DNA from: Lacticaseibacillus kribbianus
GTDB taxonomy: Bacteria; Bacillota; Bacilli; Lactobacillales; Lactobacillaceae
Direction of reading: 5' to 3'
DNA length: 64,000 bases
Assembly (NCBI RefSeq): GCF_020180945.1
Contig: NZ_JAIPUL010000001.1
Span: 1,116,001-1,180,000, forward strand
Each line of letters starts with the position of its first letter. Position 1 is the first letter of the stretch. Under the pieces are notes generated by a model that saw nothing but the letters and a program-made list of their open reading frames with translations, searched no databases and was not told the origin of the DNA. The translations under genes were made by a program, and so were the position numbers. This document shows positions 1-64,000 of the stretch, piece after piece.

Positions 1-10
1 TGATGCTCAT
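1..10 (-). CDS. Start of a divergent gene (cro/antirepressor position), partial
   Basis: Read on the minus strand, an ATG at 10-8 follows a strong ribosome site (AAAGGAGGTGA, about 15-25) at normal spacing. Only three codons are inside the window. In phage lysogeny modules the gene divergent from the repressor is usually cro. This is inferred from position only. Confidence 0.45.
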
Positions 11-45
11 TGGCTCACCTCCTTTCTCAACACAAACAATCATAA

Positions 46-127
46 TCCGGTTAGACCGGAAACGCAAGAAGTTTTTCGACTTAACCGGAAATATTTTCTG
101 CTTTTCCTTGTATTTTTCCGGTACTGG
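46..127. promoter_or_regulatory. Repressor operator region between divergent genes
   Basis: A perfect inverted repeat TCCGGT-TAG-ACCGGA lies at 46-60. Further half-sites are AACCGG at 83-88 and TCCGGT at 117-122, the last inside the imperfect palindrome CCGGTACTGG. Spacing between the divergent starts is typical of CI/Cro operators. Binding by the repressor encoded at 158 is inferred. Confidence 0.55.
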
Positions 128-157
128 TATATAGTTACCTATAAAGAGGTGTCCAAT

Positions 158-826
158 ATGTCAGACTTAGGAAATAAAGCAATCTTCGGCAAGAACCTAA
201 CCGAAATGATGAATCAGAGGAAAATGTCGGTGACTGACTTGGCTTCTGCCCTTGGCTTCAGCACCTCAACCGTGTGGGACTGGGCGAACGGAAAGACCTA
301 CCCACGTATTGATAAGATTGAAATGATGGCCAATTATTTTGGTGTTAAGAAGTCAGCACTGGTTGAGCACCACGATAACGGTGTTCCTCTACCAATCCAC
401 ACCTACCCATACATCCCCGCCGCCATCTCTGCCGGTGCTCCTGCCACCGTGGACGCGATCACGCCTGACCAGCTCGAAGTCGTCGCGATTCCAGACGCCG
501 TCATGGGCAAGTGGGCGGGGCACACCGACATCAAGCTCATGCGCGCCAACGGTGAGAGCATGAACCGCGTCATCCCGGACGGCTCCCTTATCGGTGTCCA
601 CGCCGTGGACGACCCGGCAGACCTCAAGGACGGTGACATCGTGGTCTTCGACTGTGATGGTGAGTATGCCGTCAAGCGGTTCTTCAATGACCGCACGGGC
701 CGCGCGTACATCTTCCAGCCCGACTCAAGCAAGCCTGGCTTCGCGCCGATTGTTCGCCGGTACGACGATCCAGACCTCACAAACATCGTCGGCAAGGTCG
801 TCCTCTACGTGGTCGAACTCGCCTAG
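158..826 (+). CDS. CI/LexA-type phage repressor (XRE helix-turn-helix plus S24 peptidase)
   Basis: Predicted 222-residue self-cleaving repressor. An XRE helix-turn-helix covers about residues 10-65, and a LexA/CI C-terminal domain covers about 90-222. The likely cleavage bond is Ala92-Gly93 (ISAGAP). The catalytic pair is Ser134 (GESMN) and Lys173 (YAVKRF). The ATG at 158 is preferred over the in-frame GTG at 149 because AAAGAGGTG (143-151) sits six bases before it. By family knowledge it keeps lytic genes off and is inactivated through RecA after DNA damage. The 5' third is AT-rich and the 3' part GC-rich, as in mosaic phage genes. Confidence 0.88.
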   Translation: MSDLGNKAIFGKNLTEMMNQRKMSVTDLASALGFSTSTVWDWANGKTYPRIDKIEMMANYFGVKKSALVEHHDNGVPLPIHTYPYIPAAISAGAPATVDAITPDQLEVVAIPDAVMGKWAGHTDIKLMRANGESMNRVIPDGSLIGVHAVDDPADLKDGDIVVFDCDGEYAVKRFFNDRTGRAYIFQPDSSKPGFAPIVRRYDDPDLTNIVGKVVLYVVELA

Positions 827-902
827 CCCACTCCAGCGGCAGGCCCGTGCAAGCCGGGCCGCGGGCGTCAGCTTCAGACCTTAACAGAATGGGGAGAACT
901 AA

Positions 903-2102
903 ATGGTTGATAATACTAGCTTGGGCGCAGCCAAGCATGCCAAGAATGATGAATTCTACACACAATACAGCGACATTGAAGCTGAAATGAATGCTTATGT
1001 AGAATTTAACCCTGATGTCTTTCGTAACAAAACAATTCTATTGCCTTGCGATGATCCGGAGTGGTCAAACTTCACTAAATACTTTGCATCTAACTTCACC
1101 CGTTTTGGCTTAAAGAAGTTAATTTCCACTTCCTATGCCAAAAGCTCAGGTAGCCAGCAATTGACTTTATTTGAAATGGGCTCACCACTCTACGATGAGA
1201 AGCTGCACCCAGCTCATGGCAAGCTTTTCACGCTGACCCGTGATACGAACCATTCGGGCCAGATTGATACTGACGATATCGTGTTTTCTGGATATCTTGA
1301 TGGTGATGGTGACTTTCGGTCACCAGAGATTCGCAAATTACGAGATGAGGCGGACATTATTATCACCAATCCACCCTTCTCACTATTCCGCGAGTTTCTG
1401 GCATGGATTGTGGAAGCTAATAAGAAATTTATTATTATCGGAAACATGAACGCGATCACCTATAAGACTGTATTCCCACTGATTAGCCATAACCAGCTTT
1501 GGTTAGGATACTCAATTCATTCCGGCGACCGAAAATTTAATGTTCCTGATTCTTATCCGTTGAACGCGGCCGGTTACGGTATCGATTCGGACGGCAAGAA
1601 GTTTATCCGGGTCAAGGGGGTACGATGGTTTACCAACATAGACCATGGCAAGCGGCACGAACAACTGATCCTCGACACTGTGGAACATAATCTGAAATTT
1701 AACAAAAAATTGCGGAAGAAGTTTGAAAAGGACTATGGCAAGCTTGAATACCCCCACTACGACAACTACGATGCCATCGAAGTGCCCTTTACCGATGCAA
1801 TTCCGAGTGACTACGACGGCGTTATGGGGGTACCAATAACGTTTATGGACAAGTACAACCCTGAACAGTTTGAAATTATAGGCATGGCGGAAAACGAAGA
1901 TTTGTATAAACTAAAAACTAGGATTTATACTTCTGACGAAAAGAAAAATGCTTACTTTGCTAAATTTGGTAGAAATGGGCAGTACGATTTGAATGCGAGC
2001 GGAGTGGTAAAGCAACGGGGACGTTTCGAAAAAGTCTATCAGCGGTTATTGATTCGTCAAAAAAATGGAGATTTTTCAAATGAAAACAACACTGCACACT
2101 GA
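903..2102 (+). CDS. EcoRI-family adenine-specific DNA methyltransferase
   Basis: A 399-residue protein resembling the EcoRI-type adenine methyltransferase family. It has an NPPF catalytic motif at about residues 156-159 ([10 protein letters not shown]) followed by the family-like [11 protein letters not shown] stretch. By family knowledge it would place N6-methyladenine at a specific DNA site using S-adenosylmethionine. The start is well set by GGGGAGAACTAA-ATG. It overlaps the next gene by 23 bases, so the two are probably translated together. Its low G+C and position between repressor and integrase mark it as cargo of the mobile element. It could be the protective half of a restriction-like pair or an orphan methylase. 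The recognition site is unknown. Confidence 0.82.
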
Positions 2103-3246
2103 TTGGACAGTTGGCGATGTCTGCCAAGGCTTCGTCTATGACAAAAACGAAGGCAAGGGTCTCTTTGGCCTTGATGGTCAACTGATCATTCAACCAGAAT
2201 ACCAACGTAATTACATTTACGGTGATGGTAAAAAGGACGTGGCCGTTGTCGAGTCTTTGTTCAAAGGCTACCCACTAGGATTGATTTACTTTGTCAAGAA
2301 TCCAGATGGGAAATATGAAGTGTTAGACGGCCAGCAACGCATCACCTCGTTTGCTCGCTTTGTCAATCGGTCATGGCCATTTGCGGTCAATGTAAACGGT
2401 AAGCCCCGCTACTTTGATAGCCTCGATGCCGACCAGCAGAGGCTGATTATTGATGCGCCATTGACAATATATGTGTGTGAGGGCGAGCCCTCTGAGATTC
2501 AAGAGTGGTTTGAGACTATCAACATTGCAGGTGTTCCCCTCACTAAGCAAGAACTTAGGAATGCTTCATACCACGGACCATTCGTTACCCAAGCACGTGC
2601 TGTATTTTCTAACACCGGAAACGCCAATATGAACAGATGGCAAGCTTACATTAAGGGTGACCCGAAACGTCAAGCCATTCTAGAAACTGCTCTCGACTGG
2701 GTTAGCAACCACAACATTGACGAATATATGGCAGAACATCGCTATGACAGTGATATCTCGCAACTCCAAACTTTCTTTGATACAGTTATCGATTGGGTCG
2801 ACAAACTTTTTGATTACACCGGCCCAGAAATGCGTGGTCTAGATTGGGGAGATTTGTACCGTACGTACCACACGAACGCCTATTCAAAAGACACCGTAAA
2901 CGATCGAGTGTCTACTTTACTTGCTGATTTTGAGGTGACAGATAAACACGGCATCTTTGAATACGTTCTAGGTGGAGAGAAAAAAACCGAGCTTCTAAAC
3001 GTTCGCGTTTTCGACCCTAAAACTAAGAAAACCGTTTACGATGCACAAACAAAGGATGCTAGGAACCGCGCAGTATCTAACTGTCCACTATGTGCACTCG
3101 GACATGGTAACAACTCAACTCGCATTTATAAGCTCAACGAGATGGATGCGGATCACGTAACTGCATGGAGCAAAGGCGGGTCAACTGATATCTCAAACTG
3201 CCAAATGTTGTGTGAGACACATAATCGTGCAAAAGGGAACCGGTAA
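2080..3246 (+). CDS. DUF262 (DGQQR) plus HNH nuclease protein, GmrSD-like
   Basis: A 388-residue protein with an N-terminal DUF262/ParB-like domain (DGQQR at about 83-87; upstream PEYQRNY) and a C-terminal HNH nuclease. The HNH region shows CPLC at about 335-338, DADHV near 356-360, a WSKGGSTD turn and [10 protein letters not shown] at the end. This is the layout of GmrSD and related nucleotide-dependent defence nucleases. Start 2080 is chosen over 2065 because GGAG (2067-2070) is correctly spaced for it. It overlaps the methyltransferase stop, which suggests a functional pair: methylation marking self DNA and this protein cutting. That role is inferred, since canonical GmrSD cuts modified DNA and has no partner methylase. 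Confidence 0.8.
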
Positions 3247-3297
3247 CCCTTACGCCCAAGTAATTAAACCAGTCCGTTGGCGTTTGGCAAACAAAAA

Positions 3298-3337
3298 GCG
3301 TCTACCCCACTAATCTTGGCGGACCGTGGGTAGACGC
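3298..3337 (+). terminator. Hairpin after the nuclease gene
   Basis: Arms GCGTCTACCC (3298-3307) and GGGTAGACGC (3328-3337), extendable by CAC/GTG with one bulge. There is no U-tract, so it may be an RNA-stability or att-arm structure rather than a true terminator. Confidence 0.35.
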
Positions 3338-3360
3338 GCAAACAAACGCTCGAAGCGAAC

Positions 3361-3391
3361 TACTGGAGTGCGCTCTTTGCGTACTCCAGTA
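3361..3391 (+). promoter_or_regulatory. Strong hairpin just before the integrase ribosome site
   Basis: TACTGGAGT at 3361-3369 pairs with ACTCCAGTA at 3383-3391. The stem continues inward with GCGC/GCGT to a TCTTT loop, about 13 pairs in all. It ends 9 bases before GGAGGT of the integrase. It could limit translation of int or act as a protein-binding palindrome. Confidence 0.45.
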
Positions 3392-3409
3392 TAGCACATG
3401 GAGGTACTC

Positions 3410-4567
3410 ATGGCATCAATCGAAAAACGCGGCAAGACCTACGGCTACCGCGTCCGGTACAAGGATACGGACGGCATCTGGCGCGAAAAGTCTAAGTCCG
3501 GGTTCCGCACGAAGAAACTGGCAGAAGCAGCTGCGGCGGAAGTCGAGCACGACAAGCGCTCTGGTGCTGACCTGTCCGATGTGACGCTGCTTGCCTACTA
3601 TGATCGGTGGCTCGCCACCTTCAAGGCTGGTAAGCACTCACAAATTACCGAGGCCAGGTACGCTACTATCCGCAAAGCGCTGGCGGAGTATTTCGGCAGC
3701 GACCAGCCGCTTAAAGAGATAACGCGCACGACGTGGCAGACCTTCATCAACGCCTATGCCGCCGGAACCGTAACGCCGCGCAACGCCAAGCAACCTAAGC
3801 CACGGTCGCACGACACTGTGTCCAAGCTGAACGGCTACATCAAGGCTATGTGTGAGGACGCTATCGCTGACCGTATTCTGACTGCGAACTTTGCAGCGCG
3901 GGTGGTCAACCCTGGCACCGCCGCCAAAGCAAGTGACTTGAAGTTCCTTGAGCTTGACGAGTTCTCCGCCCTGCTCGTCTATTGCCGCGAGCACGCCAAG
4001 CTGTCGAGTATGTACCTATACTGCATCGCCGCCGCAATTCTCACCGGGTGCCGAGCTTCCGAGCTGATTGCGCTCCAGTGGGCCGACGTCGACCTAGGTG
4101 CTCGCATTATCCACGTCACGAAGTCGTGGGATTACGTCTACGGCACGGGATTCAAGCCCACTAAGACACCCTCTGGCGTGCGAGACATAGACATACCGGA
4201 CGAGCTTGTGGCGATGCTCCAGAAGCTGCACAGCGAGCAGACGGCGGCCAACCTGCGTACCGGCTACCGCGACGAGCTGGACATGGTATTCCGCAACAAT
4301 CGCCACCAAGTACCGAGCGACTACGCGCTGAACCACGGACTCAAGCGTGTGGAGGACAAGCTCGGCTTCCCGTCGCCTGTCACCTTCCACGGGCTCCGGC
4401 ACACCCACGTGAGCTACCTGCTCGCCAAGGGCGTTGACATCGCCTATATCTCCAGACGGCTCGGTCACTCGGATATCACGATCACGCTTCGGGTCTACCA
4501 GCATCTGCTGAAAGCTCACGAGCAGGAACAAGCACAAGCGGCGGTAAAAGCACTGTCTGCGCTGTGA
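3410..4567 (+). CDS. int: Phage-type tyrosine integrase
   Basis: A 385-residue site-specific recombinase of the lambda/Tn916 integrase class. The N-terminus (EKRGKTYGYRVRYKD) is an arm-DNA-binding domain. A core-binding SAM-like region follows at about 55-160. Catalytic residues are Arg215 (TGCRASEL), the HGLRH box with His327 and Arg330, His near 353 (RLGHSD) and Tyr363 (RVYQH). Start 3410 follows GGAGGT at 3401-3406. The upstream in-frame ATG at 3398 overlaps that ribosome site and is rejected. The gene lies beside the putative attR, as expected for element integration and excision. Confidence 0.92.
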   Translation: MASIEKRGKTYGYRVRYKDTDGIWREKSKSGFRTKKLAEAAAAEVEHDKRSGADLSDVTLLAYYDRWLATFKAGKHSQITEARYATIRKALAEYFGSDQPLKEITRTTWQTFINAYAAGTVTPRNAKQPKPRSHDTVSKLNGYIKAMCEDAIADRILTANFAARVVNPGTAAKASDLKFLELDEFSALLVYCREHAKLSSMYLYCIAAAILTGCRASELIALQWADVDLGARIIHVTKSWDYVYGTGFKPTKTPSGVRDIDIPDELVAMLQKLHSEQTAANLRTGYRDELDMVFRNNRHQVPSDYALNHGLKRVEDKLGFPSPVTFHGLRHTHVSYLLAKGVDIAYISRRLGHSDITITLRVYQHLLKAHEQEQAQAAVKALSAL

Positions 4568-4568
4568 G

Positions 4569-4588
4569 TTTGTGGGAATTTTGTGGGA
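4569..4588 (+). repeat. Direct repeats, possible integrase arm sites
   Basis: TTTGTGGGA occurs twice, at 4569-4577 and 4580-4588, one helical turn apart, directly after the integrase stop. Integrases of this class bind such short direct repeats near att. The role is inferred. Confidence 0.45.
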
Positions 4589-4620
4589 TAACAGGTCAGA
4601 AAAGCCGGTACAGCGGCACC

Positions 4621-4640
4621 ATTTAATCCTGTACTCTCCT
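4621..4640 (+). other. Putative attR: tRNA 3'-end-like segment
   Basis: The segment TTTAATCCTGTACTCTCC looks like the T-loop, T-stem and acceptor 3' strand of a tRNA whose 5' acceptor would read GGAGAGT, as in many tRNA-Ser genes. No rest of a tRNA precedes it here. A terminator follows at once. This fits a duplicated tRNA 3' end left at attR, with the whole tRNA at attL outside the window. Confidence 0.45.
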
Positions 4641-4667
4641 CTTGAAACGCTGATATGACAGCGTTCC

Positions 4668-4695
4668 GCAGCCTTTCGGGGCTGCTGTTTTTTTT
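4668..4695 (+). terminator. Intrinsic terminator after putative attR
   Basis: GCAGCC (4668-4673) pairs with GGCTGC (4680-4685), followed by eight T. A second perfect palindrome, AACGCTG/CAGCGTT at 4646-4665, lies just before. It is probably the original terminator of the target tRNA. Confidence 0.8.
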
Positions 4696-4753
4696 ACCCA
4701 AAAATGGTCTGGCGGTCTCAGTGTGCCATTCCCCGCCCAACGCAATTCCGCGC

Positions 4754-4759
4754 TATAAT
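4754..4759 (+). promoter_or_regulatory. -10 element of the RNase H gene
   Basis: TATAAT lies 48 bases before the start codon of the RNase H gene. No good -35 is seen at 17 bases. Confidence 0.5.
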
Positions 4760-4807
4760 GGACATGCACGACGAACCACAACGATTCGTCCCTGAAAGGA
4801 GTCTCAC

Positions 4808-5452
4808 ATGACAAGTTACAACACCCTCAACATCTATTCCGACGGTTCCTCGGTGGCTGGCAAGGCCGCCGGCGAACACATCACGGCAAGCGACCAGAGC
4901 GGCTGGGCCTTCGTTGTCGTCAACAACGACACCGACCCGGCGACCAAGCTGCTTCAAAACGCCGGTCAGGTCACCGGCGCCACCATCGACCGCGCCGAGC
5001 TGACCGCCATCATCGCCGCCCTGAAGGCCATCAGCGCCGCTGGCATCGAGGCCGAGACCATTCGCGCCTTCATCGACCGTCAGAACCTGGTCGGCAGCTG
5101 GAACGGCGAGTACGTCGTGATCACCAAGAATGCCGATGGTACAAAGACCGGCACCTGGACGAAGGTCAAAAAGCCGGCCTTCAACCAGGGAAACGGCCAG
5201 GTGGCGCGCAATGCTGGTGTCACGATTGCCAACGCGGACCTGTGGGACGAACTCGTGGCCGCGGCCAACGCCATCTCAGGCCACGTGGTCTTCGAATGGA
5301 TGCCCAACGAGCACGACCGCGACGCCCAAGGCCGAGTGGTCGGCAAGACGGTACCCAAGCGCAGTGCAGATGCGGAAACAAACGCCCACGGTGCCAGCAC
5401 GTTCAATCGCCTGGTCGACGGCCTCGCCGATGCGGCCAAGCTGGGCCACTAA
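4808..5452 (+). CDS. RNase H-like protein
   Basis: A 214-residue protein with the RNase HI active-site pattern: Asp12 in YSDGS, Glu64 in DRAELTA, Asp90 in FIDRQ, then WMPNEHDRD (about 167-175) and the last acidic position in NRLVDGLADAA near the C-terminus. By family knowledge it would cut the RNA strand of RNA-DNA hybrids. It is longer than the roughly 155-residue core and has an insert rich in Lys/Thr/Asn after residue 100. The ribosome site GAAAGGAG precedes the ATG. It stands alone with its own promoter and terminator. Confidence 0.85.
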   Translation: MTSYNTLNIYSDGSSVAGKAAGEHITASDQSGWAFVVVNNDTDPATKLLQNAGQVTGATIDRAELTAIIAALKAISAAGIEAETIRAFIDRQNLVGSWNGEYVVITKNADGTKTGTWTKVKKPAFNQGNGQVARNAGVTIANADLWDELVAAANAISGHVVFEWMPNEHDRDAQGRVVGKTVPKRSADAETNAHGASTFNRLVDGLADAAKLGH

Positions 5453-5483
5453 TCAGTTAATCATTTCAATCGGTTTCACGTCG

Positions 5484-5513
5484 CGCCGCCATCCTTGAGA
5501 TGGCGGCGTTTTT
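5484..5513 (+). terminator. Intrinsic terminator of the RNase H gene
   Basis: CGCCGCCATC-CTTGA-GATGGCGGCG followed by TTTTT. Confidence 0.9.
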
Positions 5514-5542
5514 GTTGTTCAAGCGGCCGGGAAACCCGGGCC

Positions 5543-5565
5543 AAACAAAAAAGGCCGCACCGGCC
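5543..5565 (-). terminator. Intrinsic terminator of the DUF960 gene
   Basis: GGCCG-CAC-CGGCC with an A-run at 5543-5552, which is the U-tract on the minus strand. A T-run on the other side may make it work in both directions. Confidence 0.7.
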
Positions 5566-5580
5566 ATTTTTGTCTGACAC

Positions 5581-5895
5581 TTAATGTCCGTCGGCCTCCG
5601 CCGGCAGCAGGATGGTCTGGCGCTGCCCGTCGTCGTAGGCCATGACCGTCTTGGGAAAGCTGCTCTGGTAGGTGAACGGCAGATCCACGGCAATCTGGGT
5701 GTCGTCGCCTTCCTGGGAGAAGGCCACCGTCAGCTTGCCCTGTGTGTTCAGCAGGTCGAAGCGCAACCAGTTGCCCAGCGGGACGACTCCCTGCAGGGTC
5801 TGGTCGATGATCAGCCAGATGCTGTCGATGATCTCGCCAGGCACCTGCGAGATGACGCCGAAGGTCGCAAAGCGACTGTGTTCTGGTGTAAACAT
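5581..5895 (-). CDS. DUF960-like small protein
   Basis: A 104-residue soluble protein that resembles DUF960 proteins of Firmicutes: an N-terminal FTPEHSRFATFGV strand, a central helix (IIDSIWLIIDQT) and a C-terminal MAYDDGQRQTILLPAE segment. No catalytic residues are evident and no function is established for the family. The start is supported by GGGGGAG eight bases before ATG. It lies downstream of the ybaK-like gene on the same strand with a short gap, so the two may share a transcript. Confidence 0.65.
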   Translation of the reverse strand: MFTPEHSRFATFGVISQVPGEIIDSIWLIIDQTLQGVVPLGNWLRFDLLNTQGKLTVAFSQEGDDTQIAVDLPFTYQSSFPKTVMAYDDGQRQTILLPAEADGH

Positions 5896-5910
5896 GTTGT
5901 CTCCCCCTTT

Positions 5911-6423
5911 TTAGCCGGCCTGCTCGGTCAGGCTGGTGATGTCTTGGAACTTGGCCCCGACCAGCTCGGCCAGGTCCTTGGGGTTAACCCCCACGGAGCG
6001 GCCGATTTTGCCGGCCGACACCAGAATCTCGTCCTCCTCGAGCGCCTCGGTGCCGATGAAAATCGGGTAGCGGTAGCGCGCGTGGATGCCGATCGGCGTG
6101 TTGGCGCCGTGCTCGTAGCCGGTGGTTTTCACCAGGTCGCGCAGGGGCACCATCCCCACCTTCTTGTTGCCGGATGCGGCGGCGAGCAGCTTGTAGTCGA
6201 TGTGCCGATCCAACGGCACCACGCCGACCACCGGACCGGTCTTGTTGCCGGTCAGCACCAGCGTCTTGTAGATGCGGTGCTCGGGCACGCCGATGTGGTC
6301 GACGGACAGCTGCGCCACGTCGCCCTCCGCGTGGGTCGGGAACTCGTAGGGCACGTAGGCGACACCGGCCTTGTCCAGCATCTTCTCGACGAGGGTCTTG
6401 TCTTCTTTCTTTTTCTTGCTCAT
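5911..6423 (-). CDS. ybaK: YbaK/EbsC-type Cys-tRNA(Pro) deacylase
   Basis: A 170-residue protein of the YbaK/ProX editing family. By family knowledge it hydrolyses Cys-tRNA(Pro) formed by mistake by prolyl-tRNA synthetase. The family pattern is visible: YEFPTHAEGDVAQLSVDHIG, YKTLVLTG, VGVVPLDRHIDYKLLAAASGNKKV and the EHGANTPIGI loop. Start 6423 is chosen because GGGGAGG lies five bases upstream. An upstream in-frame start at 6504 would add a run without family resemblance. The N-terminus is very Lys-rich (MSKKKKEDK). Confidence 0.88.
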   Translation of the reverse strand: MSKKKKEDKTLVEKMLDKAGVAYVPYEFPTHAEGDVAQLSVDHIGVPEHRIYKTLVLTGNKTGPVVGVVPLDRHIDYKLLAAASGNKKVGMVPLRDLVKTTGYEHGANTPIGIHARYRYPIFIGTEALEEDEILVSAGKIGRSVGVNPKDLAELVGAKFQDITSLTEQAG

Positions 6424-6543
6424 GTCATCCTCCCCTTCTATCATCCCACTTGAAGCGACGCGCTGCAACGTTGCGGCCGCGCGAGCAAGTCGACACAGCA
6501 CCACCGGGTATCCGGCCGTTGCAAAACGTCACACTCTGCTGTG

Positions 6544-6573
6544 GTCGGGCGACGAAGCGCAACGCGCCCTGGG
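6544..6573 (+). repeat. Fragment of the GTCGGGC...CGCCCTGGG intergenic repeat
   Basis: A short version of the repeat family: GTCGGGC, a GCAACGC core and GCGCCCTGGG, ending one base before the A-run of the apt terminator. It appears to be an internal deletion of the 120-bp unit seen at 12.5 and 21 kb. Confidence 0.6.
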
Positions 6574-6607
6574 ACAAAAAACCGGCAAGACCTAAGCCTT
6601 GCCGGTT
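6574..6607 (-). terminator. Intrinsic terminator of apt
   Basis: AACCGGCAAG (6580-6589) pairs with CTTGCCGGTT (6598-6607). The A-run before it is the U-tract on the minus strand. Confidence 0.9.
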
Positions 6608-6611
6608 GGAC

Positions 6612-7139
6612 TTATTTGCCTTGGTAGGTGGTCAGGGTGAACATGTCGTAGTCCTTGATCTTGTCGCGGCCGTGCAGGTCCGACAGCTCCACCAGAAAGG
6701 CGGTGCCGACCACGACGCCGCCGAGCTTCTCAACCAGCTCGATGGTCGCGGCGATGGTGCCGCCGGTCGCCAGCAGGTCGTCGCAGACCAGCACGCGCTG
6801 GCCGGGGCGAATCGCGTCCTGGTGCAGGTACAGGGTTGCCTGGCCGTACTCCAGGTCGTAGCTCGCGCTCACGGTCGGGCGCGGCAGCTTGCCCTTCTTG
6901 CGCGCCGGGGCGAAGCCGACGCCCAGCTTGTAGGCCACCGGGCAGCCGACGATGAAGCCGCGCGCCTCGGGACCCACGATCATCTCCACGTTCTTGTCCT
7001 TGGCGTAGGCCACGATTTCATCGGTGGCCGCCGCGTAGGCCGCCCCATCCGCCATCAAAGGCGAGATATCGCGGAACACGATGCCGGGCTCGGGAAAATC
7101 GGGAACGCTTGCGATGTAGTCCTTGAAATTAATTGCCAT
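6612..7139 (-). CDS. apt: Adenine phosphoribosyltransferase
   Basis: A 175-residue enzyme joining adenine and PRPP to give AMP in purine salvage. It has the PRPP loop [13 protein letters not shown], the family stretch [15 protein letters not shown] and the EARGFI segment. Length matches the usual 170-180 residues. Start 7139 follows GAGAGG by seven bases. The longer form from 7154 is rejected. The start lies 11 bases inside recJ, so the two are translationally coupled; recJ-apt is a conserved pair in Bacilli. Confidence 0.96.
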
Positions 7140-9429
7140 GCTGATGCCTCTCATTCTGATTCGTTAGTCTTGCTTCGAGCGTGCGCCGGTCGGCGGTTTG
7201 CAACTCCCGCGCCAGCGCCAGGAAAGTGGCCCGGGCCTGATAAGCCGCGGCCGATTGCAGCGGCTTTTTGGCCGGGTGTTCGGCCACGTCGATAAACGCA
7301 CCCTTTATTGTAACAAACCCGAGTTCAAAAAACACCTGTACGGCCAAGATCGCCTGGCCGACGCTGACGTGCACCGCCTTGGCCAGTGCGGGCAGGTGGT
7401 GCTTGTCAAACTGCGGGTGGGCGGCCAGGAAGCGCAGCACGCTGCCGCACTCGGCACGCGTCGGCAGGGCCACCAGGTCCTCCGGCGGCGCGTAAAACAG
7501 CACCCGCACCGGCAGCTCGAGCTGGCCCATCGCCGCGGCCAGCTGAGCCGCATCCTTGGGCAGATCCACCAGCACCGCGTCCTTCGTGTGTGGTGCCAGC
7601 TCGTCCGCCAGCACTGTCGGCCCGCCGAACTGGAACTGGCGCGTGAACTTGGCCTGCTTGCGCGCGTCGAAGAACACGTAAGTCAGAGCCGGACGAAACT
7701 GCGCCGCGCTGACGCTCGGCCCGCGCCAGTCGATGACCGACGGTGCCTGCAGCTGCCAGTCGCACAGGCGCAGCTGAAGCGTCGTGTTGCCCTGCCAGGT
7801 GTTGACGTCGAGACGCACAGCCAGCTTGACCTGCTGCGCGGCCTCGAGCGCCTGGGCGGACTCGCCGTAGCCGAACGCCACCACCGCGGCCCCGTCGGCG
7901 ACGAAGCGCAGGTGGGCGTTGGTCTGCCCCATCGTCTTGATTCGGTCGATCAGGTCCGGGCGCAGGCTGAAGGTCGGCTCCGGGTTGCCGTTGCCGAACG
8001 GCGCGAGCTGGCGCAGGGCCTTGTAGTGGTCGAGCGTCAGGTCCGCGGCCGTCAGCCGCGCAGCGATTGCCAAGGGCGGCTTCGGCCGGTCCTTCAGGCT
8101 CTTTTCGGCCGCGGCCTCCATTGCGGCCTGCAGCTGTGGAATGTTGGCGACCGGCACGGTCAGGCCGCACGCCATGCCGTGGCCCCCGAAGGCCGTCATC
8201 GCGTCGCGCACAGCGTCCAGCGCGTTGAACAGGTGGTAGGCCGGCACCGAGCGGCCGGAGCCCTTGGCGCTTTGGCCGTCCGCCGCGATGTTCAACACCA
8301 GCGTCGGCTTGCCCGTGGCCTCGACCACCTTGCTGGCGACGATGCCAAGCACGCCCTCGTGCCAGCCCTGGTGCGCCAGAATGAGCGTGCGACGGGCCTG
8401 ATTCTCCGGCGTCTGGGCCATCTCAAGCGCCGTCTGGGCGATGCTCTGCACCAGCGCCTGGCGCTTGGTGTTCAGGTCGTTGACGTTCACCGCCAGCGCC
8501 TGGGCCTCGTCGTCGTCGAAGGTGGTCAAAAGCGTGACGCCGGGGTTGGCATCCCCCAGTCGCCCGAGCGCGTTGAGGCGCGGGCCGATCCCAAAGCCGA
8601 TGCTCGATTCGTCCACCGTGGCCGGGTCGATTTTGGCCACGTTCAACAGCGCCGCGATGCCGGCGCGCGGCTGAGTGCGGATCATCGCCAGCCCCATCTG
8701 CACGATGATGCGGTTCTCGTCGGTCAGGTCGACCAGGTCCGCCACCGTGCCCATCGCGGCCAGGTCGATGCTTTCGACCGGCGCGGCGCCGAGCAGCGCC
8801 GTGGCGACCTTGAAGGCCACCCCGGCCCCGCTGAGACCGCCGAACGGGTAATCGCCGTCCGGGTGGCGCGGGTGCACCACGGCGACCGCCTTGGGCAGCA
8901 CCTGCGGCAGCTCGTGGTGGTCGGTGACCACCACGTCCATGCCGGCTTCCTGCGCGGCATCGATCACCGCCGCGCCGCCGACCCCGTTATCGACCGTGAT
9001 CACCAGCTGCGTGCCGGAGTTCTGCAGGTAGCGGTAAACCGCGGCGTTGGGTCCGTAACCGTCCGTGAAGCGGTCGGGAATGAACACCTTGGGCTCCGCG
9101 CCCATGCTCTGCAGGGTCTCCAGCATGATGCTGGACGCGGTCAGGCCGTCGACGTCATAGTCGCCGTAGATGGTGATCTGCTCCTGGTTCTCGATCGCCT
9201 GCTGGATCCGCGCCACCGCCTTGTCCATGTCGTGCAGCAGGAACGGGTCGTGCAGCCGCGCCATGTCCGGATTGATGAACACCTCGTAGTCCTCCGGCGT
9301 CGTGATGTCGCGCTGAATCAACAGCCGCGCCAAAAACGGCGGCACCTTCAGGTCGGTTGCCACCTCCGTAATCTGCGCACTGTCGGGTTGTGCCTCAAGT
9401 TGCCAATCATACCGTGGGCTCACATGCAT
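7129..9429 (-). CDS. recJ: Single-strand-specific exonuclease RecJ
   Basis: A 766-residue DHH-family 5'-3' exonuclease for recombination and mismatch repair. It shows DYDVDG, TVDNG and the TDHHE motif, then the DHHA1-type region ([23 protein letters not shown]) and an OB-like and C-terminal Firmicutes extension. The start codon is ambiguous. ATG at 9429 has AAAGGA only two bases away, whereas the GTG two codons later (9423) has ideal eight-base spacing; the real protein may start there. It forms an operon with apt. Confidence 0.95.
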
Positions 9430-9555
9430 CGTCCTTTCTAACCGAACTAGTATAACAAAAAACGGCGCTGAATGCCGCCGGCGGTGTTACAATAATGTTG
9501 TAAGATTTTTCAGCCCTACTCCAATCAGCGACTGATGCAGATAGGAGAGATTATT

Positions 9556-9882
9556 ATGGCAGCAACTGCTGAAGCATTATCGATTGCCGAAAAGGCGATC
9601 AACGACCAAGGGTTCGTCACCGAAAAGGAGCTTGCAGACCTCAAAGACCGCGACTACGCGCGCGACCTGGCCGCCTCACTTACCAAGTCCCGGGAGAAGA
9701 AGCAGGAGGAAGGCTACATCTACGCCGAGCCCTTCGACTTCGACGGCGGTGACATTGAAAACATCGTGTGGAACATGGACGTCATCAAGACCCGCAACGA
9801 CGCTAAGCAGAAGCTGGCGGACGACATGGGCCTGAAGATGCCGACCGCCACCCTGTCGGACGTCGACAAGGTTGAATTCTAA
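9556..9882 (+). CDS. Small acidic protein of unknown function
   Basis: I do not recognise this 108-residue protein. It is charged and mostly helical in character, with an EKELADLKDRDYARDLAASLTKSREKKQEEG stretch split by many Lys/Glu residues and an acidic centre (FDFDGGDIENIVW). There is no signal peptide or membrane segment. The start is set by GATAGGAGAG and ATG at 9556. The ATG at 9535 overlaps this signal and is rejected. It has a clean terminator of its own and is divergent from recJ, so it is very likely a real single-gene unit. Confidence 0.75.
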   Translation: MAATAEALSIAEKAINDQGFVTEKELADLKDRDYARDLAASLTKSREKKQEEGYIYAEPFDFDGGDIENIVWNMDVIKTRNDAKQKLADDMGLKMPTATLSDVDKVEF

Positions 9883-9894
9883 CTTCGCCACCCC

Positions 9895-9921
9895 ACCCGA
9901 GCCACCGTGCTCGGGTTTTTT
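9895..9921 (+). terminator. Intrinsic terminator of the small acidic protein gene
   Basis: ACCCGAGC (9895-9902) pairs with GCTCGGGT (9909-9916), followed by six T. Confidence 0.92.
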
Positions 9922-9924
9922 AGA

Positions 9925-9975
9925 CCCAGGGCGCAAAGCCGCGGGTCAGCGAGGCGAGCGGCCTGGCCACGACGG
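9925..9975 (-). repeat. Fragment of the CGCCCTGGG intergenic repeat, inverted
   Basis: CCCAGGGCGC begins three bases after the T-run of the preceding terminator. On the minus strand it reads GCGCCCTGGG then A-run, exactly the arrangement at the other repeat loci. The rest of the segment is only loosely similar. Confidence 0.5.
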
Positions 9976-10060
9976 TTGGACGAACCTGCCTCGAGGGTTA
10001 CGTCACCGTGGTGCGGCGCTTGTAGACACTCACCGATTTTGCCAACCAGAAAGGAGCCTC

Positions 10061-10513
10061 ATGACCCCACAAGCCTACTTCCAACGCGCCATTCAAGCCG
10101 GCAAACTGATGCCCGACGCCGAGATGAGTTCCGCCTACGCCTTCGGGGACGACCCCGAAACCGCCGATGCGCTTTCTCAGCTGGTGGTGCGCGGCGTCAA
10201 AACCGCCACGACCAGCGGCCTGGCCCTGTACCATCTGGACAATGAGCCGCTGCCAGCGGTCGGCGCCTTCGACGTGATCCTCGATGGGCACGGCGAACCG
10301 GTCGCCGTCACCGTCACCACCGACGTGACGGTGGCGAGCTACGCCAGCGTCGGCGCCGACTACGCGGCGGCCGAGGGCGAAGGCGACCGCACGCTGGCGT
10401 ACTGGCGCCGGGTGCACGACGCCTTTTTCACCGCCGAGTACCAAGCGGCCGGGCTGACCTTCGACCCCGCCACGGCGCTGGTCGTGCAGGAGCGCTTCCG
10501 CGTCATCGCGTGA
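10061..10513 (+). CDS. ASCH domain protein
   Basis: A 150-residue ASCH (PUA-like fold) protein. The family signature is YAFGDDPETADALSQLVVRGVKTATTSGL at about residues 27-55, with ILDGHGEPVAVTVTTDV and YWRRVHDAFF later. Family members bind RNA or modified nucleosides, and some are amidohydrolases acting on acetylcytidine; which applies here is unknown. The start ATG at 10061 follows AGAAAGGAG at ideal spacing. The upstream extension to 9872 crosses the terminator and is rejected. Monocistronic. Confidence 0.85.
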   Translation: MTPQAYFQRAIQAGKLMPDAEMSSAYAFGDDPETADALSQLVVRGVKTATTSGLALYHLDNEPLPAVGAFDVILDGHGEPVAVTVTTDVTVASYASVGADYAAAEGEGDRTLAYWRRVHDAFFTAEYQAAGLTFDPATALVVQERFRVIA

Positions 10514-10520
10514 AGCCACA

Positions 10521-10567
10521 AAGAAGCCGGCGAGCATTCCCCATTCGGGAATGCCCGCCGGCTTCTT
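10521..10567. terminator. Bidirectional terminator between the ASCH gene and lepA
   Basis: AAGAAGCCGGCG pairs with CGCCGGCTTCTT, with an inner GCATTCC/GGAATGC stem. It serves the convergent genes on both sides. Confidence 0.85.
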
Positions 10568-10571
10568 TGCG

Positions 10572-12410
10572 TTACTTGCCCTTGGTGTCGGCCTCGTTGA
10601 CCTTGAGCAGCGACATGAACGCCTCCTGCGGCACCTCGACGGAGCCGACCGCCTTCATCCGCTTCTTCCCCGCCTTCTGCTTTTCCAGCAGCTTGCGCTT
10701 GCGGGTGATGTCGCCGCCGTAGCACTTGGCCAGGACGTTCTTGCGGTAGGCCTTGACCGTGCTGCGGGCGATGATCTTGGTGCCGATTGCCGCCTGAATC
10801 GGAATCTCGAACTGCTGGCGCGGAATTGTCTCCTTGAGCTTGGCAACGATGACGCGGCCGCGCTCAAAGGCAAAATCCTTGTGGACGATGGTGCTCAGCG
10901 CGTCGACCGGGTCGCCGTTGAGCAGGATGTCCATCTTCACCAAGTCGGACTCGCGGTAGCCGGTGATCTCGTAGTCCAGGCTCGCGTAGCCCTTCGTCGA
11001 GCTCTTGAGGTCGTCGAAGAAGTCGTAGATGATCTCCGACAGCGGCAGGTTGTAGATCACGTTGACGCGGTACTTGTCCAGGTAGTCCATCGTGACGAAC
11101 TCGCCGCGCTTGCGCTGGGCGATCTCCATCACCGGTCCGACGTAATCGTTGGGCACCATCACGCTGGCCTTGACGAACGGTTCGGCGATGCTCTTGACCT
11201 CGCTTGGCTCCGGCAGCTCGGCCGGGTTGTCGATGGTCAGCGTGCTGCCGTCGGTCAGGGTCACCTGGTAGTCCACGGACGGCGCGGTCATGATCAGGTC
11301 GAGGTTGAACTCGCGCTCCAGGCGCTCCTGCACGACGTCCATGTGCAGCAGCCCCAGGAAGCCGCAGCGGAAGCCAAAACCCAGCGCCTGCGAGGTTTCC
11401 GGCGTGAACTCGAGCGCCGCGTCGTTGAGCTGCAGCTTTTCGAGTGCCTCGCGCAGGTCGTTGAACTTCGCGTTGTCGACGGGGAAAAGCCCGGAGTAGA
11501 CCATCGGCGTGATCTTGCGGAAACCGTCCAGCGCCTTTTGCGCGGGCCGGCTGGCCAAGGTCACGGTGTCGCCGACGCGGGTGTCTTGGATGGTCTTGAT
11601 GCTTGCGGTGATGTAGCCGACGTCGCCGACCATCAGGTAGTCCCGCGGAACGGCCTTGGGCGACATCACGCCGACCTCGGTCACGTCGAAGGTCTTGCCG
11701 TTGCTCATCAGCTGGATGGTGTCGCCGGGGCGCACCATCCCCTCCTTGATGCGCACGGCCAGCACGACGCCGCGGTACGAGTCGTAGACAGAGTCGAAGA
11801 TCAAGGCCTCCAGCGGCGCGTCGAGGTCGCCGCTTGGGGCGGGAATGTCCGAGACGATGCGCTCCAGCACCTCCGGAATGCCCAGGCCCGTTTTGGCCGA
11901 CGTCAGAATCGCGTCGGACGCGTCCAGGCCGATCATCTCCTCGATCTCCTCCTTGACGACGTCCGGCTGGGCGCTCGGCAAGTCGACCTTGTTGATGATC
12001 GGCACAATCTCCAGGTCGTCGTCCAGCGCGAGGTACACGTTGGCCAGCGTCTGCGCCTCGACCCCCTGCGCGGCGTCGACCAGAAGCAGCGCGCCCTCGC
12101 ACGCGGCGAGGCTGCGGCTGACCTCGTAGGAGAAGTCGACGTGCCCCGGCGTGTCGATCAGGTGAAAGATGTAGGTCTCGCCGTCCTTGGCCTTGTAGTG
12201 CAGCTCCACGGCATTGAGCTTGATGGTGATGCCGCGCTCGCGCTCAAGCGGCATGTCGTCCAGCACCTGCGCCTGCATGTCGCGCTTGGCAATCGTGTCG
12301 GTGAGCTCAAGGATGCGGTCGGCCAGCGTCGACTTGCCGTGATCGATGTGCGCGACGATCGAGAAGTTGCGGATGTGCTGTTGGCGGTTCAATAACTCTG
12401 CTTTGTCCAA
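10572..12410 (-). CDS. lepA: Elongation factor 4 (LepA)
   Basis: A 612-residue translational GTPase that back-translocates or remodels stalled ribosomes. G1 is [10 protein letters not shown]3 is DTPGHVDF, G4 is NKVDLP. The LepA-specific C-terminal domain ends in [30 protein letters not shown]. The start is TTG at 12410, seven bases after AGAGG. Full length for the family (about 600-612). Transcribed alone, with the repeat array lying upstream. Confidence 0.96.
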
Positions 12411-12503
12411 TGCGTTGCCTCTTTCTGAAATTCACTACGTTCAGTATACCCGAAAAGTCGTCAACTGCGCCACTGCCTGCCGGCATCCGGGCCGCAAAGC
12501 GTG

Positions 12504-12793
12504 GCCTAGCATGGCCGGTGGCCTGAGTGCGCCACGCTGCGCCCTGGACATCGTCGGGCTCCGCGTGGCAACGGCCACCCGCCCAGCTTAGGGTGACCAC
12601 TGGGCCAAGGAACGGCCCACTGCCCACCCCTACGCTGGCCGGTGGCCTAAGTGCGCCACGCTGCGCCCTGGTATCGTCGGGCTCCGCGTGGCAACGGCCA
12701 CCCGCCCAGCTTAGTGTGGTCACTGGGCCAAAGAACGGCCCACTGCCCACCCTTACGCTGGCCGGTGGCCTAAGTGCGCCACGCTGCGCCCTG
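12504..12793 (+). repeat. Tandem array of a structured intergenic repeat (about 2.3 units)
   Basis: Units of 123-124 bp begin at about 12513, 12637 and 12760 (landmark GGCCGGTGGCCT). Each complete unit folds into nested stems. In the second, the arms are GCGTGGC (12563-12569)/GCCACGC (12655-12661), GGCCACC/GGTGGCC (12573-12579, 12641-12647), CAGCTTAGG/CCTACGCTG and TGGGCC/GGCCCA. The array fills the 424-base gap between dnaJ and lepA. No coding sequence is supported. Confidence 0.85.
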
Positions 12794-12796
12794 GGT

Positions 12797-12826
12797 ACGA
12801 AAAAGGCGAGCCGTCACAGCTCGTCT
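12797..12826 (-). terminator. Intrinsic terminator of dnaJ
   Basis: GGCGAGC and GCTCGTC arms (one mismatch) with an A-run at 12797-12801 forming the U-tract. It abuts the repeat end CGCCCTGGG. Confidence 0.65.
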
Positions 12827-12834
12827 TGTCTCGC

Positions 12835-13986
12835 TTACTTCTTGAACGCGTCGCGCACCTTGTCGAAAAGCGACCCTTCGTGCGGGGTCACGTCCTCGCC
12901 GCTGGCGGCCGCGAAGGCCATCAGCGCGTCCTTTTGCTTCTGGTTCAGGGACTTCGGCGTCTTGACCGTCACGGTGACGATCTGGTCGCCGGTGCCGGCG
13001 CCCTGCAGGCGCGGCGCCCCCTTGCCCCGCAGGCGGAACTTGCTGTCCGTCTGGGTGCCGGCCGGAATCTTCAGCTCGACCGGGCCGTGAACGGTGTCGA
13101 CCTTGATGGCATCGCCGAGCGCGGCCTGGGCGAAGCTGATCGACAGGCTCAGGTAGATGGTGGACCCGTCGCGCTTGTACTTGGCGCTTTCGGCCACGCG
13201 GAAGACAATGAATAAGTCCCCGTAAGGCCCGCCATTCTGGCCAGCCTCGCCGGCCTCGCGCAGGCGCATCTGCTGACCGTCCTCGACGCCGGCAGGCACG
13301 GTCACATCGATGGTGTGACGCTCCTTTTGGTGCCCGGTGCCGTGGCAGTCCACGCACTTGTCCTTGATTTCCTTGCCGGTGCCGTGGCAGACGTCGCAGA
13401 CCTCACGGCTCATCATGGCGCCCAGCGGCGTGTTGCGCTGAACCTGGATGTAGCCGGAGCCGTGACACTTGCTGCAGGTCACCGGGCTGGTGCCGGGCTT
13501 GGCACCGCTGCCGCCGCACGTGTGACACACGGCATCGCGGTCGTACGAGATCTTGGTCTTCTTGCCGAAAATCGCCTCGGTGAAGGTCAGATCCATGCGG
13601 TACTGCAGGTCCGCGCCCTGGCGCGGGGCGTTCGGCGCCTGGCCGCCGCCACCGCCGCCGAAGAACTGGCTGAAGATGTCGTCGAAGCCGCCGAAGCCTT
13701 GGCTCGAAAAGCCCTGGCCACCGAAGCCCTGACCGCCAAAGCCTTGGCCGCCGCCGAAGCCCTGCGGCCCGTCGGCGGAGCCGTACTGGTCGTAGGCCGC
13801 CCGCTTTTGCGGGTCGGACAGCACCTGGTAGGCCTCGTTGATCTCCTTGAATTTCTGCTCCGCGCCCGGCTCGTGGTTGATGTCCGGGTGGTACTTCTTT
13901 GACATCTGGCGGAAGGCGCGCTTAATCGCCGCGTCGTCCGCGTCGCGCGCCACTCCCAGCGTCTCGTAATAATCTTTCTCTGCCAT
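12835..13986 (-). CDS. dnaJ: Chaperone DnaJ
   Basis: A 383-residue Hsp40 co-chaperone that delivers substrates to DnaK and stimulates its ATPase. The J domain carries HPD ([12 protein letters not shown]). A Gly/Phe-rich linker with repeated GFGGQ follows. Four CxxCxGxG zinc motifs lie at about residues 155-220 ([32 protein letters not shown]), then the two beta-barrel substrate domains. Last gene of the hrcA-grpE-dnaK-dnaJ cluster; the hairpin at 14055-14089 may lower its expression. Start ATG after AAAGGAG. Confidence 0.97.
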
Positions 13987-14054
13987 ACTGTCTCCTTTGA
14001 GCGGCGCAAGCCAAGGCCCGCGCGGAAAGTTCCTTCAGGATAGCACACCTGAAT

Positions 14055-14089
14055 GAAAAAGCCAAAGCCGGCGAGGCTAAGGCTTTTTC
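14055..14089 (-). terminator. Hairpin between dnaK and dnaJ
   Basis: GAAAAAGCC (14055-14063) pairs with GGCTTTTTC (14081-14089), with an inner AGCC/GGCT stem. Probably a partial terminator giving less dnaJ than dnaK. Confidence 0.7.
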
Positions 14090-14110
14090 AGAACGGACCT
14101 CAACTGACAA

Positions 14111-15967
14111 CTACTTCTTGTCGACGTCCTTGTACTCGCCGTCGATGGTATCGTCGTCGGCACCCTTGTCGCCGTCGGCCGCGGTTGCGCCGTTGGCCTG
14201 GGCACCGGCATCGCCGGCCGCCTGCTGAGCCTTTTGCGCCGCCTCGTACATCTTGACGGTCATGTCCTGGACGATCTTGTTCAGGTCGTCGCGCTTGGCC
14301 TTCATGTCCTCGACGTTGTTCTCCTGCTGGGCCTTCTTGAGGGCTTCCTTGGCGTCTTCGGCCTTCTTGATCTCGTCATCGGAGACCTTGCCCTTGAGTT
14401 CCTTGAGGGTCTTGTCCGTCTGGAACAGGAGCTGGTCGACGTCGTTCTTCAGGTCAACCTCTTCCTTGCGCTTGGAGTCGGCTTCCTCGTTCTCCTTGGC
14501 TTCCTTCATCATGCGGTCGATTTCCTCGTCGGACAGGCCTGACGAGCTCTTGATCGTGATGTTTTGGGACTTGCCGGTGCCGAGGTCCTTGGCGGAAACC
14601 TGCACGATGCCGTTCTTGTCGATGTCGAACTTGACTTCGATCTGAGGCACGCCGCGTGGGGCACTCGGGATGTCGGTGAGCTGGAAGCGACCCAGCGTCT
14701 TGTTGTCCGCTGCCATCGGGCGTTCGCCCTGCAGCACGTGGATGTCAACGGCCGGCTGGTTGTCCGCGGCCGTGGAGAAGACTTGGCTCTTGGAGGTCGG
14801 GATGGTCGTGTTGCGGTCGATCAGCTTGGTGAACACACCGCCCATGGTTTCAATCCCGAGGGACAGTGGGGTCACATCGAGCAGCACCACGTCCTTGACG
14901 TCACCAGAGATGACCCCGCCCTGGATGGCGGCGCCGAGGGCAACGGCCTCGTCCGGGTTGATGCTGTGGTCAGGCTCCTTGCCGGTCCAGGACTTCACGG
15001 CCTCTTGAACGGCCGGAATGCGGGTGGAACCACCGTTCAAGATCACCTTGTCGAGGTCGGAAGCGCTCAGGCCGGCATCGCGCAGCGCGTTGTCAACCGG
15101 CACCTTGGTCTTTTGAACTAGGTCCTCGGTCATCTGGTCGAACTGGGCGCGGGTCAGCGTCCGCTCAAGGTGCAGCGGGCCGTTGGCGCCGGCGGAGATG
15201 AACGGCAGGGAAATCTGGGTGGAGGAAACGCCGGACAAGTCCTTCTTGGCCTTTTCGGCGGCGTCCTTCAGGCGCTGCATCGCCATCTTGTCCTTGGCGA
15301 GGTCGATGCCGTTTTCGGCCTTGAACTCGCTGACCAGCCAGTCGATGATCTTGTTGTCGAAGTCATCGCCGCCGAGCTTCGTGTCCCCGTTGGTGGACAG
15401 CACTTCGAACACGCCGTCGCCGAGCTGAAGGATGGACACATCGAAGGTCCCACCGCCAAGGTCGTAAACCAGGACCTTTTCTTCCTTGTCGGTCTTGTCC
15501 AGGCCGTAAGCCAGGCTTGAGGCCGTCGGTTCGTTGACGATCCGGGAAACGTTCAGGCCCGCGATCTTACCGGCATCCTTGGTCGCCTGACGCTGGGAGT
15601 CGTTGAAGTAGGCCGGCACGGTGATGACCGCGTCCGTGACCTCTTCACCCAGGTAGTCCTCGGAGAACTTCTTGATGTACTGAAGGATCATCCCGGAGAT
15701 TTCCTGCGGGGTGTATTCCTTGTCGCCGACCTTGACCTTGTAGCCGGCCTCGCCCATGTGGCGCTTGATGGAGATGATGGTGTCCGGGTTGGTGATGGCC
15801 TGGCGCTTGGCGACCTCACCGACTTGAATCTCGCCGTCCTTGAACGCGACGACGGACGGCGTGGTGCGGTTGCCTTCCGGGTTGGTGATGATCTTCGGCT
15901 CGCCGCCTTCAAGCACGGCGACGGCGGAGTTGGTCGTTCCTAAGTCAATCCCGATAACTTTACTCAT
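14111..15967 (-). CDS. dnaK: Chaperone DnaK (Hsp70)
   Basis: A 618-residue Hsp70. ATPase motifs include the N-terminal [28 protein letters not shown] and [14 protein letters not shown]. The substrate domain and an acidic C-terminal tail rich in Ala/Gly/Asp follow. It folds proteins in the cytoplasm with DnaJ and GrpE. ATG start with GAAGGGA upstream. Part of the CIRCE-controlled operon. Confidence 0.98.
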
Positions 15968-16002
15968 AGTAATATCCCTTCTCTTAACAGTTTATTGTCA
16001 GA

Positions 16003-16587
16003 TTAATTGGCCACAACAACCATGGCCGGCCGCAGCACGCGGTCCTTGAGCATGTAGCCTTTCTGGAGCACCTGAACCACGGTGTCCTTCGGGTGGTCGG
16101 CGTCCGCCGGCACGGTCTGAACCGCCTGGTGCAGCGTCGGGTCGAAGGTCGCCGTCGCAGCGATCTCGGTGACGGCGTTGTCCTTCAGCGCGGTTTCGAG
16201 GTGGGTGTAAACCATCTCGACGCCCTTCTTCAGGGACTGCGCTGAATCCTCGGACACCTCACTTTGAAGCGCACGCTCGAGGTTGTCGAGCACCGGCAGC
16301 ACCGCGGCGGCCAGCTTTTGACCGTCGTACTTCAGAAGCTGCGCCCGCTCCTTCTTGAAGCGGTTGTTCATGTTGCTGATCTCGGCGGCGGCGCGCAGGT
16401 ACTTGTCTTCGAGCTCGTCGCGCTCCTTTTGCAGCGCCGCGACATCCACCGCGTCCGCCTTCACCTGGTCGTCGAGGTCCGCCGCCATCTCGGCGGCAAT
16501 CTCGTCTTTCAGTGAGGGTTCCGCCGGCTGCTTCACGTCGTCGGCTGTTGCCTTCGTCGTGTCCGGCTGTTTCTCCTTTTTCGTCAT
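16003..16587 (-). CDS. grpE: Nucleotide exchange factor GrpE
   Basis: A 194-residue DnaK exchange factor. It has a charged disordered N-terminus, a long coiled-coil (LQKERDELEDKYLRAAAEISNMNNRFKKER) and the C-terminal beta domain with HQAVQTVPADADHPKDTVVQVLQKGY. Start 16587 is chosen for its AAGGAGG site. The longer form from 16611 would overlap hrcA. Operon partner of hrcA, dnaK and dnaJ. Confidence 0.95.
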   Translation of the reverse strand: MTKKEKQPDTTKATADDVKQPAEPSLKDEIAAEMAADLDDQVKADAVDVAALQKERDELEDKYLRAAAEISNMNNRFKKERAQLLKYDGQKLAAAVLPVLDNLERALQSEVSEDSAQSLKKGVEMVYTHLETALKDNAVTEIAATATFDPTLHQAVQTVPADADHPKDTVVQVLQKGYMLKDRVLRPAMVVVAN

Positions 16588-16600
16588 GGGAGCCTCCTTG

Positions 16601-17644
16601 TCATTGATCAAAGTGCGAGTAGTAATTGGTCAATCGCTTGGCCAGCTCCTCGCGAAAAGCCGTCAGCAGCCCGATCATCTTGGAGTACGGCATCTGGGTC
16701 GGGCCGATCAGGGCAATCATGCCGGTGCCGTGCTCGCCGACGCTGTACTTGGCCGTGATGACGCTCAGGTTGGCCATCACGTCCGGCGTCAGCTCCGCGC
16801 CCAGCCGCACCTGCAGGTCGCTGGCCGCCTTGGGGTCGAGCAGCCGGTTGATGTCCCCCTGCTCGGAGTCAATCATGCCCAAAAGCCGCTTGAGCTGCCC
16901 GGCGTCGGCATCCCCGACGTAATCCATCAGGTTCAGCCGGCCGCCGACGTAGAAGCGCTCGGCCGCCGCCTTTTGCAAGACGTTGCCGAAGATGTCCAGG
17001 AACCCCGGGGCGCTGGTCATGTACTTGAACAGCACGGCCGGAACGTCGGTCTGCAGCTTGCGCGCGACCGCCCCGAGCGGGAGGCCGACGAGCTCATCGT
17101 TGATGATGCGGATCGCCTTTTCCACCTCTTCGGGGTCGACCTCCGGCGGCAGCGTGAATAGCTGATTCTCCACGTTGCCGTTGCTGGTGACCAGGATGGC
17201 CATCACCTGGTGGTTGCCCAGCGGCACCATCCGAAAACCTGTCAGTCGAATGTTGGCGACCTCGGGGCCGAGGCTGATGGCCGTGTAGCTGGTCAGGTTG
17301 GACAGGATGCGGGCGCTTTGAGCCACGATCTCGTCGATCTTGTAAAAATGCCCGCCGAACCCCTGCTGGATCGCCGCAATCTCGTTGGGCGTCGCCGCGG
17401 CCGGCTCAACCAAGTTATCCAGGTAATAGCGGTACCCCTTCGTCGAAGGGACGCGCCCCGAGCTACTGTGCGTCTTAGTAATCAATCCCTGCTCTTCCAA
17501 GGCGGCCATGTCGTTGCGGATGGTCGCCGAGCTGACCCGGATTGGAAGCTCCGTCATCAGCGTCTTGGACCCCACAGGCTGACCACTTTCCGTGAATAGC
17601 CGAATGATCTCCTTCAGGACGAGCAGTTGGCGTTTCGTCAACAT
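16601..17644 (-). CDS. hrcA: Heat-inducible repressor HrcA
   Basis: A 347-residue repressor of class I heat-shock genes. The N-terminal winged helix ([46 protein letters not shown]) binds CIRCE; a GAF-like domain and C-terminal region follow. Start 17644 lies after AAAAGGGG. The operator is 15 bases upstream of this start, so the gene represses its own operon. Its folding depends on GroEL by family knowledge. Confidence 0.96.
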
Positions 17645-17658
17645 ATTGCCACCCCTTT

Positions 17659-17685
17659 TTAGCACTAACAATCGATGAGTGCTAA
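17659..17685 (-). promoter_or_regulatory. CIRCE operator
   Basis: TTAGCACTA-N9-GAGTGCTAA, one mismatch from the consensus inverted repeat. It is the HrcA binding site. Confidence 0.96.
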
Positions 17686-17695
17686 CACAATTACT

Positions 17696-17724
17696 AATAT
17701 AGCAACCGGCCTTAGCAAAGTCAA
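17696..17724 (-). promoter_or_regulatory. Sigma-A promoter of the hrcA operon
   Basis: On the minus strand, -35 TTGACT (17724-17719), a 17-base spacer and -10 TATATT (17701-17696), directly before CIRCE. Confidence 0.85.
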
Positions 17725-17756
17725 CCCCGGGTTGCTAAATCAGCCCCTAGCCCGAG

Positions 17757-18902
17757 TCAGATCAGTGGCTCATCGATCAAAAACTGCTGGAACACCTCGT
17801 TGCCCAAAAACATGCCCTGCGTGGTCAGTGCCAGCCGCCCGTTGGCCTCAGTCAAGAGCTGCGCCTGCTTCAGCTGTGCAATCAGGTCGCCGTACACCGC
17901 CTCGATGGTCATGTGGTAGCGCGCCTCGAAGCGCTCGCGGCTGACGCCTTCGCGCGTGCGCAAGCCAAGGAACATCTCCTCTTCAATCTGCTCGGACAGC
18001 GGCACCAGGTGGTGTTCGATCACCGGCACCTTGTCCGCTGCCAGCGGCGCGAGGTACTGCTGAATCGGCCCGAAGTTGTGGTAGCGGTCGCGCCCGACGT
18101 AGCCGAACGCGCCGGCGCCGAAGCCGAAGTACTTATCGTTGCGCCAGTACAGCAGGTTGTGTTCACACTGGTAGCCGGGCTTGGCAAAGTTCGAGATCTC
18201 GTACTGCTCGCGCCCGTGCGTTCGCATCAGGTCGATGGCGTCCTGGTACATGTCCGCCTCGACGTCCTGGCCCGGCAGCTGCAAGCGGCCCTTGCGCATC
18301 AGGTTGTAGAAGATGGTTTTCTTCTCCAGAATCAGCGAGTAGGTCGAGTAGTGCGGCAGGTCCAGCTCAAGCGCCTTGTGCAGGCTGGCCAGGAAGTTCT
18401 CCCGCGACTGGCCCGGCAGGCGAAAAATCAGGTCGAGCGATAGGTTGTCGAAGCCGACCCGCCGCGCGTTGGCAATCGCCTGGTAGACGTCTTTAGCCTT
18501 GTGGGTGCGGCCGATGCGCTTGAGAATCTCGTCGTCAAAGGACTGCACGCCGATGGACAGCCGGTTGACGCCGTGGTCCTTCATCACCTGCAGCTTGTCG
18601 GTCGTCAAAAGGTCGTTGGGGTTGGCCTCAACGGTGAACTCGCCCTGCTCAAAGTTCAGCGCGCGCCGCACGCCGGTCAGCACCCGGTCCAGCTGGGACG
18701 CGGTCAGCGCCGTGGGCGTGCCGCCGCCGATGTACACCGTTTCGATGCGCTCGTCCGGGTGCGCGGCCATCACCAGGCGCATCTCCTTAAGCAGCCCGTC
18801 GATGTACGCGTCGACCGGCTGGCCCTCGATGAACACCTTGTTGAAGTCGCAGTAGTAGCAGATGTGCGCGCAAAACGGGATGTGGATGTAGGCCCCGGCC
18901 AT
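17757..18902 (-). CDS. hemW: HemW-like radical SAM protein
   Basis: A 381-residue radical-SAM protein. The cluster-binding triad is C-AHI-C-YY-C in AGAYIHIPFCAHICYYCDF at the N-terminus, followed by YIGGGTPTAL and the C-terminal HemN domain. Annotated in the past as oxygen-independent coproporphyrinogen oxidase; by family knowledge HemW is instead a haem chaperone. Start 18902 overlaps the ribF stop by one base (TGATG), which couples their translation. The upstream extension to 19016 is a ribF shadow. Confidence 0.92.
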   Translation of the reverse strand: MAGAYIHIPFCAHICYYCDFNKVFIEGQPVDAYIDGLLKEMRLVMAAHPDERIETVYIGGGTPTALTASQLDRVLTGVRRALNFEQGEFTVEANPNDLLTTDKLQVMKDHGVNRLSIGVQSFDDEILKRIGRTHKAKDVYQAIANARRVGFDNLSLDLIFRLPGQSRENFLASLHKALELDLPHYSTYSLILEKKTIFYNLMRKGRLQLPGQDVEADMYQDAIDLMRTHGREQYEISNFAKPGYQCEHNLLYWRNDKYFGFGAGAFGYVGRDRYHNFGPIQQYLAPLAADKVPVIEHHLVPLSEQIEEEMFLGLRTREGVSRERFEARYHMTIEAVYGDLIAQLKQAQLLTEANGRLALTTQGMFLGNEVFQQFLIDEPLI

Positions 18903-19849
18903 CAGTCCCGGTGCTCCTTGAGGTACGCAAGCGAGGCCGCGCGGTCGGTTTCCAGCTGCTTGATCAGACCGGCGGCGCCTTCGAACTTGACCTCGCCGCG
19001 CAGGTAGTGCAGCCACTCGACCTGAGTGGCCTGCCCGTAGATGTCATCGTGGAAGTCAAAGAGGTTGATCTCCAGCGTGACCGGGCGCCCGGCGCCGAAG
19101 GTCACGTTGCGGCCCACCGAGGCCATGCCCGGCACCCAGCGGCCGCCGACGTTGACGCGCACCACGTAGATGCCGATGCCGGGCAGGCGCTCCACGGCCG
19201 GGGTATCAATGTTGGCGGTCGGAAAGCCCAGCGTGCGCCCGCGCGCCTCGCCATGCACCACCGGCCCCGAGGTCTGGTAGTGGTAGCCCAACAACCGGTT
19301 CGCCAGATCGACGTTGCCGTCGTCCAGCGCCTGGCGGATGCGCGTCGAGGAGATTTTCTCCCCGTCCGCAAGCGCCTCGGGCACCGTGATGACGTCAAAG
19401 CGCCCCGCCGCGTACTCGGGCAGCCGCGCCATGTTGGCCACGGCGCGCTTGCCATAGGTGTAGTCAAAGCCCGCGACCACCACCGCCGCGTTCAGCCCGA
19501 CGAGGTACTGGTCGACGAACGTCTGCGGGTCAAGCGCCGCAAACTCTGGCGTGAAGTGGACGAAGTAAAGCAGGTCCACCCCGCAGTTGGCCATCAACGC
19601 CTCCTTTCGCTTGCGCGGCGACAGGTAGTGTACGCTGGCCGCCGGCACGTGGCGGTAGATCACCGCCGGGTGCACGTCGAAGGTCATCACGGCCAGGTGC
19701 AGCCCACGGGCCGTCGCCTGGGCCTTGGCCTGGCGCAGCACCTCCTGGTGACCGCGGTGGACCCCATCGAAAAAGCCCAGCGCAAGCACGATCGGTGCGG
19801 TCGGGCGCATGCTGCCGTCTAGCGGCGGGAGAATATCATAAACTTCCAT
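18902..19849 (-). CDS. ribF: Bifunctional riboflavin kinase / FAD synthetase RibF
   Basis: A 315-residue enzyme that makes FMN and then FAD. The N-terminal adenylyltransferase domain has LALGFFDGVHRGHQ and ISSTRIRQAL. The C-terminal kinase domain has GRTLGFPTANI and the NLFDFHDDIYGQ segment. Start 19849 is chosen for GGGGA eight bases upstream; a start at 19873 is possible. It overlaps the truB end by 14 bases. A second, shorter relative lies at 60097. Confidence 0.95.
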   Translation of the reverse strand: MEVYDILPPLDGSMRPTAPIVLALGFFDGVHRGHQEVLRQAKAQATARGLHLAVMTFDVHPAVIYRHVPAASVHYLSPRKRKEALMANCGVDLLYFVHFTPEFAALDPQTFVDQYLVGLNAAVVVAGFDYTYGKRAVANMARLPEYAAGRFDVITVPEALADGEKISSTRIRQALDDGNVDLANRLLGYHYQTSGPVVHGEARGRTLGFPTANIDTPAVERLPGIGIYVVRVNVGGRWVPGMASVGRNVTFGAGRPVTLEINLFDFHDDIYGQATQVEWLHYLRGEVKFEGAAGLIKQLETDRAASLAYLKEHRD

Positions 19850-20762
19850 TGGTTGTATCCCCGTTCCAAACATTGGCTAGAAACATCACATCGGGCCGGT
19901 AAACCGACCCCGCGCGGCGGTAAACCGCCTTGAGCGTTGTCCCCTGCATCAGCGCCAGTTGCGGCGCGGTCTCGGGCAGCGCCAGCGCCTTGCCGTTTTG
20001 CACGTCCGCCCACTCCGAGTCGGTCAGCGCGTGGCGCGGAACCTGCGGGTAGGCAATCTCAATCGGACGCAGGTGGGCAAGCGCCGCGGCCGGCGCGGTT
20101 TCGCGCGTCAGCTCGCGCAAATCCAGCGTGTCCGCCAGCGCGAAGCCCCCGCTTTGGGTGCGCGTCAGCTGGCTCATCACCGCCGGCAGGCCCAGCGCCT
20201 TGCCGGTGTCAACCGCCAGCGTGCGGATGTAGGTGCCCTTGCTGACGGTGGCCGTGAAGGTGAAGGTCACGGTGCCGGCCGCCGCGTGGAACACCGGCGC
20301 ACCGGTGCGCGTGAAGGCGTAGATGTGCGCGGCGCGGCGCGGCCGCTCGACCTGCTCACCGTGGCGGGCGTAGTCGTAGAGCCGACGCCCGTTGACCTTC
20401 ACCGCCGAGTACATCGGCGGGATCTGCACGATGTCGCCGGTCAGGCCCGCCATCGCGGCGTCAATTGCCGCGTCGGCCACCGGCGCCTCAAGCCGCGTGC
20501 GCGCGACCTCCGCCCCGTCGAGGTCCTCTGTTTCCGTCGCGAAGCCGAGCGTGATCGACCCCGTGTAGGTTTTGCCCAGTGTCATCAGGGCCGTCACCGC
20601 CTTGGTCGCCGACCCCAGCGCAATCGGCAGCACGCCGTCGACGCTCGGGTCCAGCGTCCCGGAGTGCCCGATGCGCCGCATCTGTAGCAGGTACCGCAGC
20701 TTGCTGACCACGTCCGCCGAGGTCATGCCGCTGGGCTTGTATACTGGCAAAATGCCATCCAT
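19836..20762 (-). CDS. truB: tRNA pseudouridine(55) synthase TruB
   Basis: A 308-residue enzyme making pseudouridine 55 in the tRNA T-loop. The catalytic Asp is in HSGTLDPSVDG. Other family features are YKPSGMTSADVV, PPMYSAVKVNGRRLYDYAR and KGTYIRTLAVDTG. Start 20762 has GGAG eight bases upstream; the ATG two codons before (20768) is too close to it. The truB-ribF order is conserved in Firmicutes. Confidence 0.95.
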   Translation of the reverse strand: MDGILPVYKPSGMTSADVVSKLRYLLQMRRIGHSGTLDPSVDGVLPIALGSATKAVTALMTLGKTYTGSITLGFATETEDLDGAEVARTRLEAPVADAAIDAAMAGLTGDIVQIPPMYSAVKVNGRRLYDYARHGEQVERPRRAAHIYAFTRTGAPVFHAAAGTVTFTFTATVSKGTYIRTLAVDTGKALGLPAVMSQLTRTQSGGFALADTLDLRELTRETAPAAALAHLRPIEIAYPQVPRHALTDSEWADVQNGKALALPETAPQLALMQGTTLKAVYRRAGSVYRPDVMFLANVWNGDTTNGSL

Positions 20763-20816
20763 GAACATTGCTCCTATCCAGGTCGCCAGGCGACCGCATT
20801 CCCTCTATTATACCGT

Positions 20817-20845
20817 GCCAAGCCACGCGGGCCAAGGCGAGTTCG
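20817..20845 (-). promoter_or_regulatory. Promoter of truB-ribF-hemW
   Basis: -10 TATAAT (20822-20817) with a weak -35 TTGGCC (20845-20840) at 17-base spacing. The -35 lies at the edge of the repeat region. Confidence 0.6.
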
Positions 20846-20881
20846 GACGTGCGGCCCGCAGTGACCAAGTGGCCTTGCCTT

Positions 20882-21496
20882 CGTCGGGCTCCGCAAGGCA
20901 ACGGCGACTCACCCAGCTAAGCCCGTCACTCGGGCCAGAGTGCGGCCCAAGCGCCGACCTTACGCTGGGCGGTCGCCTAAGTGCGCCTTACGCCGCCCTG
21001 GGTTGTCGTCGGGCTGCGATCCGCAACGCGGGGACGGCTAGCTACGCCCCAGCGCCGAGGCATAGCCCGCCTCAACGCTAGCGCTAGGCTATCCGACCCG
21101 CTAAGTGCGCGCCTCTCCGCCCTGGATATCGTCGGGCTGCGATCCGCAACGCGGGGACGGCTAGCTACGCCCCAGCGCCGAGGCATAGCCCGCCTCAACG
21201 CTAGCGCTAGGCTATCCGACCCGCTAAGTGCGCGCCTCTCCGCCCTGGATATCGTCGGGCTGCAAGTCGCAACGCGGGGAAGGTTAGCTACGCCCTAGCG
21301 CCGAGGCAAGGCGCACCTCAGCGCTAGCGCTAGGCTACCCGACCCGCTAAGTGCGCGCCTCTCCGCCCTGGTTCGTCGGGCTCCGCAAGGCAACGGCGAC
21401 TCACCCAGCTAAGCCCGTCACTCGGGCCAAAGTTCGGCCCAAGCGCCGGCCTTACGCTGGGTGGTCGCCTAAGTGCGCCTTGCGCCGCCCTGGGTA
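20882..21496 (+). repeat. Five-unit tandem array of the structured intergenic repeat
   Basis: Units begin at 20882, 21007, 21131, 21253 and 21374 at CGTCGGGCT, so the period is 121-125 bp. The outer two are one subtype and the inner three another, sharing CTAAGTGCGC and CGCCCTGG. In the last unit CGCAAGGC (21384-21391) pairs with GCCTTGCG (21477-21484), GGCGAC with GTCGCC and GGGCC with GGCCC. It fills the 764-base gap between rbfA and truB, ending at the rbfA terminator. No gene is supported. Confidence 0.88.
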
Positions 21497-21520
21497 ACAA
21501 AAAAGCCGCACTTGGCGGCT
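21496..21520 (-). terminator. Terminator of the infB-rbfA operon
   Basis: AAAAGCCGC-ACTT-GGCGGCTTTT. Abuts the repeat end CCCTGGG. Confidence 0.9.
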
Positions 21521-21526
21521 TTTGAG

Positions 21527-21871
21527 TTAATCCTTGTGCATCTCGTTGAGCAGTTGGTCGATGCGGGCACCGTACTGGACCGAGGTGTCCTGGACGAATG
21601 TGATCGTCGGCACCTTGAACAGCTTGATGCGCTGGCCCACCTCGCGGCGAATCAGCCCCTGGGCCTTATCTAGGCCGGCTTGGGTCTGCTCGACATGCTT
21701 GGGGTCGTCCTGCAAGACGCTGTAGTACACGGTTGCCTCCTGCAGGTCACCGGTCATGCGCACGCCGGTGATGGTCACCCCTTGCACCCGCGGGTCGTTG
21801 ACGTCCTTGAGCAGGATGTCGTCGATTTCGCGCTGAATCTGGGTTTCAACCCGACCGATTCGATGTTTCAT
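21527..21871 (-). CDS. rbfA: Ribosome-binding factor A
   Basis: A 114-residue KH-like 30S maturation factor acting late in 16S processing. Features: HRIGRVETQIQREIDDIL, the VQGVTITGVRMTGDLQEATVYYSVL core, and the KLFKVPTITFVQDTS end. Follows infB closely as in most Firmicutes. Strong GGAGG site. Confidence 0.95.
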   Translation of the reverse strand: MKHRIGRVETQIQREIDDILLKDVNDPRVQGVTITGVRMTGDLQEATVYYSVLQDDPKHVEQTQAGLDKAQGLIRREVGQRIKLFKVPTITFVQDTSVQYGARIDQLLNEMHKD

Positions 21872-21911
21872 GTTGCTACCTCCGCGGCGGCGCGGCCGTT
21901 GGCTGCACCGC

Positions 21912-24743
21912 TTACTTGACTGGCACTTCTTCCATCGTGTAGGCCTCGATCTGATCGTCGACCTTGATGTCGTTGTAGTTCTCGATGGTCAGCCCGAGCT
22001 CGAAGCCGGTGGTGACCTTCTTCACGTCGTCCTTGAAGCGACGCAGGGAACCGAGCTTGCCCTCGTGGATCACGATGCCATCGCGAATCAGGCGCACGCC
22101 CGCATCGCGGGTGATGAAGCCGGTGTCGACGAACGCGCCGGCAACCGTGCCGATTTTCGAGACGTTGATGGTCTCGCGGACGGTCAGGGAGCCGATGATC
22201 TTCTCCTCGAAGGTCGGTTCGAGCATCCCCTTCATCGCGGACTCGATCTCCTCGATGGCCTTGTAAATGACCCGGTGGAGGCGAATGTCCACGTCGTCTG
22301 CGTCGGCCTGAACCTTGGCCTGCGGCGTCGGACGCACGTTGAAGCCGATGATGATCGCGTTGGACGCGCTGGCCAGCGTGACGTCGGACTCGTTAATCGC
22401 CCCGACGGCCTGGTGGATGATGTTGACGCGAACGCCTTCGACCTCAATCTTGTTGAGCGAGCCGGCAAGGGCCTCGACGGAGCCTTGAACGTCACCCTTG
22501 ATGATGACGTCGACTTCCTTGAGTTGGCCTTCCTTCATCGTCTCGAACAGGTTGTCGAGGGTCACGCGGTGCGTTTCCTGGCGAACCTTGTCGAGGGCGC
22601 GCTTGGCGCGTTCCTCACCGGCCGCACGGGCACTCTTTTCGTCGTCGAAGACCACGAACTTGTCGGCGGACTGCGGCACGTCGTTGAGCCCGGTGATTTC
22701 CACTGGCATCGCCGGCACGGCCTCCTTGACCCGACGCCCGCGATCGTTGGTCATCACGCGGATGCGCCCGAAGGTGTTGCCGACCACGACCGGGTCGCCG
22801 ACGTGCAGCGTCCCCTGCTGAACCAGGACAGTAGTGACAGGGCCGCGGCCCTTGTCCAGCTTGGCTTCGATGACGGTCCCGATGGCCTTTTGCTTCGGGT
22901 TGGCCTTCAGCTCGAGCACGTCGGCTTCGAGCAGAATCATCTCGAGCAGCTCGTCGATGTTCTTGCCGAACTTCGCGGAGATCTGGACGAAAATGGTGTC
23001 GCCACCCCAATCTTCTGGAATCAGGCCGTACTCGGTGAGCTGTTCCATCACGTGGTTCGGGTTCGCACCCGGCTTATCGATCTTGTTGACCGCCACGATG
23101 ATCGGCGCGTGGGCCGCCTTGGCGTGGTTGATCGCCTCGATGGTCTGAGGCATCACGCCGTCATCGGCCGCCACCACCAGCACGATGATGTCGGTGATGT
23201 CGGCACCGCGCGCACGCATGTTGGTGAACGCCGCGTGCCCTGGGGTGTCCAGGAAGGTGATCAGACGATCGTTCAGGCGCACCTGGTAGGCCCCGATGTG
23301 CTGGGTGATCCCGCCGGCCTCGCCCTCGGTCACGTGGGTGTGACGCAGCTTATCCAGCAGCGTGGTTTTCCCGTGGTCGACGTGGCCCATGATGGTGACA
23401 ACTGGTGGGCGTGGTGCCTGATGATCTGTGTTGTCGGCCTCGGCCGCAAACAGGGTGTCGATGTCGGCGATATCTTCGACCACCTTCTCCTCGGCTTCAA
23501 TGCCGTAGTCGGTGGCGATCAGCTCAATCGCATCCTTGTCCAGGCTCTGGTTTTGGTTCACCATGACGCCGAGCATGAAGAGCTTCTTGATGATTTCCGC
23601 TGGTTCGCGGTGCAGAATCTTGCCCAGATCCTGGGCGTTCATTCCGACGGTGTAAATCAGTTTTTCTGGCAATGGCCGCTCCTTACGTTGTGGCATTTCC
23701 TTCTTCGGCTGGGCCTGTGCGCGACGCTTGTTCTTCTTGTTGCGCCGCTTGTTGAAGGAGTTGCCGCGATTGTCGTTAGACTGCTGCTGACGTCCCTGGA
23801 ACTGCGGACGGTTACGCTCTGGCTTGCGCGCCTCGACCGGCTTGGCCGGGGTGCTTGGGGTAACCGCCTTGGCAGGTTCAACCGGGGTTGGCTTCGGCGC
23901 CGGTGTCGGCTCGACGTGGGCCGCCTGCTTTTCGGCCTTTTGCTCCTCACGGCGACGACGGGAGTCCTTCAGCTGCTGAATGAACTTCTCGTCGTTGCCG
24001 GCCACCGGACGTGGATTGGAGTTGGCCTGCGTGGCGCGCCCTGCGCGTGGGCGTGGGCTTGGGGCACCGCTGGTCGCAAACCGATCGTTGCGATCGTTGC
24101 GGCGCTCGCGCTGCTGCCCGTTTTGACCCTGGCCTGCCGGACGCTGACCCTGGTTGTTGTTGCGGCTTTGGCCGCCGTTGCGGGTTTGGCCCTGGGCCTG
24201 ACCCTGGCCGCCGCGGTTGTTTTGGCTCTGGCCGCCGCGTCCGCCACGGTTTTGACCCTGACTCTGGCCACCCTGACTGCGATTTTGACCCTGACCACCC
24301 TGGCCCTGGCCGCCGCCGAAGCGCTGGCCGCGGGCCGGCGCGTTCTTCGGCCGACGGATGGCAGACTTAGAGATCAGCGTCTTGCCGTCCGCCGTCTTTT
24401 GAACGGTGTGGTGCGTGCCCGGTGCCGGCTTCTCGGCCGCCGGCCGAGCGGCAGGCTTAGCGGCCTCTGCGGGCTTGGCTGCAGGGGCTGGCTTGGCAGG
24501 TTCGGACTTGGCAACCACTGGCTTCGCCGGGGTTGGCTTGGCAGCAGCCGCCGGCTTGGCAACCGGGGCCGGCTTGGCCGCGGCAGCCGGCTTGAGGCCC
24601 GCCTTGATGGTGGCCTCCTGGGCCGCATCGATGGTCGCCATGTGCGAGGAGAAGTCGATGCCCTTTGACTTGGCGGCATCGATCACCTGCTTGCTTGTGA
24701 GGTTCAATTCCTTGGCAAATTCGTAAACGCGTTTTTTGCCCAT
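21912..24743 (-). CDS. infB: Translation initiation factor IF-2
   Basis: A 943-residue GTPase that brings initiator tRNA to the 30S subunit. The N-terminal IF2_N domain ([24 protein letters not shown]) is followed by a long low-complexity linker rich in Ala/Pro/Lys and then Gln/Gly/Asn/Arg. The G domain carries [17 protein letters not shown] and NKIDKP, and the C-terminal domains end in [14 protein letters not shown]. The linker (about residues 55-330) has runs of GGQGQ type and is the most variable part. Confidence 0.97.
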
Positions 24744-24764
24744 TTCTTCACGCTCCCTTGTTTT

Positions 24765-25064
24765 TTAGGTGAGCAGCTTTAATAGCTTCGTTGCAAAGCC
24801 GGCATCGCAGACTGCGATCAGACTCCGCTTAGCGCCGATCGCGTGCGACAGCTGGCTGGTCGTCAGCGTGTCAACAAGTGGAATCTTGTAAAAGCTACTT
24901 TTGTCTGTAAATTTCTTGTGAGTGTTGGCGCTGGCATCTTGGGCGACGAAGACGAGCTTGGCGCTGTGGTCGCGGATGGCGCCCAGCACGAAGCTTTCGC
25001 CGGTCACGAGCCGGTTGGCCCGTTGCGCCAGACCCAGCAGGTTCATGGCTTGTTCCAGCATCAT
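24765..25064 (-). CDS. ylxQ: L7Ae-family ribosomal protein-like (YlxQ)
   Basis: A 99-residue K-turn RNA-binding protein of the L7Ae/L30e fold: NLLGLAQRANRLVTGESFVLGAI, KLVFVAQDASANTHKKF and GAKRSLIAVCDAGFATKLL. Overlaps ylxR by four bases (ATGA), so translation is coupled. A constant member of the nusA-infB operon; likely ribosome or RNase P related, exact role unsettled. Confidence 0.9.
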   Translation of the reverse strand: MMLEQAMNLLGLAQRANRLVTGESFVLGAIRDHSAKLVFVAQDASANTHKKFTDKSSFYKIPLVDTLTTSQLSHAIGAKRSLIAVCDAGFATKLLKLLT

Positions 25065-25360
25065 TTGGTGTCGCCGAACAACTCGCGGCGCGCCTTTTGG
25101 TGATCCACATAGGCGAACAGTTCGTCGTAAAACGCGGGATCGACCTTGACCGCAAAGGCCTTGTCGATCACCTGCTTCTTCTTGGCGGCAAGCACCGCGT
25201 CCGGGTCTAGGGCGACGTAAGCGCCGCGACCCTGAGCCTTGCCGGTCGGATCGATGGCCACGCTGTTGTCTGCGTTGCGCACGATGCGAACCAGGGACTT
25301 CTTAGGAAACATCTCGCCGGAAAGGAGGTCCTTTCTCAGCGGGATCTTACGAGTCTTCAT
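25061..25360 (-). CDS. ylxR: YlxR (DUF448) RNA-binding protein
   Basis: A 99-residue DUF448 protein: [37 protein letters not shown] and a Lys-rich helix. The usual Cys near the N-terminus (R-x-C) is replaced here by KDLLSGE. Family members modulate RNase P or act as nucleoid-type regulators. Lies between nusA and ylxQ as in other Firmicutes. Confidence 0.92.
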
Positions 25361-25369
25361 CGTGACCTC

Positions 25370-26605
<1,236 letters not shown>

Positions 26606-26641
26606 GTTGTTCCTTCCTTTACCGCGCGTGCGCGCAATTTC

Positions 26642-27115
26642 CTAGAATTCGATGGCCAGGCGGGCGCTGGCGATGTTGGCCCGCGTGAACGTCTGCTGGT
26701 AGCGGCGAGCCTTGTCCTTGAGCTCAAGGGTCAGCTCGGTGTCGGTCAGCTCAAGCAGCGTGCCCTCGAACACCTTCTTGCCGTTCAGCTTGGCGAACAG
26801 CGAGATGTGGATGTAGTCGTTCACCGCGGCCTGGTAGTCCGCCTCGGTCTTAAGCGGCCGCTCGGCGCCGGGACTTGAGACCTCCAGGAAGTAGGCCTGC
26901 GGAATCGGGTCGGGCTCCGTCTGGTCGAGCTTTTCGGACAGCTCTTCGGAGACCATGACGCACTCGTTGAGCGTGATGCCGCCCGGCTTGTCGATGTACA
27001 CGCGCAGGTACCAGCTGCCGCCCTCCTTGACGAACTCAAGGTCGGCGAGCGAAAAGTGGTGCGCCGTAAGGATCGGATCAACGATTGCAGTGACAGTTTC
27101 AACAACCGTGCTCAA
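26642..27115 (-). CDS. rimP: Ribosome maturation factor RimP
   Basis: A 157-residue 30S maturation factor. Conserved stretches are [29 protein letters not shown] and [15 protein letters not shown]. The proposed start is TTG at 27115, seven bases after AAGGGGG, giving the usual length. The ATG at 27178 would begin in the leader. First gene of the operon running to rbfA. Confidence 0.92.
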
Positions 27116-27163
27116 GCTTTTTCCCCCTTTCACCCGGCCAACTGGTTGCCCGGGACCTCCAAT

Positions 27164-27190
27164 AAAAAGAGTGAGCATTTCTGCTCACTC
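27164..27190 (-). terminator. Attenuator-like terminator in the rimP leader
   Basis: GAGTGAGCA-TTTC-TGCTCACTC, with a U-tract (A-run 27164-27168) on the minus strand. It lies downstream of a good promoter (27219-27247) and upstream of rimP. It may be either the polC terminator or an attenuator of the rimP-nusA-infB operon. Confidence 0.7.
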
Positions 27191-27218
27191 CCTTCCGAGG
27201 ATTTATTTCACTACTAAT

Positions 27219-27247
27219 AATTTAGCACAGACCGCACCGAATTGCAA
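27219..27247 (-). promoter_or_regulatory. Promoter of the rimP operon
   Basis: -35 TTGCAA (27247-27242), a 17-base spacer and -10 TAAATT (27224-27219). Confidence 0.6.
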
Positions 27248-27293
27248 CGCGCAATGTCAAGTTATTCGCCCTGACAGGTGTAGCCAGTTGCGG

Positions 27294-30200
27294 CTAGAAC
27301 AGGCTGTCGAACAGGGACAGCTGGTTTTCGTCCGGCATCTGGTCGAGCACGTGGTTCTCGGTCATGTAGTCGATCAAGGTCTTGGAGACCTTGCCGCGGT
27401 TGGCGAGGTCCTCCTTGGACAGGAACTGCTTCTCCTCGCGGGCGGAGATGATCTGCTTGGCGACGTTATCGCCCAGCCCCGGCACCGCGCGGAACGGCGC
27501 GAGCAGCGTGTGGTCGTCCACAATCGTGAAGTCGTGCGCGTCGGAGTGCTCGATGTCGACCATCTTGATGTGGAACCCGCGCTCGAGGCACTCGTTGGCG
27601 ATCTCGAGGATCGTCAGGAGACTCTTCTCCTTGGCCGAGGCGTCGTTGCCAAGGTCGGTGATCGCCTTCATCGCCGCCTTGACCGCGTCCTTGCCGTGGC
27701 TCATCGCGGCGAGGTCGAAGTCCTCGGCGCGCACCGAGAAGTACGCGGCGTAGTACACCAGCGGCAGGTAGACCTTGAACCACGCGATGCGCAGGCCCAT
27801 CAGGTCGTACGCCGCGGCGTGGGCCTTCGGGAACATGTACTTGATCTTCAGGCACGAGTCGATGTACCAGTCCGGCACGTTCTCGTTGTCGCGCATGGCC
27901 TGCTGCCAGTCGTCCGGGATCCCCCGGCCCTTTCTGACGTGCTCCATGATGTTGAAAGCCATGGACTCGTCCATGCCCCAGTGGATCAGGTCCATCATGA
28001 TGTTGTCACGGCAGCCAATCACTTCCTTGATGGTGACCACGCCCTGCTGAATCAGCTCCTCGGCGTTCCCCAGCCACACGTCGGTGCCGTGGGACAGCCC
28101 GGAGATCTGAAGCAGCTCGGAGAACTTGGCCGGGTGCGTCTCCTCGAGCATCCCCCGCACGAAGCGGGTCCCGAATTCCGGCACGCCCAGCGTCCCGGTT
28201 TTGGAGTTGATCTGCTCGGGGGTGACCCCGAGGATGTCGGGGCTTGAAAACAGTGACATCACGCCGGGGTCGTCCATCGGAATTGACTTTGGGTCGATGC
28301 CCGACAGATCCTGCAGCATGCGGATCATCGTCGGGTCATCGTGCCCCAGCACATCCATCTTCAGGATGTTGTCGTGGATGGAGTGAAAATCGAAGTGGGT
28401 GGTCATCCACGCCGCATTCTGGTCGTCGGCCGGGTACTGGATCGGCGAGAAGTCGTAGATGTCCTTGTCCGCCGGCACGATCAGGATGCCCGCCGGGTGC
28501 TGCCCGGTCGTGCGCTTGACCCCGGTTGCGCCCTTGGCCAGACGGTCGATCTCGGCGCCGCGCAGCATCTGCCCGGTGTCGCGCTCGTAAGCCTTGACGT
28601 AGCCGTACGCCGTTTTGTCCGCCACCGTGCCGATGGTCCCGGCGCGAAAGGCGTGGTCGGCGCCGAACAGCACCTTGATGTAGTTGTGCGCCACCGGCTG
28701 GTAGTCACCGGAGAAGTTCAGATCGATATCGGGAACCTTGTCGCCGTGGAAACCCAGGAACGTTTCGAACGGAATGTCCTGGCCGTCCTTGACCATCTCG
28801 GTGCCGCAGTCCGGGCAGTCCTTGTCCGGCAGGTCGAAGCCGGAGCCGTACTCCCCCTTGGTGAAGAACTCGCAGTGGCAGCACTTCGGGCAGCGGTAGT
28901 GCGGCGGCAGCGGGTTGATCTCGGTGATGCCGGACATCGTGGCGGCGAGGCTTGAGCCGACCGACCCACGGGAGCCGACCAGGTAGCCGTCCTTGTTGGA
29001 CTTGAGCACCAGCTGCTGGGCGATGTTGTAGATCACCGAGAAGCCGTTGCCGATGATGCTTTTCATCTCCTTGTCCAGGCGCTTTTGCACGATCTCCGGC
29101 AGCGGGTCCCCGTACAGGCGGTGCGCGGTGCGCATCACGTCGTTGGTCAGGTTCTCCTCAACGCCGGGGATCTCCGGCGTGTACAGCTTGTCCTTGACCG
29201 GCGTGATGTCGCCGTCGATCCAGTCGGCCACCACGTGGGTGTTGTCGACCACGATGCGGTGTGCGACGTCCGGGCCCAGCCAGGAAAAGGCGTCGAGCAT
29301 CTCCTGGGTGGAGCGGAAGTGGACGTCGGGCAGGCTGTGGCGGTTCAGCGGGTTGGCCCCGCCCTGGCTGTGGATCAGGATCTTGCGGTAGATCGCGTCG
29401 GTCGGGTCCAGGTAATGCGCGTCGCCGGTGGCCACCACCGGCAGGTTCAGCTCGTCTCCAATCTGAATGATCTTCTTGAGGATGTCGCGCAGGTGGGTCT
29501 CCCCCTGAATCAGCTCGGCCTCGCGCAGCGGCAGGTAGTTGGCCGGCGGCTGCACTTCCAGGTAATCGTAAAAGCGCGCCCGGGCCAGCGCCTCGGCGTA
29601 GCCCTTTTGCATCATCGCGGTGAAGACGTCGCCGCTTGAACAGGCGGAGCCGACGACCAGGCCCTCACGCAGCTTCTGCAGCCGACTGCGCGGCACCCGC
29701 GGCATGCGGTAGTAAGTCTCGACGTTACTCATCGACACCAGCTTGAACAGGTTCTTCAGCCCGGCCTGGGTCTTGGCCAGGATCACGGCGTGGCTCGGGC
29801 GGCTCTGCTGCCAAGCGTCGCCCTCCCCGACCCGGTCGTTGAGCTGGTTCAACATGGTCATGCCGTACTTGGTGGCCGCCTCCTTTTCCAGCGCGTACAT
29901 CAGGTAGCCGGTCGCCTCAGCGTCGGCGTTGGCGCGGTGGTGGTGCTCAAGGGAGATCTTGTAGGCCTTGGTCAGCGTGTCGAGCTTGTGGTTCTTGCGC
30001 TCCGGGTGGAGCATGCGCGACAGCTCCAGCGTGTCGATCACGGGGTTTTGGATCTGATCCTCGTTCAGGCGCTGGTAGCCGGCGTTCAAAAAGCCGACGT
30101 CGAACGTCACGTTGTGCCCGCACATGATGGCGCCCTCGCAGAAGTCGCGGAACAGGTGCAACACCTGCTCCTCGGTCTTGGAGCCGCGCACCATGTCGTC

Positions 30201-31625
30201 GGTGATGTTGGTCAGGTTGATCGTGGTCTCCGACAGTGCGAAGCCCGGGTCAATCATCTGCTCGAATTCGTCGATCACCTTGCCGTCCTGCATCTTCACG
30301 GCGGCCAGCTCGATGATCTTGTCGTACACGGCGGACAGCCCGGTGGTTTCGATGTCGAACACCACGTAGGTTTCAGAGGCCAGGTCGCGCGGTGCGTCCG
30401 CCTGATAGGCCACCGGCGTGCCGTCGTCGACCAAGTTGACCTCGACGCCGTAGATCATCTTCAGCCCGGCCTTGGCCGCGGCGCTGTGGGCCTCCGGGTA
30501 GGCCTGCAGCCCGGCGTGGTCGGTGACCGCGATGGCGGTGTGGCCCCACGACTTAGCGCGGGCGACATAGGCGCTGATCGGCGTCATGCCGTCCATCTGG
30601 CTCATGTTGGTGTGCAGGTGCAGCTCCACGCGCTTCTCGCCTTCCGCCGTGTCCTTGGGCGCGTCTTTGTGCACCTCCTGGATGTCTTGGGCGTTGACGG
30701 TCAGCTCGCGCGAGTAGGAATCCTCCTGCACGTTGCCGCGGATACGCAGCCACATGCCCTCCTTGATGCGAGCAAAAACGGCCTCGTCCTCGGCGCCGTT
30801 GCTGAACTTTTTGACCAGGAAGCTCGACGTGTAGTCGGTGACCTTGAGCATCAGAAGCGACCGCTTGGAGCGCAGCTGGCGCACCTCGACGTCGAACACG
30901 TAGCCCTCGATCAGGACGCTGCGCTCCTCCTGGGTGATGGTGACCATCTGCTGCGGCTCGTCGGACGGGCGCAGGCCCCGGCCCAGCTGGACCGGACCGT
31001 CGGCCGATTCCGGCGCCGCCTGCTCGCGCGCCTGCACCACGGCGGCCGCGCGCTTGGCCAGCGCCGCGGCCTCCTCCGCCTTTTGGGCCTGGAAGGCCGC
31101 AAGCTTCACCTCGGTCTGCGCCGAGTCAACCACCGCGGTCAGGCGCAGGCCGCCGAAGCCGAGGTCGCGGTAGGTCTCCTCGAGCTTGCCCAGCCCCTGC
31201 TCGATCATCATCTGCTGCACCGGTTCGTTCTCCGCCGTCACCGTCACCCGGCCGTCTTTGAGCTCCGGGGTCTGTTTGGCGCACTGCTCGCTGACGATGC
31301 TCGAGGTGATGCCGGCATGCGCGATCACGAAGGGCCAGTACGCCGCAATCAGGTCTTGGCTCAGCTCGGGTGCCGCCACCACCACCTTGAGCTCAGTTTC
31401 GGCAATCGACTTGAACGCCGCGGTCAGGTGCGCCTCAAGCTGGGAGAAAACCGCAAAGGGCAAAATCTCGTTGAAGCCCAGGGTGAAGGCGTAGCGCCTG
31501 GATTTCTCGTGGACCACCACGCCGTCGACCCAGGCTGCGGCAAATCCCGGGTAGTTTGCGATGTCCTCCGGCAGCTTGATCTGCTTGAGCAGCTTGCCGA
31601 ACATTTCTTGTTTCGATAAGGCCAA
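27294..31625 (-). CDS. polC: DNA polymerase III PolC-type alpha subunit
   Basis: A 1443-residue replicative polymerase of low-GC Gram-positives. Order: N-terminal domain, OB fold, PHP domain ([14 protein letters not shown]) split by a DEDD proofreading exonuclease ([10 protein letters not shown] ... [11 protein letters not shown]), then the polymerase core with the four-Cys zinc site (CPKCCHCEF ... CPDCGTEM) and [13 protein letters not shown]. The proposed start is TTG at 31625, nine bases after AAAAGGAG, matching the family N-terminus ([15 protein letters not shown]). The longer form from 31790 lacks support. Confidence 0.96.
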
Positions 31626-31745
31626 CTGTGCCCACTCCTTTTCGTCTCCGCAGGGCCGCTTGCCCTGCGTCATCACCCAATCGTAACCCAGCCCAGAAGC
31701 AGTGGCAACCCCCGTTCCCGAACTCCGGTTCCCACCGCCTGCACC

Positions 31746-31788
31746 AAAACGGCCGCCGCGCTTTCCCATGCGGGAAGGCGCGGCGGCC
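31746..31788 (-). terminator. Terminator of proS
   Basis: GGCCGCCGCGC pairs with GCGCGGCGGCC, with an inner TTCCC/GGGAA stem, and AAAA at 31746-31749 as U-tract. Confidence 0.85.
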
Positions 31789-31816
31789 ACTGATGGCTCG
31801 TGTTTCAGGCCGAAAA

Positions 31817-33905
<2,089 letters not shown>

Positions 33906-33932
33906 TTGTGCGCGTGCACTGACAGCACGCCG

Positions 33933-35174
33933 TCAGAACGCCCGCAGGATATCGTTGATGGTGACGGCGACCAGCAGCGCGAGCATCAGCCCCGCGCCGA
34001 TCATCGTGACCAGCCCCTCGCGCTCCTGCGACAGCGGCTTGCGCCGAATCATTTCGATCAGATTCAGCAGGATCTTGCCGCCGTCCAGGACGGGAATCGG
34101 GATCAGGTTCATGATGCCCAGGTTGATGCTCAGCATGCCCAGGAACAGGACCAGGGTGCTGAACCCGCCGGCCGCGGCCTGGCTGGTCATCGTGTAGATG
34201 CCAACCGGCCCGGCGAGCTTGTTCAAAGAGAACTGGCCGGTGACCAGCTGCTTGAGCACATGGGCGATCGAGGTCGCGATGTACCAGGACTGGGTGAAGC
34301 CGTACTTAACGGCCGTGCCGACGCTGCGGTCGACCGCCGGCGTCACACCGATCAGGCCCTTCTTGGTCGGGGTAATGGTCAGCGTCTTTGGGCCGCCGTT
34401 TTGCGTCACCTTCACAGTCATCGGCTCGCCCTTGTGCTTGGCGACAATCGGGCTGAGGTCCGTGAACTTGTGAATCGCCTGCCCCGCCACCGACTGAATC
34501 TTGGCGTCGGCGGCAAGTCCCGCCTTGGCCGCGGGCGATCCGGCCTGAACGCCACCGATCTGGTTGGTGTTCAGGTTCGCCACGCCGCTGGCCATCGCAA
34601 AGCCGATGAACACGAGGATGGCGAGGATGAAGTTGTTCATCGGGCCGGCGAAGTTGACCAAAAGCCGCTTCCACACCGGCGCGTTTTGGAACTGCACGTC
34701 GTCCGGCGCGATGACGACCTCGGTGTCGTCCTCCTCGATGATGGTCGCGTCGTGGTCGACGTGCCAGGTCAAAAGCTGCGACTCGTCACCGTTGGCGTAG
34801 CCCTGGACGATCAGGTCGTGCACCAGGTCAACCTTGGCGACCTGCACGGGAATGCCGCCCTGCAGCGTCGTTTTGCTCGACAGGTTCAGGCGCGTCACCA
34901 CGTTGTCGCCGTTGGTCTCGATGGCAAGCATCGTGCCCGGCTTGATGGCGTCGTCCTCGTCCTGCCAGCCCGCCATGCGCACGTAGCCGCCCAAGGGCAG
35001 CAGGCGCAGCGTGTAGGTGGTGTGGTTCTTGTGCCACGCGACCAGCTTGGGCCCCATGCCGATTGAGAACTCGCGCACCAGGATGCCGGCCCACTTGGCG
35101 AAAATGAAGTGGCCGAATTCGTGCACCAGCACGAGGATGACGAAGACAATGAGAAAGGCAATGATCGTGGTCAT
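33933..35174 (-). CDS. rseP: Site-2 intramembrane zinc protease RseP
   Basis: A 413-residue membrane metalloprotease of family M50. HEFGH at about residues 18-22 is in the first membrane segment, and the third zinc ligand lies in NLIPIPVLDGGKI near residue 350. A PDZ domain sits between (GVQAGSPAAKAGL). By family knowledge it cuts membrane-bound regulators and leftover signal peptides, and in cocci processes pheromone precursors (Eep). Operon with cdsA and uppS. Confidence 0.95.
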   Translation of the reverse strand: MTTIIAFLIVFVILVLVHEFGHFIFAKWAGILVREFSIGMGPKLVAWHKNHTTYTLRLLPLGGYVRMAGWQDEDDAIKPGTMLAIETNGDNVVTRLNLSSKTTLQGGIPVQVAKVDLVHDLIVQGYANGDESQLLTWHVDHDATIIEEDDTEVVIAPDDVQFQNAPVWKRLLVNFAGPMNNFILAILVFIGFAMASGVANLNTNQIGGVQAGSPAAKAGLAADAKIQSVAGQAIHKFTDLSPIVAKHKGEPMTVKVTQNGGPKTLTITPTKKGLIGVTPAVDRSVGTAVKYGFTQSWYIATSIAHVLKQLVTGQFSLNKLAGPVGIYTMTSQAAAGGFSTLVLFLGMLSINLGIMNLIPIPVLDGGKILLNLIEMIRRKPLSQEREGLVTMIGAGLMLALLVAVTINDILRAF

Positions 35175-35185
35175 TCAGTCACCTC

Positions 35186-35974
35186 CTAGACAATGCCGAA
35201 CAGGTGCAGCATCGGCAGCACGATCAGCAGGCTGTCGAAGCGATCCAGAATCCCGCCGTGGCCCGGCAGGATTTTGCCCGAGTCCTTCACGCCGTAGTAG
35301 CGCTTGAGCGCCGATTCGATCAGGTCACCGAGGCTGCCGATCACGCTGAGGAACAGCGCGATGCCCATCATCGGCCAAAACGCGTAGACCTGCGGGAAAA
35401 ACTGCAGGTAGATCGCCGCAAAAATCAGTGCGACGACGTTCCCGCCGACGGAGCCCTCCCAGGTCTTGTTCGGGCTGATGGCTGGCCACAGCTTGTGCTT
35501 GCCGAACGCCCGCCCGACGAAGTAGGCGCCGGAGTCGGTCAACCAGACGATGATCATCGCGAACAGCAGCGTGTCCAGCCCCGCGTCGTTGCGCACCGCC
35601 ACCAGGTTGTGGAAGCCGGTGCCGATGTAAAACAGCGACAGGGTTGCGATGCCCGCGTCGTCGTAGGTGGTCTTGTTCTTGCTGGCAACCGTGTGCAAAA
35701 GCAGCAGCACGACGATCACGTAGATCAGATCAAGCCGCGTGATGAACTGCGGCAGCCACGCGAACATGTGGTCCGGAAGCGTCACCAGCAGCACCCCGAT
35801 GCTCGCCAGCAGGAAGTCGAGCGACATGATGATGCGTTTTCTCATGATGAAGATCTCGGACATGCCAATCACGGCGAGCACCGCGGCGGCAAGCTCCAGC
35901 GACCAGCCACCCCAGTACAGAATCGGAATGAAGATGGCCAGGGCCACCACCGCTGTGATGATGCGTTGTTTCAT
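35186..35974 (-). CDS. cdsA: Phosphatidate cytidylyltransferase CdsA
   Basis: A 262-residue, multi-pass membrane enzyme that makes CDP-diacylglycerol from phosphatidic acid and CTP. The family signature is at the C-terminus: GDLIESALKRYYGVKDSGKILPGHGGILDRFDS. Upstream hydrophobic segments number about seven. Between uppS and rseP, a standard Firmicutes order. Confidence 0.96.
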   Translation of the reverse strand: MKQRIITAVVALAIFIPILYWGGWSLELAAAVLAVIGMSEIFIMRKRIIMSLDFLLASIGVLLVTLPDHMFAWLPQFITRLDLIYVIVVLLLLHTVASKNKTTYDDAGIATLSLFYIGTGFHNLVAVRNDAGLDTLLFAMIIVWLTDSGAYFVGRAFGKHKLWPAISPNKTWEGSVGGNVVALIFAAIYLQFFPQVYAFWPMMGIALFLSVIGSLGDLIESALKRYYGVKDSGKILPGHGGILDRFDSLLIVLPMLHLFGIV

Positions 35975-35986
35975 ATCAATTGCCTC

Positions 35987-36742
35987 CTAACTGTTCGCGT
36001 CGATGCCGCCGAAGCGCCGGTCGCGGGCCTGGTAATCGGCGACCGCACGGGTCAAAACCGAAGGCGTGAAGTCCGGCCAGTACTCGGGCGCAAAAACCAG
36101 CTCGCTGTAGGCCATCTGCCACAACAGGAAGTTGGACAGCCGCTCCTCGCCGCTGGTGCGAATCAACAGGTCCGGATCCGCAAGCGCCCCGAGCCGGTTG
36201 GTCATCAGGTGCGCGGCCACCGTGTCACCGTCGATGGCAGTCGGGTCCAACGTGCCCGCCGCCGCCTCGGTGGCAATCGCCCGCGTCGCCTCGATCAGCT
36301 CGTCGCGCCCGCCGTAGTTGAGCGCAAAGTTCAGAATCATGCCCGTGTTCTGGGCGGTGTCCGCCTCGGCGGCAGCCGCCGCCTGCCGGGTTTTGGCCGG
36401 TAGCGCAGCGAGCTCGCCCATCACCTGGACGCGCACGTTCTCCGCGATCAGCTCGGGCATGAACACGTTGAAGAAGTCGACCGGCAGGCTCATCAGGTAG
36501 TTGACCTCGGCGTCCGGGCGCTTCCAGTTCTCCGTGGAAAAGGCGTACAGCGTCAGCACCTTGATGCCCATGCGGCTGGCCGCCTTGGTGATCACCTTGA
36601 CATTCTCCATGCCCGCCTTGTGCCCGGCGATGCGCGGCAGGAAGCGCTTCTTGGCCCAGCGCCCGTTACCATCCATGATGATGGCCACGTGGGCCGGGAT
36701 CCGCGCCGGGTCCAGCGCGGGAGTTGATTTATCCGCGAACAA
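35987..36742 (-). CDS. uppS: Undecaprenyl diphosphate synthase (isoprenyl transferase)
   Basis: A 251-residue cis-prenyltransferase making the C55 lipid carrier for the cell wall. Catalytic Asp in IIMDGNGRWAKKR, with GHKAGMENV, YAFSTENWKRP and the C-terminal RTSGEERLSNFLLWQMAYSE. Start TTG at 36742 is proposed from GGAGG six bases upstream; the GTG at 36766 would put that site inside the gene. Confidence 0.94.
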   Translation of the reverse strand: MFADKSTPALDPARIPAHVAIIMDGNGRWAKKRFLPRIAGHKAGMENVKVITKAASRMGIKVLTLYAFSTENWKRPDAEVNYLMSLPVDFFNVFMPELIAENVRVQVMGELAALPAKTRQAAAAAEADTAQNTGMILNFALNYGGRDELIEATRAIATEAAAGTLDPTAIDGDTVAAHLMTNRLGALADPDLLIRTSGEERLSNFLLWQMAYSELVFAPEYWPDFTPSVLTRAVADYQARDRRFGGIDANS

Positions 36743-36787
36743 AAGATGCCTCCTCTTCGCACACACGGTGCGCAGTCATTCTGGACA

Positions 36788-36816
36788 ATTGTATCAGACC
36801 ACACCCCGGGCAACAA
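36788..36816 (-). promoter_or_regulatory. Promoter of uppS-cdsA-rseP
   Basis: -35 TTGTTG (36816-36811), 17 bases, -10 TACAAT (36793-36788). Confidence 0.65.
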
Positions 36817-36904
36817 CTGCAGCGGCGCGTCGCAGGGCGACTTTGCGGCCTGCAGGCGCCTAAGTTTTCCTAAAACGTGCCCCTCTGTGGCCGGGGACAC
36901 GACG

Positions 36905-36932
36905 AAAGGGCCGGCGCCAAGCGCCGGCCCTT
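36905..36932 (-). terminator. Terminator of pyrH-frr
   Basis: AAGGGCCGGCGC-CAA-like loop-GCGCCGGCCCTT. GC-rich hairpin with only a short A/T flank. Confidence 0.65.
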
Positions 36933-36947
36933 GTGATTGCGGTGGGC

Positions 36948-37505
36948 CTAGCCCTCCTTAATCTCCTGTTCCTTCTCCGCGGCCAGCGCGTCGATGCGCT
37001 TGGTCGCCTCGTCCGTCACCTTCTGCACGTCCTTTTCGGCGCGGTGCAGGTCGTCTTCGGACAGCTCGGACGCCTTCTCCAGCTTCTTAGCCTTGTCCAG
37101 GGCGTCGCGGCGAATGTTACGGATCGCCACCTTGGCCTCTTCGGCGTACTTGCCGACCTCCTTGGCGATCTCGATGCGGCGCTCACCAGTGAGCTGCGGA
37201 ATCACCAGGCGAATCGCGGTGCCGTCGTTGGCCGGGTTGATGCCCAGGTCGGACGCGTTCAGTGCCGAGTCGATCGCCTTGAGCGCCGACTTGTCGTACG
37301 GGCTCACCATCAGCACCCGCGCCTCCGGAATCGTGATGGCGGCCACCTGGTTCAGCGGCGTCATCACGCCGTAGTACTCGACTTCGATGCGGTTCAGCAG
37401 GCTGGCATTCGCCCGGCCGGCCCGGATGTTCCCGAGCTGGCGTGAAAAAGCAGCCTCCGTCTTTGCCATCTGCGCCTTTGCGTTATCAATAAGTTCATTG
37501 GCCAT
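36948..37505 (-). CDS. frr: Ribosome recycling factor
   Basis: A 185-residue factor that with EF-G splits post-termination ribosomes. Typical stretches: [46 protein letters not shown], and the Lys-rich C-terminal helix. It follows pyrH by one base and shares its transcript. Confidence 0.97.
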
Positions 37506-37506
37506 C

Positions 37507-38226
37507 TTATTCTCTCCCTTTGATGGTCGTCCCGATGTTTTCGCCTTCGACGACCCGCTTGATGTTGTCTGGTTCGTTCAAGTTGAACACGACTAACGGA
37601 ATATCGTTGTCCATGGACAGGGTGCTGGCGGTGGAATCCATCACGTGCAGGTTCTTGTTAATGATGTCCAAGTGACTGAGCTCCTCGAACTTGACGGCCG
37701 AGCTGTCCTTGTTCGGGTCGGCGGAGTAGACGCCGTCCACCCCATTTTTGGCCATCAGGATCACATCGGCGCCGATTTCGGCCGCGCGCAGGGCGCTGGT
37801 CGTGTCGGTGCTGAAGTATGGGTTCCCGGTACCGCCGGCAAAAATCACGACGCGGCCCTTCTCGAGGTGGCGCACCGCCTTGCGCCGAATGTACGGCTCG
37901 GCAATCTGGCGCATCTCGATTGAGGTCTGAACGCGCGTCGGCACGCCGAGGCTCTCCAAGTTATCCTGAAGCGCCAGGCCGTTCATGACCGTCGCCAGCA
38001 TCCCCATGTAGTCGGCCTGTGCGCGCTCCATGCCCATCTCCGCGCCGGTTTCCCCGCGCCAGATGTTGCCACCGCCGCAGACGACGGCAATCTGAACGCC
38101 AAGATCGTGGACGGTCTTGATCTGCTCGGCAATCTTTCGGATCACCGGCGGCTTGATGCCAAAGCCGTCCTTGCCGGCCAGGGCCTCGCCGCTCACCTTC
38201 AGTACGATTCGCTTGTATTTCACCAT
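37507..38226 (-). CDS. pyrH: UMP kinase
   Basis: A 239-residue amino-acid-kinase-fold enzyme phosphorylating UMP. Features: [52 protein letters not shown] and [15 protein letters not shown]. Start ATG at 38226 after AAGGAAA. The extension to 38490 runs into repeat DNA and is rejected. pyrH-frr is the conserved order. Confidence 0.96.
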
Positions 38227-38429
38227 GTTCACGTTTCCTTCCGTTAGTTGCTGATAATAGTTTATCACAAACCGGGCGCCGGCACGAGGCGCAATGTCTT
38301 TGCGAATCGGCCGCGCGGCGAGTGGCCCGTTATGCCGTCCGGCCCGCCGAGCGGCAAAAATGTCGGAATTAGTCCGTTTATGAGTGCGCGCCAAAACGCT
38401 CGGGCAGCCGCCGAATGCACCACGGGTAG

Positions 38430-38484
38430 CGTCGGGCTGCGTCGGGCTACGAACCGCAACGCGGGAGCAGTTCTTCGCCCTGGG
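38430..38484 (+). repeat. Fragment of the CGTCGGGC...CGCCCTGGG repeat
   Basis: GCGTCGGGCT (partly doubled), CGAACCGCAACGCGGGA and CGCCCTGGG, ending next to the A-run of the tsf terminator. It sits in the 298-base gap between tsf and pyrH. Confidence 0.7.
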
Positions 38485-38486
38485 CA

Positions 38487-38515
38487 ACAAAAAAGCGTGC
38501 CCGCGAGCACGCTTT
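38487..38515 (-). terminator. Terminator of rpsB-tsf
   Basis: AAAGCGTGC-loop-GCACGCTTT with A-run at 38487-38494 as U-tract. Confidence 0.88.
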
Positions 38516-38524
38516 AGTGTGGTG

Positions 38525-39397
38525 TTACTTGATCTGACCCATCACTTCATCAACGAAGTTATCGGCCTTCTTCTCGATGCCTTCGCCGACTTCGAAGCGA
38601 ACGAAGCCCTTTACGGAGCCGTTCTTGCTCTTGGCGTACTCGGCAACGGTCTTGTCAGAGTCCTTGACGAATTCCTGGTCAACCAAGGAGATCTCGGACA
38701 GCCACTTGTTCACGCGGCCCTCGACGATGCGCGGCACGATCTTCTCCGGCTTGCCTTCTGCCTTGGTCTCCTCGGTGAAGACGGCGGTTTCGTGCGCGAG
38801 CTCTGCGGCCGGAACCTCAGTGCGGTCGAGGTACTTCGGGTGGATAGCGGCGACGTGCATCGCGATGTCGCGCGCGGTTTCCTCGTCGGCGCCTTCAACG
38901 GTGACCAAAGCGGCGATCTGGCCGCCGTTGTGCAGGTACGCGCCGAAGTTCTCGCTGTCGGTCTTTTCAACCAGCTGGAAGCGACGGAAGCTGATCTTCT
39001 CGCCGATAACGGCGGTCAGCGCCTTGGCCGCGGCCTCAACGGTCTGGCCGTCGATGTCGAGGGCAAGCGCTGCTTCAAGGTCGGCCGGCTTGTTGGCGAC
39101 CACGGCGTCACCGATCTGCTTGACGAAGTCCTTGAACTTGTCGTTGGCCGCAACATAGTCGGTTTCGGAGTTGACTTCGATCACCGCGGCGGTGTTGCCG
39201 GCAACGGCGATGGCGGCAAGCCCTTCGGCGGCAACGTTGCCGGCCTTCTTGGCGGCCTTGGCCAGACCCTTTTCGCGCAGGACGTCGATGGCCTTGTCCA
39301 TGTCACCGTCGGCGGCAACCAGGGCCTTCTTCGCGTCCATCATGCCGACCTGGGTGCGATCGCGTAATTCCTTCACTTGTGCAGCAGTAATTGCCAT
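38525..39397 (-). CDS. tsf: Elongation factor Ts
   Basis: A 290-residue nucleotide exchange factor for EF-Tu. UBA domain ([37 protein letters not shown]), core [20 protein letters not shown], and the C-terminal [17 protein letters not shown]. Follows rpsB, separated by an intercistronic hairpin. Confidence 0.97.
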
Positions 39398-39431
39398 GTT
39401 AGTAGTTCCTCCTAGTGTGGGCTGGTTTTCA

Positions 39432-39480
39432 TAAAAAGCCGCCGACAGTCTTGCAAAAGATATGCGAAACGATCGGCGGC
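39432..39480 (-). terminator. Intercistronic terminator/attenuator between rpsB and tsf
   Basis: GCCGCCGA pairs with TCGGCGGC around a 27-base loop, with AAAAA at 39433-39437 as U-tract. Likely lets part of the transcripts pass into tsf. Confidence 0.65.
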
Positions 39481-39494
39481 CTTGTTATAGCGTA

Positions 39495-40283
39495 TTATTC
39501 GGCATCCTGGTTGTCGCCTTCAACGGCTTCAACGATGTCTTCAATGGAGTCGACCTTGGCGTCGCCTGCGGTCTGTTCAACCGGTGCGTCTTCCTGGTCT
39601 TCACCCTGGTTGCCTTCAACGATCGCGTCGGCCATCTTGGCCGTGATCAGGCGAACGGCGCGAATCGCGTCATCGTTAGACGGGATGATTACGTCGATGT
39701 CGTCTGGGTCGGTGTTCGTGTCGACCATCGCAACGATCGGGATGTTCAGCTTTTGTGCTTCCTGAACGGCGATCTTTTCCTTGCGCGGATCAACGATGAA
39801 CAGCACGTCCGGGATGCGAGGCATGTCTTCGATCCCGCCGAGGAACTTGGTCAGCTTCTCCTGCTGCTTCTTGAGCAGGGAAACTTCCTTCTTCGGCAGC
39901 TTGTCGAAGGTGCCATCTTCGGCCATCTTCTTGATGTCCTTGAGGCGCTTGATGCGGGTCTGGATGGTGTTCCAGTTGGTCAGCGTGCCGCCGAGCCAAC
40001 GGTGGTTGACGTAGAACTGGCCGGCGCGGGTCGCTTCTTCAGCGATGGCGTCTTGGGCCTGCTTCTTGGTGCCGACGAACAGGAACACGCCGCCGTCTTG
40101 GGCTTCGTCCTTGACGAAGTTGTAGGCGTCGTCCACCATCTTAACGGTCTTTTGCAGATCGATGATGTAGATGCCGTTGCGTTCCGTGAAGATGAATGGC
40201 TTCATCTTCGGGTTCCAGCGACGGGTCTGGTGACCGAAGTGGACACCGGCTTCAAGCAGTTGCTTCATGCTTAATACAGACAT
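39495..40283 (-). CDS. rpsB: 30S ribosomal protein S2
   Basis: A 262-residue S2. Conserved parts: [42 protein letters not shown] and [22 protein letters not shown]. The C-terminus is a long acidic tail (Asp/Glu/Gln). Start 40283 follows GGAGG by seven bases. The longer frame from 40433 covers the leader and is rejected. Confidence 0.97.
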
Positions 40284-40312
40284 GTGTAGTCCTCCAATAT
40301 GGTTTTGTCCTC

Positions 40313-40373
40313 TTCCAGCGCTCACCTCGCCGGCGAACTGCTGAGCAGCACCGCGCCTGCGATCACGCTGGAA
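40313..40373 (-). promoter_or_regulatory. Structured rpsB leader, candidate S2 autoregulatory RNA
   Basis: TTCCAGCG and CGCTGGAA close a 61-base structure with an inner CTGCT/AGCAG hairpin and GGCG/CGCC arms. It lies between the promoter and the rpsB ribosome site. Many ribosomal protein genes have such feedback leaders; binding by S2 is inferred. Confidence 0.5.
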
Positions 40374-40400
40374 TGTGAGTTGTGTTTTCACACTTGGTAT

Positions 40401-40429
40401 AGTATACAGAACGCGGCCGGCTTTGACAA
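40401..40429 (-). promoter_or_regulatory. Promoter of rpsB-tsf
   Basis: -35 TTGTCA (40429-40424), 17 bases, -10 TATACT (40406-40401). Confidence 0.85.
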
Positions 40430-40445
40430 GCATTATCGCTTGACA

Positions 40446-40709
40446 TCACCAAGAAATGCCGTGGGCGGTCAAAAACGCCTCCTTGGCCGCACGTGCCTGG
40501 TGCTTGAAGTGCCACTCGGCCGACAGCGCGTCGTGCTTGTCTTCAAAGGCCTCGGCATACAAAAGCCGCACCGGCCGGCGCGCCTTGGTGTACTTGGCGC
40601 CGCGCCCGGCGTTGTGCGTCGCCACGCGCTGGCCGACGTCATCGGTGAAGCCGCCGTAAAAGGTTCCGTCCGCGCAGAGCAGGACATAGAAGTAGTAGGG
40701 TTTAGCCAT
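40446..40709 (-). CDS. GIY-YIG domain protein (UPF0213)
   Basis: An 87-residue single-domain GIY-YIG protein: [20 protein letters not shown] (Y-Y ... Y-G-G) and the Arg/His region [26 protein letters not shown], with [16 protein letters not shown]. Family members are small nucleases of unclear role, possibly in repair. Start 40709 overlaps the methyltransferase stop by eight bases, so the two are coupled; the pair is common in Firmicutes. Confidence 0.88.
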
Positions 40710-41433
40710 ACAGCAGTCGTGAGACCTCCGTTGTGTACTGGCCATCCGTGCCGTACACCGTGACCGGCGGCAGAATGCGAATGCCGTCGGGCTTGCCGGC
40801 CTTGATGCCCTCGATCAGCACCATATTGGCCTCGCGGTCGGCCCGCGGGTGGACGAAGCGCAGCCGCTTGGGGGCCAGGTGCGCCGCGCGCATGGTCTCC
40901 AGCAGCTCGGCCAGCCGGTCCGGCCGGTGGACGAAGAAGGCCTTGCCCTGGTAGCGCAACAGCCCGGCCGTCACCCGGCAGACCGTCGCGAAGTCGGTGG
41001 TCAGCTCGTGGCGCGCCAGCGCAAGGTGTTCATTGGGGTTTTGCACGCTGCCCGGCTGCACCTTGAAGTACGGTGGGTTGCAGGTCACCACGTCAACCGA
41101 GTCGTTGGCCACCACAAGCGGTGTGTCCTTGAGGTCCAGCTGGTGCACGTCGACGTTGGTGAAGCCGTTGAGCGCAACGGAGCGCTGGGCCATGTCGGCC
41201 AGGCGCGGCTGCAGCTCAATCAAGGTCACCTGCCGGCGCGTCCGCTGCGCCACGAACAGGCCGACGGCGCCGTTGCCGGCCGCCAGATCCACCACGCGCG
41301 AGGTCGGCTTGACCTCCGCAAAGTCCGCCAGAAGCACGGCGTCCAGCGAAAAGGCGAACACCGTTTTGGATTGAATGATCTGCACGCCGGCGCCCTGCAG
41401 CCGGTCGATGCGCTCGTCATCTTGTAATGTCAT
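40702..41433 (-). CDS. tRNA1(Val) A37 N6-methyltransferase-like (TrmN6/YabB family)
   Basis: A 243-residue class I methyltransferase. SAM motif [14 protein letters not shown], catalytic NPPY in [11 protein letters not shown], and an N-terminal [32 protein letters not shown] that marks the TrmN6/YabB family. By family knowledge it methylates N6 of A37 in a tRNA. Start 41433 fits AGGGGG six bases upstream; the ATG at 41439 is too close. Confidence 0.88.
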
Positions 41434-41498
41434 CGTCATCCCCCTAATCGTTGCCTTCAATGATACCATCTCGCGCTGGTCGGCGCACGGCCGTGTGG

Positions 41499-41504
41499 TA
41501 TAAT
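41499..41504 (+). promoter_or_regulatory. -10 element of plsC
   Basis: TATAAT preceded by TGTGG, 34 bases before plsC. The -35 (CTGGTC, 41476-41481) is poor. Confidence 0.6.
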
Positions 41505-41537
41505 GATGCAAGCAATTTACCCAAAGGAAGTGGCCAG

Positions 41538-42191
41538 ATGTTTTACCGATTCATTCGCGCCGTTGCCAAGTTCCTGATCTTGATCATCAACGGCAACACG
41601 CACTACGAGAACAAGGCGGCGCTGCCCGACGGCCCCTACGTGCTGGTCGGACCGCACCGCACCTGGTGGGACCCGATCTTCTTCGCCGTGGCCGGCAGCC
41701 CAAGGCGCTACGGCTTCATGGCCAAGGAGGAGCTGTTCCACAACCCGATTCTGCGGTGGATCCTGGTGCACGCCAATGCCTTCGGGGTCAACCGCGCCAA
41801 CCCGGGCCCGAGCGTGATCAAGACCCCGGTCAAGATGATCAAGAACCAGGACCTGTCGATCATCGTGTTCCCCTCTGGCACCCGCTACTCCAACCAGCTC
41901 AAAGGCGGCGCGATTCTGATCGCCAAGCTGGCCCGCGTGCCGCTGGTGCCGGCCGTCTACCAGGGGCCGGTGAAGTTCTCGCAGCTGTTTTTGCGCAAGC
42001 GCGTCACCGTGCGCTTCGGCGACCCGATCGCCGTGCCCGGCGGTCGGCTGACCGAGGACCAGACCAAGGCGCTGGGCGATCAGATGCAGGCCGCGTTCGA
42101 TGCCCTGGACCACGACATCGACCCGAACTTCACCTATGTTCCGGACCAAAAGAAGTACGAGCAGGAAAAACAGGCCGGCAAGCTCAAGTAG
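41538..42191 (+). CDS. plsC: 1-acyl-sn-glycerol-3-phosphate acyltransferase-like (PlsC)
   Basis: A 217-residue membrane-associated acyltransferase that would make phosphatidic acid from lysophosphatidic acid. It has the HX4D motif as HRTWWD near residue 41, an acyl-acceptor block GVNRANPG, and FPSGTR, where the usual Glu of EGTR is Ser. The N-terminus is hydrophobic (FIRAVAKFLILII). Start after AAAGGAAG. Shares a transcript with the permease 19 bases on. Confidence 0.85.
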   Translation: MFYRFIRAVAKFLILIINGNTHYENKAALPDGPYVLVGPHRTWWDPIFFAVAGSPRRYGFMAKEELFHNPILRWILVHANAFGVNRANPGPSVIKTPVKMIKNQDLSIIVFPSGTRYSNQLKGGAILIAKLARVPLVPAVYQGPVKFSQLFLRKRVTVRFGDPIAVPGGRLTEDQTKALGDQMQAAFDALDHDIDPNFTYVPDQKKYEQEKQAGKLK

Positions 42192-42210
42192 CCGCAGGAA
42201 GGACAATCTC

Positions 42211-43596
42211 ATGACGTTATGGCAACGACTGACCGCCAAGCCCGATCTGGATAAGACCCTGGCGGCCGACCACCAGCTGGCACGCACGCTGACCACCCGC
42301 GACCTGATCGTGCTGGGCATCGGCGCCGTGATCGGCACGGGCATCTTCATCCTGCCGGGCACCGTCGCCGCCACCACCAGTGGGCCAGCCATCACGCTGG
42401 CCTTTGTTTTGGCCGCGGTGGTGTGCAGCCTCGCCGCCATGTGCTACGCCGAGTTCGCCTCGGCGCTGCCGGTGGCGGGATCTGCCTATGCGTACGGCAA
42501 CATCGTGTTCGGCCAGATTTTCGGCTGGATCATCGGCTGGGCGCTGATTCTCGAGTACATGCTGGCGGTCGCGGCGGTGTCCACCAGCTTCGCCGCCTAC
42601 TTCCAAAGCCTGCTGAGCGGCTTTGGCCTCACCATTCCCAAGGACCTGGCCGGCGCCTTCGACCCGGCCCACGGCACCTACGTCAACCTGATTGCCGTGG
42701 TGGTGGTCCTGATCATCGGCTTCCTACTGTCGCGCGGGATGTCGACATCGATGAAGGTCAACCGCGCGATGGTGGTCGTCAAGCTTGCAATCATCGCCCT
42801 GTTCGTGGTGGTCGGCGCGTTTTACATCCGCCCGGTGCACTGGCAGCCCTACCTGCCCTTCGGCTTCAAGGGCGTGCTCGCCGGCGCGTCCTTGGTCTTC
42901 TTCGCCTACCTCGGCTTCGACGCGGTGTCCGCCTCGGCGCCCGAGGTGCGTGACCCGCAAAAAACGCTGCCGCGCGGCATCATCGGCACGCTGATCATCG
43001 CGACGCTGCTGTACGTCGCCGTCGCCGTGGTGCTGACCGGCATCGTGTCCTACACCCGGCTCGACGTCGCCGATCCGGTGTCCTACGCGCTGGCCCTGAT
43101 CCACCAGCCGCAGCTGGGCGGCATCATCGCGCTCGGCGCCCTGGCCGGGATGTTCACGATGATGGTCACCATGATCTACTCCTCCAGCCGGCTGGTGTAC
43201 GCCATCGGCCGCGACGGCCTCTTGCCGCAGTGGTTCGGCCACGTCTCGCGCAAGCTGCCGCTCAACGCGCTGTGGACCGTCACCCTGGTCATCGCCGTGA
43301 TGGGCGGGCTGGTGCCACTGACGCAACTGGTCAACCTGGTCAACATCGGCACCCTGATCGCCTTTGCGTTCGTGTCGCTGGGCATCATCCCACTGCGCCG
43401 CCACGAGCGCATCGAAAACCACGGCTTTCAGGTGCCGGGCTACCCGGTCGTGCCGGTGATCTCCTTCCTGTTCTGCCTGCTTTTGATGAGCCAGCTGAGC
43501 CGCGAGACCTGGCTGATGAGCTTGGTCTGGTTCGGCCTCGGCCTTGTCGTCTACTTTGCCTATGGCTTCCGGCACCAGGGCAAGGTCCAAGACTGA
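42211..43596 (+). CDS. APC-family amino acid permease
   Basis: A 461-residue transporter with about 12 membrane segments. The APC signature LIVLGIGAVIGTGIFILPG lies at about residues 30-49 and the FAYLGFDAVSASAPEVRDPQKTLPRGI block near 230-260. It resembles the cationic/YfnA-type branch of the family. The substrate cannot be told. Start follows AGGAAGG. Ends before a strong two-way terminator. Confidence 0.9.
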   Translation: MTLWQRLTAKPDLDKTLAADHQLARTLTTRDLIVLGIGAVIGTGIFILPGTVAATTSGPAITLAFVLAAVVCSLAAMCYAEFASALPVAGSAYAYGNIVFGQIFGWIIGWALILEYMLAVAAVSTSFAAYFQSLLSGFGLTIPKDLAGAFDPAHGTYVNLIAVVVVLIIGFLLSRGMSTSMKVNRAMVVVKLAIIALFVVVGAFYIRPVHWQPYLPFGFKGVLAGASLVFFAYLGFDAVSASAPEVRDPQKTLPRGIIGTLIIATLLYVAVAVVLTGIVSYTRLDVADPVSYALALIHQPQLGGIIALGALAGMFTMMVTMIYSSSRLVYAIGRDGLLPQWFGHVSRKLPLNALWTVTLVIAVMGGLVPLTQLVNLVNIGTLIAFAFVSLGIIPLRRHERIENHGFQVPGYPVVPVISFLFCLLLMSQLSRETWLMSLVWFGLGLVVYFAYGFRHQGKVQD

Positions 43597-43660
43597 AGCG
43601 CCGCACAGGCCCCGCGCCGGGTCTGCGTGTTGCCCGGTTACACCCCATCTCACCCACCCA

Positions 43661-43705
43661 AAAACAACTCGGCGACTTTGCCACGCAAAGTCGCCGAGTT
43701 GTTTT
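43661..43705. terminator. Bidirectional terminator between permease and exporter genes
   Basis: A 20-bp stem: AAAACAACTCGGCGACTTTG pairs with CAAAGTCGCCGAGTTGTTTT, loop CCACG. Confidence 0.95.
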
Positions 43706-43728
43706 GATGTGCCGATGTGTCGGCTTGC

Positions 43729-45513
43729 TTAGTCCACGTCGCCGTTTTGGAGCCGGTACATGTCGTAGTAGCGGCCTTGCTTGGCCAGCAGTTGGTCGTG
43801 CGTGCCCGACTCGATGATGCGGCCGGCGTCGAGCACCAGGATCAGGTTGGCGTCCTTGATGGTCGACAGGCGGTGCGCAATGGCAATCGTCGTGCGGCCC
43901 TGCCGGATGCGGCGCAGGCCTTCCTGGATCACCGACTCGGTTTCCGTGTCGATGTTGGCCGTTGCCTCGTCGAGCACCAGAATCTTGGGATCGGTGACGA
44001 CGGTACGGGCGAAGCTCAACAGCTGGCGCTCGCCGCTTGAAAACTGGCTGCCGCCCTCGATCACCCGCGCGTGGTAGGTGTTGGGCAGCTTATCGATGAA
44101 GCGGTCGGCCTGCACGAACTTCGCAGCGGCGACGACCTGATCATCGGTGATGTCCTCATTGAACAGGCGGATGTTGGACGACACGTCGCCGTAGAACATG
44201 AAGGAGTCCTGCAGCACCAAGCCGAGCTTGCGGCGCAGCTCCGTCATCGGGTAGTCGCGGATGTCCACGTCGTCGATCAGGATCTCGCCGGTGCCGAACT
44301 CGTAAAAGCGCATCATCACGTTGATGATCGACGACTTGCCCGAGCCGGTGTGCCCGACCAACGCGACGGTTTCGCCGGGATTGGCGACGAAGCTGATGTC
44401 GTGCAGAATCTCGTGGACGCCGTCGTAGGCGAAGCTGACGTGACGGAACTCGATTTTACCCACCGCAATGGTCGCGCTGGCACCCGGGTTTTGGCTCGGG
44501 GCATACTCGGTGTTGTCCATGATGCGGAAAATGCGGCTGCCCGCAACCACGCCGTCCTGGAAGCTCGACAGCGAATCCATCATGTTGGTCATCGGGTTGA
44601 AGAAGTTGGACACGTAGGTGGTGAAGGCGTAGATCACACCGGCCTGCACGAAGTTGTCCATCGACATCACACCGAACGCCCCGAGCACGGCGACCAAGGC
44701 CAGACTGTACAGCAGGTTGATGATCGGCGACAGCAGAAGCGAGTTGGTGCGGATCATCGCGTTGCGCGTGTCCAGGTACTCGTTGTTGGTGGCCTCGAAC
44801 TCGCTTGCGATGCGCTTCTCCTGGCGGAACTGCTGGATGATGCCGATGCCTTCAATCGACTCGTTGAGCTTGGTGTTCAGCTCCGAAAGCTTCTCACGCA
44901 TGTGGCGGTAAACCTTGCTGGAGTAGTGGCTGTAGTACCAGATGGCCAAAATCAGCACCGGCAGGAACGCCAGCACCAGAAGCGACACCTTGGCGTTGAG
45001 CGCATACATCATCATGAAGCTTGAGACAATCGAGAACAGCCCGACGATGACGCTCAGGATCACGTTCCAAAAGTCGGTCATGGTCATGGTGTCGTTGGTC
45101 ACGCGGCTGACGATCGAGCCGGCCGGTGTCTGGTCGAAGTAGCGCATTCCAAGCGAATGCAGCTTCTTGAACAGCTGGCGGCGCACGTCCTCAAGCCCGC
45201 GCTCGGCGCCCATCGAGAACAGGAAAGTCTGGAAGAACTGGAACACGGCCTTGATCACCGTGCCCAGCGCATACAGCCCCCCGAAGGCAAAAATGATGGC
45301 GGTGGTCGCGCTCATTTTGCTCAGGAAGTGGTCCATGTAGTACTGCAGAATCTGCGGCAGCACCACGTTGGCGCCGGCCAAAAGCGCGGCGGCCAAAAGC
45401 GCGCCGAGGAACTGCTTCTTGTACGGCCTGGTGTAGCCCAAAAGCCGCTTCATGATGTGCACCTGCTCCTTGAACGGAATGCTTCTCGCCCAGGCGCTTT
45501 CGTATTTAGCCAA
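43729..45513 (-). CDS. ABC exporter half-transporter, LmrD/YheH-like
   Basis: A 594-residue type IV ABC exporter subunit with six membrane segments and a C-terminal ATPase. Walker A VGHTGSGKSS, Walker B ILVLDEATANID with the catalytic Glu, but a degenerate signature FSSGERQ. Start TTG at 45513 is proposed from AAGGTG six bases upstream and the family N-terminus (AWARSIPFKEQ). It overlaps its partner by eight bases. With the partner it forms a heterodimeric multidrug-type pump with one active ATP site. Confidence 0.9.
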   Translation of the reverse strand: MAKYESAWARSIPFKEQVHIMKRLLGYTRPYKKQFLGALLAAALLAGANVVLPQILQYYMDHFLSKMSATTAIIFAFGGLYALGTVIKAVFQFFQTFLFSMGAERGLEDVRRQLFKKLHSLGMRYFDQTPAGSIVSRVTNDTMTMTDFWNVILSVIVGLFSIVSSFMMMYALNAKVSLLVLAFLPVLILAIWYYSHYSSKVYRHMREKLSELNTKLNESIEGIGIIQQFRQEKRIASEFEATNNEYLDTRNAMIRTNSLLLSPIINLLYSLALVAVLGAFGVMSMDNFVQAGVIYAFTTYVSNFFNPMTNMMDSLSSFQDGVVAGSRIFRIMDNTEYAPSQNPGASATIAVGKIEFRHVSFAYDGVHEILHDISFVANPGETVALVGHTGSGKSSIINVMMRFYEFGTGEILIDDVDIRDYPMTELRRKLGLVLQDSFMFYGDVSSNIRLFNEDITDDQVVAAAKFVQADRFIDKLPNTYHARVIEGGSQFSSGERQLLSFARTVVTDPKILVLDEATANIDTETESVIQEGLRRIRQGRTTIAIAHRLSTIKDANLILVLDAGRIIESGTHDQLLAKQGRYYDMYRLQNGDVD

Positions 45514-47260
45514 GTCGTTCACCTTCAATCTTTTGTTCGAGTTCCTGCTTCGCCCACATCTCGGCGTACCAGCCGTGATTGGCCAACAGCTCGTCGTGGG
45601 TGCCGCGCTCGATCACGTGACCGTCCTCGAGCACGATGATCTCGTTGGCATGCATCACGGATGACAGGCGCTGGGCCGCGATGATCGTGGTCTTGTTGGC
45701 CCGCACATCCTTGAGGTTACCCAGGATCTCGTTTTCCGTCTTCGCGTCAACCGCGGACAGCGAATCGTCGAGGATCAACAGCTCAGGGGTCGTGATCACG
45801 GCACGGGCGATGGACAGGCGCTGCTTTTGGCCCCCGGACAGAGAGACCCCGCGCTCGCCGACCAGCGTCCCGTAACCCTCGGCGAAGTCCAGGATGTCGT
45901 CGTGGACGGCGCTTTCGCGCGCCGCCTCCTCGACCTGGCCCTGGGCCTTGTCGAAGCTTGAGAAGCGGATGTTGTCCGCCACGGTGGTCGAGAACAGGAA
46001 GTTATCCTGCGGCACGTAGCCGATGGAATCCAGCAGCGCGTCCAGCGTGTAACGCCGGATGTCGTGGCCGCCGAACTCGATCACCCCAGAGTAGTCGTCG
46101 AACTCGCGCAACAGCAGCTTGAAAATGGTGCTCTTGCCCGCGCCGACGCGCCCGACGATGCCAAGCGTCTGCCCCTCGCGCAGCGTGAAGTGCACGTTGA
46201 CCAGGGTCGCGTGGTCATCCCCCGGGTAGCTGAACTTGTTGACCTTGAAGCGGATGTCGCCGTGCGCCGGGGCCGCGATGGCGTCCGGAGCCTCGATGAT
46301 CGCGCTTTTCTCCTGCAGCAGGCTGTTGACGCGGTCATACGACGCGTTCCCGCGCTCCAAGATGTTGAACAGCCGGCCGATGGCAAACATCGGCCAAACC
46401 AGCGAGGCAACGTAGGAGACGAAGGAGACCAGCTGTCCGATGGTGATCTGGCTGGTCAGCACCAGGTGGCCGCCGTAGACGATGGTGATGACGTAGGTGA
46501 TGCCCATAATGATGCTGGTGGTCGGGTCGAACAGGGCGTCCAAGAAGTTGACCTTCTTGTTGATCAGGATGGTCTTGTCGACGATCTTGTTGAAGTCGGC
46601 GGTGTCCTCCGCCTCCTGGCCAAAGGTCTTGATCACCTTGATGCCGGAGACGGACTCCTGCGTCTTGTCGTTCAGGCGCGAGAAGGCCGCCTGCGAGCGC
46701 GCGAACGCCGCGTGCAGCCGCATGCCGAGCTTGCGCGCCATCACCGCCAGAAGCGGCATCGGCAAAATCGCGAGGATGGTCAGGCGCCAGTCAACAAAGA
46801 AGATCATCGCAAGGATCGTCGTGCCGCCGGTGATGATGGAGTCGAACAGCGTGAGGATGCCGGCGCCGGCCACGTTTTGAATCGCGTTGAGGTCGTTGGT
46901 CGCGTGGGCCATCAGATCCCCGGTACGGTGGCGCTGGTAGAACGTCGCGTCCATCTTCATGAAGTGCCAAAACAGGCGCGTGCGCAGCGTTTTTTCAAGC
47001 TTCGCCGCCCCACCCCAGATGGCGTTGCGCCACCCGAAGCGAAACAGGTACTGGCCGACCCCGGCCGCCAGGAGCAGCGCGAGCCACAACAGCAGCCGGT
47101 CAGTGGTCAGGCTGCTGGCGTCCATGGCGTCAACCAGCGTGCCAATCACTTTCGGCGGGATCAGATTCACCAGGGCCACCAGCGCGAGGAACAGAATGCC
47201 AAGCCCGTAACGCTTGCGCTCCTGCGCGAAGTACCAGCCCAATTTTTTGAAAATACCCAA
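45506..47260 (-). CDS. ABC exporter half-transporter, LmrC/YheI-like
   Basis: A 584-residue ABC exporter subunit. Walker A VGRVGAGKST, a canonical LSGGQ signature (GVSLSGGQKQR), but Walker B ELLILDDSLSAVD has Asp where the catalytic Glu is expected. This is the complement of its partner, as in LmrCD and TM287/288. Start TTG at 47260 lies six bases after GGAGG. A good promoter lies upstream. Substrate unknown; drugs and lipids are typical. Confidence 0.9.
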   Translation of the reverse strand: MGIFKKLGWYFAQERKRYGLGILFLALVALVNLIPPKVIGTLVDAMDASSLTTDRLLLWLALLLAAGVGQYLFRFGWRNAIWGGAAKLEKTLRTRLFWHFMKMDATFYQRHRTGDLMAHATNDLNAIQNVAGAGILTLFDSIITGGTTILAMIFFVDWRLTILAILPMPLLAVMARKLGMRLHAAFARSQAAFSRLNDKTQESVSGIKVIKTFGQEAEDTADFNKIVDKTILINKKVNFLDALFDPTTSIIMGITYVITIVYGGHLVLTSQITIGQLVSFVSYVASLVWPMFAIGRLFNILERGNASYDRVNSLLQEKSAIIEAPDAIAAPAHGDIRFKVNKFSYPGDDHATLVNVHFTLREGQTLGIVGRVGAGKSTIFKLLLREFDDYSGVIEFGGHDIRRYTLDALLDSIGYVPQDNFLFSTTVADNIRFSSFDKAQGQVEEAARESAVHDDILDFAEGYGTLVGERGVSLSGGQKQRLSIARAVITTPELLILDDSLSAVDAKTENEILGNLKDVRANKTTIIAAQRLSSVMHANEIIVLEDGHVIERGTHDELLANHGWYAEMWAKQELEQKIEGERLG

Positions 47261-47292
47261 GAGATGCCTCCAATAAATGAGATTGTTTGAAA

Positions 47293-47322
47293 ATTATAGA
47301 ATAATTCGGTGAACAATTGCAA
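47293..47322 (-). promoter_or_regulatory. Promoter of the LmrCD-like exporter operon
   Basis: -35 TTGCAA (47322-47317), 18 bases, -10 TATAAT (47298-47293). Confidence 0.8.
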
Positions 47323-47351
47323 ACAGGCTGCTGAGAGCGGCCGGTGCAAGC

Positions 47352-47386
47352 GCAAAACAAAACGGCCCGACCCACAACGGGGCCGA
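47352..47386 (-). terminator. Terminator of the yneF-like gene
   Basis: CGGCCC and GGGCCG arms with an A-rich flank at 47353-47362 as U-tract. Confidence 0.65.
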
Positions 47387-47404
47387 ACCGCTTCCCAGAC
47401 AGTT

Positions 47405-47623
47405 CTACTTCGAACGCTTCTGCGCCTGCTTCATCTGCTGCATCATCTGGTTCAGCTTCTTTTCGGAAGGCTTTTGACCCATTGATAACATCATACTGCG
47501 CATCATGTCCTCGTTAACTGGGGGGTTATCGCGGAAATACTTCTTCATATAAGCTCGGGCACCGAAAAAGCCGGCAACGGCGCCGACCAGCAGCCCGAGA
47601 ATCAGTCCTAACACGAATGGCAT
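47405..47623 (-). CDS. yneF: YneF/UPF0154 membrane protein
   Basis: A 72-residue protein with one N-terminal membrane segment (MPFVLGLILGLLVGAVAGFFGARAY), then NPPVNEDMMRSMMLSMGQKPSEKKLNQMMQQMK, the UPF0154 signature. No known function. Start 47623 with GGGGAGG upstream. Confidence 0.92.
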   Translation of the reverse strand: MPFVLGLILGLLVGAVAGFFGARAYMKKYFRDNPPVNEDMMRSMMLSMGQKPSEKKLNQMMQQMKQAQKRSK

Positions 47624-47692
47624 TGTCAATCCTCCCCTCTGTGATTTTCTCAACATTAACTATTGTACAAAAGCTCGCGACGCTTTGAAAGC

Positions 47693-47938
47693 CTAATCTT
47701 CGCGGAGACCGCGTTTGCGCTGAATCTCGCGCACCTTCTCCGGCGTGACTTCCTTGCCCGCCTTGGTGTAAAAGGCCGTGGTCTCCAGCTGTTCGCGGAA
47801 CCCGGCGCGAAAATCCTTGAGGAAGGCCTCACGCAGCGCCTTGCGCTCCGCGACCTCCGCCTCCGTCAGGCCGAATTCCTTATCCTTGCGGGCCAGCTCG
47901 TTGATCCGATCCAGCCGCTCCTGTGGTTGTTGTGCCAT
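47693..47938 (-). CDS. YnzC/UPF0291 (DUF896) protein
   Basis: An 81-residue, highly charged helical protein. The family pattern is RLDRINELARKDKEFGLTEAEVAERKALREAFLKDFRAGFREQLE. In Bacillus such genes are linked to the SOS operon; here it stands between yneF-like and a small gene. Start 47938 after GGGGAGG. Confidence 0.9.
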   Translation of the reverse strand: MAQQPQERLDRINELARKDKEFGLTEAEVAERKALREAFLKDFRAGFREQLETTAFYTKAGKEVTPEKVREIQRKRGLRED

Positions 47939-47986
47939 CTCTGCCACCTCCCCGCGCGGCCCTAGCCGCGCAATCTCAATCAAGTC

Positions 47987-48160
47987 TTAATTCAGGTGCA
48001 GCGTCCCGACCCGGTAACCCTCCGGCGCCTGGCCGGGAAACGGGGCCGCCGCCAGCATCTGTCGGTACTCCTGGGCGCGACGCTCGGCGTGAAAGCCCTT
48101 GATCAGCTTCGTGGGCTCGCCTGGCTGATCGTAGTAAACAATGTAGATAATCGAATCCAT
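47987..48160 (-). CDS. Small 57-residue protein of unknown function
   Basis: A short gene: starts MDSIIYIVYYDQ, then a charged middle (KLIKGFHAERRAQEYRQML) and ends YRVGTLHLN. The start has an excellent site, GGAGGGG with seven bases to ATG. No membrane segment. A YCII-like or regulatory fold is possible but not shown. It probably shares a transcript with the DUF896 gene 48 bases downstream. Confidence 0.7.
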   Translation of the reverse strand: MDSIIYIVYYDQPGEPTKLIKGFHAERRAQEYRQMLAAAPFPGQAPEGYRVGTLHLN

Positions 48161-48311
48161 GCGCACCCCTCCACTTCTGTGTCGCCGCGCAGCGCGCGGT
48201 GGTGCTAATTGTGCCAGCCCGCCGGCCTACCCGCTTGCCGACTGCGATTCCAAGCAAAAGGCCGCGGCGTCGTCCAAGCCGGCGTCTTCGCCCGCGGGTC
48301 TTCGCTCTTGC

Positions 48312-48341
48312 AACAAAAAAGGCCGCGGATGCGGCCCCTTT
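48312..48341 (-). terminator. Terminator of rplS
   Basis: GGCCGC-GGAT-GCGGCC with an A-run at 48314-48320 as U-tract. Confidence 0.88.
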
Positions 48342-48343
48342 GA

Positions 48344-48691
48344 TTAACGACGCTTCTCTTTGATACGAGCAGCCTTCCCGCGCAGTGCACGCAGGTAGTA
48401 GAGCTTCGCACGCCGAACTTGGCCGTGACGAACGACTTCGATCTTCTCAACACGCGGGGTGTTCAGAGGGAAGGTACGTTCAACGCCGACGCCGCTGGAA
48501 ATCTTGCGGACCGTGTAGGTGGCGGAGATCCCGGAGCCGCGACGCTTGATTACGACGCCTTCGAAGATCTGGATACGTTCGCGTTCGCCTTCGACGATCT
48601 TGGCGTGGACGCGGACGGTGTCACCAGGGCGGAAGTCTGGGATATCGTCACGGAGCTGAGACTTCGTGATTTCTTGAATCAATGGGTTCAT
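48344..48691 (-). CDS. rplS: 50S ribosomal protein L19
   Basis: A 115-residue L19 at the subunit interface. Conserved: [35 protein letters not shown], the [32 protein letters not shown] block and [22 protein letters not shown]. Own promoter and leader; separate from the trmD operon here. Confidence 0.98.
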
Positions 48692-48699
48692 AGCTAGTT

Positions 48700-48767
48700 C
48701 TCCTTATTTCCGACATTCATAATCATCCCGACCAGCGGAACATCGTTGCTGTTGTGAGTTATCACAA
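48700..48767 (-). promoter_or_regulatory. rplS leader, possible L19 feedback RNA
   Basis: About 70 bases between the promoter and ribosome site contain CCGCTGGTCGGG-type pairing and TTGTGATAACTCACAA, an inverted repeat (TTGTGA/TCACAA). Firmicutes rplS genes often have an L19 leader; identity not proven. Confidence 0.45.
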
Positions 48768-48773
48768 GTAAGT

Positions 48774-48802
48774 AGTTTAACATAGCGCCCGCCGGCTGTA
48801 AA
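48774..48802 (-). promoter_or_regulatory. Promoter of rplS
   Basis: -35 TTTACA (48802-48797), 17 bases, -10 TAAACT (48779-48774). Confidence 0.8.
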
Positions 48803-48805
48803 GGA

Positions 48806-50902
48806 TTACTCGAAGACGAACTGGTTGTGGTAGAGCTCGGCGTAAAAGCCCTTGGCGGCGACCAGCGACTCGTGGGTGCCGCTTTCGATCACCTGGCCGT
48901 CCTTGAGCACGATGATCTTGTCCGCGTTCAGGATGGTCTTGAGGCGGTGCGCGATGACGAAGCTGGTGCGCCCCGCAATCGCGGCCTCCATCGCCCACTG
49001 GATCTGCTGTTCGGTCACGGTGTCGACGTTGCTGGTCGCCTCGTCGAGAATCAGGATCGCCGGGTCCGTCAGAATTGTGCGGGCGATTGAGATCTGCTGC
49101 TTTTGGCCGACGGAGAACACGGCGTTGCTCTCGTCCACGTGGGTCTCGTACTGCTCGGGCAGGCTCATGATGAAGTCGTGAATGTGCGTGGTCTTGGCCG
49201 CGGTGATCACCTCGGCCATCGTCGCCGCTGGCTTGCCGAAGCGGATGTTGTCGGCGATGGTGCCGGAGAACAGCACGGACTCCTGCAGGACGATGCCGAC
49301 CCGAGAGCGCAGCGAGTCCAGGTCGAACTCGCGGATGTCGGTGCCATCGTAGCGGATCGCGCCGGCGTCGACGTCGTAGAAGCGGTTCATCAGGTTCATC
49401 ACCGTGGTTTTGCCAGAGCCGGTCGGGCCGACCAAGGCGACCATCTCGCCCGGGGCGACCGCAATGCTGACGTCCTTGAGAATCGGCTTTCCCGGCAGGT
49501 AGCCGAAGTCGACGTGGTCGATATGGATGCCATCGCCGATGCGGTCGAAGTGCTTGCCGTTGACCGGACGCACCTCCTCGGGCTCGTCGAACATCACGTT
49601 AAGCCGCGTCGCGCCGGTCACCGCCAGCTGCAGCTGCCCAAAGGAGCTTGAGATCTGCATGATCGGATTGTAGTACTGCTGGGCGTACTGGATGAAGGTC
49701 ACCACCAGGCCGAGCGCCGCGGCGGTGCTCAGGCTGGCGTCGTTGAGCGCGATGCGCGTGCCCAGGAAGATCACAAGCGCCGTGGTGACCAAGGAGAAGC
49801 CGTTCATCAGGGGGAAAATCATCCCGGACCAGGCCTGCGCGGCGAAGGTCGAACGCTGGACCGCCGCGTTGCGGCCGACGAAGCCGGCGATTGCCTGCTG
49901 CTGCTGGCCCTGCACGATGATCGCCTTTTGGCCCGAGATCTTCTCGTCCATGTAGGCGTTGAGGTCCCCGACCTCCTTTTGCTGGCGGTCGGTGTAGCGC
50001 TTGGCCTGCGCGACGATCACGATTGCGCACAGCACGGCGACCGGGGTCGTGGACACGGTCACCCACGCTAGGCTGACGTTTTGGCGGAAGATCATGATCA
50101 CGATCCCGACGAACAGCGCGACGTTGGTGGTGACGTTCACGGCGGCCTGGTTCAGCGTGTTTTGGATGTTGTCCAGGTCCGAGGTGAAGCGCGCCAGGAT
50201 GTCGCCGTCCTCGTGGCGGTCGAAGTACGCGATGGTCATGCGTTCAAGCTTGCCGAACAGGCCCTTGCGCATGCGGTTGGTCGCGTGCGCGACAATCCGG
50301 GTGAACAGCAGCGTGTACAGCAGCTGCGCCACGCCGGTCATGACGTAAAAGGCCAACAGCTTCCACATCGTGCCGAGAAAATCGGCCTTGCTGGCGGCAC
50401 CGGAAACCGCAACCTTGTGCAGAGTGGCCACCGTCGTGCCCTTGGGCAGGTGTTTTTGCAGGCTGGCCGGGACGTTGGCGTCGGTCAGCCGCTGCCAGGC
50501 GTCCGGCATCGCGGCCAGCGCCTGCAGCCCCTTGATGGTGGTGCCCTCAGGCAGGCTGGCCGTGACCTGGCTTGGCACGCTGGCGTCGGTCAGGTCGCGC
50601 CAGTCGACGGTCTCGCCGCTGGCCTGGCCGAGCTTGCCTGCGATGCCTTCCAGGGCGTCTTGGGCCTTGATGCCGCCGTCTGCCATCTGCTTGAGCGCCT
50701 TTTTGGCCTCCGGGGCGTGCTGGTGGGTGAAGAAGTCGCCGACGTAGGTCGACAGGTCGGTGATCGCATCGCCCATCACCACCGGCGCCTTGACCTGCAG
50801 GTAGGTGGCGGTGATGATGAGCACCGCAATCAGCAGGAACTGCGGCTTGTACTTCTTGAGGTACAGGTAGAAGAATTTGATGGCCCGTTTCGTGTCGCTC
50901 AT
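48806..50902 (-). CDS. ABC exporter half-transporter with large external insertion
   Basis: A 698-residue exporter subunit of the YfiC type. Between membrane segments 1 and 2 (about residues 50-170) is an insertion of roughly 120 residues outside the membrane, with an internal repeat-like pattern ([14 protein letters not shown] / [14 protein letters not shown]). Walker [11 protein letters not shown], Walker [14 protein letters not shown] with Glu, degenerate signature FSVGQKQQ. Follows its partner by one base. Together they form a second heterodimeric pump. Confidence 0.9.
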
Positions 50903-50903
50903 C

Positions 50904-52640
50904 TTACGCCTCCTTTGCCTTTTGCGTGTTGTAGATTTCCTGGTAAACCGGCGAGCTTTCGACCAGTTCGCGGTGCGTGCCCATCGCCACCAGGCGGCCG
51001 GCCTCCAGCACCAGGATTTTGTCGGCGTGCACGACGCTTGAGATCTTCTGCGCGATGATGATGGTGGTGGTGCCCTTCAGCTCGCGGTTGAAGGCGTCCT
51101 GCACCAGCTTTTCGGAGCGCGCGTCCAGCGCCGAGGTCGAATCGTCGAGGATCAGGACCTTCGGCGCGCCGATCACGCCGCGGGTGATGGACATCCGCTG
51201 CTTTTGACCGCCGGAAAAGTTGTTGCCGCGCTCCTCGACCGGCGCCTCGTAGCGCTCCGGCAGCCGGTCGATGAACTCGGCGGCCTGGGCGATGTTGGCG
51301 GCGCGGTCCATGTCCGCGGCCGTCGCGTCGGGCTTGCCCTGCTTCAGGTTGCCGGAGATGGTGCCGGAGAACAGGATCGCCTTTTGGAGGACCATCGCGA
51401 CGGTCTGGCGCAGCGTCGCCTGCGACACGTGCCGCAGGTCGCGCCCGCCGACCAGCACCCGGCCTTCAGTCGGGTCGAACAGCCGCGGAATCAGCTGGGC
51501 CAGCGTGGACTTGCCGGCACCGGTCGCACCGACCACCCCGACCATCTCGCCGGGCGCCAGCTTGAAGCTGATGTCCTGCAGCGTCGGGTGCTCGTCGTTG
51601 GGGTACGCGAAGCTCACGTGGTCGAACTCGACGTCACCACCAAGGTCCTCGACCGCGTCGGTGTCGTACGTCATCGCGGTTTCGGTGTTCAGAACCTCCT
51701 GAATGCGGCCGATCGAAACGAAGCCACGCGAGGCAAACATCGACATCATGCCACCCATAATGATGGCGAACATGATCTGCATCATGTACTGGATGAACGA
51801 CATGATGCCGCCGAGCTGGTCCTGCGCCACGCTGGCCGATTCGGTCACGAAGTTGGCAACCAGCAGGATGGCGCCGAAAATCGCCAGCTGCGAGATAATG
51901 GTGAAGGCCGGAATCATGGTCGAAAAGGTGTAGCCCACCGCCAGGTTGTGGCCGTTCAGGGTGTCTGACGCGGCATCGAACTGCGCCGCCTGGTTGGCCT
52001 CCTGCACAAAGGACTTCACCACCCGCGCCCCGCGCAGGTTGTCCTTAGCGATGCCGTTGATCTTGTCCATCAGGCTCTGGAAGGCCGCAAAGTGCGGGCC
52101 CATCCGTCCCATCGACACCGCCGTGACCAGCACGATCAGGACCACCATCACGATGATGATCCACCACAGCCGCGGCATGGTCATGATCGACAGGATGAAC
52201 GCGCCGACGAACAGCAGCGGCACCCGGATCAGCACCTGGAACACCATCATCAAAAGCATCTGGACCTGGTTAACGTCGTTGGTCATGCGCACGACCAGGT
52301 TTTCCGCCTTGAACTTTTCGATGTCTTCGTAGGAGAAGGTCTGAATCTTGCGGAACGTCTGCTCGCGCAGGTCGGCGGACACGGCCTGCGCGATCTTGGC
52401 GGCGGCCAGCGTGTTCAGGACCGAGCCGATCAGCCCGACCACGGCGACGATCAAAAGCCCCACCCCGTAGCCGGAGATGCGGTCGATCTTGCCGTTGGTC
52501 GACAGGCTCATGTCGGCCATGACACTCAAAATATTTTTCATGTAGCTGGGCTGCCAAAGGGTGGTACCCACCTGCAACAGCATCGTCGCAAGGGCCGCGG
52601 CGACCAGCCACTTGTACTTCCCGATTGCCTTGATTACCAT
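50904..52640 (-). CDS. ABC exporter half-transporter, partner of the YfiC-like subunit
   Basis: A 578-residue YfiB-type subunit. Walker [11 protein letters not shown], signature FSGGQKQR, Walker [14 protein letters not shown] with Asp in place of the catalytic Glu, so it carries the degenerate site half. Six membrane segments. First gene of the pair, with a clear promoter and GAGGAG site. Confidence 0.9.
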
Positions 52641-52701
52641 ATCGTTCTCCTCACGCGTTGAGAGTTGCCGCCCGTTGTTCCTGGCGGCGCAGCGAATTTG
52701 G

Positions 52702-52730
52702 ATTATACGCCGATGACCGGAAGATGTAAA
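52702..52730 (-). promoter_or_regulatory. Promoter of the second ABC exporter operon
   Basis: -35 TTTACA (52730-52725), 17 bases, -10 TATAAT (52707-52702). Confidence 0.85.
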
Positions 52731-52780
52731 TTAATTATCACGGATTATGAGTTCTTTCGGGTCAACGACCGCGCCGACGC

Positions 52781-52813
52781 AAAAAACCACCCGGCTGCCG
52801 AGCAGTCGGGTGG
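52781..52813 (-). terminator. Terminator of the rpsP-trmD operon
   Basis: CCACCCG pairs with CGGGTGG, inner CTGC/GCAG, with AAAAAA at 52781-52786 as U-tract. Confidence 0.92.
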
Positions 52814-52829
52814 TGCGGTCGCACGATAA

Positions 52830-53588
52830 TTAGTCTTGGTCGTCCGGCGCCACCACGGTGCGCGCCTCGCGCTCGACCTCGCGCAGCAGCTTTTGGGCCG
52901 CCTTGTCCAGCGGCAGATCCGCCAAAAGGTCCGGGCGGCGTGCCAGAGTGCGCCGCAGCGACTCCTTGAGCCGCCACTGCGCGATCAGCTGGTGGTTGCC
53001 GTTTTGAAGCACCGCCGGCACCTGCATGCCGCGGTACTCGGCCGGCCGGGTGTACTCGGGGTAGTTCAGCAGGCCGTTTTCGAAGCTGTCCGTCGCCGCG
53101 CTTTCCGCGTTGCCCAGCACGCCGGGCAGGAAGCGGACGGTCGCGTCGATCATCATCATCGCCGGCAGCTCGCCGCCAGTCAAAACGAAGTCGCCGATGG
53201 AAAACTCGTCGGTGACCAAAGTCCGGATGCGCTCGTCGTAGCCCTCGTAGTGGCCGCAGATGAAGACCAGATGGTCCTCTGCCGCCAGCTCCTTGGCCGC
53301 GACGTGGTCAAACTTGCGCCCGGCCGGGTCCAGCAGGATCACCCGCTTGGGTCCCGGGTGGGCGGATTCCAGCTCGTCCATCGCCTCAAAAATCGGCTCG
53401 GGCTTCAACAGCATCCCCGCCCCGCCGCCGTACGGCGTGTCGTCGACGTGGTTGTGCTTGTCGTGGCTGTAGCGGCGAAAGTCGATGACGTTGAAGTCCA
53501 GCAGTTTTTGCTCAAGCGCCTTGCCGATGATGCTTTGCGACATCGGACCGAACATGTCGGGGAACAGCGACAGCACATCAATCCGCAT
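52830..53588 (-). CDS. trmD: tRNA (guanine37-N1)-methyltransferase TrmD
   Basis: A SPOUT-fold methyltransferase of 252 residues protecting against frameshifting. [13 protein letters not shown] at the start, [11 protein letters not shown], and the knot [18 protein letters not shown] at 53588 matches the family N-terminus. A TTG two codons earlier (53594) has better spacing to GGAGG and may be used. The start overlaps the rimM end. Confidence 0.96.
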
Positions 53589-54096
53589 CGTCAATCAGCC
53601 CCTCCGGCACGTCGACCCATGCGGTGTGGGCCGCCAGATCGATGCGCAAGACCACACTGTTCAAAAACGGCAGCAGGACGTCCGCCTTGCCCGGGCGCGG
53701 GATCACCCAGACATCGTTGGGCCCAGGGCTCAGAATCTCCGAGACCTGACCCAACGTGGCACCGGTCTGATCGATCACGGTCAGGCCGATGATGTCGTGG
53801 TAGTAGTACTCGCCGTCGTCAAGCTCGCCCTGCTCGGTGTCCGCCACCGACAGCATCTGGCCCTTGAACGGCAGCACTTGGTTGATGTCGTCGTAGCCGG
53901 CAAGCGTCAGCAGGTACATGCCCTTTTGCTCGCGGCTGGCGGTCACTTGGACCTCGACGTTCGTCTTGCCCTCCACGACCAGCTTGCTGCCCTTGGCGAA
54001 GCGCTTGGCGGGAAAGTCGGTAATCGGCACGACCTTGAGCTCGCCGCGAATGCCGTGCGTGTTGACGATTTTGCCAACGTGATAAAGGTTTGCCAT
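53578..54096 (-). CDS. rimM: Ribosome maturation factor RimM
   Basis: A 172-residue 16S processing factor with an N-terminal RimM domain ([23 protein letters not shown]) and a C-terminal PRC barrel ([13 protein letters not shown] ... [16 protein letters not shown]). Between the KH gene and trmD in the standard order. Start 54096 after GGAGG. Confidence 0.95.
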
Positions 54097-54149
54097 GAGT
54101 CCTCCTTGGCTGTCTGATACCAAAAACGACCAGCTTTCGCCGGTCGTTG

Positions 54150-54398
54150 TCAGTCTTGCGGCGCGTCCATGATGTTCAGGCGCACCCGCTTCGTATATGG
54201 TGATTTGACGGAGTAGACGATCGTGCGGATTGCCTGGGCAACCCGCCCGCTCTTGCCGATCACGCGACCGACATCGTCTGCGGCCACCGTCAAGTCAAAG
54301 GCCATGTAGTCCGCCGTTTCGTGCGGCGTGACCTGCACGGCTTCGGGGTGGGTGACTAATGGCGTCACGATTGCTCGAATCAAAGCCGCGATGTCCAC
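54150..54398 (-). CDS. KH-domain RNA-binding protein (YlqC/KhpA)
   Basis: An 82-residue single KH domain with the GRVIGKSGRVAQAIRT loop (GxxG). By family knowledge KhpA with KhpB binds RNA and affects cell shape and division. GTG start at 54398 follows GGGGAT and gives the usual length. It lies eight bases after rpsP. Confidence 0.92.
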   Translation of the reverse strand: MDIAALIRAIVTPLVTHPEAVQVTPHETADYMAFDLTVAADDVGRVIGKSGRVAQAIRTIVYSVKSPYTKRVRLNIMDAPQD

Positions 54399-54406
54399 GT
54401 TATCCC

Positions 54407-54682
54407 CTACTTCTTGGTGAAGCGCGCTTCGTGATACTTCTGCATCAAGCCCTTGCTGGAAAGCAAGTTGCGAACGGTATCGGAAGGCTGTGCGCCCTTC
54501 TGAAGCCAATCCAAGATGCTGTCTTCGTCCAGCTTCAAGTCAACTGGTTCGGTCAACGGGTTGTAGTAACCGACGGATTCGATAAACCGGCCATCGCGTG
54601 GGGAGCGAGAATCAGCAACCACGACGCGGTAGAAAGGCTTACGCTTGGAACCCATCCGCTTCAAACGAATTTTAACTGCCAT
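54407..54682 (-). CDS. rpsP: 30S ribosomal protein S16
   Basis: A 91-residue S16: [44 protein letters not shown] and the [16 protein letters not shown] block. First gene of rpsP-ylqC-rimM-trmD. Start ATG seven bases after GGAGG. Confidence 0.97.
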
Positions 54683-54716
54683 TAAGTCCACCTCCTGTAA
54701 ATTTCTCAACCTCAAA

Positions 54717-54745
54717 ATAATAGCAAAGATTCATAGGCGTGTAAA
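54717..54745 (-). promoter_or_regulatory. Promoter of rpsP operon
   Basis: -35 TTTACA (54745-54740), 17 bases, -10 TATTAT (54722-54717). The -35 overlaps a TGTAAAG/CTTTACA palindrome that may be the yaaA terminator. Confidence 0.8.
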
Positions 54746-54800
54746 GAGGTTTTTCTTTACAACCCCCAAAAAGTTGTGGGCGCGACTTTTTTCCGGTGTC

Positions 54801-55544
54801 TCAGCGCTCGGTGAAGACGAGGTGCGCTCGGTCCGAGCGCGCCGCGTCGAAGCGGTAGCGCGGATCGTCGAAGGCGGCCACGTCGGCCAGCGCCGTGACC
54901 TGGTGCTCGGCCAAAAACCGCACCATCGCCCCGCGCGCCTGCTTGGCGTGCGTCGCCTGCACCCGCACGCGCCCGCCGACCACGCGGCCGAACACCACGG
55001 GCACCAGCGCCTGCCCGGGTGTCAGGTAAGGCGTGACGGCGCGGCTGTACTCGACGGACGCGAGGTCCAGCACTGTACCCGGGCCAAAGGCCAGCCCGGC
55101 ATGAAGCCGCGCCCCCCAGAAGTCGTAGAGGTTGCGTGCCCCGCCCACCGCAAGTGCCTCGTCCAAAGACAGCCGGTACGGCACCACGCCGTCGAAGGGG
55201 CGCAGCACCCCGTAGAGCCCGGACAGGATCCGCAGGTGGGTCTGAACGTAATCCAGCGCCGGCGCGGTGAACAGGTCCGGGGCCATCGCCTGGTACTGCA
55301 GGCCGACGAAGCTCATCAAGGCCGGCGTCAGCGGCCCGTCCAGCCGGCTGTTCTGCAGCGTCTTGTAGGCGGCGTCCGCCACCCGGTCGCTGCAGCGCCA
55401 CAGCGCCTGGGCGGCCGGGCGCGACAGGCGCTTCATCGCCGCCAACAGCGTGGTCGCTTCTTCTATATACATCGGCCGGCTGACCGGCACGAAGCTGTCC
55501 AGGTCTTGCACCATTCGCTTGGCCGGGGAAATGATGATCTGCAT
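54801..55544 (-). CDS. yaaA: YaaA-family (DUF328) peroxide stress protein
   Basis: A 247-residue YaaA protein: MQIIISPAKRM at the start, LYGVLRPFDGVVPYRLSL in the middle, NLYDFWGARL, and AKQARGAMVRFLAEH. In E. coli YaaA limits free iron during peroxide stress and binds DNA. Such a role is of interest beside a pyruvate oxidase gene, which makes peroxide. Start 55544 follows GGAGG; the ORF on another frame here is a shadow. Confidence 0.9.
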   Translation of the reverse strand: MQIIISPAKRMVQDLDSFVPVSRPMYIEEATTLLAAMKRLSRPAAQALWRCSDRVADAAYKTLQNSRLDGPLTPALMSFVGLQYQAMAPDLFTAPALDYVQTHLRILSGLYGVLRPFDGVVPYRLSLDEALAVGGARNLYDFWGARLHAGLAFGPGTVLDLASVEYSRAVTPYLTPGQALVPVVFGRVVGGRVRVQATHAKQARGAMVRFLAEHQVTALADVAAFDDPRYRFDAARSDRAHLVFTER

Positions 55545-55683
55545 CCTGCCACCTCCAGCAGCTACCATACCGGTTTTGTCCGCCAAACACAAGCGGCCGC
55601 GCGCACCGTCTGGGTCATCCCCGACGGCGCGCGCGGCCGCAACGCCACGTGTCTAACAGTCCCCCGAAAAGCCGGGCGACTGC

Positions 55684-57399
55684 CTAGTCCTCGATGGCCG
55701 CCTTCTGTTGGTTGATGGCGGCGAACAGGGCCGGATTGAACTTCGGCGTGCGGTCGTAGTAGTACAGACCGTTGCGCTCCTGCTCGACGTCGTACAGCTG
55801 CGTGTAGCAGAAGCTTGAGACATGCGGGTTGCCCAGCAGCACGTCGGTCAGGCCGCGGTAGCGCGCAGCGAAGGCCGCCTCATCGGTCGGCTCGCCGTAG
55901 CCCCAGGCCACCCCTTCCGCGGTGCCAGGCGCCCACTTGATGCCGCCGTACTCGGACACTGCAATCGGCAGTCCGGCCTGGTAGTGCTGGCGGGCGTCGT
56001 GCTCGTCCCAAAACTCGCCGTTGGCCGCCTGGGTGCCATCAAAGTGCTGCGCCATGACGGCCGGATCCTGCGTGTAGTCGTGCACGTCGTACAGGTCGGT
56101 TGCGCCGTGGTAGTTGCCGCTGGTGTCCACGCACGGGCGCGTGGCGTCCAGTGCCTTAGTCGTCTGGTACACCAGGTTGATGGCGTCCAGCCGCTGCGGT
56201 CGGCCATCGATGTCCCAAGTCTCGTTGAAGGGGCACCAAGTCACGATGCTCGGGTGGCTCCAGTCGCGACGCACCGCCGCCAGCCACTCGGGCAGGAAGT
56301 GGTAGAGCCCGTCGGCGTCCGCCATGTCGATGCCCCAGCTGGCCATCTCGCCCCAGACCATGTAACCCGCGCGGTCGCAGTGGTAAAGGTAGCGCGGATC
56401 GACGACCTTCTGGTGCAGCCGTGCGCCGTTGAAGCCGCAGGCCACGCTCAACGCGATGTCGGCCTCAAAGGTCGCGTCGTCCGGTGCGGTGAAGATGCCG
56501 GTGGGGTAAAAGCCCTGATCAAGCACCAGCCGCTGGAACACGGACTTGCCGTTCAGCAGGAACTTGTAGCCGTCGTAGCGCACGTCGCGCAGCCCGAAGT
56601 AGCTGGTCACCCGGTCGGCGCCAAAAGTCAACACGACGTCGTACAGCCGACCGTGGCCGATCTCCCACAGGTGTTTTTCGCTCAGCGGCACACCGATGGT
56701 CAGCGTGCCTGCGGCCTGGTCAACGTGCGCCTCCCCCACGGGTTTTCCGGCGTAGGTCACCGCAACGTCAAGCGAGGCCTCACCGGCCAGGGTCAGCTGA
56801 ACGGTCACCGACTGGCTGGCAACGTCCGGCACGAAGCGGACCGTCTCGACGTGGGTCTGGGGCAGGAACTCGAGCCACACCGTCTGCTAGATGCCGGTGG
56901 TGCGGGTGTAATCGCAGCCGTGCGACTGGTAGAGGTGGCTCTGCTTGCCACCGGGCTGCTTGCCAGAGCGCACGTCGTCTTGCGCGCAGACCACCAAGGT
57001 GTTGTCACCCTCGTGCAGCTGGGCCTGAATGTCGCAGGCGAACGGCACGAAGCCGCCGGTGTGTTCCGCCACCTGAACCCCGTTGACGAACACGGTGGCG
57101 CGGTAGTCGACGGCGCCAAAGTGCAGGCGCACGGTGTCGGCGAGCTGGGCCGCGGTCACCGTGATGGTGCGCCGGTACCAGACCGCCGCCATGAAGTCGA
57201 CGTTGCCGATCCCGCTCAGCGTGCTCTCCGGCGGGTAGGGCACGGTGATCTGGCGGTCGAAAGGCGCCGCGGTTTCGAAGTGGCGGTCGCGACCGGAGTC
57301 GGCCGCATCGATCAGAAAGTCCCACTGGCCGTTCAAGTTCTGCCACTGGGCGCGTTGCATCATCGGTTCTGGAAATTCTGGACGAGGAATTGTCGTCAT
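55684..57399 (-). pseudogene. GH2 beta-galactosidase/glucuronidase interrupted by an amber codon
   Basis: Two pieces in one frame, 57399-56887 and 56886-55684, give a 571-residue GH2 enzyme broken at codon 171 by TAG (56889-56887). The context TTGI-stop-QTVWLEF fits a lost Trp (TGG to TAG). The N-terminal jelly roll (MQRAQWQNLNGQWDFLID), the acid/base Glu in WCPFNETWDID and the nucleophile region AVSEYGG are otherwise intact. Substrate may be a beta-galactoside or beta-glucuronide. A recent nonsense change, suppression or a sequence error are the options. Divergent from an AraC regulator that probably controlled it. Confidence 0.85.
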
Positions 57400-57426
57400 G
57401 TTACACCTCCGCTTTATTTTGCCTCT

Positions 57427-57454
57427 AGTTTAGCGTATGCTGGGGCACAGACAA
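57427..57454 (-). promoter_or_regulatory. Promoter of the GH2 gene
   Basis: -35 TTGTCT (57454-57449), 16 bases, -10 TAAACT (57432-57427). Confidence 0.6.
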
Positions 57455-57467
57455 GAGTGCATTCGCT
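57432..57467. promoter_or_regulatory. Inverted repeat, candidate AraC-type operator
   Basis: AGCGTATGC (57432-57440) and GCATTCGCT (57459-57467) form an 8-of-9 inverted repeat with an 18-base gap, spanning the GH2 -35 element between the divergent genes. Confidence 0.5.
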
Positions 57468-57489
57468 TACAAAAGTGAGGAATAACCGC

Positions 57490-58311
57490 ATGAAGGAATT
57501 AATCTACAGCTTCCTGCCCAGCCAGTTTTCGGACCCCAGCCTGTTTTGGATTGAGCTGGCCGGCGTCACCTACCCGTTCCCCTCGTACCATGTCGAGCGG
57601 ACACACTCCGCCGTCTTTTGCCTCGAGCACGTCGACGCAGGGCGCGGCATCCTTGAGGCCGACGGCGTGCGCCACCTGGTCCAGGGCGGCGACACTTACC
57701 TTCTGCCGGCGGGCGCCGACCACCGCTACTGGTCGGACCCCCACGACCCGATGCAAAAACGCTGGGTGAACTTCGCCGGCGCCGTGCCGACGCAGCTGGT
57801 GACCGCCTACCAGCTCAGCGGCCAGGTCGTTTTCCCCGGGCTGGACGTCGGGCCGCAGCTGGACGCGCTGCACCGCCAGTGCGCCGACGCGACGCTGACG
57901 CCGGTCGCCCGCGGGCTTGAGGGCTCAGTCGCCGTGCACCGGCTGCTGTTCAGCCTGCACGCCTTCGCCGCCACCCACGCCCGCGTCCAGCAGGCGCCAG
58001 AGGCCGCGGTGGTACGCGGTTACCTGGACAATCACTTAGAGGAACCAGTCACCATCGCGCAGCTTGCGGCACTGGTCAGCTTGTCGCCGTCGCAGCTGAC
58101 CCGCCAGTTCAAGCAGGCCTTCGGGACCACCCCCTACGCCTACCTGCAGGACCGGCGGCTGGCAATGGCCAAAACGCTGCTGCGCCACACCAGCCTACCG
58201 GTAACCGCCATTGCCAGCCGGCTGAGCTTCGCCGACGCACACTACTTCTCCAACGCTTTTACCAAGGCGGTGGGCGTGCGCCCCGGTGAGTGGCGGCGGC
58301 GAAGCGACTGA
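57490..58311 (+). CDS. AraC-family sugar-responsive regulator
   Basis: A 273-residue regulator. N-terminal cupin-like sensor (about 1-150; EADGVRHLVQGGDTYLLPAGADHRYWSD) and a C-terminal double helix-turn-helix (PVTIAQLAALVSLSPSQLTRQFKQAFGTTPYAYLQDRRL ... RLSFADAHYFSNAFTKAVGVRPGEWR). Likely activates the divergent GH2 gene when its sugar is present. Start at 57490 gives the full sensor domain; a GAGGA site lies upstream. The long upstream frame is a shadow of the GH2 gene. Confidence 0.9.
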   Translation: MKELIYSFLPSQFSDPSLFWIELAGVTYPFPSYHVERTHSAVFCLEHVDAGRGILEADGVRHLVQGGDTYLLPAGADHRYWSDPHDPMQKRWVNFAGAVPTQLVTAYQLSGQVVFPGLDVGPQLDALHRQCADATLTPVARGLEGSVAVHRLLFSLHAFAATHARVQQAPEAAVVRGYLDNHLEEPVTIAQLAALVSLSPSQLTRQFKQAFGTTPYAYLQDRRLAMAKTLLRHTSLPVTAIASRLSFADAHYFSNAFTKAVGVRPGEWRRRSD

Positions 58312-58320
58312 CCGCAACGC

Positions 58321-58357
58321 AAACACGGCACCACCCACAGAGGGTGGTGCCGTGTTT
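58321..58357. terminator. Bidirectional terminator between araC-type gene and apbE
   Basis: AAACACGGCACCACCC pairs with GGGTGGTGCCGTGTTT, loop ACAGA; 16 pairs. Confidence 0.92.
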
Positions 58358-58360
58358 GCG

Positions 58361-59281
58361 TTACTTGGTGATCGTGGTGCCGACGACCTCGGTGTGCCCG
58401 TCCTGGTAGGCGAACACCGCGCCGAAGTGGGTCGGATCATCGTTCCAGTCGGGCACGGGGCCGCCGGCGAAAAACAGGCGCTTGGCCTCAAGCTCGCCTT
58501 GAATCGAGTCCTTGGTGAACACCGTCACCCCGGCAAGCTCGGTCTGAAGCGGGTAGCCGGTGCGCGGGTCCATCAGGTGGTGGTACTTCTTGCCGTCCTT
58601 GACCAAAAAGCGCTCATAGATGCCCGACGTCACCGCCGAGCAGGCCGGCAGCACCGTGCACCCGAGGTCGGTGTGCCGCGACTTGCTGGGGTCTTGCACG
58701 CCGATCACCCACTTGCCGTCGGTCCGCCGTGGCGAGTCACCGACGAACAGCAGGTTACCGCCGAGGTCGATGATGCCGGCGGCGACGCCGTACGCGCCCC
58801 ACAGCGCGCGAATCTGGTCGGCGATGAAGCCCTTGGCGATACCGCCGAGGTCAAGCTCCATGCCTGGGTGCGCCAGGCGCACGGTGTGGGCCGCGTCATC
58901 CAGCACCACCCCGTCCGGGTCGCTCAGCGCCAGGCGCGCCGCGATGGCCAGGTCACTCGGGACGTTGGCGCCGGTGAAGCCGATCTTCCACAGCTTGACA
59001 AGGGGGCCGATCAGCGCGTTGAAACCAAAGCCCTCGCGGCTGGCCGCGGCCGCCTGGCGGATCAGGCCGTAGGTGGCGCTTGACACCGCCACCGCGGCCG
59101 TGCCGGCGGCGTGGTTGACCGCCATCACCTCGGACTGGGCGCGGTTGACCGTCAGGCGGTCCTCCTCGCGGTTGATCAGCGTGGCCGCCGCGTCGAGCGC
59201 CGAATCGTCGAGCTCGCCAAACACGGTCAGGTTGATGCGCGTCCCCAGGGCGTGCAGCGTCTTAACCCGCTTCGTCGTCAT
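58361..59281 (-). CDS. apbE: FAD:protein FMN transferase (ApbE), cytoplasmic
   Basis: A 306-residue ApbE enzyme that moves FMN from FAD onto Ser/Thr of target proteins. Features: the FNALIGPLVKLWKIG block, ELDLGGIAKGFIAD, IDLGGNLLFVG, SGIYERF and the metal-site HHLMDPRTGYP. There is no signal peptide or lipobox, so it should act in the cytoplasm, unlike most ApbE proteins. Its ATG overlaps the stop of the PAS gene by one base (TGATG), strongly coupling enzyme and likely substrate. Ends at a two-way terminator. Confidence 0.94.
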   Translation of the reverse strand: MTTKRVKTLHALGTRINLTVFGELDDSALDAAATLINREEDRLTVNRAQSEVMAVNHAAGTAAVAVSSATYGLIRQAAAASREGFGFNALIGPLVKLWKIGFTGANVPSDLAIAARLALSDPDGVVLDDAAHTVRLAHPGMELDLGGIAKGFIADQIRALWGAYGVAAGIIDLGGNLLFVGDSPRRTDGKWVIGVQDPSKSRHTDLGCTVLPACSAVTSGIYERFLVKDGKKYHHLMDPRTGYPLQTELAGVTVFTKDSIQGELEAKRLFFAGGPVPDWNDDPTHFGAVFAYQDGHTEVVGTTITK

Positions 59282-60018
59282 CACAGGTCGTATGTGAACG
59301 GCCCAGGCTTGCCGGCCGTGGCCGGGCCCTCGGAGGCGCCAGTCGTCGCGTCGGCCTTCGGTGCCGGGGCCGCCTCTTCTTCAGACGCGCCACTGGTGGC
59401 GTCAACCGCCGGAGCGGCCTCTTCCTCGGACGCACCGCTGGTCGCATCGGCCTTTGGTGCCGGGGTCGCTTCCTCTTCGGAGGCACCGCTGGTCGCGTCG
59501 GCCTTCGGTGCCGGGGCTGCCTCCTCTTCGGAGGCGCCGCTGGTCGCGTCGACCGTGCCGGTCTTGCCATCGGCCTTGGAGGCGCCGGTGGAGGCATCGG
59601 ACCAGCCGCCGTTCTCGTAGGCCGTCAGGATTGCCTCTACGCTGCCCGTGAACTCGATGGTGCCAAGGTACTCGCCATCGACGTCGCGCAGCGCGTAGTA
59701 CTGGATGTAGACGCGGTGACCATGCATCATCAGCGGGCGGGCCACGAAGTCGCGGGAGCCGTCCTTGAAGCTGTTAATGATGCCCATCACCACCGGCAGC
59801 ACGCGGGCCGGGTGGCATTCCGCCACGGTTTCGTTCAGCTGGTCAACCGTGCGCACGTGCTCGCGGTTAGGCTTGTTGGAGAACCAGGTGAAGTGGTCTG
59901 TGTGGTCGATCAGGTCGATTTCGAAGGGAATGGTGCTGAAAATCTGCTGCACCTCGGTCAGCGTCAGCCGGCCGGTTGGGAACTGGATGTAGGTGCCATC
60001 GTACTCTGGTTTACTCAT
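59281..60018 (-). CDS. PAS-domain protein with six-fold flavinylation-like tail
   Basis: A 245-residue cytoplasmic protein. Residues 1 to about 135 form a PAS domain resembling the DUF438/PAS_10 type (TVAECHPARVLPVVMGIINSF, YALRDVDGEYLG). Residues 141-229 hold six copies of D-A-[ST]-[ST]-G-A-S (141, 157, 174, 191, 206, 223), spaced by acidic Ala/Pro/Glu linkers, mostly in 17-residue repeats. ApbE targets carry D-x-x-[ST]-G-A-[TS], with FMN on the last residue. The next gene is apbE. A multi-flavin carrier tail is inferred. Start after AGGAGG. Confidence 0.88.
   Translation of the reverse strand: MSKPEYDGTYIQFPTGRLTLTEVQQIFSTIPFEIDLIDHTDHFTWFSNKPNREHVRTVDQLNETVAECHPARVLPVVMGIINSFKDGSRDFVARPLMMHGHRVYIQYYALRDVDGEYLGTIEFTGSVEAILTAYENGGWSDASTGASKADGKTGTVDATSGASEEEAAPAPKADATSGASEEEATPAPKADATSGASEEEAAPAVDATSGASEEEAAPAPKADATTGASEGPATAGKPGPFTYDL
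59332..59598 (-). repeat. Coding tandem repeat (51-bp units) in the PAS gene
   Basis: Near-identical units encoding DATSGASEEEAAPAPKA and variants. Shorter or changed units flank the core. Copy number may vary between strains by slippage. Confidence 0.85.
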
Positions 60019-60067
60019 GATTTATCCTCCTGTTGCCGCGGTGCCTGACTGCGGCGAAGTGTGTCAT

Positions 60068-60097
60068 GGAAAAAGCCCAGTCCTCTGGGCTTTTTCC
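60068..60097. terminator. Terminator after the RibF-like gene
   Basis: GGAAAAAGCCCAG-TCCT-CTGGGCTTTTTCC, overlapping the stop codon of the RibF-like gene. The downstream PAS-apbE pair may depend on read-through or its own weak promoter. Confidence 0.85.
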
Positions 60098-60834
60098 TAG
60101 CCGCCGACCGCCTGAATCTGGGGTTGACGGCGCAAGAAGCGCAATTGCGTGCAGCCGGCTGGCAGCCGCAGGATGTTGTCGGCGACCCGAACGCGCACCG
60201 GCCGTCCGCCTTGATCCACCGCCTCGTAGCAGCCATTAGGAGGTAACTGCTGCGAGGTCGGATCGGCGATGACGTAGGGGTGGCCCAGAAGCGCCGTCGC
60301 GGCCGCGAAGTTTCCGGCCGCAATCAGGCCGCGAATCCGCGTGGACGACACCTTCTGGCGCGCCGCAGTCAGCTTCGGCACCACCGTGGTGGCGAAGCGT
60401 CCGGCGGCAAGCGCCGGCAGTGCGGCCGCCGTGGTGGTGCCGCCGCGGCCGAACGTGTAGTCGAACCCGGCCACCACCCGCACCGCACCGAGCGGCACCA
60501 GGCAGTCGGCCACGAAGGCCTCTGGGCTCAGGTTTGCGAAGGCCGAATCGAAGGTGGCCACGTACAGGTGGTCGACCCCGAGCTCTGCCATCAGCTCAGC
60601 CTTTTGGGCGATGGTGGTCAGGTACGGCACGGGGCGCTTGGCGAACAGCGCCGAGGCGTGCCGGTCGAAAGTCAGGACCGACAGTGCCACGCCCGCGTCG
60701 CGTGCGGCCGTCCGAGCAGCCGCGATCACGCGCTGATGGCCGCGATGCACCCCATCGAAGAATCCAAGCGCCAGTACGCAGGGCGCGTGCAAGGGCACCG
60801 GGGAAGCGGTGAGGTTGAGCATCGTCACGTCCAT
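60097..60834 (-). CDS. RibF-like FAD synthetase lacking the riboflavin kinase domain
   Basis: A 245-residue paralogue of RibF. The adenylyltransferase half is complete: CVLALGFFDGVHRGHQRV, VVAGFDYTFGRGG and KVSSTRIRGLI. The kinase half, with GxTLGFPTANI in full RibF, is missing; only about 60 unrelated residues follow. It would make FAD from FMN and ATP. This suits the adjacent ApbE, which uses FAD as FMN donor. Start follows AGGAGGGG. Only 17 bases separate it from pyruvate oxidase, so they likely share a transcript. Confidence 0.85.
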   Translation of the reverse strand: MDVTMLNLTASPVPLHAPCVLALGFFDGVHRGHQRVIAAARTAARDAGVALSVLTFDRHASALFAKRPVPYLTTIAQKAELMAELGVDHLYVATFDSAFANLSPEAFVADCLVPLGAVRVVAGFDYTFGRGGTTTAAALPALAAGRFATTVVPKLTAARQKVSSTRIRGLIAAGNFAAATALLGHPYVIADPTSQQLPPNGCYEAVDQGGRPVRVRVADNILRLPAGCTQLRFLRRQPQIQAVGG

Positions 60835-60851
60835 GCGCCTGCCCCTCCTGC

Positions 60852-62641
60852 CTACTTGGCCTTCTTGCCGCTTTTCTTGGCGTCCGCCTTCGCAAGCTGC
60901 GCGTCCTTGGCGTCCTTCAGGAACGCCCGGAACGGCTTAATGGCCTGCGCATCGTACTTGGCCACGAACTCATCGATCTGCTTTTGGTCCTGGTAGGCCG
61001 GGTCGATGAACATGTGCTGCGTGGTGAACGGCATCTTGTGCGTCAGCTTGACGTCGATGACCACCGGCAGATCGGTGTTCTTCGCGTCGTCGATGGCCGC
61101 CTGAAACTCGGCCTTGTCGTGCACGGTGTAGGCCTTGGCGCCCATCCCCTTGCCGATTGTCGCCCAGTCCGTGTCCGGAATATCAACCCCGGAAAGTGGC
61201 TGGTGCGTGTCGTCGCGCTGCTCGGCCTCGATGAAGCCCAGCGTTGCGTTGGAGAACACGACGTTGATGATGTGCAGGCCGTACTTGACCTGGGTCAGGA
61301 TTTCCTCGCACAGCATCGCGTAGCCACCGTCACCGGACAGGGAGTAGACGTCGCGATCTGGGTAAACCACCTTGGCCGCAATTGCGGCAGGGAGGCCGTA
61401 ACCCATGGTCGCATACTTCCCGGAGGTCGTCCACTTCATCGTGTGCTTAATGTCCAGCAGGCGCTCGAAGTTGATGTTGACGTTGCCGACATCGATGGCC
61501 CAGACCGCCTTGTCGGACGCGGTCTTGTTCAGCACGTCGAAGATTGGCTCCGGGCGAACCGGGGACTCGCTGGAATCCTTGAAGCTGTCCTGCCACTCGG
61601 TCCAGTTCTTCTTGTTGGCAATGCAGGCCTCATAGAACGGTGTCGGCTTGGACTCCGTGCCCGCCTTGTAGATCGCCTTCAGCGCTTCCTTGGCGTCGGC
61701 CAGGATGGCGACGTCGTTGTGGCGGCGCTTGCCCAACTTCGTGCTTTCGATGTCGATCTGGATCACCTTGGCGTTCGGGTTGAACAAGAGGCTTGCGAAC
61801 GGCACATCGTTGCCGACCCACAGGATCAGGTCCGTGGCCATCGCGGCCTCAACACCAGGCTTTGGTGCGACACGGCCGGTAGAGCCGAGGTAGGCCGGGT
61901 AGTCCTCGTCGAGCACCCCTTTGGCCAAAACGGAGGAGACCAGAGGCATCTTGTACTTCTCGGACACCTTGATCAGCTGCTTGCGGGCGTGCTTGGCACC
62001 GAGCCCGAAGTAGATGATCGGGCCCTTGGCCTGCTTGATCAACGCGACGGCTTCTTCGATGCGCACCGGATCCGGCTGAATCGCGTAAGGCGTGATCTGC
62101 GTGTTGGCGTTGGAAACGTAATTGTCCTTGATCTGTGCCCAGCCGAAGTCCTTGGGATGGTGACCACGGCCGGCCCCTTCTTCTCGTAGGCCTCCTGAAT
62201 CGCCTCGTCGATCACCTTCGGCAGGCTCTGGGCGGTCATGACGGTGCGGTTCCAGACCGCGACGTCGTTGAAGATCGGTTCCTCGTTCATCGCCTGGAAG
62301 AAGTCGATGTTCATGTTCTTGGACGGCACCTGGGCGACGATGGCCAAAACCGGCACGCGGTCGATCTTGGCGTCGTACAGCCCGTTGAGCAGGTGAACCG
62401 CGCCGGGGCCGGCGGAACCGAAGCAGACACCAATCTGGCCGGTGAGCTTCGCGTCCGCGGCGGCGGCGAGAGCGCCAGCCTCCTCGTGACGAACCTGAAT
62501 GAACTTGATCTTGTCCTGCTGGTTGTGCAGCGCGTTCATCGTGGAGTCGAACGAGCCACCAGGGTAACCGTAGATGTGATTGACACCCCAGGATTCAATG
62601 ACCTTGAGGACGGCGTCGGAGCCGCTGATTGTTTGTGTCAT
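60852..62641 (-). pseudogene. pox: Pyruvate oxidase with a one-base deletion
   Basis: Two frames join to a 596-residue thiamine-diphosphate/FAD pyruvate oxidase that makes acetyl phosphate, CO2 and H2O2. The N-terminal part (GSDAVLKVIESWGVNHIYGYPGGSFDS) runs to TIP near codon 162; the frame is then lost at about 62153-62156. One added base restores KDFGWAQIKDNYVSNANTQITPYAIQPDPVRIEEA. The C-terminal part keeps the ThDP motif GDGGYAMLCEE...NVVFSNA. Total length 1790 bases is one short of a multiple of three. Mutation or an error at the GGG run. The RBS and ATG are good. Confidence 0.88.
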
Positions 62642-62714
62642 AATGAGCCTCCTATGTGTTTCATGCGTGTAAGTGCTGTAAGTCTGAAAGCGGGCGTTAG
62701 CGGAACCGAAATTA

Positions 62715-62731
62715 CCATGGAACCGCTTTAC
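62715..62731 (-). promoter_or_regulatory. cre-like site upstream of pox
   Basis: TGGAACCGCTTTACA on the plus strand resembles the catabolite-response element but carries one extra base. pox genes of lactobacilli are under CcpA control by general knowledge. Weak. Confidence 0.25.
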
Positions 62732-62913
62732 AAGGATTAGTCTAGCCCCCGTTCACGGTTTTGACCATATCCGCATCTATCCTGATTGTTTCCCAAAACT
62801 GACAAAACTGTACCAGTCAACAACAGTGAGGTGTCTCCCATCCCCTCCATTGTCCGCCCCGACTGCACCGCGGGCAAGAAATCTGCCTGATGCTAGGCAG
62901 TTTGATCATCGCC

Positions 62914-62962
62914 TTACTGCACGCTGGCCGGTGGCCTAAGCGCGCCGCGCTGCGCCCTGGGT
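62914..62962 (+). repeat. End of the structured intergenic repeat, interrupted by the insertion sequence
   Basis: ACGCTGGCCGGTGGCCTAAG then CGCTGCGCCCTGGG, nearly identical to the 12.76-kb copy, followed by eight A and then the insertion sequence end. The 62642-62913 stretch before it holds the pox upstream region and no gene. Confidence 0.75.
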
Positions 62963-62971
62963 AAAAAAAAG

Positions 62972-63026
62972 GGTCTACACTTTCTGGTGTTGGAGAATTC
63001 CAACGCCGAGAGTGTAGACCTTTTTT
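62972..63026 (+). terminator. Terminator-like hairpin at the insertion sequence end
   Basis: GGTCTACACT pairs with AGTGTAGACC, and GGTGTTGG with CCAACGCC (one G-U), loop AGAATT, then six T. It probably stops outside transcription from entering the transposase gene. Confidence 0.7.
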
Positions 63027-63113
63027 CAATAACAGCGCAAAATAAAAGGGCACCATCTAGCACCCGTTCTTCGCTCCAAGCGACCAAACCTAAAACAAAG
63101 CGAGGTATTAGTG

Positions 63114-64000
63114 ATGTCCAACCTTGATTCTACGCTCTCTGTCCTGGGATTGCCATACGAGAACATTCATGTAACCGCAGTTTACGACGGCTACCGAGGC
63201 CGGGGCAAGCGGCGCCTTCAGTACCACGTCATTGCGTGTGATCTCACTTACCACCGCGATACTTGTCCTCACTGTGGTGAAGACGCGTTGCGACCTAACG
63301 GTCATAAGGCGACACACATCCGCATTCAATCACTCAGTCAACTTCCAACGCTTCTTGAGCTTTCCAAACAGCGCTGGCTCTGCTCGGCCTGCCATCGTAC
63401 CTGTTCCGCAGAGACACCGCTTGTGGCCTACAATGACACGATTGCCCACTCAATCAAGCAAACAGTCCTACAGCTTGCCAGGCAGTCCCTCCCCGAAGCA
63501 GTGATTGCCAAAAATACGGGTATCTCTGCAGCGACAGTTCGACGAGAACTCAAGTCCCATCTCCACCATCGCAGTCGCCCGGAGTTGCCGACCAACCTAT
63601 GTTTTGACGAGTTTCGATCAACTCAGAATATGATGTCCTTCATCTGTATTGATGGCGATACCCATCGATTGGTGAAGCTTCTTGGCGACCGTCTGAATAA
63701 GACTATCAAGGACTTCTTTCTTGCCAACTACTCCACGGCAGAACGCGCCGCCGTTCAGACCATCACAATGGACATGAACGCCTCCTACCAAGCTTTTATC
63801 CACCAAGTTTTCCCCAATGCCCAGCTCATCATCGATCGCTTCCATATCGTTCAGTTGCTCGGTCACGCGGTGGACACTGTGCGCGTCGCAACGCTTAAGC
63901 AGCTCGACGACAAAACGAGCCGAGTCTACCGTATTCTTAAACATCAGTGGCGGCTCTTCCACAAGGCCGCACCGGACGCGATACACACCAAATACATGCG
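63114..64000 (+). CDS. ISL3-family transposase, partial
   Basis: First 295 codons of a transposase. A Cys-rich N-terminal zinc region (CPHCGEDALRPNGHK ... RWLCSACHRTCS, about residues 45-100) precedes a helix-turn-helix and the DDE core. The first Asp is in LCFDEFRS near residue 165 and the second in ITMDMNASY near 220, followed by IIDRFHIVQLL. No stop before the window end, so the final Glu is not seen. ATG at 63114 follows GAGGT. Confidence 0.9.
   Translation, partial: MSNLDSTLSVLGLPYENIHVTAVYDGYRGRGKRRLQYHVIACDLTYHRDTCPHCGEDALRPNGHKATHIRIQSLSQLPTLLELSKQRWLCSACHRTCSAETPLVAYNDTIAHSIKQTVLQLARQSLPEAVIAKNTGISAATVRRELKSHLHHRSRPELPTNLCFDEFRSTQNMMSFICIDGDTHRLVKLLGDRLNKTIKDFFLANYSTAERAAVQTITMDMNASYQAFIHQVFPNAQLIIDRFHIVQLLGHAVDTVRVATLKQLDDKTSRVYRILKHQWRLFHKAAPDAIHTKYM

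Follow-up and report, generated by a model that had tools for sequence, protein, structure and literature searches.

Why does a bacterial PAS protein end in a tail that repeats one seven-residue motif six times, and why is the adjoining gene an apbE? These questions are raised by a locus in a stretch of 64,000 nucleotides of the Lacticaseibacillus kribbianus genome, which is called the window here. The PAS gene (59281..60018, minus strand) encodes 245 amino acids and is assigned by its homologues and by a PAS_10 domain at residues 24-123 (59650..59949, minus strand; E 4.5e-13). PAS_10 is the sole Pfam match of the protein, so that no repeated FMN-bind domains were found in it; by sequence, the nearest solved relatives of the domain are 3cax and 2qkp. 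The tail, residues 137-245 (59284..59610, minus strand), is acidic, rich in Ala, Pro and Glu, and probably disordered. Its pLDDT in the AlphaFold model is below 50, but the evidence for disorder is weak because the underlying alignment is shallow (eight sequences), and the mean pLDDT of the whole model is a modest 51.

The preliminary description of this locus had claimed six D-A-[ST]-[ST]-G-A-S motifs within residues 141-229, and all six could be located, on the minus strand: DASTGAS at residues 141-147 (59578..59598), DATSGAS at 157-163 (59530..59550), 174-180 (59479..59499), 191-197 (59428..59448) and 206-212 (59383..59403), and DATTGAS at 223-229 (59332..59352). Each of the six is a copy of the ApbE-substrate motif D-x-x-[ST]-G-A-[ST], as that motif is defined in PMC12052999. 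The protein closes with the peptide KPGPFTYDL (59284..59310, minus strand), similar in L035-L037, in the first copy of L038 and in L039, which is a possible docking peptide. Downstream of ApbE, L038 has a further PAS-tail gene, which has diverged and carries three motifs (L038:5819-6436, also L081:9717-10334).

The apbE gene follows directly, as was also stated earlier. Its ATG at 59281 lies inside a TGATG overlap of one base with the PAS gene; the open reading frame spans 58361-59284 (minus strand) with a GTG start just upstream of that ATG, and with this GTG the overlap is four bases. The product, a FAD:protein FMN transferase (58361..59281, minus strand; PF02424, E 2e-63), aligns with 7esa, which we take to be Listeria FmnB, including DLGGIAKGF, DLGGN and YHHLMDPRTGYP, and the same alignment covers the conserved ApbE core with H-H-x-x-D-P-x-T-G. 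Neither a lipobox nor a hydrophobic N-terminus was found in it, in line with the original remark that it lacks a signal peptide. Among 38 ApbEs near motif-bearing PAS genes none has a lipobox and one has a hydrophobic N-terminus (L039, where the start is probably over-extended). Among 27 ApbEs with no PAS or FMN_red nearby, mostly the best-scoring ApbE matches of the genome search, 25 have a lipobox and 21 a hydrophobic N-terminus. In one genome that is 65% complete (G064) the sole ApbE detected is a lipoprotein form. Converging on apbE in the window is an open reading frame at 55822-58311 (plus strand), whose C-terminal part (57500-58311) resembles, by eye, an AraC-type regulator.

Could the six motifs be a chance product of a low-complexity tail? 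In 20,000 shuffles the 109-residue tail held on average 0.011 motifs and never more than one, as compared with six in the real tail, although shuffling ignores repeats copied from each other. Regarding such copying, every one of the 29 codon differences counted between pairs of the six copies at their D, G, A and S positions is synonymous, which counts against fresh copying of the repeats. A genome-wide search with a DNA pattern for D-A-x-[ST]-G-A-[ST] returned 19 matches, versus 3 for the reversed control, and 11 of the 19 fall in two PAS tails, that of the window protein and that of an FMN_red-PAS paralogue at G000:C1:216514-216710. The fused FMN_red-PAS paralogue stands elsewhere in the genome (L091); judged by the domain matches at the window locus, FMN_red is neither fused to nor near the PAS gene there.

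The preliminary description knew of no PAS protein with a multi-site tail, and on this point it has to be revised: such proteins occur widely in the order, and one of the family, LjPAS, has been published (PMC4500961). A PAS match was obtained in 69 of 151 Lactobacillaceae genomes; in the loci that were read, tails with the strict motif were found in 46 genomes and tails with an S-A-S variant alone in 8. Tails carry up to seven motifs, and the motif is conserved while the spacers of the tail vary between relatives. The 111 tails selected for holding the motif or its variant contain 255 strict motifs, where shuffles give 0.43. Most of the relatives that were read are FMN_red-PAS-tail fusions, often adjoining apbE; in other families of the order ApbE typically comes together with FRedA and FRedB-PAS-tail, as seen in best-scoring and hand-picked loci. 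Outside Lactobacillales 95 other genomes matched, and the 29 loci of the phylum that were read among them are all PAS_10 proteins of about 400-450 amino acids with no tail or motif. The sole motif-tailed case outside the order is L040, from a genome labelled as a Bifidobacteriaceae MAG, and is possibly mis-binned or transferred. Two more architectures may be recorded here: an FMN_red-PAS-PAS-PAS protein with four motifs at L258:6497-9145, which together with L040 shows repeated PAS plus tail units, and a PAS gene at L060:6334-7017 whose tail, by eye, seems to be encoded in a different frame from the PAS domain, which is not so in L051-L053.

The distribution of ApbE follows that of the tails. 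A full-length ApbE is present in all 54 genomes with tails, as against 24 of the 97 others (Fisher p ~3e-22, a figure that ignores relatedness). Any full-length ApbE, secreted or not, was counted; loci and matches were assigned to genomes by hand, 14 genomes with only short ApbE-like matches were scored as without, and four PAS matches (one each in G056, G070, G124 and G148) are left out, G056 standing as a genome with no motif. Adjacency points the same way. The loci yield 173 distinct PAS proteins, after removal of 4 cut by locus ends, and apbE is near 50 of the 93 with the strict motif, 14 of the 18 with the variant only and 2 of the 62 with neither. Where at least 3 kb of flank was available, 40 of 76 genes with the motif or its variant have an apbE within 4 kb versus 2 of 29 others, a count thinned for identical C-termini only; the remaining 36 of the 76 have no apbE within that distance.

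Homologues next to apbE that lack the motif had been named in advance as evidence that would speak against flavinylation, and the outcome is mixed. Here the original proposal stands in part. In L072 and L157 the PAS protein is without the motif and the neighbouring FMN_red carries it; the other 14 near apbE have only D-x-x-x-S-A-[ST]. In variant tails of this kind Gly is replaced (L047, L056, L058, L130, L135-L137, L140, L222, L232, L234, L236, L240, L244, L246 and L248, most of them near apbE), and on the PAS tree the distinction between SAS-only tails and the rest takes 10 changes. The variant is possibly a flavinylation motif in its own right; either Ser is accepted in place of Gly or the tails function without modification. 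According to PMC12052999, flavinylation fell to about half with a Gly-to-Ala change and by 10 to 55% with Thr-to-Ser; here the final residue is Ser in 248 of 261 strict motifs. In our opinion the S-A-S variant is the main feature that the flavinylation reading leaves without explanation. Nevertheless, motif conservation, co-occurrence with ApbE and gene order give good support to the original claim that the motifs are ApbE flavinylation sites and not a linker; the comparison favours real sites, and we predict with high confidence that FMN is attached to the tail of the window protein.

If the tail carries FMN, what is it for? The genes upstream on the same strand, which are absent from the preliminary description, offer a lead. 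Next to the PAS gene is a stand-alone FAD synthetase (60097..60834; FAD_syn domain, PF06574, E 8.8e-44) in which no flavokinase domain was matched, and beyond it a pyruvate oxidase gene (60852-62641) that is split into two overlapping frames, an N-terminal piece of 200 amino acids (62039..62641, minus strand) and a C-terminal piece of 404 (60852..62066, minus strand) with a Lys-rich C-terminus. The gene is a single frame in L035-L039, and the split in the window assembly is either a real lesion or an assembly error. An apparent transposase gene, by eye, occupies 63110-64000. The nearest solved relative of the one-frame oxidase of L035 is the pyruvate oxidase 1pox, presumably the L. plantarum enzyme. 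L035-L039 share the gene order pyruvate oxidase, FAD synthetase, PAS-tail, ApbE. In L040 pyruvate oxidase is accompanied by a seven-motif PAS-PAS protein (L040:3032-4741) and ApbE, and in L049 and L056 the oxidase, ApbE and PAS genes are arranged differently. Altogether PAS-ApbE adjoins pyruvate oxidase at nine loci, which belong to two well separated PAS lineages and differ in gene order. In a tree of 69 of the 109 PAS domains (every second row of fused proteins omitted) this neighbourhood takes 4 changes, 2 of them forced by strong branches, although the details of the tree are unsure because it has few columns and some long branches. We had considered at least two origins of the neighbourhood and weakened this to two lineages, as one of the two forced changes could be a gain and the other a loss.

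Two further ideas about this neighbourhood were downgraded. The first is a single operon from pyruvate oxidase to ApbE. The FAD synthetase and PAS genes are separated by a perfect, terminator-like inverted repeat of 13 nt (60068..60097), a similar one is seen by eye in L035, and in L037-L039 an opposite-strand gene stands between the same two genes. Given the repeat and the opposite-strand gene, PAS-ApbE may be transcribed as a unit separate from the oxidase. A promoter scan gave 0 sites versus 0.9 expected and a terminator scan 8 versus 3.7 expected. The second is the FAD synthetase as a dedicated supplier of FAD for ApbE. In L174-L178 the same type adjoins pyruvate oxidase in stretches that contain neither a PAS nor an apbE gene, and three of these five genomes (G082, G109 and G133) are without a full-length ApbE match; since the pairing persists there, the FAD synthetase is tied to the oxidase.

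The pyruvate oxidase is the likely partner of the window PAS protein, on the grounds of adjacency and of cases in which the tail is carried in cis. Among the 30 best-scoring pyruvate oxidase loci, 10 oxidases, from four genus codes, themselves end in one to three motifs. All 10 come from genomes with a full-length ApbE, as do 14 of the 20 untailed ones (compared by eye). The tailed oxidases have a PAS gene in none of their 10 stretches, which cover about 1.5 kb on each side (less at contig ends, longer in L065); conversely, none of the nine PAS-linked oxidases has a motif of its own, and all nine adjoin a PAS-tail gene. Other proteins bear the motif too, such as two by-eye fumarate-reductase-like proteins at L066:5078-9494, each with DATSGAS plus DAVSGAS. 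Furthermore, the last 20 residues of the PAS-linked oxidases hold 6-8 Lys or Arg in six cases and 2 or 3 in three, and those of oxidases not linked to a PAS gene hold up to 5. As a mere suggestion, the Lys-rich C-terminus of the oxidase may dock on the acidic PAS tail.

Based on this, we would put at even chances that the window PAS protein is a cytosolic arm of tethered FMN which accepts electrons, as we infer, from pyruvate oxidase or from FRed. The adjoining ApbE would transfer FMN from FAD to as many as six D-x-x-[ST]-G-A-S motifs, in each case to the last Ser, so that a soluble PAS head would have a flexible arm with several covalent FMNs. The PAS head, perhaps with the acidic tail, would dock on a flavin enzyme, in most of the relatives read an NADH:FMN reductase (FRedA/FRedB) to which it is usually fused, and in the lineage of the window likely the neighbouring pyruvate oxidase. 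The tethered FMNs would then be an electron acceptor at high local concentration, and electrons would pass from the reduced flavin of the enzyme to the arm and on to O2, with formation of H2O2, or to another acceptor. We infer four of these steps for the window protein, namely attachment, docking, the path of the electrons and the final acceptor.

The strongest argument for electron transfer over pure sensing is that the same kind of tail is fused to two unrelated flavin enzymes. Sensing is nevertheless the alternative that fares best, unlikely as we consider it. The tail would be flavinylated here as well, but the redox state of FMN, together with the PAS head, would set the assembly or the activity of FRedA/B or pyruvate oxidase with no bulk flow of electrons. 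PAS domains are commonly sensors. LjPAS of Lactobacillus johnsonii slows the assembly of the H2O2-forming FRedA/B (Valladares 2015, PMC4500961), and such a slowing of activation fits a regulator equally; the LjPAS transcript also changes more than threefold with aeration, the abstract and results of that paper disagreeing on the direction. However, tails that sit directly on pyruvate oxidase, or on FMN_red as in L072, have no PAS domain to signal through, and up to seven copies suit capacity better. The next possibility, an improbable one in our opinion, is a covalent reservoir: the tail would keep FMN near FMN_red, where it would be bound as the ordinary flavin of the site, and would thus serve retention, not electron transfer. 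Six or seven sites exceed the need of one pocket, and some pyruvate oxidases are tailed even though pyruvate oxidase uses FAD, not FMN. In favour of a reservoir, the tail sites of FMN_red are close to its non-covalent FMN pocket (PMC11334425), and FRedA and FRedB, when purified separately, were without flavin. Finally, we reject as very improbable a low-complexity linker with chance or relic motifs and an apbE that serves another substrate: the tail is indeed Ala/Pro/Glu-rich and probably disordered, the strict motif is absent from some tails and the genome has other possible ApbE substrates, but motifs kept while spacers vary, synonymous-only differences in the D, G, A and S codons and an ApbE in 54 of 54 tail-bearing genomes speak against it.

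Returning to the tethered arm as electron acceptor, a more general form can be put forward tentatively, with a chance somewhat short of even. In Lactobacillales a disordered multi-FMN arm would be a portable unit, attached in cis to pyruvate oxidase or NADH:flavin reductase or supplied in trans by a PAS adaptor, and this arm would be the true cytosolic electron acceptor of these H2O2-linked enzymes. If so, the published in vitro work on LjPAS missed a native cofactor.

How does this relate to known systems? Among the papers listed in searches of open-licence literature, judged by title and the start of the abstract, PMC4500961 alone describes the PAS family. LjPAS shares with the window protein the PAS_10-plus-tail family and a link to a flavin enzyme, FMN_red fusions being noted by its authors (PMC4500961). 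The PAS gene of L053 is near-identical to that of LjPAS. Both published qPCR primers match L053, and L053 alone among 248 loci; of the cloning primers, the forward one agrees in its gene part with L053 and L051, and the gene part of the reverse one is present in the sister locus L265 and not in L053, so that L053 matches three of the four primers tried. L053 and L265 both have three motifs and both end in DTSSGASEY; LjPAS itself thus very probably has three motifs, as against six in the window protein. Within its 17 kb, L053 showed neither an apbE nor a pyruvate oxidase gene, nor an FMN_red near the PAS gene. The main text of PMC4500961 contains neither the word "covalent" nor "ApbE". LjPAS was produced there in E. 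coli, and none of the plasmids in the passages covered carries apbE, so the published preparation was probably unflavinylated. Flavinylation of the tails may explain the effect of LjPAS on an H2O2-forming enzyme, and a PAS family of lactic acid bacteria that has received little study is predicted to consist of multi-flavin proteins.

The Lactococcus FMN_red proteins of PMC11334425 are similar in having a cognate ApbE and a C-terminal extension that is unstructured and bears one or two motifs, and their flavinylation by that ApbE in E. coli, only with Ser or Thr at the site, was demonstrated; what is described in the passages covered does not include a PAS domain, a pyruvate oxidase or a six-site tail. 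Both PAS_10 and ApbE matches are present in the L. lactis control genome. The Klebsiella system (PMC12052999) likewise combines a cytosolic ApbE without signal peptide and a soluble substrate, but the substrate is fumarate reductase and not a multi-site PAS tail. For the neighbouring oxidase the nearest solved relative is 1pox; ten relatives found here end in flavinylation motifs, and some pyruvate oxidases are thus predicted to have covalent FMN tails. Multi-flavinylated proteins (PMC8238504; also PMC10339131) carry several covalent FMNs per polypeptide, as predicted for the window protein, but those of PMC8238504 do so on repeated FMN-bind domains and are generally predicted to be extracytosolic, while the window protein has bare seven-residue motifs in the tail of a protein without a signal peptide. 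As the flavinylation surveys of 2021 and 2024, judged by their titles and the passages covered, centre on extracytosolic proteins, a cytosolic multi-site form that is widespread would extend their scope. In principle, such a portable arm is comparable to the swinging arms of lipoyl and carrier proteins, except that the arm here would be made of bare ApbE motifs.
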